From assembly GCA_902635985.1 (NCBI GenBank), contig CACPPZ010000010.1, positions 1 through 45,310 on the forward strand: a stretch of DNA of 45,310 nt. Reading direction: 5' to 3'. How positions within the stretch are numbered: the first letter of the stretch is position 1; every line of letters starts with the position of its first letter. This stretch comes from Paracoccaceae bacterium (GTDB taxonomy: Bacteria; Pseudomonadota; Alphaproteobacteria; Rhodobacterales; Rhodobacteraceae). Below, piece by piece: positions 1 to 45,310 of the stretch. The notes beneath the pieces are model-generated. The model was not told where the DNA came from. It worked only from the letters and a program-made list of their open reading frames with translations, and did not search any database. Made by a program: the position numbers and the translations under genes.

Positions 1-2157
1 CCATGTACGGAAATATTTTTTGATCATGGCGAAAAGTATTGGGGCGGCCCACCAGGTTCGCCAGAAGAGGATGGTGATAGATTTGTGGAAATCTGGAACC
101 TCGTATTTATGCAATATGAACAATTTAAAGATGGTACAAGGAAAGATCTTCCTAATCAGTCTATTGACACAGGGATGGGTATCGAGCGTGTTGCTGCGTT
201 GCTTCAAGGTACAAACGATAATTATGAAACGGATCTTATGAGAGCTCTTATCGAAGCTTCCGCAGAGGCTACGGGTTCAAAGTCAGATGGAGATAACTCA
301 AGCCATCACAGAGTTATAGCAGATCATTTGCGATCTACCTCTTTTTTAATTGCTGACGGTGTAATGCCCTCAAACGAGGGTCGCGGCTATGTTCTGCGGC
401 GAATAATGAGGCGCGCTATGCGGCATGCTCATTTGCTTGGTGCTAAGGACCCCGTTATGTATCAATTAGTTTCATCGCTTGTTGAGCAAATGGGAGCTGC
501 ATATCCAGAATTAGGTTCGGCCCGAGAGTTGATAGAAGAAACATTATTAAATGAAGAAACGAAATTTAAGCAAACTTTGGAACGTGGATTAAAATTGCTT
601 GATGAGGAACTTGATGGATTACCGACCGAAATTCCGTTTCCGGGACAGATTGCCTTCAAGCTTTATGACACTTATGGTTTCCCGTTGGATTTAACTCAGG
701 ACGCATTACGAGAGAAGGGCCGTGTAGTTGATGATGAGGCTTTTCAAATTGCTATGGATGAGCAGAAAAGAAAGGCTAGAGCTGCGTGGACCGGTTCTGG
801 AGAAACGGCTGATACGGCAATATTTTTTGACATTTCTGATAAACATGGGGTTACCGATTTTCTAGGTTATGATACCGAAGTCGCACAGGCTCAAGTTATT
901 GCTATCGTTAAAGATGGTGCATTGATCGAAAGTGTGGGAAAGGGCGATAAAGTTCAGTTAATCTTCAATCAAACTCCATTTTATGGAGAAAGTGGCGGTC
1001 AAGTCGGAGATACTGGAAACATTAGATTTGAAAATGGTAAAGCAAATATTGTTGACACGAAGCGCTCCGTTGGTGTTTTTGTTCATTTTGCTGAAATAAA
1101 CTCAGGAGTATTATCTGTAAATGAAGCTGTGGAATTGGAAGTTGAGCATTCGCGCAGATTTTCCGTGCGTGCCAATCACTCAGCAACTCATTTGTTACAT
1201 GAAGCTCTGCGAAATAAGTTAGGCAACCACGTTGCGCAGCGAGGCTCGCTTAATGCAGCTGACCGATTAAGATTTGATTTTGGTCATTCGAAAGCACTCA
1301 CGAAGGATGAGTTGTTTGCAGTTCAAAGTTCGGTAAATTTTTATATTCGTCAAAATACTGAGGTTTCTACGAGGGTTATGTCTCCTGATGACGCTAGAAA
1401 ACTTGGAGCTACAGCTTTGTTTGGGGAAAAGTATGGTGAGGAAGTTCGTGTTGTATCAATGGGCTATGACCCGAAAAGTGGTAAGGGCTTAGATGGAAAT
1501 GGTTATTCTTTAGAACTCTGTGGTGGAACCCATGTAAAACGCACGGGAGACATAGGCGCATTTGTGGTTTTGTCCGATGGTGCGAGTAGTTCGGGCGTAA
1601 GACGAATTGAGGCACTTACTGGCGAAGCAGCACTGGACCATCTCGCTAAACAACAAAATTATCTTGCCGAAATAGCTCTAGAACTTAAGTCTAGTTCATT
1701 TGATATTCTGTCGAAGGTGAAAAGTCTTATGGCAGAACGAAAATCTCTGGTTAGTGAGCTTTCTCAGTTAAGAAAAGATATGGCATTAGCGGAAGGTGCC
1801 GGAGAAAGAGATGAATTAGAAAGTGAAGACTTGTCAGGTGTGAATTTTGTAGTAAAAAAGTTAAGTGGTATACCTGGGAAAGAGCTTCCTAGTCTAATAG
1901 ACGGTTACAAGCAGAAGCTTTCCACAGGAGTTATACTGCTTATTTCAGATAACGATGGGAAGGTTGCGATTGCTTCAGGGGTTACGAGTGACTTATTGCC
2001 GACCGTTTCTGCCGTAGATGTGGTCAAGGTAGCTGCCGCTAAACTTGGGGGTAAAGGAGGGGGCGGTAGGCCAGATCTAGCTCAGGCAGGTGGATCTAGT
2101 ATGGAAGGTGCTGCCTCTGCTATAGACGCTGTCAAATCCTTAATTGTCTCGAGATAA
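1..2157 (+). CDS. alaS: Alanine--tRNA ligase, 5'-truncated by the window edge
   Basis: Charges tRNA-Ala with alanine and edits misacylated Ser/Gly-tRNA-Ala in the cytoplasm. The reading frame is open from base 1, where it already reads [10 protein letters not shown] and [15 protein letters not shown], typical of the class II catalytic core, so the gene begins upstream of the window. About 718 residues are present of the usual 870-890. The editing domain shows its zinc ligands: HSATH (HxxxH, His codons at 1177 and 1189) and CGGTH (CxxxH, 1519-1533). The C-terminal DHHA1-type domain ends in a glycine-rich [16 protein letters not shown] segment near 2047-2094. An internal ATG at 85 is not the start, because conserved core sequence lies upstream of it. 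The gene is convergent with typA, with 31 bases between the stop codons. Confidence 0.97.
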
Positions 2158-2188
2158 AACTACAAATTTACCTTACTAAATTTGCCGT

Positions 2189-4006
2189 TTAATTACTTCG
2201 TGCTTGTCTTTTTCTTTCATGGGTATCTAGCAAACGTTTTCGTAATCTAATATTTGTAGGTGTTACTTCAACTAGCTCATCATTGTTTATATAGGATATA
2301 GCTTGCTCTAGCGAAAATTTAATGTGTGGCGTTAGTCTAACTGCTTCATCGGTTCCTGAAGCCCTAACGTTGGTAAGTTTTTTGCCTTTAAGTGGGTTTA
2401 CCTCTAGGTCGTTGTCACGGGCATGCTCGCCGATCACCATGCCCTTATATACTTTGGTTTGTGGTCCAACGAACATTTTTCCTCGTTCTTCGAGGTTCCA
2501 TAGGGCGTAAGCTACAGTTTCTCCGTCTTCGATGGAGATCAAGACACCGGCACGCCGTCCCTCTATGGTGCCTTTATAGGGCGCCCATCCGCTGAAGACC
2601 CTATTCATAACGCCAGTGCCTCGTGTATCGGTAAGAAATTCTCCATGGTAGCCGATTAAACCTCTTGCGGGAACGTGGGCAATCAACCTTGTTTTTCCTA
2701 CTCCAGAAGGCTTCATTTCAACTAAATCACCCTTCCTTGGTCCGGTAATTTTTTCTATAACTGCACCTGTATATTCTTCATCAACGTCAATCGTTACTTC
2801 TTCTATTGGTTCTAATTTCTGGCCATCTTCTTCTTTCATCAATACTTGAGGTCTAGAGATTGAGAGTTCAAAACCTTCACGCCGCATATTTTCAATTAAA
2901 ACACCCATTTGCAGCTCACCGCGCCCAGCAACTTCAAACGCATCACCGTTTGGAGTGTCTTTTATTTTTATCGCCACATTACTTTCAGCTTCTTTCATTA
3001 ATCTATCTCTAATTACGCGGCTTTGAACTTTAGATCCTTCTCTTCCTGCAAGTGGACTGTCATTAATTCCAAAAGTAACGGTTATTGTTGGAGGATCTAT
3101 GGGCTGACTTTCTAGTGGAGTCTCTACTGCCAGAGCGCAAATTGTGTCAGCAACGGTCGCCTTAGTCATGCCAGCAAGTGATACGATGTCACCGGCAACG
3201 CCCTTATCAATATCTTGATGTCCAAGACCTCTGAATGCTCTGATTTTACTGACTCTAAACTGTTCTATTTTCTGGCGAGATCTGCTTATGGCCTGAACTG
3301 TGGAGCCAACTTTTATAATCCCACTTTCAATGCGGCCAGTAAGAATTCTGCCTACAAAAGGGTCACTCCCTAGTGTCGTTGCTAACATTCTGAAATCATC
3401 TTCAATATGCTCTGCCTGTCGCGGGGGTGGAACATGATTAATGATCAGATCAAATAGGGCGCCAAGATCTTTTCGCGGCCCGTTTAAGTCATGATCTGCC
3501 CAGCCGGACCTACCTGAGGCATACATATGAGGAAAGTCTAATTGATCGTCGCTTGCGCCAAGATTTGCGAAAAGGTCAAAACACTCATCTAGAGCTCTAT
3601 CTGGCTCGGCATCGCCTTTGTCTACTTTGTTTAAAACAACGATAGGTCTCAGACCCAAGTTAAGAGCTTTTGAAGTGACAAATTTTGTTTGAGGCATAGG
3701 TCCCTCGGCTGCATCTACAAGCAATACAACTCCGTCAACCATCGATAAAATTCGTTCTACTTCTCCACCAAAATCAGCATGTCCAGGAGTATCAACGATA
3801 TTTATTCTATTACTTTTCCACTCGACAGAAGTTGCCTTAGCTAGAATAGTTATTCCCCGTTCTCGTTCGAGATCATTACTGTCTAATGCACGCTCTGTAA
3901 TGATTTGATTTTCTCTAAATGCTCCAGATTGTTTTAACAATTCGTCAACTAAAGTTGTTTTCCCGTGATCGACGTGAGCAATTATTGCGATATTTCTTAA
4001 TGTCAT
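2189..4006 (-). CDS. typA: Translational GTPase TypA/BipA
   Basis: Ribosome-associated GTPase of the EF-G/LepA superfamily, linked in other bacteria to 50S assembly and stress or cold adaptation. The 605 residues match full family length. The N-terminal GTPase domain shows G1 AHVDHGKTT (about residues 10-18), G3 [14 protein letters not shown] and G4 NKVDKGDA. Domains II and III follow, and then the family-specific C-terminal domain with [12 protein letters not shown] and a basic tail. The start is the ATG directly before [17 protein letters not shown], the canonical N-terminus. It lies downstream of mttB on the same strand with a 156-base gap, so co-transcription is possible but not shown. 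Confidence 0.97.
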
Positions 4007-4162
4007 TTAGAGGGCCTGTTCTGCGTTTTAGGGCCACCTATATTGATTTCCGTCGAATTACTACCCGTTAATGAGAGGATGTATATGAAAAAAGGTAAAT
4101 TAATACTATTCCTAAGGATATAAACATTGTTCCAAATTACAGCTTAGGGCTAATTGTTCAGA

Positions 4163-5701
4163 TTAAATTTGTAAATGAATATTAAATGCTGATCGAATTT
4201 TACCATCAGTTTCTGCATCCAATGCTGCGGGTGACCTTTTACTCAATATTTCGTTCTTTTTCGCAATTGCCTTTTCCAGCAAATCTGGTTTTCCAAGCTC
4301 TAGCCACTCTTTCGGTGATGTTCTGTCACCTAAATCTGGATATATATACTCGGTTTGCATCAGATTTAACGTTTGCTCCGAACCAAGATAATGTCCAGGG
4401 CCCTCAATGCAGGTCGCACGAATTACATCTAAGCTGACACTATCTTCTGTAACTTCAATTCCTCTAACACATCTAAGAGCCTGGCCTATAAGATCATTAC
4501 CTAAAATTAAACTTTCTAAACAGAAGCCCAAAAGAGAAGCGTGCATACCTGCTGCTTCGTACACCATATTCAAGCCGGATAAACCGGCCATAACATTTGA
4601 GGTCGCCTGCTCCCATCCGGCTTGCATATCTGGCAATTTCGCATCCGCGATGCCCGCAGCTGCACCACCTGGCAGATCGTAGAATCTATGCATCTGCGCA
4701 CATCCAGCGCTAAGTAACGCCTGTTCCCCACTGCCGCCTGACATCGCTCCTGTTCTTAAATCTGAGACAAAGGGCCATGTACCAAAAATAGCAGGGAAGC
4801 TTGGCGATATAGAATTTACATAAATCAGACCTGCTAAACATTCAGCAACTGCTTGAACTATAGCTCCAGCAATTGGGGCAGGCGCAGTGGCCCCAGCCTG
4901 TCCAGCTGACAAAAGAAGAATTGGCATGCCGCCGTTAATACATTCTTCCATAACTTTACAACTTTCTGTTGCAAATTTCATCGGCGGGACAACAAAACAA
5001 TTTGAATTTGAAACAAATGGCCTTTCCCTCCATTTTTTTTCTCCACCAGACATTATCGACAGCATTTCTAAAGCGTCTCGTGCATAAGCTGGCTCCGTAA
5101 AAGATGTTCCAATATGTTTTGTTGTTCCAGTGCAGCAGGCATAAACAGTATTTAAATCCATCTCCCTATTATCAATTATATCGCGAGCTACCATTGGTCT
5201 TTGCACAAAGTGAATATTATCGAGTTCGTGGGCTATTCTGGCGGCATCATGTAAATCCTGAATTGTACTATCTCTGTAGTTTTGACTTTCTAAATCGACA
5301 AGATGAACAGCAGCACCAGCAGTTCCATAATGAACTCTGGTGCTTGTCAAATCCAAGTCATAATCAGGCTCCCTTGCACACAAAGTGACATCTCGTTTTG
5401 CGATGGAAAGCATGTCTTCCACGAGACTGCGAGGAAATCTAATACGCCCGTCATTTCCAAAAATTGCGCCAGCCTTCACCATACTTTTCATTCCGCTTTC
5501 GGGAACATCTCCTAAGCCTATAGTTTCCAGCGCATCTAATGCGGCAGAATGAATTCGCTTCTCTCCTGCTTCAGTCAGTGGATTGTAAGCATTGCTTTTC
5601 ATACCTGCTCTTACAGGTTTTAAGTCTCGTGAAAGAGGGGCCGCTCTTGCTGCTCGCCGTGCATTTCTGCCACCTGACCGGCGGCTAGTTTTATCTGTCA
5701 T
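4163..5701 (-). CDS. Trimethylamine methyltransferase (MttB) family protein, non-pyrrolysine type
   Basis: Member of the MttB superfamily, whose characterised members move a methyl group from trimethylamine (pyrrolysine enzymes) or from quaternary amines such as glycine betaine (non-pyrrolysine enzymes) to a corrinoid protein. The 512 residues begin with the Arg/Ala-rich tail common in alphaproteobacterial members (RRSGGRNARRAARAAPL) and contain the family segment YGTAGAAVHLVDLESQNYRD. The frame has no internal TAG, so no pyrrolysine is encoded and trimethylamine itself is unlikely to be the substrate. No corrinoid protein, reductive activator or pterin methyltransferase is adjacent. An AAGGA lies just upstream of the ATG. 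Substrate is unknown; a betaine-like osmolyte or other N-methyl compound is a reasonable guess. Two perfect inverted repeats lie in the upstream region. Confidence 0.9.
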   Translation of the reverse strand: MTDKTSRRSGGRNARRAARAAPLSRDLKPVRAGMKSNAYNPLTEAGEKRIHSAALDALETIGLGDVPESGMKSMVKAGAIFGNDGRIRFPRSLVEDMLSIAKRDVTLCAREPDYDLDLTSTRVHYGTAGAAVHLVDLESQNYRDSTIQDLHDAARIAHELDNIHFVQRPMVARDIIDNREMDLNTVYACCTGTTKHIGTSFTEPAYARDALEMLSIMSGGEKKWRERPFVSNSNCFVVPPMKFATESCKVMEECINGGMPILLLSAGQAGATAPAPIAGAIVQAVAECLAGLIYVNSISPSFPAIFGTWPFVSDLRTGAMSGGSGEQALLSAGCAQMHRFYDLPGGAAAGIADAKLPDMQAGWEQATSNVMAGLSGLNMVYEAAGMHASLLGFCLESLILGNDLIGQALRCVRGIEVTEDSVSLDVIRATCIEGPGHYLGSEQTLNLMQTEYIYPDLGDRTSPKEWLELGKPDLLEKAIAKKNEILSKRSPAALDAETDGKIRSAFNIHLQI

Positions 5702-5770
5702 TGTAAGGATCCTTATTTAATAATCTTAAAGAAACTAAAAGCTATGACGGCCGGCCTCTAGCGGCTCTAC

Positions 5771-5790
5771 CACGATTGGCACCAATCGTG
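5771..5790. promoter_or_regulatory. Perfect 9-bp inverted repeat, candidate operator upstream of mttB
   Basis: The arms CACGATTGG and CCAATCGTG are separated by CA. They lie 70-89 bases upstream of the mttB ATG, a position suited to a dimeric repressor or activator. The run is not followed by T residues on either strand, so it does not look like a terminator. The cognate regulator is not in the window. Confidence 0.5.
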
Positions 5791-5855
5791 ATAATTACCA
5801 AATAAATTTTGGATCTCTGATTTTGCACAATAGTAAACCTTGCTTAACTAATTTT

Positions 5856-5877
5856 TGACAAAACATACATTTTGTCA
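5856..5877. promoter_or_regulatory. Perfect 8-bp inverted repeat in the mttB upstream region
   Basis: The arms TGACAAAA and TTTTGTCA flank a six-base spacer (CATACA). It lies 155-176 bases upstream of mttB and about 180 bases upstream of the rightward gene, so it could be an operator for either. It may also act as a hairpin in a transcript from the + strand. Confidence 0.4.
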
Positions 5878-5892
5878 GCGATCTATCCTAAT

Positions 5893-5911
5893 AACGACTA
5901 ATGTCGTTTTT
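5893..5911 (+). terminator. Small hairpin with T-run, possible weak terminator
   Basis: The stem AACGAC/GTCGTT with loop TAAT runs into a short T tract on the + strand. No + strand gene precedes it, so it would terminate a short untranslated transcript or be incidental. It is weak because of the six-base stem and short T tract. Confidence 0.25.
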
Positions 5912-6059
5912 ACTCAAAAAGCAACTTATAAGAATGTTCTTAATTTGTCTGCTAAAGTTGCAACTACTGAAAATTTAATTTTCTAAAATAGCTTCCATGC
6001 TACTGCGTTCTATGATTTTGTTGAGTTAGTTGTGGGTTATATTTTTTTTGGGATTTTAA

Positions 6060-6875
6060 ATGTATTTTTGGCGTCTTTCTCGAAATTTCATAATAGTAAT
6101 TTGTTGCGCCTGCTTTGCTAAGGCAGATACTATTTCTGATTTATATGATGCGCTACAAATGGATCGTGTAAATGAAATAATTCGTGTTGAAGGTATACGT
6201 GATGCGCAGGGTACTGGAGAGGCGTATTTGTCTGCAAATTCAGTCGAGCGTTTTGTAGATCAAGCAAAGTCAGTTTACCAATTGGATATTATGGAAAAAG
6301 ATTTCAAGCGACTTCTGACTGAAAATTTATCCTCTTCAGATGCGAATGAAATATTGTTTTTCTATCGGCGCCCTATCGGAAAGATCGCATCAGAATTAGA
6401 GGTAAGTGCAAGAGTAGCAATCTCAGAAACTGAGATAGAGGAAATGGCAAAAACCAAACTAAAAGAAGCTAAAGCCTTAAAAAACACACGCCTTGATGAA
6501 ATAGAGTCTGTAATTAAAACCCTTGAACTTGTTGAGCAAAATTTAATTGGGGCATATGCAGCTCAGTTTGCTTTTATGTACGAGCTGTCAAAGCTTGGTG
6601 TTTTAGAACTCAGCCGACAAGAGATGATTGATATAATAACTAATGATGAAGAAAAACTCAAAGGTGAAATATTGGAGTGGCTTATGGCCTTTTCTCATAT
6701 GGCCTACGCACCTATGAGCGACGAAGAGTTTAGTGTTTATAATGACTTTTCAAAATCAGATCTTGGCATTGCACTCAATAAAGCTCTTTTTTCGGTGTAT
6801 AATGAGATGGCGAAGGATCAATCTCAGAGCCTCGCAAATATACTAGGTAAATTCATAAAATCTGAGGATTTATGA
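6060..6875 (+). CDS. Secreted DUF2059-like protein
   Basis: A 271-residue protein of unknown function. It begins with a basic-hydrophobic signal peptide (MYFWRLSRNFIIVICCACFAKA) with probable cleavage after AKA, so it should be periplasmic. The mature part is almost entirely helical and acidic, with segments such as VNEIIRVEGIRDAQGTGEAYL and FAFMYELSKLGVLELS. These resemble the DUF2059-type helical proteins common in Rhodobacterales, though I base this on pattern only. The two cysteines in the leader lie in the hydrophobic core and do not form a good lipobox. It stands alone, divergent from mttB and upstream of rplU. The coding assignment is secure and the family assignment is tentative. Confidence 0.75.
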   Translation: MYFWRLSRNFIIVICCACFAKADTISDLYDALQMDRVNEIIRVEGIRDAQGTGEAYLSANSVERFVDQAKSVYQLDIMEKDFKRLLTENLSSSDANEILFFYRRPIGKIASELEVSARVAISETEIEEMAKTKLKEAKALKNTRLDEIESVIKTLELVEQNLIGAYAAQFAFMYELSKLGVLELSRQEMIDIITNDEEKLKGEILEWLMAFSHMAYAPMSDEEFSVYNDFSKSDLGIALNKALFSVYNEMAKDQSQSLANILGKFIKSEDL

Positions 6876-6896
6876 TTTAAAATAATCGTGGAAGTG

Positions 6897-6924
6897 TTGA
6901 CTTCTCTACGGATTGTTGTAATAG
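6897..6924 (+). promoter_or_regulatory. Candidate sigma-70 promoter for rplU-rpmA
   Basis: TTGACT (6897-6902), 16 bases, then TAATAG (6919-6924), in the 170-base gap upstream of rplU. It would give a leader of about 115 bases. No ribosomal-protein autoregulatory structure was recognised in that leader. Confidence 0.4.
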
Positions 6925-7045
6925 CGCCTAGATCAGTTGTTTTTCTGATTAACAACGCCACAAGGCGCGCAGTTTTAGGCACAACATTCAGTTGTAAACG
7001 TTCTTTAACAGAAGGCCAAAAGACGCGAAAAAAAGGATAATAGAG

Positions 7046-7747
7046 TTGTTTGCTGTAATCAAGACAGGTGGTAAACAGTATAAAGTTAAAACCGGTGATT
7101 TGCTCAGGCTCGAGAAGCTTGCGGCACACGCTGGAGACAAAGTACAGTTTAACGAAATTATGTTGCTCGGTGGAGATAAAACGGTGGTTGGCACACCATT
7201 GGTCACTGGAGCTGCAGTTCAAGCGGATGTAGTTGACCAGATTAAGGGTGTGAAAACCATTAAATTCGTCAAACGCCGAAGAAAGCATGGCTCACAAAGA
7301 ACACGAGGTCATCGCCAGCATTTAACCTTGGTGCGTATTACCGATATTTTGGCTTCAGGTGCGGAAAAGTCGGGAATAAAGTCCGCTGTAGGAGCTCGTT
7401 TGGGAGCTGCTGAAATGGTAGAGGCCCCAGTACAGTCCAAACCAAAGGTAAAAAATGCCTCTGATGATAAGCAAGTAAAGAAAAAAACTGATACTAAGAG
7501 TGCTTCAAAAGTAAAAAATGAAGATAAGCCTAAAGTTGCTTCGAAAAAGATCACGGACGATTTGAAGCAGTTGTCTGGCGTGGGTCCTGCTCTTGAGAAA
7601 AAACTCAATGGAGCAGGTGTAACATCATTTTCACAAATAGCTGCGTGGACAGCTAAGGATGTTGCTGCTATTGATGAGTCTCTCTCTTTAAAAGGTAAGG
7701 TAGATAAAGAGGGTTGGGTTAAGCAGGCAAAGAAATTGTCTAAGTAG
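7046..7747 (+). CDS. rplU: 50S ribosomal protein L21 with C-terminal helix-hairpin-helix extension
   Basis: L21 binds 23S rRNA (domain VI region) in the large subunit. The start is a TTG at 7046, giving [18 protein letters not shown], which is the conserved N-terminus; AGGA lies eight bases upstream. Residues 1 to about 103 are classical L21, including [20 protein letters not shown] and VRITDI. A Lys/Ser/Asp-rich linker (about 130-170) follows, and then a compact C-terminal domain (about 172-233) with [19 protein letters not shown], a helix-hairpin-helix motif. Total length is 233 against about 103 for standard L21. This fused form is known from Rhodobacterales and some other Alphaproteobacteria. 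It is followed by rpmA after 14 bases. Confidence 0.96.
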
Positions 7748-7761
7748 GAGGACGGATAGAT

Positions 7762-8031
7762 ATGGCTCATAAAAAAGCAGGTGGTTCGTCACGTAACGGC
7801 CGAGATTCTGCCGGGCGCCGGCTCGGTGTAAAAATATTTGGCGGTCAGAAAGTGATCGCAGGTAATATAATTGTGAGACAAAGGGGAACAAAAATGTTTC
7901 CTGGTGAAGGGGTTGGTATGGGTAAAGACCATACAATATTCGCTACTGCCGGAGGCCAAGTACAGTTTAAGAAAGGCCTTAAAGGTAGGACATTTATATC
8001 TGTTTTACCAGTTGCTGAAGCAGCAGAATAA
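7762..8031 (+). CDS. rpmA: 50S ribosomal protein L27
   Basis: Large-subunit protein whose N-terminus reaches the peptidyl-transferase centre. The 89 residues begin [23 protein letters not shown], the L27 signature, with no N-terminal extension that would need cleavage of the kind seen in Firmicutes. A GGAGG sits about ten bases upstream of the ATG. It forms an operon with rplU and is closed by a strong hairpin terminator. Confidence 0.98.
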
Positions 8032-8055
8032 TTAGAAGAATTTTGTTTGCATTTC

Positions 8056-8083
8056 AGGGATCGGCTCAGCTCGGTCCCTTTTT
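8056..8083 (+). terminator. Rho-independent terminator of rplU-rpmA
   Basis: The stem AGGGATCG (8056-8063) pairs with CGGTCCCT (8072-8079), with one G-U pair, around an eight-base loop. It runs directly into five T residues. It lies 25 bases after the rpmA stop. Confidence 0.85.
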
Positions 8084-8107
8084 AATTATGTTTGTAAGAA
8101 CTAGATT

Positions 8108-8695
8108 ATGATTAATTTGTCGTTTATACCTTTTGCGTTTTCCCAAGTTGCTACTCCTGGTCCGGCAAATATGGCTATGATGGCAACGGGTGCACGCTTT
8201 GGATTTCGTGCAGCTCTTCCCTTTGTGGCTGGTGTTATTTTGGGGAAGCAGTTAATTATTTGGCCAATTGGATACGGTATTATGGAAGTCGCCTCTCAAA
8301 TACCGCTTCTATTTGAAATTTTAAAATTTTTGTCTGCTCTCTATATAATTTGGTTGGCGTGGCGCGTAGCAAATATGCGTCTAAGTTCTGGTGAGCCCTC
8401 GTTAGATGCACCTGGTTTTTGGTCCGGTTTGTTAGTTCATCCACTAAACCCAAAAGCATGGGCTATGATACTTGTTGGTTTTACAAATTTTGTCGATAGC
8501 GACACCACAACTTTTTATGCTACATTATACATAGCCGCTGCTTTATTAATTATTCAGATTATTTGTCATCCGATATGGACTTTATTTGGCGACCGCATCG
8601 CAAAGTTTATAATTGGAAAGAAATACGAACGCGTCTTTATGTGGTTTTTAGCGCTGGTTACAGTCATTTTTGTGCTTATGGCATTATTTGCATGA
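8108..8695 (+). CDS. LysE/RhtB-family amino-acid exporter
   Basis: Inner-membrane protein of 195 residues with five or six hydrophobic segments. The start FAFSQVATPGPANMAMMATGARFG matches the family hallmark, in which an N-terminal PGP segment is followed by a Gly-rich G-x-R-x-G region. The mid-part HPLNPKAWAMIL matches the conserved N-P-K-x-x segment. Characterised relatives export basic or neutral amino acids or homoserine lactones; substrate cannot be read from sequence. It is an isolated gene after the rpmA terminator. The following 136 bases hold nothing I can name apart from the presumed obgE promoter. Confidence 0.9.
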   Translation: MINLSFIPFAFSQVATPGPANMAMMATGARFGFRAALPFVAGVILGKQLIIWPIGYGIMEVASQIPLLFEILKFLSALYIIWLAWRVANMRLSSGEPSLDAPGFWSGLLVHPLNPKAWAMILVGFTNFVDSDTTTFYATLYIAAALLIIQIICHPIWTLFGDRIAKFIIGKKYERVFMWFLALVTVIFVLMALFA

Positions 8696-8831
8696 GCAAA
8701 TAAGACTAAGTCGCAAATGACATGCGAAATTAATCAGAAATATTGAAAACAAAGCATAATTCATTGAGAACTTGAGCATTTACAGTAAAGAGGCTAATGC
8801 TCTCTTTAATTACTAAACGAGTTGCTCAAGA

Positions 8832-9878
8832 ATGAAATTTCTAGATTTAGCAAAAGTGTTTATTAGATCAGGGTCTGGGGGCGCTGGAGCAATAAGTTTC
8901 AGACGCGAAAAATTTATTGAATATGGTGGTCCTGATGGTGGTGACGGTGGACGCGGCGGCTCAGTATGGGCGCAATCGGCCGATGGTCTAAATACTTTGA
9001 TAGATTTTCGATATCAGCAGCATTTCTTCGCAGACAATGGTAAATCTGGAATGGGCAAGCAGCGTTCTGGGGCAAGTGGTGCTGATAAAATATTGACCGT
9101 TCCGGTCGGCACAGAAATTCTTGATGAAGACAAGGAAACAATATTGGCTGATCTCACTGAGACTGGACAGCGGGTTCTTTTGGCAAAGGGTGGGAATGGT
9201 GGTTTTGGAAATTTCCATTTTAAAACATCAGTAAATCAGGCACCACGTCGTTCGAACCCGGGTCAAGAAGGAGTTGAGCGAACAATCTGGCTACGTCTAA
9301 AATTAATCGCTGACGTTGGATTGCTCGGTATGCCTAACGCAGGTAAGTCAACATTTTTGGCAGCGACATCAAATGCACGACCTAAAATTGCAGACTATCC
9401 ATTCACTACCCTGACGCCAAACTTGGGTGTGGTTGGGGTGGATCAGACAGAATTGGTAGTTGCAGATGTGCCCGGTTTAATTGAAGGAGCAAACCAGGGA
9501 CGCGGATTAGGTGATCTATTTTTAGGACATATTGAAAGATGTGCAGTTCTTTTACATCTTGTTGATTGTACTTCGGGTGACCCAATCAAAGACTATTTTA
9601 CAATTGTTAATGAAATTGAAGCTTACGGAAGTAAGTTGACATCAAAACCGCGTCTAACAGTCCTAAATAAAATTGATGCCCTTGACGAAGAGGACAAGTT
9701 GCTTCTTAGGCAAGAATTTGCCGAAAAGGTAAGTTGCAGTGTTCTAGTTATGTCAGCCGTGAGTGGTGATAATGTCCAAAATGTATTGCGACAGCTTAAA
9801 AAATTTGTAATCACAGATGTTGGCAAGGAAAATTCCCTAGGCGAGACTGAAAAGGACGATTCACCATGGAATTTTTAA
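8832..9878 (+). CDS. obgE: Obg-family GTPase ObgE/CgtA
   Basis: Essential ribosome-assembly GTPase that binds the 50S subunit. The 348 residues comprise an N-terminal glycine-rich Obg fold (1 to about 158; [33 protein letters not shown]) and a G domain with P-loop GMPNAGKST (about 166-174), [16 protein letters not shown] and LNKIDA. The longer C-terminal domain of some Gram-positive Obg proteins is absent, as usual in Proteobacteria. Its last 13 bases overlap the start of proB. The rplU-rpmA-obgE-proB-proA order is common in Alphaproteobacteria; here an exporter gene separates rpmA and obgE. Confidence 0.97.
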
Positions 9879-10975
9879 GTGGTTCAGCGAGGGTAGTGAT
9901 AAAAATCGGCTCCTCTCTTTTGGTAGATGAACGAACAAGTTCCATTAGATCTGAATGGCTCCAATCTTTTTCCGAAGATATTCGTGATATGCATTCTAAC
10001 GGTTTAGAAGTAGTAATAGTCTCTTCCGGCTCTATTGCTTTGGGACGAAAAGTACTTAGCTGGCCGGACACCTCTTTATCTTTAGAGCAATCTCAAGCGT
10101 CTGCTGCAGTTGGTCAAATTCAGCTTGCTCAAGCATACCAGGAAGCACTTGCGCAACATGATATTAAAACGGCCCAAATACTTGTTACACTCGAGGACAG
10201 TAAAGATAGGCGGCGTTATCTAAATTCGCAGGCAACTGTAGAAACTCTGCTAGAAATGGGTGTCGTCCCAATTGTTAATGAAAACGATACTGTTGCAACT
10301 GATGAGATTAAATATGGTGATAACGACCGTCTGGCAGCTCAGGTCTCAGTAACTATTGGAGCCGATCTACTCATACTTTTGTCGGATGTCGATGGTTTCT
10401 ATTCAGGCAATCCAATGGTTGACACTAATGCAAATCATTTTAACACAATCGAAAGAATAACTCCGGAAATTGAGGCAATGGCGGAGGGCACAAAGTCTAA
10501 ATCCTCGAAAGGTGGCATGAAAACTAAGTTGCTAGCTGCAAAAATTGCGACGTCGGCTGGCTGTACTATGATCATCGCGAAGGGAACAAATTCCAATCCT
10601 ATTTCTTCACTGGACGATAGTGTTAAATCAACATTATTTAAAGCTCAGATTAAAGACCCCCAAACAGCTCGAAAAAAATGGATATCAACCATGAAATCCC
10701 TTGGTGAATTGGTAATTGATGAAGGAGCAGTAAAAGCGCTTCTTTCTGGTAAAAGCCTTTTGCCGGCGGGAGTTTTAATTGTTCGAAAAGATTTTGAAAG
10801 GGGTGACGCTGTATCAATCTTGAACCCTGAGGGTGAAGTATTGGGGCTTGGATTATGTGCATATTCTAGCGATGAGGCAAGGTCGATAATAGGTCATCAA
10901 ACTAGTGAAATAGAAAAAATCCTTGGGTATGCTGGTCGAGGCGTTATTGTGCATCGGGATAATATTGCTTTTTAA
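9866..10975 (+). CDS. proB: Glutamate 5-kinase
   Basis: First step of proline synthesis: ATP-dependent phosphorylation of L-glutamate to gamma-glutamyl phosphate in the cytoplasm. The 369 residues start with [14 protein letters not shown] and [12 protein letters not shown] (amino-acid kinase fold). They continue with [21 protein letters not shown] and [14 protein letters not shown], and end in a PUA domain (about 280-360, [17 protein letters not shown]). The ATG lies inside the end of obgE, which suggests translational coupling, and proA follows after 14 bases. In the family, proline feedback inhibition acts on the kinase domain. Confidence 0.97.
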
Positions 10976-10989
10976 TCGGAGATTTTTTT

Positions 10990-12246
10990 ATGTCTGGATT
11001 TGATAGTCAAATGCAACTTTTAGGTTCGCAGGCTAGGGCGGCGGCGGCCGTACTTGCTTTTTCCACCTTTAAACAGAGATCCTTGGCAATTTCTAATGCA
11101 GCAAAGTCTATTTTAAATAATAGTGATAGAATTTTATCAGCGAACGAGATTGATATGCTAAATGGACGTGATCGAGGCTTGGGTGATGCAATGTTAGATC
11201 GTCTGTTTTTAGACAGCACGCGGGTTAAGTCTATCGCAAGTAGTCTTCAAGATATTGCAGAATTGCCTGACCCACTTGGTAAGGTTTTAAGTCAATGGAA
11301 GCGACCATCTGGCTTGAAAATAAGCCGTGTGACCACTCCTCTAGGAGTGATCGGTGTAATTTATGAAAGTAGGCCCAACGTAACTGCTGATGCTGGCGCT
11401 TTATGTTTGATGGCAGGTAATGCAACAATCCTGAGAGGTGGGTCTGAGAGCGCCAACTCATCCAAAGCAATTTTTGATTGCCTTATTGAAGGCTTGGCGC
11501 TGGCAAATTTGCCAGCTGCATCGGTTCAGATGGTACCAACTCAAGATCGCGCAGCTGTAAAATATTTGTTGAGAATGACAGAATTTATCGATGTTGTAGT
11601 GCCTCGTGGAGGAAAAGGCCTTGTCAGTTTAGTTCAAGAAGAGGCGCGCGTTCCTGTTTTTGCCCACCTAGAAGGGATTGTTCATATTTATGTTGACAAA
11701 ATGGCAGATTCAAAAAAGGCCTTGGATGTTGTTTTAAACGCAAAAACTAGAAGATACGGTATTTGTGGCGCCGCTGAATGTCTATTGCTTCACAAAGATA
11801 TATCTAAAGAACTGGGTGTTGAAATAATTAACCTACTTAGTCAATCTGGTGTTGAGGTCAGAGTTAGTTCCGAGTTTTCTGACTTAACTGATGTAAAGTT
11901 AGCAAGTGATCAAGATTGGGGAAGGGAATTTCTTGCACCAATTATAGCAGTAAAAGAGGTAAAAGATATAAGCGATGCAATTCAACATATTACCAGGTAT
12001 TCTTCAAGTCACACAGATTGTATAATTACTGAGGATATTTCTGCAAAAAATCTTTTCTTTTCGAAAATTGATAGTGCGATAGTTATGTGTAATGCATCTA
12101 CACAATTTGCTGATGGAGGAGAGTTTGGTTTAGGAGCCGAGATTGGAATTGCTACTGGAAAAATGCATGCAAGGGGCCCTGTGGGCGTTAATCAGTTAAC
12201 ATCGTTTAAGTATTTAGTGGATGGAGATGGAACTGTCCGTAGTTAA
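10990..12246 (+). CDS. proA: Gamma-glutamyl phosphate reductase
   Basis: Second step of proline synthesis: NADPH-dependent reduction of gamma-glutamyl phosphate to glutamate-5-semialdehyde. The 418 residues match family length. Recognisable parts are [35 protein letters not shown], and the catalytic cysteine at about residue 259 in [13 protein letters not shown]. The C-terminal part contains [33 protein letters not shown] precedes the ATG. It forms the obgE-proB-proA operon; no convincing terminator follows. Confidence 0.97.
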
Positions 12247-12344
12247 AAAAATGGGGCATCAATTTACTATGATTTATACTTAAACGTCATGTTTTTTTGA
12301 ATGACTATTAATTTTTACTACTTAAAGGTCTTTGGAAAGAAGAT

Positions 12345-12533
12345 ATGGTGAAAGAGAATATAGACTTGAACCCTTTTTTAGAGCCCGGTGCCATTGTTTT
12401 AAATCCCAATGCGCCGGACTGGGGTAAGGGTCAGGTGCAATCAAAAATAGGTAATAAAGTTACCATAAACTTTGAAAATATGGGAAAGTTAGTTATTGAC
12501 GGATCATTAATTGCTTTGGAAATGGTGAATTGA
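12345..12533 (+). CDS. Small DUF3553 family protein
   Basis: A 62-residue protein with no signal or membrane segment. The core, FLEPGAIVLNPNAPDWGKGQ followed by VQSKIGNKVTINFENMGK, matches the DUF3553 pattern: a short SH3-like beta barrel also seen appended to UvrD-type helicases and CarD-like proteins. It is widespread as a free-standing alphaproteobacterial protein of unknown role. An AAAGAAG sequence upstream of the ATG is a weak ribosome site. The 98-base gap after proA suggests an independent transcript. Confidence 0.85.
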   Translation: MVKENIDLNPFLEPGAIVLNPNAPDWGKGQVQSKIGNKVTINFENMGKLVIDGSLIALEMVN

Positions 12534-12601
12534 ATGTTGTTCGTCCATGCTTCTGAGTCGTTTTTAGTTCCATTTTCAAATTCTGGAAAGATGTAACAAC
12601 G

Positions 12602-13393
12602 GTGATGTGGGACAAATATAATTTTGATAACTTCACCGTAAGGCTTGCCTGTGATTTAGATGAAATAGAGGCTGCACAACGTTTAAGATATGACGTTTTT
12701 ATTGATGAAATGGGTGCAAATTCTGAGTTCGTAGATCATAATGCTCGCTTAGAAATAGACAAATTCGATGATTATTGTGATCATCTCCTTTTAATTGACA
12801 ATAATAAACTTGAAAAAAATATGGGGGTTGTTGGTGTTTACCGCTTACTCCCTGACCATAAGCTTCCATCATTTGCGAATTACTACTCTCAAAAAGAGTA
12901 TGATCTCAAAAAATTGAAGACTTCAGGTAAAAAAATTATGGAACTGGGCCGTTCTTGTGTTCATAAGTCGTATCGTGGTGGTACAGCCCTGACCTATCTG
13001 TGGGCTGGTCTATCAAAATATGTAGAATACAACGGAATTGAAATTTTATTTGGGGTAGCAAGTTTTCATGGAACTGACCCTTCTAAAATAGCATCTTCCT
13101 TAAGTTTACTTCATTATAAATATCTTGCTCCCTCTGATCTGATGGTAAATGCGAAATTGCCAAATAAGCAAAGAATGGATTTGGTTGATGTGCATAAAGT
13201 AGATCGTGTTGAAGCTACAAAGCAAATTCCATCGTTAATAAAGGCTTACCTTAGGATCGGTGGTTTTGTAGGAAAAGATGCATATATCGACCGAGCATTC
13301 AATACTATAGATGTATGTATGGTACTTGACTTGGAAAGGGCCAATTTGAAAAGGTTGTCGGCGTACAAAAAAGAAAATTATTTCAATGACTAA
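12602..13393 (+). CDS. olsB: Ornithine-acyl-ACP N-acyltransferase (OlsB-type)
   Basis: Catalyses the first step of ornithine-lipid synthesis: transfer of a 3-hydroxyacyl group from ACP to the alpha-amino group of ornithine, giving lyso-ornithine lipid. The 263 residues contain the GNAT-like OlsB segments AAQRLRYDVFIDEMGA and MELGRSCVHKSYRGGTALTYLW, and FGVASFHGTD. The annotated GTG (12602) is followed at once by an ATG (12605), and either may be the true start. The gene overlaps the next acyltransferase by eight bases, the standard olsBA arrangement. In marine bacteria such membrane lipids replace phospholipids under phosphate limitation. No Pho box was recognised upstream. Confidence 0.9.
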   Translation: MMWDKYNFDNFTVRLACDLDEIEAAQRLRYDVFIDEMGANSEFVDHNARLEIDKFDDYCDHLLLIDNNKLEKNMGVVGVYRLLPDHKLPSFANYYSQKEYDLKKLKTSGKKIMELGRSCVHKSYRGGTALTYLWAGLSKYVEYNGIEILFGVASFHGTDPSKIASSLSLLHYKYLAPSDLMVNAKLPNKQRMDLVDVHKVDRVEATKQIPSLIKAYLRIGGFVGKDAYIDRAFNTIDVCMVLDLERANLKRLSAYKKENYFND

Positions 13394-14228
13394 TTCCTGG
13401 CGTGGGAGAAAAGAACCTACAGCGAGCGAGCTTTTGTTAGTTAACTGGCTACTTGTTCTTTTGCGCGGGATTCCGGTAGCTTTGGTAGTTTTCGGGGGGC
13501 TACTAATTCATACATTTTTGCGTATTTTCGAATTTCTCTTTCTGGGCTCAAGGCGATCATGGACGCAGTATCTGACACAGATCATCTGCAGGACTTCTTT
13601 AATTCTCTTAGGTATTTCATTAAAAATAAAAGGCACACCAATGGTAGAGCGGGGAGCGGTGGTTGCAAATCACTCCTCCTGGTTGGATATTTTTGCACTA
13701 AATGCTACACAAAAAATTTACTTTGTAGCCAAGTCAGAAGTTGCAGGTTGGCCCGGAATAGGGTGGTTAGCCAGAGCGACTGGTACAGTATTCATTCAAA
13801 GAAAAGCAGTTCAAGCCAATAGACAAAAAAGTCTATTTACTGATCGGTTATTAGCCGGTCATAAACTATTATTTTTTCCTGAAGGAACCTCTACCGATAG
13901 TTTGCGCGTACTGCCATTTAAAAGCAGTTTATTTGCAGCATTTTTTGAAGAAAATATGCCTGTAAATTTATTTATTCAGCCCGTTACAGTGGTTTATCAC
14001 GCTCCATCTGGTACTAATCCATGGTTTTACGGATGGTGGGGAGAAATGAGTTTTGGTGCTCATCTAGTGTACACACTCGCAAGTGCGCGGCAAGGTTGGA
14101 TAGAGCTAATATTCCATCAGCCTAGAGCAATTGCAGACCAGCAAAACCGAAAGCAACTGGCGAAACTATTGGAATCAGATATCAGAAGTAGTCATTTGCA
14201 CCACGGTAAATTCGATGAATTTGAGTAA
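13386..14228 (+). CDS. olsA: Lyso-ornithine lipid O-acyltransferase (OlsA-type PlsC protein)
   Basis: Membrane-associated acyltransferase of the PlsC superfamily, 280 residues. There is an N-terminal hydrophobic segment (about 19-50), the catalytic box NHSSWLD (HX4D) and the acceptor-binding box FFPEGTSTD. The eight-base overlap with the upstream olsB indicates that it acylates lyso-ornithine lipid rather than only lysophosphatidate, although some OlsA proteins do both. It is convergent with the ThiE-like gene, with one base between the two stop codons. Confidence 0.9.
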   Translation: MTNSWRGRKEPTASELLLVNWLLVLLRGIPVALVVFGGLLIHTFLRIFEFLFLGSRRSWTQYLTQIICRTSLILLGISLKIKGTPMVERGAVVANHSSWLDIFALNATQKIYFVAKSEVAGWPGIGWLARATGTVFIQRKAVQANRQKSLFTDRLLAGHKLLFFPEGTSTDSLRVLPFKSSLFAAFFEENMPVNLFIQPVTVVYHAPSGTNPWFYGWWGEMSFGAHLVYTLASARQGWIELIFHQPRAIADQQNRKQLAKLLESDIRSSHLHHGKFDEFE

Positions 14229-14229
14229 A

Positions 14230-14841
14230 TCAGTTTTCGTTAAAAAATTGTGCAAGAACTTTAGATGGGTTGTCAGCATCCCAGATTTCCTCTCTAAATG
14301 CTAGAAAGTCACAACATATTTTTAATTGTTCTACCAGCTGGGGCGTAAGTCCAGTTTCAGCAATTACGGGAAATTCAATCATTTCCCCCCACCACTCGAA
14401 TAATTTAGGATCTGCGTGCTTACCATCTCCTAAATCTCCAGACATTGGACCAAAACTAACATAATCAGCACCGGCCTCAGTAGCATTAATGCCATCATGC
14501 TTTGATTGAAAACAGTAAGCTCCAACTATTGGCTCCTTACCAAGAATTTTTCGGGCAGTCCGAATTGATTTGGATCCGTCTTTCAAATGTACTCCATCAA
14601 GCCCAAATTTTTCGACTAGCATAAAATGGCTTTCTATTATAAGTGGTATGTCTCGTTTATGACAAATTTCTCGTAAAGTATCGGCTGATTTGCCAATAAT
14701 CATTTCATCTCTTGTTGACTGTTCCAGTCGAACGCAAGCTACTTCATGTTCATCCAGAACTTTTTCCAATTTTCTGGAAAAGACATTTAGTTCAAATTCG
14801 GAAGGGGTAATCAAATATTTAATTGGATTATTATGCTGCAT
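14230..14841 (-). CDS. Divergent thiamine-phosphate synthase/TenI-like protein
   Basis: A 203-residue TIM-barrel protein related to ThiE/TenI, seen from GLDGVHLKDGSKSIRTARKI, GADYVSFGPM and PVIAETGLTP. Typical ThiE has an (Q/L)xRxK strand and Asp residues in a VNDD-type loop binding the pyrimidine pyrophosphate and Mg. Here the corresponding segments read CVRLEQS and LIIESHF, so the usual ligands appear altered. It may be a non-canonical ThiE, a TenI-like isomerase relative or a paralogue with another role. No other thiamine gene is adjacent and no TPP riboswitch was recognised. It is transcribed away from trmJ. Confidence 0.7.
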   Translation of the reverse strand: MQHNNPIKYLITPSEFELNVFSRKLEKVLDEHEVACVRLEQSTRDEMIIGKSADTLREICHKRDIPLIIESHFMLVEKFGLDGVHLKDGSKSIRTARKILGKEPIVGAYCFQSKHDGINATEAGADYVSFGPMSGDLGDGKHADPKLFEWWGEMIEFPVIAETGLTPQLVEQLKICCDFLAFREEIWDADNPSKVLAQFFNEN

Positions 14842-14948
14842 TTTACACTATTTGGCACTTTTTTTAAAAATCATTATTTATGAGAATATTAAGGTTTTAA
14901 TCTTACTACTTCTATCCTAAGTGCTTTTATAAGAACAGGATTTAAAAT

Positions 14949-15689
14949 ATGCACTCAACTAAAAAACAACCCTCAATAATTTTAGTAAAGCCACAAATGG
15001 GTGAAAATATCGGATTTGCCGCTAGGGCGATGTTAAATTTTGGACTAGAAAACATGCGAGTTGTGGCTGCAAGGGATGGTTGGCCAAGTCAAAGTGCTGT
15101 AGCAACTGCCTCAGGAGCGGGCAGAGTTCTGGATCAAGCGAGACATTTTTCCAGCTTCCATGATGCGGTAGGTGATTGTCATTTTATATTTGCAACGACG
15201 GCAAGGGGCCGTGATTTAACAAAACCAGTTTATGATCCAAAAAAAGCAATGAAAATAGCTTTTGAAAAAATTTCAGATGGTCAAAACGTTGGTATTATTT
15301 TTGGTCCCGAAAGAGCCGGATTAGAGAATATAGAGGTAGTCCGCTCTAATGCATTAATAACAGTACCGGTTAACCCTAACTTTTCATCTATTAATCTAGC
15401 TCAAACTGTTCTGCTTCTGTCTTATGAATGGTTTTTAGCAACGGATATTTATGAAGAGAACTTTTCTAACAATAGGAAAACAAGCGTTGCATCAAACTTG
15501 GAGATCGAGAAGCTTTCTCAGCAGTACGAAAATGAATTAGAGAAAATTGGTTTTTTCTTTCCGGAAGAAAAAGCTACTTCTATGAAGAGTACACTAAGAA
15601 ACATTTGGTCAAGGTTGCCTCTAACGGTGTCCGATGTAAGAGCTTTTCATGGCATTTTGCGTCATTTTTTAAAGAGGCGCGATTTGTAA
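14949..15689 (+). CDS. trmJ: tRNA (cytidine/uridine-2'-O-)-methyltransferase TrmJ
   Basis: SAM-dependent SPOUT methyltransferase that in E. coli modifies the ribose of position 32 in the tRNA anticodon loop. The 246 residues show ILVKPQMGENIGFAARAMLNFG (motif 1), IIFGPERAGLENIEV (motif 2) and VPVNPNFSSINLAQTVLLLSYEW (motif 3, the knot). A helical C-terminal extension (about 180-246) fits TrmJ rather than shorter TrmL. The ATG follows AACAGGA at normal spacing. The AT-rich 108-base gap to the divergent ThiE-like gene should hold both promoters. Confidence 0.92.
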   Translation: MHSTKKQPSIILVKPQMGENIGFAARAMLNFGLENMRVVAARDGWPSQSAVATASGAGRVLDQARHFSSFHDAVGDCHFIFATTARGRDLTKPVYDPKKAMKIAFEKISDGQNVGIIFGPERAGLENIEVVRSNALITVPVNPNFSSINLAQTVLLLSYEWFLATDIYEENFSNNRKTSVASNLEIEKLSQQYENELEKIGFFFPEEKATSMKSTLRNIWSRLPLTVSDVRAFHGILRHFLKRRDL

Positions 15690-15753
15690 TAGTAAAGTAT
15701 TGTATTATTTTTTAAGTTACGGTTACCGGTAATGCAGAATTTGGGAAAAAAGA

Positions 15754-16899
15754 ATGGGATCCAAGCGCAGTATTTTTGAGGAAGTTTCAGAGCTCGAGAC
15801 AAAAAATGTCAATTCAAAAATAAAAACAGGTATAATTGACAGGGTTGAACATAATTCAGATCGAGCTCAGATAAGATTTTGGTTGACTTGTTTATCTATA
15901 TTGCTGGTTTTTATGATTTTGGTCGGTGGATTAACTCGTCTAACCGATAGTGGACTTTCAATTACAGAATGGAAACCAATCTTGGGTGCCCTTCCTCCGA
16001 TTTCTGATCAATCATGGAATATTGAGTTTGAAAAGTACAAGCAGATTCCTGAATATATTATGCAAAATTCAGGAATGTCACTTAGTGAATTTAAAATTAT
16101 TTATTGGTGGGAGTGGGGGCACCGTCAGATCGGAAGAATTATTGGATTGGTTTGGCTTGCAGGATTTTCTTGGTTACTGTTATCAAAGAAAATTCCAGCT
16201 GGTTGGACTGTGCGTTTCTTAATGCTTGGAGCCTTAGGCGGCTTTCAGGGTGCTATAGGATGGTGGATGGTATCTTCTGGTCTTTCTAACGATATGCTTG
16301 ATGTCGCGAGCTATCGATTAGCCACCCATTTGGGCATTGCCTTTATTATATTAGGTTTCATACTTTGGTATATTTTTAAGATGACTTTGTCCGAGACAGA
16401 TTTGCTTTCTCGCCAAAGAACGAGAGATCATTCAATGTTGAGTAAAAGTACAGGATTAATGCACCTTGTATTTTTACAAATTTTGCTGGGGGCATTGGTG
16501 GCTGGCATTGATGCCGGAAGAAATTACATCGATTGGCCGTTAATGGCTGGTGGCCTTTTGCCGCCCGATTTATTTGCCCTGGAACCAATTTGGAGAAACT
16601 TTTTTGAAGATGACGGATTGGTGCAATTTATACATAGAATCACTGGGTATATTTTGTTTTTATTCGCAATATATGTTTGGTTTAGGTCCAGAAAATCTGG
16701 AAATTTACATATTAAGAAAGCCATAAATTTAGTAATGTTTACAATATTTTTGCAAATGGCAATTGGGGTTATAACTGTTATGAATTCTGCACCGTGGCAT
16801 ATTGCTATCTTTCATCAATTTGGTGCAATTGTCCTTTGGTATGTTTTAATAAAGGCTCGGTTTCTCGCCGCATTTCCGCCCAAACAGGCTATAAGTTAA
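15754..16899 (+). CDS. ctaA: Haem A synthase (COX15/CtaA)
   Basis: Inner-membrane enzyme that oxidises haem O to haem A for aa3-type cytochrome oxidase. The 381 residues have about eight transmembrane segments. The alphaproteobacterial/mitochondrial COX15 signatures are present: LVGGLTRLTDSGLSITEWKP, WWEWGHRQIGRIIGLVW with its haem-ligand-type His, a second-half HRITGY and FHQFGAIVLW. The N-terminal 45 residues before the first membrane helix are polar. Other ctaBCDEG genes are not in the window. The M32 peptidase follows after 15 bases, so they may share a transcript. Confidence 0.95.
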   Translation: MGSKRSIFEEVSELETKNVNSKIKTGIIDRVEHNSDRAQIRFWLTCLSILLVFMILVGGLTRLTDSGLSITEWKPILGALPPISDQSWNIEFEKYKQIPEYIMQNSGMSLSEFKIIYWWEWGHRQIGRIIGLVWLAGFSWLLLSKKIPAGWTVRFLMLGALGGFQGAIGWWMVSSGLSNDMLDVASYRLATHLGIAFIILGFILWYIFKMTLSETDLLSRQRTRDHSMLSKSTGLMHLVFLQILLGALVAGIDAGRNYIDWPLMAGGLLPPDLFALEPIWRNFFEDDGLVQFIHRITGYILFLFAIYVWFRSRKSGNLHIKKAINLVMFTIFLQMAIGVITVMNSAPWHIAIFHQFGAIVLWYVLIKARFLAAFPPKQAIS

Positions 16900-16914
16900 G
16901 GGGAATAATTAGAT

Positions 16915-18411
16915 TTGAATAAAACTACTAATGCCTTTGAAAAGTTATTTGAATTTAATAAAATTACTCTCTCCTTAAATAAAGTAATTGAGAGAAATAG
17001 CTGGGATCAAGAAGCTATTATGCCGACTGGGGCATTGGCGGATCGTGCAGAAGAGCAAGCAAGTCTTATGATTATTGCTCACAAGCGTCAGACTTCTAAT
17101 GAGTTCTCAGATTTACTCAATTCAGTCAAAATAGAAAGCTTACCAAAAACTCAATTAAGACAAGTCTCGCTGATGAGAAAAGAGTTCATACGCGCGCTTA
17201 AAGTTCCAAACGAATTAATTGGAGCTCTAGCAAAGGAAACTACTCTAGCACATTCGGTGTGGATCGATGCTCGTAAAGATAATGATTTTCAACAATTTCT
17301 TCCTCAATTTACAAAAGTATTGAAATTACGAAGAGAAGAGGCAGATGCAATTAGGCAAGATACCGATTTATCAAAGTATGATGCTTTGCTGCAAGATTAT
17401 GAGCCAGATTTAAAATCAGACTATATTGATAATCTTTTTGATACATTGAGGCCTGTACTCGTTGACTTGAGGTCGAGAGTACTTGATCGACCGCCTGCTC
17501 AAGAAATAATTGGTTACTTCCCGATAGATAAGCAGAGGGAGTTATGCAAAGAAGTAGCTAAAACTTTTGGATACGATTTCTCGAGGGGCCGAATAGATAC
17601 AGCCGTTCACCCCTTTTGTTCAGGTACTGGAAATGATGTAAGGATTACCACACGGTTTGACGAAAATGATCCTTTAGGAAGTATATATTCCACTATTCAT
17701 GAAGTTGGGCATGCCTTGTATGAACAAAACATTGATCAGATTTATAACTTTTCCAATATTGGTCGAGGAGTATCGATGGGAGTTCACGAAAGCCAGAGCA
17801 GAATTTTGGAAAATCAACTGGGTCGATCTGACTCGTTTACTGACTGGCTCTTTAAGAAATTTTTTGATTATTTTGGTGATATTGGATGTAAGGACAGCAC
17901 TTCTTTTTATAAGTCAATCAATTCAGTTAAAAATAGTTTTATAAGAACTGAGTCAGATGAATTACAGTATAATCTCCATGTTTTATTACGTTATAGGCTT
18001 GAGAAATGGCTATTTGATGGTGACCTTAATGCAAATGATCTCGAGCATGTCTGGAATGAGGAGTTCGAGAAAGATTTTGGGTTAGTCATTGAGAATCCTA
18101 GTGACGGTATTTTACAGGATGTTCATTGGTCTTTAGGGCTTTTTGGTTACTTCCCAACCTACTCTTTAGGGAATGTTTATGCGGGTTGTTTGTTTGAAGC
18201 GATGCAAATCCAGATGCCTGCATTGAATGAAAATTTAAATTCAGGCGATTTAACAGAAGCTATCGACTGGTTGACAAATTCAGTTCAAAAGCATGGTTCA
18301 TTATATTCACCGATTGATTTGATTCAAAATGCTTGCGGGTTTGATATAACTGCGAAGCCACTTATTTCTTATATTGAGAAAAAGTTCAGCTCTACTTACA
18401 ATTTAAATTAG
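16915..18411 (+). CDS. M32 family metallocarboxypeptidase (carboxypeptidase Taq type)
   Basis: Cytoplasmic zinc carboxypeptidase with broad specificity for C-terminal residues. The 498 residues match the family length of about 500. Landmarks are HPFCSGTGNDVRITTRF, the zinc motif HEVGH (residues about 262-266), the downstream HESQSR (about 291-296) with the third ligand region, and RTESDELQYNLHVLLRY near the C-terminus. The start is TTG at 16915, preceded by AAGGGGAA about seven bases upstream; no in-frame ATG lies close by. It is followed by a hairpin terminator shared with the end of gyrA. Confidence 0.95.
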   Translation: MNKTTNAFEKLFEFNKITLSLNKVIERNSWDQEAIMPTGALADRAEEQASLMIIAHKRQTSNEFSDLLNSVKIESLPKTQLRQVSLMRKEFIRALKVPNELIGALAKETTLAHSVWIDARKDNDFQQFLPQFTKVLKLRREEADAIRQDTDLSKYDALLQDYEPDLKSDYIDNLFDTLRPVLVDLRSRVLDRPPAQEIIGYFPIDKQRELCKEVAKTFGYDFSRGRIDTAVHPFCSGTGNDVRITTRFDENDPLGSIYSTIHEVGHALYEQNIDQIYNFSNIGRGVSMGVHESQSRILENQLGRSDSFTDWLFKKFFDYFGDIGCKDSTSFYKSINSVKNSFIRTESDELQYNLHVLLRYRLEKWLFDGDLNANDLEHVWNEEFEKDFGLVIENPSDGILQDVHWSLGLFGYFPTYSLGNVYAGCLFEAMQIQMPALNENLNSGDLTEAIDWLTNSVQKHGSLYSPIDLIQNACGFDITAKPLISYIEKKFSSTYNLN

Positions 18412-18423
18412 TTTTTCCAACTG

Positions 18424-18447
18424 ACCTGGTGATTTTACTAGGTTTTT
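18424..18447 (+). terminator. Terminator after the M32 carboxypeptidase gene
   Basis: The stem ACCTGGT/ACTAGGT (one G-U pair) with loop GATTTT runs into a tract of five T residues, starting 13 bases after the stop. The T tract touches the gyrA stop codon on the opposite strand. Confidence 0.7.
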
Positions 18448-21271
18448 AGCCTGTGGTATCTTCCACTTGTGCTTCGGTATCGTCAGCATCGTCTCCTTTT
18501 TCTGCAATCCACGCCACGGATACTACCTGCTCATCTTCGCCAGTATTAAACACCTTAACTCCACCGGCAGAACGAGATCGAAATGAGATGCCCTCAACTG
18601 GAACGCGTATAGATTGCCCATTTGATGTTGCAAGCATAATTTGGTCTTCTAGTTCTACTGGAAAACTAGCAACCAATAGCCCACCTCGCATTTTTTTATC
18701 GATTGCAGACACCCCCATACCTCCCCTACCTCTTACTGGGTAATCGTGGCTCGATGAAAGTTTGCCAGAACCGCTCGAAGTTATGGTTAGTATTAAATTT
18801 TCAGCTGCTGACATCTCTGCATATTTTTCAGGAGTTATAGTTGCATTGGCATTAATTTCTTCTTCTTCTTCTTCCTGAAAGCTCACTTCGTCATCTGACA
18901 TTCCTGCAACTGCTCTTCTCATTTTTAGGTATGCAGATCGCTCATCCGGTGAAGCTTCAAAATGGCGAATTATTGACATTGAGACTACCTTATCATCACC
19001 AAGAAGTTTTATTCCTCTCACACCAGTTGACTTTCTTCCTTTAAAAACCCTCACAGCTGTGGTGGAAAATCTTATAGCTCTACCACTGTCGGTTACCAGC
19101 ATCACGTCATCATCTTCGTTGGCAATCCTGGCATTAACTAATTTCGTTTCTTCCGGTAGGTCCATTGCGATCTTTCCGTTTGATCTAACATTTGTAAAAT
19201 CTGACAGTGCATTTCTTCTCACATCACCGGACGAGGTTGAAAAAATTATTTGAAGTTTTTCCCATTCTTCTTCTGGGGCATCTACAGGCATCACTGCTGC
19301 TATAGAAACGCCAGATTGAATTGGTAGGATGTTTATAATTGCCTTACCTTTTGCAGTGCGCGAACCTAGCGGTAACCGCCAAGTCTTAAGCTTGTAAGCC
19401 ATTCCATCAGTTGAAAAGAATAAAAGCTGAGTATGCGTGTTTGCGACAAATAAAGTGGTTACAACATCTTCATCCTTAGTTTGCATTCCAGCTAGGCCTT
19501 TACCACCGCGTCTTTGAGCTCTGAAATCTGCCAATGGTGTTCTTTTTATGTACCCGCCAGACGTAATAGTTACGACCATGTCTTCTCGCTCAATAAGATC
19601 TTCATCCTCCATATCCCCAGCCCAATCGATTATTTCGGTCCGACGAGTTGGGGAAAATTGATCTTTTACTTCATTTAGCTCTCCTGCAATAATAGACATT
19701 ATCTTTGACCTTGATGCGAGTATTTCTAAGTAGTCTTTTATTTTGAAAGATAAGGCCTCTAATTCATCTGTAACTTCTTTAACGCCAATTTGTGTAAGAC
19801 GCTGCAGCCGGAGTTCTAAAATAGCTCTGACTTGAGCCTCTGATAAGTTATATGACCCATCATCATTTATTTTATGTGTTGGGTCATCAATTAAAGCAAT
19901 ATATTCACGAATTTCGCTAGCTGGCCAACTTCGTTGCATCAACTTTTCACGAGCTTCTGCTGCATCGGATGATGCTCGAATAGTAGCAACTATTTCATCA
20001 ACATTGGAGACGGTAACTGCTAGTCCGCAAAGAATATGGCTCCGTTCTCGAGCTTTTCTCAATTCAAAGGCTGTTCTTCTAGCAACAACCTCTTCACGAA
20101 ACGCAATAAAATTTGTCAAAAATGTTCTTAGAGTAAGTTGTTCTGGACGGCCCCCATTAAGAGCAAGCATGTTGCAGCCAAATGATGTTTGCATCGGAGT
20201 AAATCTAAATAGCTGGTTCAATACTACATCCGCTGTCGCATCGCGCTTTAATTCGATAACGACACGGACACCATTCCGGTCACTTTCATCCTGTACATGA
20301 GAAATTCCTTCAATTTTTTTTTCTCTGACTTGTTCAGCTATTTTTTCAATCATTGAAGCTTTGTTAACTTGGTACGGAATTTCATCAACAATTATAGCGT
20401 AACGGTCTTTTTTAATTTCCTCTATTCTAGTTTTTGCCCTAATTAAAACGCTGCCACGACCTTCTGTATATGCCTTCTTAGCGCCAGATCTACCAAGAAT
20501 TATGCCTCCTGTTGGAAAATCTGGTGCAGGAACAAATTCTATTAGATTTTCACTTGTTAAGTCTGGATTTTCAATTAGAGCAAGTGTTGCGTCGATTACC
20601 TCCCCAAGATTATGAGGGGGAATATTTGTGGCCATCCCTACAGCAATTCCTCCAGCGCCATTTACCAACATATTTGGATATCGCGCTGGTAAAACGGATG
20701 GCTCTCTATCTTTCCCATCATAATTATCTTGAAAATCTACAGTATCTTTTTCGATATCAGCGAGCAGAAAACTTGCCGGTTTATCCATGCGAACTTCTGT
20801 ATATCGCATTGCTGCTGGATTATCTCCATCCATTGACCCAAAATTTCCCTGTCCGTCCAATAGCGGAAGCGACATGGAGAAAGGTTGAGCCATCCTTACA
20901 AGGGCATCATAAATTGCACTATCGCCATGGGGATGAAACTTTCCCATAACGTCACCGACCGGGCGTGCAGATTTACGATAACCTTTGTCGTGCGTGTTCC
21001 CACTATCATGCATTGCGTATAAAATGCGTCTATGGACCGGCTTTAGCCCATCTCTCAGATCAGGTATCGCTCGGCTCACGATTACGCTCATCGCATAATC
21101 CAAATACGATGTTTTGAGTTCCTTTGTTATTGATACGCTAGGTCCGTAATAGGTGCTGCTAGACTTTTCATTATCACCGGGGTCGCTTGAATTTTGAAGT
21201 TCGTCGGTCAAGTTTTTCTCACTTCTATTTTTGAACAAGCGACCAGCCAGTGTGCTAGGCTTATTGCACAT
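18446..21271 (-). CDS. gyrA: DNA gyrase subunit A
   Basis: Breakage-reunion subunit of the ATP-dependent enzyme that introduces negative supercoils. The 941 residues start with a polar 45-residue extension before the conserved [23 protein letters not shown]. The catalytic tyrosine is about residue 157 in [10 protein letters not shown]. The GyrA box QRRGGKG at the start of the C-terminal pinwheel domain separates it from ParC. In the quinolone region, [10 protein letters not shown] keeps Ser and Asp equivalent to E. coli Ser83 and Asp87, so no target-site resistance is predicted. An acidic stretch of consecutive Glu codons (near 18855-18875) sits inside the C-terminal domain. Confidence 0.97.
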
Positions 21272-21345
21272 TTACTATTTATATTGTCAAATTTGATCAA
21301 TTCCAATCTCAACTTATTTCCGGTTTGATAACCCTCTATTAACAA

Positions 21346-21921
21346 TCACGGAATAATCTTTGTATACTTTGTACCTTCGATCGTCGCTCCAATTTTGAAG
21401 CCAGCTTCACCAAAAACTAAGCCAATTATTGGTGAATTGGCTTCTGTAGTATTTGCTCTAAAACTTTCACCTGAACGTCGATATGCGTACTCAATATCAC
21501 CTCCAGCTGACCATCCACTGGAGTTTCTAAATTCGTTCAATGCACTTTCGGTCATAAAAAATAGCACATGAGCATACTGACTAGCACCAATTTGCAAGCC
21601 ATAACTTGCATTAGCTGCAGAATAATAATCAACCGTAGCTTCGTTAATTAGTAATGCACCCCGTCCATACCCCACACCAAAACCAAAGCCGCCTTCAGTA
21701 ATCAAAGGCATTATAAGCATTCCTGCTGCTTGATTTTTCAATTCTAATGTTTCTGGAAATTCAGTTTGCATCTGTTGAATCGTTTGCAAAACACGTGCGT
21801 CAATTTTATCTGCACCGTCTTGTCGGTCACGTGATCCGCTAAACGGCCGTAGAGAGCAGGCGCCGATAACTATTGACGAGAGTCCCAGTCCCAGTGCGTT
21901 TCTACGATTTATATTTTGCAT
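21346..21921 (-). CDS. SYLF/YSC84-domain lipoprotein
   Basis: A 191-residue exported protein. The N-terminus NRRNALGLGLSSIVIGAC combines an RR pair followed by a hydrophobic core and a lipobox ending in Cys22, so it is probably a Tat- or Sec-exported lipoprotein. The rest matches the SYLF (YSC84) domain, which binds phosphoinositides in eukaryotic members: a glycine-rich GGFGFGVGYGRGALL and GLQIGASQYAHVLFFMTESALNEF. Its bacterial role is unknown. It lies 74 bases downstream of gyrA on the same strand. Confidence 0.85.
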   Translation of the reverse strand: MQNINRRNALGLGLSSIVIGACSLRPFSGSRDRQDGADKIDARVLQTIQQMQTEFPETLELKNQAAGMLIMPLITEGGFGFGVGYGRGALLINEATVDYYSAANASYGLQIGASQYAHVLFFMTESALNEFRNSSGWSAGGDIEYAYRRSGESFRANTTEANSPIIGLVFGEAGFKIGATIEGTKYTKIIP

Positions 21922-21992
21922 TTAATATTTGCTCCAAATGTACCCATAGATTCTATTATAGCAGTACTTAGATCTCGAAGCTAGATGTTGTG

Positions 21993-22991
21993 TTAATTAT
22001 TCATTGCTTTAGCAGCTGTTGGGGCAAAATAAGTTAAAATACCATCACAGCCTGCTCGTTTAAAACAATATAAGCTCTCCATGATTACCTTTTTTTCGTC
22101 GAGCCAACCATTTTTTATTGCAGCTTGAAGCATCGAATATTCACCTGAAACTTGATACGCGAAAGTTGGTACGCCAAACATATCTTTTGCTCGCCGGCAA
22201 ATATCCAAATAGGGCATTCCTGGTTTTATCATGATCATGTCTGCGCCTTCATCAAGATCTCGCGCTATGGTACGAAGTGCCTCTTCCCCGTTGGCTGGAT
22301 CCATTTGGTAAGTACTTTTATCTCCTTTTAGAACTCCGGAAGCTCCAACCGCATCCCTGAACGGACCATAAAAACCACTTGAATATTTGGCAGCATATGA
22401 GAGTAAAATCACATCATGATAGCCCTCAGACTCTAATGCGGATCGAATAGCTGAGATTCTTCCATCCATCATGTCTGATGGACCAATTATATCTGCTCCT
22501 GCTTTTGCTTGAGACAGTGCTTGTTTTACCAAAGCCTCAACAGTCTTGTCATTTAAAATGAGACCATTTTCTACAAAACCGTCATGTCCATCAATATTAT
22601 ATGGATCTAAAGCAACATCGGTCATTACCGCTATATTTGGCACCTCTTTTTTTATTGCGCGAGTTGCCTTATTGGAAAGGTTTTCTGGATTCCAGGCCTC
22701 TGCACAGTCCTGTGTTTTGAGCTTAGGGTTGGTGTATGGAAATATACAAATTGCAGGTATACCTAAATTTGCAGCAAACTTTGCTTTTTCGACGAGAAGA
22801 TCGACACTATATCTATAAACTCCGGGCATAGATTTAACTGGGACCTCAAGTTTCTGGCCCTCGCAAACAAATATTGGCCAAATTAAATCCCTAACACATA
22901 AATTATTTTCTCTTGATAATCCTCGAATTTCGGCAGACTTTCGTAAGCGTCGGTGTCGGGATTTCGGGTAAGCTGCTTGACGAAGATTCAT
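21993..22991 (-). CDS. hemB: Delta-aminolevulinic acid dehydratase (porphobilinogen synthase)
   Basis: Condenses two 5-aminolevulinate molecules to porphobilinogen, the second common step of tetrapyrrole synthesis. From the ATG at 22991 the protein has 332 residues and starts MNLRQAAYPKSRHRRLRKSA, the normal alphaproteobacterial N-terminus. GAGAGG lies just upstream, so this start is preferred over an upstream in-frame ATG at 23051. The Schiff-base lysines are K202 (SYAAKYSSGFYGPF) and K256 (MIKPGMPYLD). The metal loop reads DVALDPYNIDGHDG (125-138), Asp-rich instead of Cys-rich, indicating the Mg-dependent, zinc-independent type. Confidence 0.96.
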   Translation of the reverse strand: MNLRQAAYPKSRHRRLRKSAEIRGLSRENNLCVRDLIWPIFVCEGQKLEVPVKSMPGVYRYSVDLLVEKAKFAANLGIPAICIFPYTNPKLKTQDCAEAWNPENLSNKATRAIKKEVPNIAVMTDVALDPYNIDGHDGFVENGLILNDKTVEALVKQALSQAKAGADIIGPSDMMDGRISAIRSALESEGYHDVILLSYAAKYSSGFYGPFRDAVGASGVLKGDKSTYQMDPANGEEALRTIARDLDEGADMIMIKPGMPYLDICRRAKDMFGVPTFAYQVSGEYSMLQAAIKNGWLDEKKVIMESLYCFKRAGCDGILTYFAPTAAKAMNN

Positions 22992-23086
22992 TCCTATGTC
23001 CTCTCTAAAATTCAATACCTGAATGTTGTCACGCTTTGCCACTCGTAACAAGCTTCATTAAAGAAATGAATGGATAACTTGTCTTT

Positions 23087-23641
23087 TTGAATACATACAC
23101 TTTATTTACTCAATGCTACAGATGGAAAAATTTAGTGCCTATTGAATATCTTTTTCTAACATCATTCAGTTCTGTATGGTTGTGGGTTTTTTGGGCTGCG
23201 ATATGGATCTTTTTGTCTAATAATATTTTGGGGATTCCTTACGGTGCGTGGTTAAAGGCGAAAGATAATGAAAATAAATTATCAGAGCTTCGCCATATTA
23301 CACTATTTCATGCTTCTCAATTTTCTAAAAAGTATAAAATCACGTCCCATTGGTTTTCTGTGTTAGTTTTTGCTTTCATTTTCACTTTTTGGTCATTGAC
23401 TGGGTTTCTTTATGGAAATGAATTTTTACAATTGTCTTTTTTTGTCTTTTTGCCAATCTTAGCGTTATTTCAAATCAGGTTGAATTTAGCGAACAAATTT
23501 CTTATCCAACAACTCAACCCATCAGATTTATTTAGTCAAATTCGTTTGCATAGGCGTAATACACGACTTTTGGGATTTTTATCTTTAGTTATAATTTTTT
23601 GCTGGCTTATGTTTACAATTATCAAGCAGCAAACTATTTGA
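23087..23641 (+). CDS. Small integral membrane protein of unknown function
   Basis: A protein of up to 184 residues with about four hydrophobic segments (near 22-48, 88-108, 112-127 and 158-178). Charged loops between them include LKAKDNENKLSELRH and IRLHRRNTR. I do not recognise the family. The longest frame starts with TTG at 23087; a GTG at 23135, with GGA nine bases upstream, would give 168 residues and a start nearer the first membrane segment. It is divergent from hemB and precedes mfd by 84 bases. Steady hydrophobic periodicity and the absence of stops support coding. Confidence 0.65.
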   Translation: MNTYTLFTQCYRWKNLVPIEYLFLTSFSSVWLWVFWAAIWIFLSNNILGIPYGAWLKAKDNENKLSELRHITLFHASQFSKKYKITSHWFSVLVFAFIFTFWSLTGFLYGNEFLQLSFFVFLPILALFQIRLNLANKFLIQQLNPSDLFSQIRLHRRNTRLLGFLSLVIIFCWLMFTIIKQQTI

Positions 23642-23725
23642 CTTGAAGTGAGCATGCGATATCCAGTTGTACTTCCGAAATGCTCAAAAAAATGTCTACC
23701 AAATTATCAGTGGTAAAGCTTCCTG

Positions 23726-26700
23726 ATGTATAATGAAGTAAAAGTCTGCGGTACCCCAGAAGGTTATGATGCTAAAATAATCTTGAATGAGCTCAACCAT
23801 CAGCAAAACTCAGTGGTTCATGTAGCTAGAGATGATAAACGGATGCGGGCTATGGCAGATGCCCTAAATTTTTTTCATCCTGATCTTGAAGTTTTTGAAT
23901 TTCCCAGTTGGGATTGTTTGCCATATGACCGGGTTTCTCCAAACATGGAGATATCATCTGCTAGGATGGCAATACTTTCTAAATTTGCTGATAATTCAGC
24001 TAAAAATTTTGTTGTTTTGACAACCTTAAATGCTGTTTTGCAAAAGGTCCCATGCAGGTCTGTGTTAAGAAATTACGCATTTAAAGCACAAGTTGGAGAA
24101 AATATAAATGATAAACTCTTGAGAGAATTTCTAGTGCGGATGGGTTTTACGAAATCATCAACAGTCAGGGAGGCTGGTGAATATGCAATTCGTGGTGGGA
24201 TTATTGATGTATTCCCTCCTGGATATTCGAATCCGGTTCGCCTAGATCTTTTTGGAAATGTTTTGGACGGGGCCCGGCTTTTTGATTCAGAGACCCAACT
24301 AACGATCAAAAAACTAAATGAAATTGAATTAGCACCCGTATCAGAAGTAGTAATTGACGAATTTTCAATAAAAAAATTTAGGCAGTCGTATCGAGCACAA
24401 TTTGGGTCTACCCTAACCAATGATCCATTGTACGAAGCCGTTAGTGGCGGTAGAAAATATCAAGGACTGGAGCATTGGTTACCTTTTTTCTATGAAGAAT
24501 TAGATACTGTTTTCTCTTATTTTCCCAATGCGACAATAACAATGTATAATAATTTGGAAGCAGATCTAGTTTCCCGTTGCAAGCTGGTAACTGACCAATA
24601 TGAGGCCAGAGCTTTCGCGAATGATAATAAGCCCACTAAAGACTACGCCTACAAGCCAATAAGACCGAGCGCATTATACCTAGACGAGACTGAGTGGGCC
24701 AAATTAATAAAAACCCGTCGATCTATGATTTTCAACCCACTTCCGCAGCCGCTGGGGCCAAACATAGTGGACGCTGGAGGTCGCATTGGTAGAAATTTTG
24801 CGCCGGAGAGACAGTCTGATAATCTCAGTCTGTTCAGTAGTTTAGCTAATCATTTACAGAAAAAATTGAAATATGGACCAGTATTAATTGCGTCATATTC
24901 TGAGGGGTCATTGGAACGGTTGTCGGGGCTTTTAAAAGATGAAGGTCTTCATCAGCCAGTTGCAGTCTCAAAATGGAGCATGGTCACAAAGCATATCGTT
25001 TACATGACTGTGTGGCCTCTAGATCAAGGTTTCGAAACTTCTGAGTTTACAGTAATTTCTGAGCAAGACATTCTCGGTGATAGGTTAATAAGAAGACCAA
25101 AGAAGAGAAGACCAGAAAACTTTCTTACCGATGCCCAAAGTTTATCCATTGGTGGGTTAGTTGTACATATTGATCATGGTGTTGGTCGCTATATGGGTCT
25201 AGAAGTAATAAAGGTCAGTGGAGCTGCACACGAATGTTTGCTTATAGAATATGCTGAAGCTTCTCGCCTGTATTTACCCGTCGAAAACATTGACCTCTTA
25301 ACGGCGTACGGTCATGAAGAAGGGCTCTTAGACCGATTAGGAGGTGGAGCCTGGCAAGCCAAGAAATCCAAATTAAAGGACAGAATAAAAGACTTAGCCG
25401 AAAAACTTATCCGAGTAGCAGCAGAAAGATCGCTACGTCGCGCTCAAATATTGGAGCCAGTAAGCGGCATGTGGGAAGCCTTTGCCACAAGATTTCCGTA
25501 TGAAGAAACAGATGATCAATTATTGGCGATACAAGAGGTAATAAGTGATTTAGGATCTGGAAAACCAATGGATAGATTGATTTGCGGCGATGTAGGTTTT
25601 GGTAAAACGGAGGTCGCAATGCGAGCAGCATTTGTAGCCGCAATGGCAGGTCTTCAAGTTGCACTAATTGCACCAACGACACTACTTGCGCGACAACACA
25701 AAAGAAGTTTTGAAGAAAGGTTTCGAGGATTTCCGGTTGAAGTACGTGGATTGAGTAGGTTTGAAAGTTCAAAAGTAAATGAGCAAACTCGAAAAGAACT
25801 CTCCCAAGGTCACGTTGAAGTGGTAATCGGAACCCATGCTGTCTTGGCAAACTCAGTAAAATTCAAAAATCTTGGTTTGCTGATTATTGATGAAGAACAG
25901 CATTTTGGTGTCAGACATAAAGAGCGGCTGAAGCAACTAAGATCTGACATTCATGTTTTAACTTTAACAGCTACTCCTATACCGAGAACCTTACAGTTGT
26001 CTCTTTCTGGGGTTCGAGATCTTTCGATAATAGGAACACCCCCAGTTGACCGACTCGCAATCAGAACCTACGTCAGTGAATTCGATGGCATAGTTGTAAG
26101 AGAGGCTCTACTTAGAGAACACTTCAGAGGAGGTCAGTCTTTTTTTGTAGCGCCACGTATTTCTGACTTGCAGGAGATAGAGAATTTTTTGACGGATCAA
26201 ATGCCAGAAATAAGGTTTACCACAGTTCATGGTCAGATGCCCTCATCTGATTTGGATGAACGCATGAACAATTTTTATGATGGAAAATTTGATGTTCTTG
26301 TTGCAACTTCTATTGTCGAGTCTGGTTTGGATATTCCTAGAGCTAATACATTAATTGTCAGTAATGCCGATATGTTTGGATTGGCTCAATTGTATCAGAT
26401 TCGAGGGAGGATAGGCCGCTCTAAAACCAGAGCATTTGCATTTTTAACCACTAAGCCTCGAAAGAAACTAACAAAAGAGGCAGAAAAAAGACTTAAAGTA
26501 ATAGCGTCTTTAAGTACATTAGGCGCAGGTTTTACACTAGCTAGCCAAGACTTAGACATCAGAGGAGCAGGTAATTTACTAGGAGACGAACAATCCGGCC
26601 AAATACGTGATGTGGGATATGAACTTTATCAGTCAATGTTAGAGGATGCTCTCGTAAAAATGCGTTCCGGTGCTTTGGAGGGATTACCTGATATTGATGA

Positions 26701-27157
26701 TAACTGGGCTCCGCAAATAAATTTAGGTGTGCCAGTTTTGATACCTGAAAAATATGTTTCGGATCTAGACACGCGCCTTGGCCTATACCGTAGACTATCT
26801 AGTCTAACTTCTAAAGTTGATCTAGAAGGATTTGCAGCAGAACTCATAGACCGGTTTGGAGAATTACCCAAAGAAGTAAATACTCTGCTTTTGGTCGTCC
26901 GTATAAAAGCCATGTGCAAAAGAGCTCATATTTCAAAATTTGATGGTGGTCCAAAGGGCGCGACTATTCAATTTCATAAAAATAAATTTAAATCTCCAAC
27001 TGGATTAGTAACATTTATTGATAATGAAAATGGCTTTGCAAAAATTCGCGACAACAAACTAGTAGTTATTCGCAGTTGGGCAAAAGATCGGGATCGGATC
27101 AAGGGATCGTTCACATTGGCCAAAGACCTCGCAAAATTGGCTCTAGTAAAAAATTAA
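23726..27157 (+). CDS. mfd: Transcription-repair coupling factor
   Basis: ATP-dependent translocase that removes RNA polymerase stalled at lesions and recruits UvrA. The 1143 residues comprise a UvrB-homology region (about 1-330, with EFPSWDCLPYDRVSPN and REAGEYAIRGGIIDVFPPG) and an RNA-polymerase interaction domain (about 475-545, LVVHIDHGVGRYMGLE). The RecG-like helicase follows, with Walker A GDVGFGKTE (about 622-630), DEEQHFGVRHKE, TATPIPRTL and the RIGR box QIRGRIGRSKTRAFAFL. A C-terminal TRCF domain closes the protein. Length and order of domains are normal. It is convergent with the hydrolase gene. Confidence 0.97.
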   Translation: MYNEVKVCGTPEGYDAKIILNELNHQQNSVVHVARDDKRMRAMADALNFFHPDLEVFEFPSWDCLPYDRVSPNMEISSARMAILSKFADNSAKNFVVLTTLNAVLQKVPCRSVLRNYAFKAQVGENINDKLLREFLVRMGFTKSSTVREAGEYAIRGGIIDVFPPGYSNPVRLDLFGNVLDGARLFDSETQLTIKKLNEIELAPVSEVVIDEFSIKKFRQSYRAQFGSTLTNDPLYEAVSGGRKYQGLEHWLPFFYEELDTVFSYFPNATITMYNNLEADLVSRCKLVTDQYEARAFANDNKPTKDYAYKPIRPSALYLDETEWAKLIKTRRSMIFNPLPQPLGPNIVDAGGRIGRNFAPERQSDNLSLFSSLANHLQKKLKYGPVLIASYSEGSLERLSGLLKDEGLHQPVAVSKWSMVTKHIVYMTVWPLDQGFETSEFTVISEQDILGDRLIRRPKKRRPENFLTDAQSLSIGGLVVHIDHGVGRYMGLEVIKVSGAAHECLLIEYAEASRLYLPVENIDLLTAYGHEEGLLDRLGGGAWQAKKSKLKDRIKDLAEKLIRVAAERSLRRAQILEPVSGMWEAFATRFPYEETDDQLLAIQEVISDLGSGKPMDRLICGDVGFGKTEVAMRAAFVAAMAGLQVALIAPTTLLARQHKRSFEERFRGFPVEVRGLSRFESSKVNEQTRKELSQGHVEVVIGTHAVLANSVKFKNLGLLIIDEEQHFGVRHKERLKQLRSDIHVLTLTATPIPRTLQLSLSGVRDLSIIGTPPVDRLAIRTYVSEFDGIVVREALLREHFRGGQSFFVAPRISDLQEIENFLTDQMPEIRFTTVHGQMPSSDLDERMNNFYDGKFDVLVATSIVESGLDIPRANTLIVSNADMFGLAQLYQIRGRIGRSKTRAFAFLTTKPRKKLTKEAEKRLKVIASLSTLGAGFTLASQDLDIRGAGNLLGDEQSGQIRDVGYELYQSMLEDALVKMRSGALEGLPDIDDNWAPQINLGVPVLIPEKYVSDLDTRLGLYRRLSSLTSKVDLEGFAAELIDRFGELPKEVNTLLLVVRIKAMCKRAHISKFDGGPKGATIQFHKNKFKSPTGLVTFIDNENGFAKIRDNKLVVIRSWAKDRDRIKGSFTLAKDLAKLALVKN

Positions 27158-27195
27158 GTACTATCTACATTAAGTAATGACATCTTGAAAATCAT

Positions 27196-27849
27196 TCAAC
27201 GTGTGGTCTCCGTTAAACGTTTTTTGACGTAACTGGTTACTGTATCAAGCATTTGATCCATGTAAGGTTCTTCAAAGAAATGGCCAGCTCCTTCCATTTC
27301 ATTGTGAGTTACAGTAATACCTTTCTGTTCCCTCAGCTTGTCAACCAATTCAACTGTAGCTGAAATTGGAGCTATTCGGTCAGCTCCACCATTTATAATC
27401 ATTCCTGAGGAGGGACACGGAGCTAGAAAAGAGAAGTCATACATGTTGGCTGGTGGTGATACTGAAATAAAGCCTGTTATCTCAGGTCTTCGCATTAACA
27501 ATTGCATCCCTATCCATGCGCCAAAGCTAAATCCCGCAACCCAACAGTGTTTTGAATTATTGTTCATGGATTGTAAGTAGTCTAATGCTGAAGCTGCATC
27601 AGATAACTCTCCTACTCCTTGGTCATATTGTCCCTGAGAACGTCCAACCCCCCGAAAGTTAAATCGCAAGACTGTAAAGCCCATATTATAAAAAGCATAA
27701 TGCAAATTATAAACGACTTTATTGTTCATAGTACCACCAAACTGTGGGTGCGGATGTAGCACGATAGCGATAGGGGCATCCCTATCTTTTTGTGGGTGAT
27801 AACGTCCTTCAAGACGCCCTTCAGGTCCAGGAAAAATAACCTCAGGCAT
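27196..27849 (-). CDS. Alpha/beta hydrolase (COG2945-like)
   Basis: A cytoplasmic hydrolase of 217 residues without a signal peptide. It starts PEVIFPGPEGRLEGRYHP and includes VLHPHPQFGGTMNNKVVY, the conserved start of this family. The catalytic triad is visible: Ser in the nucleophile elbow GFSFG, Asp in GGADRIAP and His in GAGHFFEE. The physiological substrate of this widespread family is not known. It is divergent from iscR, and the 148 bases between them hold the iron-controlled promoter. Confidence 0.88.
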   Translation of the reverse strand: MPEVIFPGPEGRLEGRYHPQKDRDAPIAIVLHPHPQFGGTMNNKVVYNLHYAFYNMGFTVLRFNFRGVGRSQGQYDQGVGELSDAASALDYLQSMNNNSKHCWVAGFSFGAWIGMQLLMRRPEITGFISVSPPANMYDFSFLAPCPSSGMIINGGADRIAPISATVELVDKLREQKGITVTHNEMEGAGHFFEEPYMDQMLDTVTSYVKKRLTETTR

Positions 27850-27881
27850 ACACTAATTCTCCCAATAAAACTTCTATTCCG

Positions 27882-27910
27882 TTGACACTGTTCTGCATAA
27901 ACTTTAGAAT
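27882..27910 (+). promoter_or_regulatory. Sigma-70 promoter of the isc/suf operon
   Basis: TTGACA (27882-27887), a 17-base spacer and TAGAAT (27905-27910) form a near-consensus promoter 88 bases upstream of the iscR ATG. The -10 element lies inside the iron control element, so a protein bound there would block RNA polymerase. Confidence 0.8.
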
Positions 27911-27921
27911 TATTCTAAAGT
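27901..27921. promoter_or_regulatory. Iron control element (ICE / Irr-box-like palindrome)
   Basis: Perfect 10-bp inverted repeat with arms ACTTTAGAAT and ATTCTAAAGT around one T. Its core is TTTAGAA-TTA-TTCTAAA, the form described for the Irr-binding iron control element in Rhizobiales and Rhodobacterales. It covers the -10 of the promoter, consistent with repression by Irr when iron or haem is scarce. Confidence 0.8.
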
Positions 27922-27997
27922 AAACCGTTCTCGTTTTTCTTACAGTGCACTTAAGCCTTGTTAGAGTTAACGTCAATAAATTTAGAAAGGCTATTCA

Positions 27998-28462
27998 ATG
28001 AAGCTTAGTACCAAGGGTCGTTATGCCATGGTTGCACTATGCGATATTGCGCTTCAGGAAAATTCTGGCTTGGTAACTTTGTCAGATATTTCAAAGCGGC
28101 AGAAAATATCGCTAGCCTATTTGGAACAACTCTTCGTTAAGCTTCGACGGGCTAACTTAGTAATTGCGGCTCGTGGTCCTGGTGGTGGCTACAAATTAGG
28201 TAAGACAGTTCACGAAATAAGAGTTTCTGACATTTTAGAAGCAGTAGATGAGTCCTTGAATGCTTTGCATATTGGTGCAGGGGCTAAAGGTGCGATTTCC
28301 GGAAGTAAAGCTCAGTCTTTTTCAAACAGGTTGTGGGAGGGGTTAAGTGCGCACGTTTATGTGTTTTTACATCAAACAAGACTATCAGATGTGATTGCAA
28401 ATGAACTGGCTCCTTGTCCAGCTGTTCCTGATCTGGTCTCTATCTTAGAGCCATTAGATTAA
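27998..28462 (+). CDS. iscR: Rrf2-family regulator, IscR-type, lacking canonical cluster cysteines
   Basis: DNA-binding regulator of the Fe-S operon that it heads, 154 residues. The winged helix is clear: MKLSTKGRYAMVALCDIALQ, the recognition part LAYLEQLFVKLRRANLV and the wing RGPGGGYKLGK. E. coli IscR ligates [2Fe-2S] through Cys92, Cys98 and Cys104. Here that stretch (about 88-112) has no cysteine, and only Cys15 and Cys140 exist. A reduced-cysteine IscR is known from Rhodobacter, where unusual cluster ligation has been reported. It may therefore sense clusters differently or act as apo-protein. RBS GAAAGG precedes the ATG, and the cysteine desulfurase follows after 42 bases. Confidence 0.9.
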   Translation: MKLSTKGRYAMVALCDIALQENSGLVTLSDISKRQKISLAYLEQLFVKLRRANLVIAARGPGGGYKLGKTVHEIRVSDILEAVDESLNALHIGAGAKGAISGSKAQSFSNRLWEGLSAHVYVFLHQTRLSDVIANELAPCPAVPDLVSILEPLD

Positions 28463-28504
28463 TTTCTAGAATTTACGGGTCTATGGTTTATTCGTAGTAA
28501 GACA

Positions 28505-29551
28505 ATGCAAAGAGTATATTTGGATCATAATTCTACTACTAAGTTGCGGCCAGAAGCGAGCCAAGCCATGCTGGAAGCAATGAATGTATTGGGTAATCCA
28601 TCGTCGGTTCATTTTGAGGGTCGTATGGCAAAATCTTTGTTAGAAAATGCCCGCGATAGTCTGTCGGTATCTCTTGGATGTAAGCCCGCATCCATAGTTT
28701 TTACTTCTGGTGCAACTGAAGCCGCTTCGATAGCTTTAAATGCTAATAAAATAAATTGTTCTGGGGTCGAGCATGATGCTGTCAAGAGTTTATGTGAAGA
28801 GACTTTAACCACCCTTCCTTCCGGTGAAATTTTGATTGGTGACCCTTCTACCTGTGCTGTTCAATTGGCTAATTCAGAGACTGGTATCTTACAAGATTTG
28901 CCTAAAGATATTTTTTTAAGTGATATTACGCAGGCATTTGGGAAGGTTCCATTTTCCTATGAATGGCTTGGAGCAAAAAGAGTAATTGTTTCTGCTCACA
29001 AATTTGGGGGGCCAAAGGGTGCGGGTGCTCTGGTTTTGGATGTTGATACACCATTATCCCCGCTAATTGTTGGCGGTGGTCAGGAAATGGGTAGAAGATC
29101 TGGTACAGAAAATATTGTGGGAGCAGTAGGTATGGCTGCCGCAGCTGCCGCTGCGTTAGTTGATTTAGAGCGAGGAGTTTGGAGCCATGTTGAAGAACTT
29201 AGAAACATTCTAGAAAATTCGATTGAAGAATCCATTAGTGAAACTACTTTTATTGGTAGAGGGACAAAGCGATTACCCAATACCAGCTTAATAATTAATG
29301 AGGGTTGGCGGGGTGAAACTCAGGTAATACAATTGGATTTAGCTGGATACGCTGTATCGGCTGGATCTGCTTGTTCTAGTGGAAAAGTCAGGACGTCAGC
29401 CGTTTTGAAGAGCATGGGTTACGATGATGAAAAAGCAAGTTGTGCATTGCGGGTTAGCTTGGGTCCAGATACTACAATAGAGGACGTAAATGGCTTTGTT
29501 AAAGCATATTGTAATGAAGGTAAAAAATTAATAAGCCGCAGGAATGGTTAA
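28505..29551 (+). CDS. iscS: Cysteine desulfurase, IscS/NifS-like (group I)
   Basis: PLP enzyme that takes sulfur from cysteine as a persulfide for Fe-S assembly. The 348 residues are shorter than E. coli IscS (404). The pyridoxal lysine is K166 in [12 protein letters not shown] and the PLP-stacking His is H90. The mobile-loop cysteine is C290 in [16 protein letters not shown], which is the group I type loop. It sits between iscR and sufB and overlaps sufB by eight bases. The same operon carries a second, group II enzyme (sufS), so two desulfurases serve one scaffold. Confidence 0.93.
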
Positions 29552-31085
29552 GCAGGAGATGGTTATGGGTGCAGGGGAAACTTTACAGGTAAAAGAGGGT
29601 GTCGATCAAGAGACGATAGATGCCGTGCGTGAGGTCAGTACCTACAAGTACGGTTGGGATACAGATATTGAAATGGAATACGCACCAAAAGGTGTGAACG
29701 AAGACATAGTCAAACTTATTTCTGAAAAAAATTCTGAGCCAGAGTGGATGACGAGTTGGCGATTAGGGGCTCTAGAGCGTTGGAAAAAGATGACTGAACC
29801 TAAATGGGCAATGGTAGAATATCCAGAAATTGATTTTCAGGATCAGTATTACTACGCAAGACCTAAATCCATGGTTGAAAAGCCAAAATCTCTCGAAGAG
29901 GTTGACCCAAAATTATTGGCAACATATGAAAAATTAGGCATCCCTTTGAAAGAGCAAATGATACTTGCTGGAGTTGAGGATAATGCAGATACACCTAGCA
30001 ATGACAGAAAAGTTGCAGTTGATGCTGTTTTTGACAGTGTTTCCGTTGGGACAACGTTTCAGTCTGAATTAAAGAAAGCAGGAGTTATTTTTTGTTCTAT
30101 TTCTGAAGCTATTAAGGAGTATCCTGATCTAGTTCAAAAGTATCTTGGTTCAGTAGTACCTGTTTCTGATAACTTTTATGCAACACTTAATAGTGCAGTT
30201 TTTTCTGATGGATCGTTTGTATATATTCCTCCAGGAGTAAGATGCCCAATGGAATTGTCGACGTATTTCCGCATCAATGCAGAAAATACAGGGCAGTTTG
30301 AACGTACGTTAATAATCGCTGATAAGGGTTCATATGTTTCTTATCTCGAGGGTTGTACAGCGCCCAAAAGAGATACCGCTCAGTTGCACGCGGCAGTAGT
30401 TGAAATAGTAGTAGAGGAAGATGCGGAAGTTAAGTATTCCACTGTTCAAAATTGGTTTCCTGGTGATGAACATGGAAATGGTGGCATTTACAACTTTGTT
30501 ACAAAGAGAGCTGACTGTAGAGGTGATAGATCGAAGGTGATGTGGACCCAAGTCGAAACTGGGTCGGCTGTAACTTGGAAATACCCTAGTTGCATACTAA
30601 GAGGTAATGAAAGTCAGGGTGAATTTTATTCAATAGCCATAGCGAACAATCATCAGCAGGCCGATACTGGGACTAAGATGTTGCACCTTGGAAAAAATAC
30701 CAAATCGCGGATCGTATCTAAGGGTATATCTGCTGGTGTGGCGCAGAATACCTATAGAGGTCAGGTTAATATGCATCCGCGAGCAAAAAATAGTAGAAAT
30801 TATACTCAGTGTGATAGTCTTTTAATTGGAGACAAGTGTGGTGCTCATACAGTACCTTACATTGAGGTTAAGAATAACTCTTCTAGGGTGGAGCACGAGG
30901 CGACAACGTCAAAAGTTGATGATGACCAACTTTTTTATTGCAGACAACGAGGCATGGATGAAGAAGAAGCTGTAGCATTAGTGGTTAATGGTTTTTGCAA
31001 AGATGTTTTACAGGCTTTACCCATGGAATTTGCAATGGAAGCACAACAACTAGTGGCAATATCTCTTGAAGGCTCCGTTGGCTAG
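29544..31085 (+). CDS. sufB: Fe-S cluster assembly protein SufB
   Basis: Scaffold subunit of the SufBCD complex, on which clusters are built in the cytoplasm. The 513 residues are full length. Typical parts are [75 protein letters not shown] and the C-terminal [24 protein letters not shown]. The beta-helix core carries the conserved cysteine in EGCTAP. The ATG lies inside the end of iscS, indicating coupling. The 62 bases before sufC contain no recognisable gene. Confidence 0.97.
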
Positions 31086-31147
31086 TTGCGATTATAATTA
31101 CAATGTCATAGGTAAACGATGGGTAAAGTCACTGTTGGTAGGAAAAA

Positions 31148-31903
31148 ATGTTAAAAATTAATAATTTACACGTTTCTTTGGACGATGAAGATAAACAAAT
31201 ATTAAAAGGAGTGGATTTAAATGTAGACGCTGGGAAAGTTCATGCAATTATGGGGCCGAATGGGTCTGGAAAGTCCACCCTTTCATATGTTTTGTCTGGT
31301 AAAGATGGCTATAATGTTACGAATGGAACAGTTGAACTAAATGGTTATGATATCCTTGAGTTGGAACCAGAGGAGCGAGCATCTCTAGGTCTATTTTTGG
31401 CCTTCCAATATCCCATCGAAATTCCTGGTGTGGGTAATATGACATTCCTTCGAACAGCTATAAACGCTCAACGAAAATCCCGCGGTGAAGATGAAATTAG
31501 CGCAACAGATTTTTTACGTTTAGTTCGGGAAAAGGCCGCTACATTGAAAATTGATACTGATATGTTGAAGAGGCCTGTGAATGTAGGCTTCTCTGGTGGT
31601 GAGAAAAAACGTAATGAAATCTTACAAATGGCTATGCTTGAACCTAAGGTTTGTATCTTAGATGAAACTGATTCAGGGTTGGATGTAGATGCAATGAAAC
31701 TAGTTGCCAACGGTGTTAATGCCCTTCGTGATGAGGGAAGAGGGTTTTTGGTTATAACCCACTACCAGCGTTTACTAGACCATATTAAACCCGATATTGT
31801 GCACATTATGGCGGATGGCAAAATAGTTAAGACTGGGGGTCCTGAGCTGGCTATAGAAGTTGAAAACAATGGTTATTCAGACTTACTGGACGAGGCTTCT
31901 TAA
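31148..31903 (+). CDS. sufC: Fe-S cluster assembly ATPase SufC
   Basis: ABC-type ATPase that drives conformational change in SufB-SufD. The 251 residues contain Walker A GPNGSGKST, the Q-loop region FLAFQYPIEIPGV, a signature loop NVGFSGGEKKRNEILQM, Walker B VCILDETDSGLDVDA and the switch His in VITHYQRLL. GGTAGGAA precedes the ATG. Its stop overlaps the sufD start by one base (TAATG), so the two are translationally coupled. Confidence 0.97.
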   Translation: MLKINNLHVSLDDEDKQILKGVDLNVDAGKVHAIMGPNGSGKSTLSYVLSGKDGYNVTNGTVELNGYDILELEPEERASLGLFLAFQYPIEIPGVGNMTFLRTAINAQRKSRGEDEISATDFLRLVREKAATLKIDTDMLKRPVNVGFSGGEKKRNEILQMAMLEPKVCILDETDSGLDVDAMKLVANGVNALRDEGRGFLVITHYQRLLDHIKPDIVHIMADGKIVKTGGPELAIEVENNGYSDLLDEAS

Positions 31904-33183
31904 TGAGTTTCCCAGAGCAAAACAGTGCTGAAAATCTGGAAATAAAAGAGTCTGCGTTGGTAACTGCTGGCTGGAGCGCCGAAGCTCGCAAAGATGCTTT
32001 TGAGCGAACAATGAAGTCTGGGCTGCCGACTGCTCGAGATGAATATTGGAAATACACTAATCCTAAGAGTTTAACGAGTAAAATAGTTGAAAAGGCGCCA
32101 CTTTCGAAAGACAAAGAAGGCGGTATGTTCACCGGCGCTAATCCAATTAAAATTGTTTTTGTTGATGGTAAATTTGCACCAGAAAAGTCAGATGACTTGG
32201 ATGTTTCAGGGCTTTCGGTAGAACGTTTAAGCATAATAAATAAATTAAACCTGCATTGGGCTAAAGATCTGTACGGTCGGTATGAAAAGTTGAGCCAAGT
32301 ATCTGTTCCTCGCCCTTTGGCAGCCTATAACACTGCTTACGCAGATGAAGGTGTTGTTATAAATGTTTCGGAGCGTATCGAACGCCCAATTAATATCATT
32401 TATGAGCATGCTGACGAGTATTCTGATGTCATTCTCCGTCATATCATCAAAATTGATGATAATGCTGAACTCACTTTGCTTGAAAATGGACCAGCAGCAG
32501 CGCGCTTGAATCAGGTAATGGAGGTTAAGTTGAGTGATGGCGCAAAATTTAACCATATTCGTGTTTTAGGTCGGGATCACGAGCGCAGGACTGCCACTCA
32601 TATTTTTGGAGAATTGGGTAAAGAAGCAAAATTTAAGTCCTTTACACTTACAGTTAATGGCGTTTTAACTCGTAATGAGTGTTTCCTTAATATTAATGGT
32701 GATGATGCAGCTGCTCATATATCTGGTGCCTGCATAGGTGATGGTGATTTTCATCATGATGATACTGTGTTTATAACTCACGACGCAGTAGGTTCAGAGA
32801 GTAGGCAGGTGTTTAAAAAGGTCCTAAGAAATGGTGCTACTGGGGTATTTCAGGGCAAAATCTTAGTAAAACCAAACGCACAAAAAACAGATGGCTATCA
32901 AATTAGTCAGTCTTTGCTGTTAGATGAGGATAGCCAATTTTTGGCTAAGCCAGAACTAGAAATCTATGCCGATGATGTCGCTTGCTCACACGGGTCTACT
33001 TCAGGTGCGATTGACGAAGAAGCTTTATTTTATTTGACCTCAAGAGGAATTTCAAAACAAATTGCTATAGATATGCTTACAATGGCTTTCTTAGCAGAGG
33101 CTGTTGAAGAAATTGAAAATATAAAATTAAAGCAAGTTATACTCGACCTTTTAACTAATTGGTTAGATCGGCATAGTAGCTAA
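31903..33183 (+). CDS. sufD: Fe-S cluster assembly protein SufD
   Basis: Partner of SufB in the SufBC2D complex, needed for iron acquisition during cluster formation. The 426 residues include GLPTARDEYWKYTNPKSL near the N-terminus and the conserved beta-helix segment KPNAQKTDGYQISQSLLLDEDS. The C-terminal CSHGSTSGAIDEEALFYLTSRG carries the Cys and His typical of SufD. It overlaps sufC and the first YIP1 gene by one base each (TAATG), so the genes are tightly coupled. Confidence 0.96.
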   Translation: MSFPEQNSAENLEIKESALVTAGWSAEARKDAFERTMKSGLPTARDEYWKYTNPKSLTSKIVEKAPLSKDKEGGMFTGANPIKIVFVDGKFAPEKSDDLDVSGLSVERLSIINKLNLHWAKDLYGRYEKLSQVSVPRPLAAYNTAYADEGVVINVSERIERPINIIYEHADEYSDVILRHIIKIDDNAELTLLENGPAAARLNQVMEVKLSDGAKFNHIRVLGRDHERRTATHIFGELGKEAKFKSFTLTVNGVLTRNECFLNINGDDAAAHISGACIGDGDFHHDDTVFITHDAVGSESRQVFKKVLRNGATGVFQGKILVKPNAQKTDGYQISQSLLLDEDSQFLAKPELEIYADDVACSHGSTSGAIDEEALFYLTSRGISKQIAIDMLTMAFLAEAVEEIENIKLKQVILDLLTNWLDRHSS

Positions 33184-33674
33184 TGTCAGTAGTGTCTAAT
33201 GTTTTATACACTTACTGGTCGCCTTCGAAAGCATTTGAGCGTATGTATGCTCGTCCAGCTAATGAGGCTACCTCCTTAGGCTACTTAATGGGTGCATGCT
33301 TTCTAACCTATGTTGCTCAGTGGCCATATCTTGCGCGTCAAGCGCATTTAGAGGAATTTAATTTACAAACAAGCTTAGCTGCAAGCTTGCTTGCGTGGTT
33401 ATTGATAGCTCCACTTTTACTTTATACGCTTGCATTAGTATTATATTTTTTCCACAAATTTTTTAAGGGAAGTAAATCGTCTGCACAGATTCGAACGGGT
33501 CTTTTTTGGTCGTTCCTTGCAGCCACTCCAATAATGATGCTTTTTGGGTTAGTTAAGGGATTTCTTGGAGATGGTACAGCTGAAAGTATTGTTGGTTTTT
33601 TTTGGTTTGTAGCTTTTTCCTATTTTATTTTTTGTGCTGTATTACGAGCTAAGGGTGGGGGTGCCTTCCAGTGA
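33183..33674 (+). CDS. YIP1-family membrane protein in the suf operon (first copy)
   Basis: A 163-residue inner-membrane protein with about four or five hydrophobic helices. It starts VLYTYWSPSKAFERMYARPA, which resembles the amphipathic start of YIP1-domain proteins. It overlaps sufD at the start (TAATG) and the second YIP1-like gene by four bases at the end, so it is an integral member of the operon. No role in Fe-S assembly is established for this family. Plausible ideas are a membrane anchor or an ion channel, but the sequence gives no active site. Confidence 0.75.
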   Translation: MSVVSNVLYTYWSPSKAFERMYARPANEATSLGYLMGACFLTYVAQWPYLARQAHLEEFNLQTSLAASLLAWLLIAPLLLYTLALVLYFFHKFFKGSKSSAQIRTGLFWSFLAATPIMMLFGLVKGFLGDGTAESIVGFFWFVAFSYFIFCAVLRAKGGGAFQ

Positions 33675-34237
33675 ACCAATTCTATCACCTCGCCAAAATA
33701 AGTGTCTTAAACCCTGAAGAGGCAACAAGCATTCTTTTTTCAAAAGGCTGGAACGTAACAATCGCGGCTATGGTTCTCACCGCAGCAACATGCATAAGTA
33801 CCATTTTGGCTTTTATACCAAACCCTGATATTTCGGAAGAAATTCGGGCTAATGGATTAATGTTTTCGCCAATAGGCACGGCAGTTATAGTCCTTATGTC
33901 GTCCTACCTAGCAGCATTTTTTATCGCCAGAGGAGGCACTTGGTTCGGCGGCAAAGCAACCTTTGGTCAGATTTTATCAATTATGGCTTGGACACAAGTA
34001 TTACAGGTGATTTTCCAAACAATTGTAGTAATGATATTGTTTATTGTGGCTCCTATTGCAGGGATTATGCAAATCGGATTTGTTATTTTGGGGGTATATA
34101 TCCTTATTTCGTTTGTGAAAGCTGCCCATGGATTACAGAGCCTACTAATGTCTGGCATATTGGTTATCTTAGGTTCCTTATTTGCTTTTTTAGGAACAGG
34201 TTTGATTTTTGGCGGTATATTAAATAGGTTTTTATGA
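33671..34237 (+). CDS. YIP1-family membrane protein in the suf operon (second copy)
   Basis: A 188-residue protein starting with GTG at 33671 (GTGA overlap with the preceding stop) and ending four bases into sufS. It has about five transmembrane segments, and the pattern ISVLNPEEATSILFSKGWNVTIAAMVL at its start is typical of YIP1-domain proteins. The first and second copies are not near-identical but share architecture, suggesting an old duplication or a heteromeric pair. Function is unknown; position between sufD and sufS suggests a link to Fe-S biogenesis. Confidence 0.75.
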   Translation: MNQFYHLAKISVLNPEEATSILFSKGWNVTIAAMVLTAATCISTILAFIPNPDISEEIRANGLMFSPIGTAVIVLMSSYLAAFFIARGGTWFGGKATFGQILSIMAWTQVLQVIFQTIVVMILFIVAPIAGIMQIGFVILGVYILISFVKAAHGLQSLLMSGILVILGSLFAFLGTGLIFGGILNRFL

Positions 34238-35457
34238 TGATTGATGTGCAGAAATTGCGATCAGATTTTCCAATATTGGCAAGGGAAGTTAATGGTAAAC
34301 AATTAGTCTACCTAGATAATGGTGCTTCATCGCAAAAACCGCAGATAGTTATTGATGCTATTTGTAATGCTTATTCAAACGAATATTCGAATGTCCACCG
34401 GGGACTTCATTTCCTATCAAATTTAGCAACAGATAACTATGAAAATGTTAGATCAATTGTCCAGAAATTTTTATGTGCTGAGTTTGAAGAGGAGATAGTA
34501 TTCACATCTGGAACGACAGAAGGCATTAACTTAGCAGCCTATGCATGGGGAATGGAGCATTTAAAAAATGATGATGAAATCATTTTGAGTGTTATGGAAC
34601 ATCATGCTAATATAGTTCCGTGGCATTTTTTGCGGGAACGTTATGGCATTAAAATCAAATGGGTTGATTGTGATGTAAATGGCAACATAGATCCGCAAGC
34701 AATTATTGATCAGTTTAGCGATAGAACAAAGTTGCTGGCTATCACGCATATGTCTAATGTTTTGGGAACAATAGTTGATGTGAAAACTCTATGTCATGAG
34801 GCAAGTAAAAGAGGAATTGTATCCTTGATTGATGGATCACAAGCGGCGGTTCATATGCCAGTAAACGTCAAGGAGATAGGATGCGATTTTTATGCTATAA
34901 CGGGTCATAAATTATGTGGTCCATCAGGTTCAGGTGCCATTTACATAAAAAAAGAAATTCAAAAAGCTATGCGACCATTCATTGGTGGCGGGGATATGAT
35001 CAAGGATGTGTTCAAGGATAAGGTGATTTATAATGACCCGCCGATGAAATTTGAGGCAGGTACTCCTGGCATTGTGCAAACAATTGGCCTTGGTGTGGCT
35101 TTGGAATACATGATGAATATTGGTATGGATAATATTGAGTTGTATGAAAGTGAATTAACACTCTATGCGCGTCAAAAATTAGAAGATTTAAATTGGCTAA
35201 ATATCCAGGGAAAACCAATCAAAAAAGGCGGAATTTTTGCGTTTACGTTGGAAGGCTCTGCTCATGCCCATGATATTTCTACAATCTTAGATAAGCAAGG
35301 AATTGCAGTTAGAGCTGGTCAACACTGCGCAGGTCCCTTGATGCACCACATGGGAATTAATGCATCTTGCAGAGCGTCATTTGCTTTTTATAACACAAAG
35401 AATGAAGTTGATAAGCTTTTAAATGGTCTGGAATTAGCTCGGGATTTACTATCCTAA
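34234..35457 (+). CDS. sufS: Cysteine desulfurase SufS (group II)
   Basis: PLP enzyme that supplies persulfide sulfur to the Suf complex. The 407 residues match SufS length. They include FPILAREVNGKQLVYLDNGASSQKP, EHHANIVPWHFL, the pyridoxal lysine in ITGHKLCGPSG and the active-site cysteine at about residue 365 in AGQHCAGPLMHHMG, as in E. coli SufS Cys364. Group II enzymes usually need SufE or SufU to accept sulfur; neither gene is in this operon. The ATG overlaps the second YIP1 gene by four bases. Confidence 0.96.
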   Translation: MMIDVQKLRSDFPILAREVNGKQLVYLDNGASSQKPQIVIDAICNAYSNEYSNVHRGLHFLSNLATDNYENVRSIVQKFLCAEFEEEIVFTSGTTEGINLAAYAWGMEHLKNDDEIILSVMEHHANIVPWHFLRERYGIKIKWVDCDVNGNIDPQAIIDQFSDRTKLLAITHMSNVLGTIVDVKTLCHEASKRGIVSLIDGSQAAVHMPVNVKEIGCDFYAITGHKLCGPSGSGAIYIKKEIQKAMRPFIGGGDMIKDVFKDKVIYNDPPMKFEAGTPGIVQTIGLGVALEYMMNIGMDNIELYESELTLYARQKLEDLNWLNIQGKPIKKGGIFAFTLEGSAHAHDISTILDKQGIAVRAGQHCAGPLMHHMGINASCRASFAFYNTKNEVDKLLNGLELARDLLS

Positions 35458-35513
35458 TTCTTTAGTCAGCTTACAAAGCTTTAAAATATTATAAACATAG
35501 CTTATTATAAGTA

Positions 35514-35750
35514 ATGCGGATTTTTTTTCTTTTATCATTTTTGGTAGTTTGTGCTCCAGGTGTTTTGTTATCACAAACAGCTGAAGAATTGCTAGCAACC
35601 GGAATAGTGAGAGCAAGTATGCCTTTTGAAGATGAAAAATATGTTGGATTTCAATTACTAATTGAATTTAATGAGGAACTTCATGTTTGTACTTTTAAAG
35701 TTGTTTCAGATACTCAAGAGCTACAAAACTGCGAGAAATTAGACAAATAG
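35514..35750 (+). CDS. Small secreted protein of unknown function
   Basis: A 78-residue protein with a classical signal peptide (MRIFFLLSFLVVCAPGVLLS, probable cleavage near SQT or LLS-Q). The mature part is about 58 residues, acidic, with two cysteines (VCTFKV and LQNCEK) that could form one disulfide in the periplasm. I do not recognise it. It stands 56 bases after sufS on the same strand with no clear terminator between, and is convergent with fmdB. Confidence 0.6.
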   Translation: MRIFFLLSFLVVCAPGVLLSQTAEELLATGIVRASMPFEDEKYVGFQLLIEFNEELHVCTFKVVSDTQELQNCEKLDK

Positions 35751-35769
35751 ATATTACCTAAAATAAAAA

Positions 35770-36120
35770 TCAATGACTTATCATCCAAGATCTTTTTGTA
35801 GGGAACGTTTTACTTCCATCTGGCAGATGCATTGTTTTAGATTTTTTATTACCCGAGCTACAGCATGAACAATTTGGACCGTGAGTAACAGCTTTATTAT
35901 TATTTTTGTTCGACACTATATTCGGCTCATTCGCGCTTTTTTCGTTTATACTATGTGCTTTTTTTCTCGCATCGCTTAATGAATACAGCACTGGGGTAGC
36001 GAGGGCCCTTTCAGAAAGGCCCCCGCACTTTTGGCATGCACAGGCCTCACCCGCCCGTGACATAGATTGTAAACTAGTGAAAGTGCCACAATTTTTGCAA
36101 TTATATTCATAAAATGGCAT
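35770..36120 (-). CDS. fmdB: FmdB-family zinc-ribbon protein
   Basis: A 116-residue protein with the FmdB start MPFYEYNCKNCG and two CxxC knuckles (C8/C11 and C29/C32), forming a small zinc ribbon. A Ser/Asn/Lys-rich tail with a further Cys cluster (NCSCCSSG) follows. In Methylophilus methylotrophus, fmdB lies beside the formamidase gene and was proposed to regulate it. Here it lies 19 bases downstream of fmdA on the same strand, so the pair is almost certainly one operon. Biochemical function of the family is not settled. Confidence 0.9.
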   Translation of the reverse strand: MPFYEYNCKNCGTFTSLQSMSRAGEACACQKCGGLSERALATPVLYSLSDARKKAHSINEKSANEPNIVSNKNNNKAVTHGPNCSCCSSGNKKSKTMHLPDGSKTFPTKRSWMISH

Positions 36121-36139
36121 GGAGGAAAGTCCTACTAAT

Positions 36140-37369
36140 TTACAAATCTGGTGCTACACATACTGCCCCTGCGCTCAAGTCCTGTTTTTTTGGCCCATTT
36201 GCGTTCGGCGAAATATCGAAGTCAAAAATTTGCGTAGGTAGCCACAAAGTCGCACATGCGTTAGGGATGTCTACGACCCCGCTTATATGTCCTTGACAAG
36301 GTGCTGTACCTAAAATTGCATATGCCTGGGCGCCAGAGTACCCAAATTTTTTCAAGTACTCGATCGCATTGAGACAAGCCTGTCTATAAGCTATATGGAC
36401 ATCTAAATAATGCTGCTCTCCCGCTTCATCAACGGAAATTCCCTCGAATATAAGATGATCGTTATAAGCGGGAGTTATCGGGCTAGGTTTGAATATTGGA
36501 TTTTTAATTCCATATTTCGCCATACCATCTTTAATAACATTGGCCCTCATATGTATCCATCCAGCCATCTCAATAGCCCCACAGAAAGTAATTTCTCCAT
36601 CGCCTTGACTGAAATGCAAATCACCAACAGAAAGGCCTCCACCATCAACATATACAGGGAAATATACCTTACTGCCTCTGGATAAATCTTTTATGTCGCA
36701 ATTTCCGCCATGCTCTCTTGGAGGCACGGTTCTCGCACCTTCAGCTGCGGCAGCGTCTCTTTCGTCTCCCTTCATACGTCCCATGTGCGCACAGTATTCA
36801 TTAGGTAAGGCTGCGAGCGGTGGTGTCCTTTCTGGATCAGTATTGAAAAGCTTTTCTTCTCTGGTATTCCACTTATTTAGTTCATCGCGAGATGGTAAAC
36901 AGCCGATCAAACCAGGATGAATTAGGCCCGCAAAATTTACTCCAGGAACGTGACGGGAGCGCGTAAACATACCTTCAATATCCCAAATTGATTTGTGTGC
37001 ATCAGGGAAGTGTTCGGTTAAAAATCCTCCTCCATTATTTCTAGAAAAGAAACCATTGAAGCCCCACAAGTTATTTTGGAAAGCACCAATATCTAAAATA
37101 TCAACTTCAAGCAAATCTCCTGGTTTTGCGCCATTTACACCTATTGGACCACTTAAGAAATGAACTTGTTCGAGAATAACATCTCTTACATCGGCTGCGC
37201 TGTCGTCATTTTTTATTTGACCACCAGTCCAATCCATACATTCTACTATAAAATCCTCTCCAGGGTTAACAGTGGCCACTATGGGAATATCAGGGTGCCA
37301 TCTATTATGAATATTGTCGTGTTCATAAGGTGATTTGTCTAAATCTATTTTGATTATTGTATCGGCCAT
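36140..37369 (-). CDS. fmdA: Formamidase (FmdA/AmdA acetamidase family)
   Basis: Hydrolyses formamide to formate and ammonium, giving nitrogen and a C1 unit. Related enzymes also take acetamide. The 409 residues are full length and match the FmdA type throughout: WHPDIPIVATVNPGEDFIVE, GPIGVNGAKPGDLLEVDI, PREHGGNCDIKDLSRGSKVYFPVYV and DLHFSQGDGEITFCGAIEMAGW. There is no signal peptide. GGGGAG lies just upstream of the ATG. The 344-base upstream region carries an element shared with the importer control region. Confidence 0.95.
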   Translation of the reverse strand: MADTIIKIDLDKSPYEHDNIHNRWHPDIPIVATVNPGEDFIVECMDWTGGQIKNDDSAADVRDVILEQVHFLSGPIGVNGAKPGDLLEVDILDIGAFQNNLWGFNGFFSRNNGGGFLTEHFPDAHKSIWDIEGMFTRSRHVPGVNFAGLIHPGLIGCLPSRDELNKWNTREEKLFNTDPERTPPLAALPNEYCAHMGRMKGDERDAAAAEGARTVPPREHGGNCDIKDLSRGSKVYFPVYVDGGGLSVGDLHFSQGDGEITFCGAIEMAGWIHMRANVIKDGMAKYGIKNPIFKPSPITPAYNDHLIFEGISVDEAGEQHYLDVHIAYRQACLNAIEYLKKFGYSGAQAYAILGTAPCQGHISGVVDIPNACATLWLPTQIFDFDISPNANGPKKQDLSAGAVCVAPDL

Positions 37370-37713
37370 TTAATGTCTCCCCAAATTAATTAAAAATTTT
37401 TAAATTTCTAATTATTTTACTGCCTAATTTTTCCTTAGTACTTTATCAAACTTCAGGCTTGATTGTTCCATTTGTCGCAAGGCAATAAATATCTCTGGAA
37501 GAGTTCATTAGTATTTTGAAAAATACTTAAAGAGATAACCAATGACCTCGCGCGGAACGATTATCAAGTGATTTTAAATTACGTGCTTCGATAGCGTAAG
37601 CGCTATACGTCATTTAACTTATCTCTCTAAATATCTGATAATAAACAACTTTAAATGTTATAATATAACCTAAAAATTTACTTGCTTGTATTTCCATCAA
37701 TTATTTTATTTTT
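37370..37713. other. Control region upstream of fmdA
   Basis: This 344-base stretch lies between fmdA and the response-regulator gene (both leftward) and contains no gene. It should hold the fmdA promoter. About 235 bases upstream of the fmdA ATG it has ATACGTCATTTAAC (37605-37618), shared with the importer region, overlapping a hairpin-forming dyad ATAGCG/CGCTAT (37591-37606). On the fmdA strand a weak TTGATA-17-TAGGCA pair can be seen near the coding end; its weakness would fit activator dependence. Confidence 0.65.
37591..37618 (-). promoter_or_regulatory. Candidate response-regulator site upstream of fmdA
   Basis: Read toward fmdA, the sequence is GTTAAATGACGTAT followed by AGCGCTTACGCTATC. 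The 11-mer AAATGACGTAT occurs identically upstream of the importer gene, in the same orientation relative to its target, and GTTAA(A/T)TGACGTAT is shared with the second importer half-site. A looser second half (TTACGCTAT) lies about 14-15 bases on, mirroring the two-site spacing at the importer. Binding by the adjacent LuxR-type regulator is inferred. Confidence 0.55.
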
Positions 37714-38628
37714 TTATAAAATATTCATGGCCATAGCTGCTGCAGAAGTTCGGTTTTCTACGCCAAGTTTTCTGTGTATATGTTCTAAGTGTTTATTTAT
37801 AGTGCGAGGGCTTAAATCAAGAATAGTCCCGATATCTCTGTTTGACTTACCATTTGTTATCCAGGATAGTACCTCTGCTTCACGAGAAGTAAGGCCAAAA
37901 GCGTTAGACAATTTTTTGAGATTTTTCTCGAAGCTTTCCTCGATAATCCTTATTAAATGTCCATTAGAGTCAGTTCTGCCAATATATGAAAATCGGACTG
38001 TAAAATTGTCAGTATCACATACTTTTAATTGACGAAGGCCAGTATAATCACCTTCTCTAACTTTTTTTACCCATTTTTTTAATTTTAGTTCGAAATCGAA
38101 ATCATCCATGTGCTCGATTGCTTTTACAGAGCTCATTATTTTATACGCCTGTGGAGTAGACCATAGTATTAATCCATCATCTGATATTTCCGTCAAAAAT
38201 CGCTGAGAAAAATCCATTGCTTGATATGCTTGCTTAGTATGTTGAGAAACTTGGAAATGTGTGTCGATCCTTGCCAGAAGTTCTTTTGTGTCGATTGGTT
38301 TCACTAAATAATCTACGCCGCCTGCCTGCAGGCCTTTGACAATATTTTCCGACTCGCTCAATCCCGTCATAAAAATTATTGGGACATGTTTAAGGCTAGA
38401 ATTCTTTTTCAAAAGCCTGCACGTCTCAAACCCACCTATGCCTGGCATTATCGCATCTAATAAAATTACATCGGGAATAACTTCATCAATGATCTCCAGA
38501 GCCTTTTCTCCAGTCATTGCGATCAAAACATTTGCACCCGACGGTTCGATTGCTTCTGCTAAAAACTTTAATGTATCGGTAGAATCATCAACAATTAATA
38601 TATTACCTTCTAAACTATTTGGTGTCAT
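37714..38628 (-). CDS. Two-component response regulator with LuxR-type output domain
   Basis: DNA-binding partner of the adjacent sensor kinase. From the ATG at 38628 (GGAG six bases upstream) it has 304 residues; an upstream in-frame ATG at 38670 lies deep within the kinase gene and is less likely. The receiver (about 8-125) has D14/D15, phospho-acceptor D58, T88 and K110. A middle region (about 130-240; FLTEISDDGLILWSTPQAYKIM) resembles a PAS-like fold. The C-terminal HTH (about 244-304) shows LTSREAEVLSWITNGKSNRDIG and LSPRTINKHLEHIHRKLGVENR. It overlaps the kinase stop by 14 bases, so the two proteins are translationally coupled. Confidence 0.92.
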   Translation of the reverse strand: MTPNSLEGNILIVDDSTDTLKFLAEAIEPSGANVLIAMTGEKALEIIDEVIPDVILLDAIMPGIGGFETCRLLKKNSSLKHVPIIFMTGLSESENIVKGLQAGGVDYLVKPIDTKELLARIDTHFQVSQHTKQAYQAMDFSQRFLTEISDDGLILWSTPQAYKIMSSVKAIEHMDDFDFELKLKKWVKKVREGDYTGLRQLKVCDTDNFTVRFSYIGRTDSNGHLIRIIEESFEKNLKKLSNAFGLTSREAEVLSWITNGKSNRDIGTILDLSPRTINKHLEHIHRKLGVENRTSAAAMAMNIL

Positions 38629-41600
38629 TACGAGCTCCATTCTCAGAAAGAATTGTTTCAAAGTTTTCAAGATTGAAGTTTTTTAATTCTTGCTCGAGCC
38701 TATCAATTATGGGGTAAGTTGTTTGGTTTTTATTTTTAAGTTCGTTAAGGCGTGTTTGAAGCGCTCGAATGTTACCAGAGCGAGCGGATTTCATTAAACT
38801 GTTAAAGATCTCCCGGGGAATAGCTTTGTCATAGGTTTGGTTATTTTTTTTGGAATTTAAGGCAACGAAAGTACTATCTAAGTTCTGAAATTTCCATTTT
38901 ATACTAAGTACTTTTTGTATTGAGTTTAGTAAGTCGGAGTGCAAAAATGGCTTCATTAAATAGCTATCAAAAGGTCTTTCGATTAATTTAGGGTCTATAT
39001 CCTCCTCTGAATTTGCGGACAGCATAATTATTTTAGTTTTTTCACCGTATTTCGCTCTCAGTAATGATGCCAGCTCAATACCGTCTATTTCTGGCATAGA
39101 AATATCAAGAATAAAAAGGTCCACGAGATATTTTTCAGTTAGATTAATGCACTCTTTAGCACTCTTTGCGGTTTTCACATTAAAATCCAATGGATTTAAT
39201 ATATCATATAATAACTTGCAGTGGTCTTCATCATCGTCAGTCACAATAATATTTAACTTTCTCCCCAAATAACCTGTGATTTTGGTGAGCGTATTATCGA
39301 TATTTGTGATAACATTAGTGAAAGTGTTTAATACCGGGATTTCAACAGTAAATATGGTTCCAACGCCCACTTCACTTTCTACTAACATGGTTCCGTCCAT
39401 TCTTTCGACCAAAAGTTTTGAAATGGATAGGCCAAGCCCGGTGCCAATTACGTCATCTTTGGTCTTGTCTGATTTAATTCTATTAAAGGGTATGAATAAT
39501 TTTTTGATATTCTCAGCAGATATTCCAATGCCGGTGTCTTCAACGCAGAATTTTAGATTGCTTTGTTCAAAACTAGCTGTAACTTTTATACTGCCTTTGG
39601 GTGTATACTTGAATGCATTTGATAAAATATTCAAATAAATTTGGCGTAATCTTTTTTCGTCGGCCACTATTATTTCAGGAAGTGGATCTTTTATTAAAAA
39701 GATAAAATTTAATTTGTTTGAAACTACTTCTAATTTAAACATCTGTGCGATGTCATCTAAAAAATCTTTCAAGTTTATTGAATTGTTTTCTGGAATAAAT
39801 TTTCCAGTTTCAATTTGCGAAATGTCAAGTAAATCTTTTATCAAATCTGCTAAATGCTCGGATCCCTTCCGTATAACTTGAACAGCATCGGAACGGTTCT
39901 TTGGAATATTTTCATCAGTTTCTAAAATTTGAGAATAGCCAAGAATGGTATTTAAGGGAGTTCTGAATTCATGGCTTATCCCGATGAGAAACTTACTTTT
40001 TTCTTGGCTTGCAGACTCCGCTATCTCTTTTGCTCTCTGCAGCTTTTTGTCTGTTTCGGTGTGAGCAGCTATTTCTTCATATAGTCGAAATGTTTGTCGA
40101 GAACTTTCCTCTTGAGCGACCTTTGTACTTTCTCGCGCTAGAACAAATAGCCACGACGCCACTGCACTGATTATTAGCATTATAAAAAAAGTATCCCAGA
40201 GCATTTCGGATAGATAGGCCTTTGGAGTGTTAGGGTCGGTGATGCTTTCCAAATAAATTAACCCCAGAACGGAGGCAATTATTGCGGAGACGACAACTTG
40301 AATTCCTATATAACTGGCAATTATTGGATTAAGGTGTCGTGTAAGTTTTTTGGGAAGTAAAGTCAGAAGAAATCCGGATATTTGATCAACATATCGTGCA
40401 TTTGTTTTGCAAGAATCATGGCACCTAGCATCTAATGAACAACAAAGAGAACAAATTGGGGCTTCATAAATTGGGCAACTTGCCATGTCTTCAGATTCAT
40501 AAGTGCCTTCGCATATGCAGCATTTTAATTCACTAAGTTTAGCTATTTTCGCGGATGGAGTGCGTGCGATATAATACTTACCACCAGTCAAAAATGCTAT
40601 TATTGGAGCAGATACGAATGAAACAGCAAGAGCCACAAAAGAGCATAGTGCAGTCATTATTTCTCCGAATAACCCTGCGTAAGAAATACCTGCGGCAATT
40701 ACAGCTAATATTACAGAGCCAACGCCCACTGGATTAATGTCATAAAGGTATGCGCGCCTAAACTCTATATGCTTTGGGCTGAATTTCAGTGGTTTGTTTA
40801 TTACTAGGTCTGAGGCTAGAGCACCTACCCAAGCAACTGCAATAATAGAGTAGAGTGCTAGTATTTTCTCCAAGGCGTGATAGGCACCTAAAGTTATTAG
40901 AAGAAAACCAATCCCGACGTTAAAAATTAGCCAAACCACTCTACCAGGGTGGCTGTGAGTCAGACGTGAAAAGAAGTTAGACCAAGCAATAGATCCGGCA
41001 TATGCATTTGTTACATTGATTTTTATCTGTGAGATGATAACGAATACTGCCGTAACTAACGCTGCAACCCAGGATGAGGCAAAAACAAAATTAAAGGCCG
41101 TGTTGTACATATAGGATGGGTCAGTGGCAATTTCGACAGGAACAAAAATTTTTAAACAGACAAAAAGTAAAAATGAGCCTAAAAAGATTTTTATTCCTCC
41201 AACTACCATCCAGCCTGGACCAGCACTCAGAAGAGAAATCCACCATGCTTTTGCGTTTTCTTTTGTTTTCGGCTGTAAAAAACGCAGAAAGTCAACTTGC
41301 TCTCCGATCTGGGCTGATAATGAAAAAATTACTGCTGAAGCTGCGCCAAATAAAAGAATGTCAAATTCACCATTTAAACCACCAAGTTTACCAGTATATC
41401 CTGTCCACTCATCAAATAAATAAGAGTGATTTGCGACAATAAATATAAAAGGAAGTGCATGAAGTATTAGCCAAATAGGTTGGGTCCAAACCTGAAGCCG
41501 ATTTATATAAGTAAATCCATTTATAACAATCGGAATGACTACAAGTGAACTTAATAGATAACCAAAAAAAAGCGGAATATTAAAAAATATCTCTAGAGCC

Positions 41601-42013
41601 TTAGCCATAATTGCCGCTTCGAGCGCAAAAAATATAAATGTGAATGACGCATAAATTAGCGATGTTAAGGTTGAACCAATGTAGCCAAACCCAGCACCTC
41701 TCGATAGTAGATCAATATCAACTCCGTACTTTGCTGCATAATAGCTGATTGGAAGGCTCGTAAAAAATATTAGAATACCCACCGCAACGATAGCAGCAGC
41801 AGCATTTGTAAAACCGTAGTTGTAAGTTATTGTGGCACCAATAGCCTCTAGTGCAAGGAATGAGATTGCTCCCAGTGCTGTATTCGCGACCGAAAATGGC
41901 GACCACTTTCGAGCACTTTTGGCCGTGAACCGTAGAGAAAAATCTTCCATAGTTTGGTTTGCCACCCAAACATTGTAATTCCGTCTCACTCTAACTATTT
42001 TCTGAGGAATCAT
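38615..42013 (-). CDS. Hybrid sensor histidine kinase with an NCS1-type permease input domain
   Basis: A 1132-residue membrane sensor. Residues about 30-480 form a permease-like domain with roughly twelve transmembrane helices resembling the NCS1 cytosine/purine/allantoin family (WSPFSVANTALGAISFLALEAIGA). Next comes a linker with nine cysteines (C498, C499, C501, C513, C521, C524, C525, C531, C535) and one His, probably metal-binding, then two more membrane helices (about 565-588, 606-626) and a coiled coil. The kinase core has H681 (SHEFRTPLN), N799 (NILSNAFKYT), DTGIG (826-830) and GTGLGLS (857-863). A receiver follows with D970 in LFILDISMPE, then a helical tail. This parallels CrbS, in which an SLC5 transporter is fused to a kinase. 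Probable ligand: an amide, urea or nucleobase-derived compound, inferred from neighbours. An internal ATG at codon 22 is an alternative start. Confidence 0.92.
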   Translation of the reverse strand: MIPQKIVRVRRNYNVWVANQTMEDFSLRFTAKSARKWSPFSVANTALGAISFLALEAIGATITYNYGFTNAAAAIVAVGILIFFTSLPISYYAAKYGVDIDLLSRGAGFGYIGSTLTSLIYASFTFIFFALEAAIMAKALEIFFNIPLFFGYLLSSLVVIPIVINGFTYINRLQVWTQPIWLILHALPFIFIVANHSYLFDEWTGYTGKLGGLNGEFDILLFGAASAVIFSLSAQIGEQVDFLRFLQPKTKENAKAWWISLLSAGPGWMVVGGIKIFLGSFLLFVCLKIFVPVEIATDPSYMYNTAFNFVFASSWVAALVTAVFVIISQIKINVTNAYAGSIAWSNFFSRLTHSHPGRVVWLIFNVGIGFLLITLGAYHALEKILALYSIIAVAWVGALASDLVINKPLKFSPKHIEFRRAYLYDINPVGVGSVILAVIAAGISYAGLFGEIMTALCSFVALAVSFVSAPIIAFLTGGKYYIARTPSAKIAKLSELKCCICEGTYESEDMASCPIYEAPICSLCCSLDARCHDSCKTNARYVDQISGFLLTLLPKKLTRHLNPIIASYIGIQVVVSAIIASVLGLIYLESITDPNTPKAYLSEMLWDTFFIMLIISAVASWLFVLARESTKVAQEESSRQTFRLYEEIAAHTETDKKLQRAKEIAESASQEKSKFLIGISHEFRTPLNTILGYSQILETDENIPKNRSDAVQVIRKGSEHLADLIKDLLDISQIETGKFIPENNSINLKDFLDDIAQMFKLEVVSNKLNFIFLIKDPLPEIIVADEKRLRQIYLNILSNAFKYTPKGSIKVTASFEQSNLKFCVEDTGIGISAENIKKLFIPFNRIKSDKTKDDVIGTGLGLSISKLLVERMDGTMLVESEVGVGTIFTVEIPVLNTFTNVITNIDNTLTKITGYLGRKLNIIVTDDDEDHCKLLYDILNPLDFNVKTAKSAKECINLTEKYLVDLFILDISMPEIDGIELASLLRAKYGEKTKIIMLSANSEEDIDPKLIERPFDSYLMKPFLHSDLLNSIQKVLSIKWKFQNLDSTFVALNSKKNNQTYDKAIPREIFNSLMKSARSGNIRALQTRLNELKNKNQTTYPIIDRLEQELKNFNLENFETILSENGARNDTK

Positions 42014-42410
42014 TTATTTAATATTCCAGCTAATGGCCTTTCAAGAATAATTATGAAAAGAGTTGGCTTGTTTTGCGGGTTTTATGCCCTTTTTATTTAT
42101 AATGTTTATTCATATCTTAATTAATCTTCAGCTAGGTTTAATTTGAGGTCCCAGCTTACTCTTAACTCGGCAACTTTTCCGAGATGTAAATGATGATATC
42201 TTTATAGCATTATCCATTTTTAATATGCCTACGTCAAATGACGTATCGTTAATTGACGTATCCCGAGCATTTAACTTTCATGATATTTTTTTATTAGTAG
42301 CCCAGGTCTTTGGAGATTTTTGGATTATTCCCGTTAAATTAATCCACCCCTATATTTTCTCCATGGACCTGCGTGCCTACTGAGACACTAACTCTTGGGA
42401 GGAGTGAAAC
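42014..42410. other. Divergent control region between the sensor kinase and the amide/urea importer
   Basis: This 397-base stretch has no gene. It must hold the promoter of the sensor/regulator pair (leftward) and of urtA (rightward). A double element centred at 42230-42261 lies 149 bases upstream of the urtA ATG and 217 bases upstream of the kinase ATG. A TATATT at 42351-42356 could be the -10 of urtA and has no good -35, as expected for an activated promoter. GGGAGGAG lies directly before the urtA ATG. Confidence 0.65.
42230..42261 (+). promoter_or_regulatory. Candidate response-regulator double site upstream of urtA
   Basis: A perfect palindrome TACGTCA-AA-TGACGTA (42230-42245) is followed by a further direct copy in GTTAATTGACGTAT (42248-42261). 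The two TGACGTA copies start 15 bases apart, about one and a half helical turns. AAATGACGTAT (42236-42246) is identical to the element upstream of fmdA. Such spaced heptamers suit a dimeric LuxR/NarL/FixJ-type regulator. The position between the divergent genes would allow autoregulation of the sensor pair. Confidence 0.6.
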
Positions 42411-43658
42411 ATGAAGAAACTTTTTAGACGGGGGGTTGTATTTAGCCTAGCCGTGATACCAGCGTTAGCCGCGTTGAATGCCACTGCTTGGGCTAATTCA
42501 CATCTCGAAAAATGGCCAACATCCAAGGTAAATACCACGGGATTGGCTGTTACAGATGATACCGTAACAATTGGAATCTTGCATTCCATCACGGGTTCTA
42601 TGGCAATTAGTGAGTCCGGTTCGGTCCAAGCTGAAAAGCTGGCTATAAAGCAAATTAATGACGCTGGCGGGGTTTTGGGTAGAAAGATCGAGTGGATTCA
42701 GGAAGATGGAGCAACTGATTGGCCAAACTTTGCAGAAAAAGCTAAAAAATTAATAGTAAATGACAAAGTGGCCGCTGTAATGGGTTGTTGGACTTCAGCA
42801 TCAAGAAAAGCTGTTTTGCCCGTTTTTGAACAGTATAACAACATGCTATACTACCCGACAATGTACGAAGGGCTAGAGGCATCAAGAAATGTTGTATACA
42901 CTGGTCAAGAAGCAACTCAGCAGATTTTAGCTGGAATTGACTGGGTTGTTGCGGAGAAAAAGCCAAAAACTTTTTACTTTGTTGGTTCTGACTATATCTG
43001 GCCTAGAACCTCATTCAAGATTGCAAGGAAGCACATCGAAAACGTTTACAATCTCAAGGTTATCGGTGAACAGTATTATCCTTTAGGTCATACGCAGTTT
43101 AACTCTGTTATAAACAAGATGAAGCTGAAAAAGCCAGACGTGATATTCTCAATAGTTGTTGGGGGTTCAAACGTTGCATTCTACAAGCAAATGACGGGTG
43201 CTGGTGTTGATTTAACAAAACAAACTGTGATCACCATCTCAGCAACTGAAGATGAGGTTCGTGGTATAGGTGGCGAGAACATTCACGGTACTTACATGTT
43301 TGCCAAATATTTCCAAAGTTTAGATAATCCTAACAACAAAAAATTTGTTGAGGAGTTCAAGGAAATGTGGGGAGACGATATCGTAATAGGCGATGTTACA
43401 AATAACGCTTACCTTGGTCCATGGTTATGGAAAATGGCAGTAGAGAAAGCTGGCAGCTTTGATATTGACAGGATTAAGGAAGTTAATCCTGGAATAGAAA
43501 TGGCTAATGCGCCAGAGGGCTATGTCAGAATTCATGAAACAAACCATCACTTGTACAGCAAACTAAGAGTTGGACGTGCAAGGATGGACGGGCAGTTTGA
43601 TGTTGTCCACGAGTCTGAGTTAATGGAGCCTGATCCATTCCCAGAGGGTTACCAATAA
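42411..43658 (+). CDS. urtA: Urea/short-chain amide ABC transporter substrate-binding protein (UrtA/FmdD type)
   Basis: Periplasmic binding protein of 415 residues with a signal peptide (MKKLFRRGVVFSLAVIPALAALNATAWA, cleavage probably after AWA). The mature protein follows the UrtA/FmdD pattern: TVTIGILHSITGSMAISE, NDAGGVLGRKIEWIQEDGATDWP, MGCWTSASRKAVLPVFEQ and YYPTMYEGLEASRNVVYTG, with ATEDEVRGIG and GPWLWKMAVEKAGSFD. UrtA binds urea and its close relative FmdD binds short-chain amides and urea; sequence reading alone does not separate them. The regulatory link to formamidase favours an amide or dual specificity. A strong hairpin follows the stop codon. Confidence 0.92.
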   Translation: MKKLFRRGVVFSLAVIPALAALNATAWANSHLEKWPTSKVNTTGLAVTDDTVTIGILHSITGSMAISESGSVQAEKLAIKQINDAGGVLGRKIEWIQEDGATDWPNFAEKAKKLIVNDKVAAVMGCWTSASRKAVLPVFEQYNNMLYYPTMYEGLEASRNVVYTGQEATQQILAGIDWVVAEKKPKTFYFVGSDYIWPRTSFKIARKHIENVYNLKVIGEQYYPLGHTQFNSVINKMKLKKPDVIFSIVVGGSNVAFYKQMTGAGVDLTKQTVITISATEDEVRGIGGENIHGTYMFAKYFQSLDNPNNKKFVEEFKEMWGDDIVIGDVTNNAYLGPWLWKMAVEKAGSFDIDRIKEVNPGIEMANAPEGYVRIHETNHHLYSKLRVGRARMDGQFDVVHESELMEPDPFPEGYQ

Positions 43659-43676
43659 TCAATGTAGCTTCACTAA

Positions 43677-43706
43677 CCGGAGCAGGCACGTAAGTGCGTG
43701 CTCTGG
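43677..43706 (+). promoter_or_regulatory. Strong intercistronic hairpin between urtA and urtB
   Basis: CCGGAGCA-G-GCAC pairs with GTGC-G-TGCTCTGG around a GTAA tetraloop, with one G-G mismatch and one G-U pair. No T-run follows, so it is not a terminator. Such structures after a binding-protein gene commonly protect the 5' mRNA and let the binding protein outnumber the permease. It covers the GTG at 43694, arguing against that codon as the urtB start. Confidence 0.65.
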
Positions 43707-43774
43707 TTAACTTAGAATATCAAGATATAAAAATTACTTCTGAAAAAATCAGATCTCGAGTGGAAGGCAAGAAG

Positions 43775-44698
43775 ATGTTAGGATATACGTTTGGAGAGTT
43801 GGGATCAATTGTTGCCATGCAGGGTTTTGCTGGCTTAATTTTGTTTTCAGTTTTCGTATTGATGGGGCTTGGCCTGGCCATAATATTTGGCCAACTTGGG
43901 GTCATAAACATGGCTCATGGCGAATTTATGATGATGGGTATGTATATTACTTACATCATGCAATTACTATTTATCGAATTTGCGCCCGGGTTAATGAATA
44001 TTTATTTCTTTGTAGCCATGGCGGTCGCCTTTATATTCACTGCGATAATGGGTGGTTGTGTTGAGTTTTTAGTAGTTCGTCACCTATACAGGCGTCCGCT
44101 AGATACCCTTTTAGCCACTTGGGGTATTAGTTTGATTTTGCAGCAAAGCATTAGGGTTGTGTTCGGAACGCGCGAAGTTGGAGTTGTGAAGCCAGAGTGG
44201 ATGATGGGCTCAGTCGCAGTTACGGACATGATTGATATACAGATTTATGGCTTGGTTGTTATGGCTATAACAATCGCACTTACAATTGTAGTCATGTACT
44301 TGATGTTGCGTTCAGTTTGGGGAAAACATGTTAGAGCAGTGGTTCAGAATAGAGAGATGGCGGGAGCCGTCGGTATAAATACTGCTAGAACGGACCGTAC
44401 AACTTTTGCTGTAGGTTGCGGTATCGCGGGCATAGCTGGAAGTGCGTTTACGATGATTAGTTCAACTGCTCCAGATGCTGGTCAGCACTACATTGTGGAT
44501 ACCTTTCTAGTTGTGGTTTTCGGAGGTGCTGGCAGTTTGTTAGGTACAGTGGCATCGGCCTTCGCTATTTCTCAAACTCAGTCAACTTTGGAGTTTTTCA
44601 TCACTGGATCCATGGCAAAAGTTTGGACCCTATTAATCGTGATAGGAATTCTAATGGTTCGTCCACAAGGCTTGTTTGCCGTGAAGATTCGCCGATAG
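43775..44698 (+). CDS. urtB: Urea/amide ABC transporter permease UrtB/FmdE type
   Basis: Inner-membrane permease of the branched-chain amino-acid (LIV-H) family, 307 residues from the ATG at 43775, which has GGAAGG seven bases upstream. A longer frame from GTG at 43694 adds 27 polar residues, but that codon lies inside the intercistronic hairpin. About eight membrane helices are visible. Family landmarks are VLMGLGLAIIFGQLGVINMAHGEFMMMGMY, TLLATWGISLILQQ, RAVVQNREMAGAVGINTARTD and VVFGGAGSLLGTVASA. The permease ends MVRPQGLFAVKIRR, typical of UrtB. The large extracytoplasmic N-terminal domain of some UrtB proteins is absent. Confidence 0.93.
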   Translation: MLGYTFGELGSIVAMQGFAGLILFSVFVLMGLGLAIIFGQLGVINMAHGEFMMMGMYITYIMQLLFIEFAPGLMNIYFFVAMAVAFIFTAIMGGCVEFLVVRHLYRRPLDTLLATWGISLILQQSIRVVFGTREVGVVKPEWMMGSVAVTDMIDIQIYGLVVMAITIALTIVVMYLMLRSVWGKHVRAVVQNREMAGAVGINTARTDRTTFAVGCGIAGIAGSAFTMISSTAPDAGQHYIVDTFLVVVFGGAGSLLGTVASAFAISQTQSTLEFFITGSMAKVWTLLIVIGILMVRPQGLFAVKIRR

Positions 44699-44711
44699 GG
44701 AGGTATGCAGT

Positions 44712-45310
44712 ATGAATAAAATTCTTACAGGCGATACTAAGTATCATTTCTTGGTCTTAGCAGTTTTATTATTAGTGATATTTCCAACATTTTTAGATGT
44801 TTTTCGTCTAAATTTGGTTGGGAAGTATCTTACTTTTGCATTTGTCGCTGTCGGTCTGGTGATTTGTTGGGGAGCGGGGGGAATTTTAAGCTTGGGCCAA
44901 GGTGTGTTTTTTGGGGTTGGTGGTTATTTAATGGCTATGCACTTAAAGTTGGAAGCCGCTCAAGCAGACATTGGCTGTACCCGAGAACTTCAGGAGACAG
45001 GTGTTTGTATTGTTCAATCAACGCCTGGAATTCCAGATTTTATGGATTGGGCTTCTATGACGGAAATTCCAATTTTCTGGGGATTTTCTCACAGTCTGAT
45101 ACTCACAATAATAATGATACTAACTGTTCCGGCAATAATAGCTTTCTTTTTTGGCTACGTGATGTTCAGAAATCGGGTTGGTGGTGTTTACTTTGCAATT
45201 ATTACTCAGTCTATGGCTGCCCTACTAAGTATTCTAATAATTGGTAATGCTGGCTACATTGGTGGATTTAACGGAATTACAGATCTCCGCACCTTGAAGG
45301 GCTGGGATAT
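44712..45310 (+). CDS. urtC: Urea/amide ABC transporter permease UrtC/FmdF type, 3'-truncated by the window edge
   Basis: Second permease subunit, LIV-M family. The ATG at 44712 follows GGGAGG and lies 13 bases after urtB. The frame stays open to the end of the window, giving 199 codons of about 360-390. The translation begins MNKILTGDTKYHFLVLAVLL, and contains FAFVAVGLVICWGAGGILSLGQGVFFG, GGVYFAIITQSMAALLSILI and GGFNGITDLRTLKG, the UrtC hallmark. The ATPase genes (urtD, urtE) and possibly urease or further amidase genes would lie beyond the window. Confidence 0.92.
   Translation, partial: MNKILTGDTKYHFLVLAVLLLVIFPTFLDVFRLNLVGKYLTFAFVAVGLVICWGAGGILSLGQGVFFGVGGYLMAMHLKLEAAQADIGCTRELQETGVCIVQSTPGIPDFMDWASMTEIPIFWGFSHSLILTIIMILTVPAIIAFFFGYVMFRNRVGGVYFAIITQSMAALLSILIIGNAGYIGGFNGITDLRTLKGWD

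Follow-up and report, generated by a model that had tools for sequence, protein, structure and literature searches.

Gene content of the locus

The window, that is, the whole 45,310-nucleotide stretch that was analysed, ends together with its contig (C10, 45310 bases). Near this end it carries the genes of a hybrid kinase and a LuxR-type response regulator, together with those of a formamidase (fmdA) and FmdB; the urtABC importer, divergent from them, is truncated at the contig end. A preliminary description had placed these genes side by side, and the profile matches, from which the gene identities were computed directly, agree with it. The features are as follows:

35770..36120, minus strand: fmdB-like zinc-ribbon protein, RPWMISH family (NCBIfam NF053663 and TIGR02605, Pfam PF09723)
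36140..37369, minus strand: fmdA, formamidase (NCBIfam NF045496, 747 bits against a cut-off of 500)
37606..37621: operator-like site TACGTCATTTAACTTA, 12/14 match, 237 bp 5' of the fmdA start
37714..38670, minus strand: LuxR-type response regulator, REC and GerE domains (Asp72 numbered from the listed TTG start)
38615..42013, minus strand: hybrid kinase, 1132 aa, with an NCS1 permease-like part, HisKA/HATPase and REC
42230..42245: perfect copy of the candidate operator palindrome, TACGTCAAATGACGTA, between kinase and urtA
42245..42260: weaker second site abutting the first, 11/14 match
42411..43658, plus strand: urtA, urea/short-chain-amide binding protein of the FmdD type (TIGR03407, 511.6 bits against a cut-off of 492.75)
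43694..44698, plus strand: urtB, permease subunit (TIGR03409, 379 bits against a cut-off of 250.3)
44712..45310, plus strand: urtC, permease subunit, truncated by the contig end (TIGR03408, 194.5 bits, profile positions 1–158 of 313)

The fmdA product matches the solved formamidase 2wkn over residues 1–396 (E 1e-217). UrtA has relatives in the PDB (8tg1, 7s6e, 7s6f, 8hic, and AmiC, 1pea), and the predicted substrate of the UrtA/FmdDEF-type importer is urea or a short-chain amide. For the regulator, the likely true start is the ATG at 38640 or at 38628, so that its gene overlaps the kinase stop. A second contig of the same genome, C48, starts with the end of an urtC followed by urtD and urtE; no exact end overlap of 15 or more bases was found between C10 and C48, and the contigs were left unjoined. 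Downstream of urtE on C48 are genes for a dihydropyrimidinase/hydantoinase (TIGR02033) and a hydantoinase/carbamoylase (TIGR01879). In the commonest layout, the kinase–regulator pair is divergent from urtABCDE-fmdA-fmdB; in the genome of the window, fmdAB has been rearranged to a place behind the regulator. Base composition gave no hint of recent transfer.

The permease-like part of the kinase

The kinase consists of an NCS1-like part (aa ~16–480), a cysteine cluster (aa 498–535), two helices, HisKA/HATPase domains (aa 672–894), and a receiver (aa 922–1032). The linker between the permease-like part and the kinase is formed by the cluster, which contains eight cysteines. The phosphorelay residues are present (His681 and the receiver Asp970), and the partner regulator has a REC–GerE architecture. 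In a Pfam search up to E ≤ 10, in which the HMMER filters discard most weak matches, the permease half matched no permease family, Transp_cyt_pur included; the sole match was FAM210A/B at E 0.12, under its cut-off. An SLC5 domain and a STAC linker likewise had no Pfam match up to E 10. Because a sequence-profile search of solved structures returned nothing at E ≤ 1, a fold search was required. An AlphaFold model of residues 1–660 (pLDDT 85.5, pTM 0.86) had as its top matches in the PDB CodB (E 6e-10) and Mhp1 (E 1e-9), both above SLC5-type structures. According to this model, the residues up to ~480 adopt the fold of NCS1 permeases, the 5+5 inverted repeat of CodB and Mhp1. When the sensor part was aligned by hhalign with ten unfused permeases, eight of which match Transp_cyt_pur (PF02133), the match was 99.9% (E 8e-36, 431 columns), and by this comparison the sensor part is significantly related in sequence to NCS1 permeases. 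The assignment of the kinase to the NCS1 permease type, made earlier from the letters of the sequence, is borne out by the fold match and the alignment together. Relatives of the kinase were absent from the viral contigs searched.

The closest unfused permease found (44%), L243 from Acinetobacter, precedes a full urease operon and is without a match in Pfam. More remote unfused permeases adjoin amidases, one distant unfused permease adjoins hydantoinase genes, and one distant NCS1 relative sits in an AmiC-AmiR-type operon. For the distant unfused permease L224, relatives were found in one of 398 sampled genomes, namely its own.

Linkage to urea and formamide genes and a shared palindrome

Across 398 sampled Pseudomonadota genomes, this FmdA is encoded in 40, the fused kinase in 52, and both in 39 (counts uncorrected for kinship), and 39 of the 43 fmdA genes in the sample lie within 15 kb of a kinase. 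The linkage of the kinase with fmdA and urt, whose co-occurrence the preliminary description had proposed to count, is strongly conserved, far above chance. Genome draws yielded 76 kinase neighbourhoods, which were scored systematically for urea and formamide genes only. Forty-three of these contain fmdA, 19 contain a canonical urt cluster (eight with ureC in view), five contain ureC without urtA, two contain urtA on cut contigs, and seven contain none. In five loci (L161, L162, L165, L081, and L011), urt, fmdA, and ureC are all absent in view, and one locus (L010) holds both the fmdA-type and the urea-type cluster. On pSymB of Sinorhizobium meliloti (L245), a kinase–regulator pair adjoins a urea-type urt cluster. 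The sensor tree contains five switches between fmdA-type and urea-type surroundings, at least four of which are forced by supported branches. Among the alignment columns that best separate the two types of sensor, none is binary and nothing is clear-cut. On a Klebsiella pneumoniae plasmid, AmiF occupies the position of fmdA (NF009803, 601.8 bits against a cut-off of 406). AmiF is a formamidase of a fold family unrelated to FmdA, and because these unrelated formamidases share one slot, formamide is indicated.

The sensor part was matched by 525 of 72,556 plasmid records, including a few unfused ones. Named hosts are soil, plant, marine, and clinical Pseudomonadota, and within the genus of the window the kinase is present in one of 16 genomes (0 of the 15 others, which are 53–96% complete). 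The system, whose use the preliminary description had placed in the ocean, is thus not specific to it.

A 16-bp palindrome, TACGTCANNTGACGTA, lies upstream of urtA and often also upstream of detached fmdA. The window holds only two sites with at most two mismatches, one before urtA and one before fmdA, against a chance mean of 0.06. Matches of at least 12/14 were found in 30 of 71 kinase–urtA gaps and in none of 1420 shuffles; outside the gaps inspected when the motif was initially recognised by eye, the count is 23 of 62. The core TACG-N8-CGTA is present in 49 of the 71 gaps and absent from 22, and ten other spacings gave two hits altogether. No sites occurred in the 27 urtA-like loci taken from genomes that lack the kinase, with a best match of at most 10/14; occurrence of the operator, computed directly, depends on the presence of the kinase. 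Copies precede separate fmdA genes in seven loci and urtA loci that are kilobases away from the kinase (L210, L214, and L216), and in the orphan loci L161 and L162 the site is in the kinase's own upstream gap. Several urea-type loci are without a site (for example L197, L202, L204, and L221–L223), as is the kinase-bearing Azospirillum plasmid locus L240, and no strong site was found in L168, L194, L195, or L207, where fmdA is at least 1 kb from urtE.

In the whole genome of the window, three sites with at most two mismatches were found, compared with five for a reversed control pattern, and the sites in this genome are favoured by position and exactness only. The third (C11:19649, one mismatch) is not claimed, with ~0.25 chance sites of that quality estimated from the control count; it is flanked by a formate dehydrogenase gene on one side and a Liv-type importer on the other.

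The palindrome is predicted from these patterns to be an operator for both urtA and fmdA, which backs joint control. The earlier suggestion that a dedicated sensor joins the import and hydrolysis of small nitrogen compounds is supported by the conserved linkage and the common operator before urtA and fmdA; the sensor accompanies urea genes as well as amide genes, its relatives adjoining canonical urea transporters or urease.

Proposed circuit, alternatives, and known systems

We propose that the kinase, derived from an NCS1-family permease, acts as a receptor of urea or short amides and turns these operons on via its regulator; within this scheme we infer the ligand, transport, the direction of control, the order of the phosphorelay, and the role of the cysteines. 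Extracellular urea or formamide would be bound by the permease-like domain, and the ligand-induced change would reach the kinase through the conserved cysteine cluster and a pair of membrane helices, leading to autophosphorylation at His681. The signal would pass to the LuxR-type regulator (Asp72), perhaps via the kinase's own receiver (Asp970), and the phosphorylated regulator would bind the palindrome and switch on urtABCDE for import together with fmdAB, which would convert formamide to formate and ammonia. We are highly confident that the regulatory circuit holds and consider urea or short amides its probable ligand. Receptor, ligand, and control taken together are still likely, if slightly less so than the ligand by itself, since the combined claim needs circuit and ligand alike and the presence of hydantoinase genes downstream of urtE was confirmed.

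The same circuit could respond to another signal, such as ammonium, hydantoin, a ureide, a nucleobase, or nitrogen status, with the urea and amide genes merely its targets. Cytosine and hydantoins are the ligands of solved NCS1 relatives, the TIGR02033 and TIGR01879 genes lie behind urtE on C48, one remote unfused permease is beside hydantoinase genes, and ammonium is sensed by an Amt–kinase fusion (PMC5764959, available part). The lack of a Pfam match for L243 is a further point against the main proposal. We nevertheless regard it as rather unlikely: in draws scored systematically for urea and formamide genes only, the recurrent neighbours are these genes, the closest unfused relative found precedes a urease operon, and AmiF can substitute for FmdA.

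It is improbable that the palindrome serves a different regulator of the same operons while the kinase–regulator pair controls something else. The absence of the site from some kinase loci would be in keeping with this, but kinase-free genomes have nothing above 10/14 in their 27 urtA-like loci, and sites occur both before urtA genes distant from the kinase and in the upstream gaps of orphan kinases. Least probable is that the genes merely travel together, by plasmids and transfer, with no regulatory connection. Their sporadic occurrence in the genus and many plasmid copies would be expected on that account, whereas the repeated re-association of the kinase with differing urea and amide clusters and the operator copies before separate fmdA genes argue against it.

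Beyond the receptor circuit for urea or short amides, we offer tentatively, with less than even confidence, the idea of an uncharacterised and widespread class of urea/short-amide 'transceptors'. An NCS1 permease would have moved away from a urease operon, retaining the C-terminal tail with its four cysteines and acquiring four further cysteines and a kinase. Through a metal- or redox-binding cysteine cluster, placed where CbrA has STAC, ligand binding or transport would be linked to a single operator code shared by the urea and formamide genes of Pseudomonadota and their plasmids.

To our knowledge, dedicated outside sensors of urea or formamide have rarely been described. The proposed circuit, if true, would account for the decision to use urea and formamide in many bacteria from soil, plants, the sea, and the clinic. 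It would also extend transporter–kinase fusions to NCS1, and the conserved operator would be a handle for finding the regulon.

The following comparisons refer to the available parts of the papers cited. In the SLC5-STAC histidine kinases CbrA and CrbS, too, a transporter domain is joined to a kinase controlling the use of nutrients (PMC13022988, PMC7096432, PMC5715377), and CbrA binds and transports histidine (PMC13022988); they differ from the kinase of the window in having SLC5 where it has NCS1, with a cysteine cluster in the linker and a LuxR-type regulator and urea/amide genes as neighbours. Ks-Amt5 likewise fuses a nitrogen-nutrient transporter domain to a histidine kinase, with the Amt fold and ammonium in contrast to NCS1 (PMC5764959). 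GrtK, an ammonia sensor (PMC12918730), was considered as a counterpart and ruled out by its PilS-like membrane domain. AmiC-AmiR provides amide-responsive control adjoining amide genes (PMC13209695), with another sensor and an antiterminator.

In Methylophilus, fmdCABDEF links a formamidase, a putative regulator, and an amide/urea importer, is induced by formamide and urea and repressed by ammonia, and is described without mention of a permease-kinase in the part available (PMC10781810). The importer–formamidase group is also known from the urt-fmdA clusters of B. japonicum, P. veronii Yu15, and E. guguanensis G3 (PMC3098086, PMC13209695, PMC13296017). For E. guguanensis G3, locus tags place fmdA beside urtABCDE, and a hybrid kinase and LuxR-family regulator are given (PMC13296017). 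The urt-fmdA cluster is thus already published, once with both of these proteins; in the available parts of these three accounts, nothing is said of the kinase as NCS1-type, of the operator, or of forms linked to urease. A literature search with subscription journals mostly outside it returned no recognisable account of the NCS1–kinase fusion or the operator. Against the earlier view of an undescribed system, the gene group is partly in print. The Klebsiella 'UTS' (UrtABC/AmiF; PMC13060141) is probably the same plasmid cluster as our K. pneumoniae locus (L244), and 'histidine kinase', 'two-component', and 'response regulator' have zero occurrences in its available text; the circuit proposed here would name a likely regulator for this plasmid urt-formamidase cluster.

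The kinase locus and its relation to known systems

The right end of the window carries genes for import, hydrolysis and signalling on opposite strands:

Within 35770–45310, minus strand: fmdB, fmdA, the gene for a LuxR-type response regulator and the gene for a 1132-residue hybrid kinase (38615–42013)
Within 35770–45310, at the right end of the window, plus strand: urtA, urtB and urtC (cut)

FmdA matched the NCBIfam formamidase model at 747 bits against a cut-off of 500, its residues 1–396 matched the solved formamidase 2wkn, and UrtA and UrtB both scored above their NCBIfam cut-offs. The kinase stop overlaps the likely regulator start, so the two proteins are probably co-translated. The window ends with its contig, within urtC, and another contig of the source genome (C48) opens with the end of an urtC gene followed by urtD and urtE. 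Past urtE, this contig (L309) encodes two short unassigned proteins. In the place of fmdA, genes for an amidase of the hydantoinase/carbamoylase type and for a dihydropyrimidinase come next. Formate dehydrogenase and urease genes are also present in the genome. The urease cluster surrounds the urease alpha gene (7032–8741 of L097, G000:C11:35001–44676) and is preceded by isochorismatase-like, dimethylargininase-like and iolD-type genes.

The metabolic half of the system is similar to Methylophilus fmdCABDEF as described in extracts of PMC10781810. Extracts of earlier reports note the importer–formamidase gene group in Bradyrhizobium (PMC3098086) and P. veronii (PMC13209695), and in E. guguanensis together with a kinase and regulator (PMC13296017). 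Our literature search found no published account of either the NCS1 fusion or the operator described below.

Linkage of the kinase to importer and hydrolase genes

The preliminary description had proposed a kinase linked to fmdA, and this linkage proved to be conserved. Among 398 phylum genomes, FmdA (E ≤ 1e-100) was found in 40, the fused kinase in 52 (8 of 60 first-pass genomes having been removed as weak or fragmentary) and both in 39 (Fisher p 1e-41, treating genomes as independent of kinship); 39 of 43 fmdA genes lay less than 15 kb from a kinase, using 40 kinase positions. When named genomes were scanned and the best 80 of at least 517 relatives kept, the fetched stretch contained urtA/B, fmdA and the regulator for 75 of these 80, urt and the regulator for three, urt only for one and the regulator only for one. 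Contig ends cut four of the five stretches lacking fmdA (L081 is uncut).

A less selected set of 76 neighbourhoods, obtained from class and phylum draws and sharing a few species with the 80, comprised 43 with fmdA, 19 with canonical urt and a long UrtB (ureC also in view in 8), 5 with ureC and no urtA, 2 with urtA on cut contigs, and 7 with none of these. Two of the 7 are short contigs (L178, L220), one is an unfused permease (L224) and one holds only a sensor fragment (L171), leaving L161, L162 and L165 as genuine exceptions; L011, outside this set, is another. On a quick sensor tree with several long branches, neighbourhoods change between the fmdA type and the urea type (canonical urt or urease) five times, at least four of which are forced by supported branches. 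Within the window's genus, the sensor occurs in 1 of 16 genomes, that of the source, and a more distant UrtA (39% identical) in 2 of the other 15.

A probable palindromic operator and the proposed circuit

We propose that a ligand in the permease-like domain would alter kinase activity, that the signal would pass to the LuxR-type regulator, and that the regulator would bind a palindrome and activate the importer and the formamidase, whose products would be formate and ammonia. This circuit and its operator are very probable. The pattern TACGTCANNTGACGTA was first picked out visually in the window and in eight kinase–urtA gaps and then scored (out of 14) in 71 such gaps among 95 non-redundant loci, where the best match reached at least 12 in 30 gaps and in none of 1420 shuffles. 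In the 62 gaps not used for reading the pattern, 23 reached 12 and 43 had the core TACG-N8-CGTA; over all 71 the core occurred in 49, with ten other spacings giving two matches in sum and a mirror control one. A search of 76 loci (1.46 Mb) gave 66 core matches, of which 59 fell within 500 bp upstream of the kinase, urtA or fmdA, compared with 4 of 41 for a control core. Only two window sites have at most two mismatches: a perfect one at 42230, preceding urtA, and one at 37606, preceding fmdA; window shuffles averaged 0.06 sites and never reached two.

Seven loci (L182, L183, L185, L186, L187, L189 and L191) carry an operator copy 88–138 bp upstream of fmdA, and in four of these over 2 kb separates fmdA from urtE; no such copy precedes fmdA in L168, L194, L195 or L207, where fmdA lies at least 1 kb from urtE. 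A score of at least 12 was found in 21 of 43 kinase-bearing loci with urt beside fmdA and in 6 of 17 of the urea type. Among four plasmid loci that carry the kinase, L244, L245 and L246 each contain a site scoring 12 or 13, and L240 does not. As a control, 21 of 47 kinase-free genomes supplied 27 urtA-like loci, none of which scored above 10. This control is strictest for the urea type because kinase-free UrtA is 29–39% identical.

The core also precedes the kinase's own gene at two orphan loci without a visible urt, fmdA or ureC gene (L161:8834, L162:11171), which suggests autoregulation. Elsewhere in the source genome, a one-mismatch palindrome (C11:19649; L238:7649) is flanked by a formate dehydrogenase alpha gene and by the binding-protein gene of a Liv-type ABC importer; it stands 278 bp before the importer gene and may be due to chance.

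The sensor domain and its candidate ligands

The N-terminal part of the kinase had no permease match in a Pfam search to E 10; a FAM210A/B match (E 0.12) was below the cut-off and taken as chance. A confident AlphaFold model (pLDDT 85.5, pTM 0.86), built from an alignment of 70 rows including the window's, had the NCS1 transporters CodB and Mhp1 as top PDB matches. In agreement, the sensor profile matched ten unfused permeases (99.9%, E 8e-36), eight of which match Pfam Transp_cyt_pur. Six of 13 permease-invariant residues align to sensor-invariant ones (glycines G110 and G113, D241, R244, N336 and Y338), Asn336 presumably being the counterpart of a described residue. Of 160 kinase rows, 158 have an eight-cysteine pattern after the permease part; the other two are the 239-residue fragment L171 and the unfused permease L224. 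The kinase probably works like the transporter–kinase fusions CbrA and Ks-Amt5, although Pfam and fold comparisons place it outside the SLC5-STAC family to which CbrA belongs. Residues ~1060–1132, past the receiver, are kept in relatives and have no Pfam match.

On a K. pneumoniae conjugative plasmid (L244), AmiF, a CN-hydrolase-type formamidase, replaces fmdA after urtABCDE, the AmiF-urtEDCBA group standing beside a kinase of the present type, a regulator with 43% identity and an operator that scores 13 of 14. Because two unrelated formamidases thus occupy one slot, formamide is a candidate signal; urease genes as partners of sensor relatives likewise point to urea. Urea and formamide share an N–C=O group. 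The same circuit might instead, less probably, respond to ammonium, a hydantoin, a ureide, a nucleobase or nitrogen status, and one of the distant unfused permeases does adjoin hydantoinase genes. Other distant ones lie beside an amidase, or a nitrilase-type hydrolase with an AmiC-like protein and an ANTAR regulator. The nearest unfused relative found is a permease from a plasmid of Acinetobacter ursingii; it shows 44% identity, has a four-cysteine form of the pattern at its end and is encoded ahead of ureE, F, G, J, D, A, B and C. Urea or a short amide is the likely ligand of the sensor.

A Klebsiella UrtABC/AmiF cluster is named UTS in extracts of PMC13060141. Among 525 plasmid records matching the sensor, 342 are from Klebsiella (one Klebsiella locus was inspected) and 306 are typed conjugative. 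In L244 (NZ_CP073628.1, IncFIB/IncFII), insertion sequences, clpK/hsp20 and fec genes surround the cluster.

Several kinases depart from the usual architecture. Near fmdA and fmdB, L217 and L219 encode short forms (~890 residues) that lack the receiver and the usual regulator. An amidohydrolase precedes the L217 kinase, and a separate REC-HATPase protein follows it. Urease-linked kinases near ureC (L221–L223) have a longer stretch just ahead of the cysteine cluster. By eye, a kinase without the permease part (L225:7857–9713) appears to retain an eroded trace of the cysteine pattern. Its neighbours look like an iron-type alcohol dehydrogenase gene and a similar LuxR-type regulator, and the arrangement looks like the same kinase chassis used with another input.
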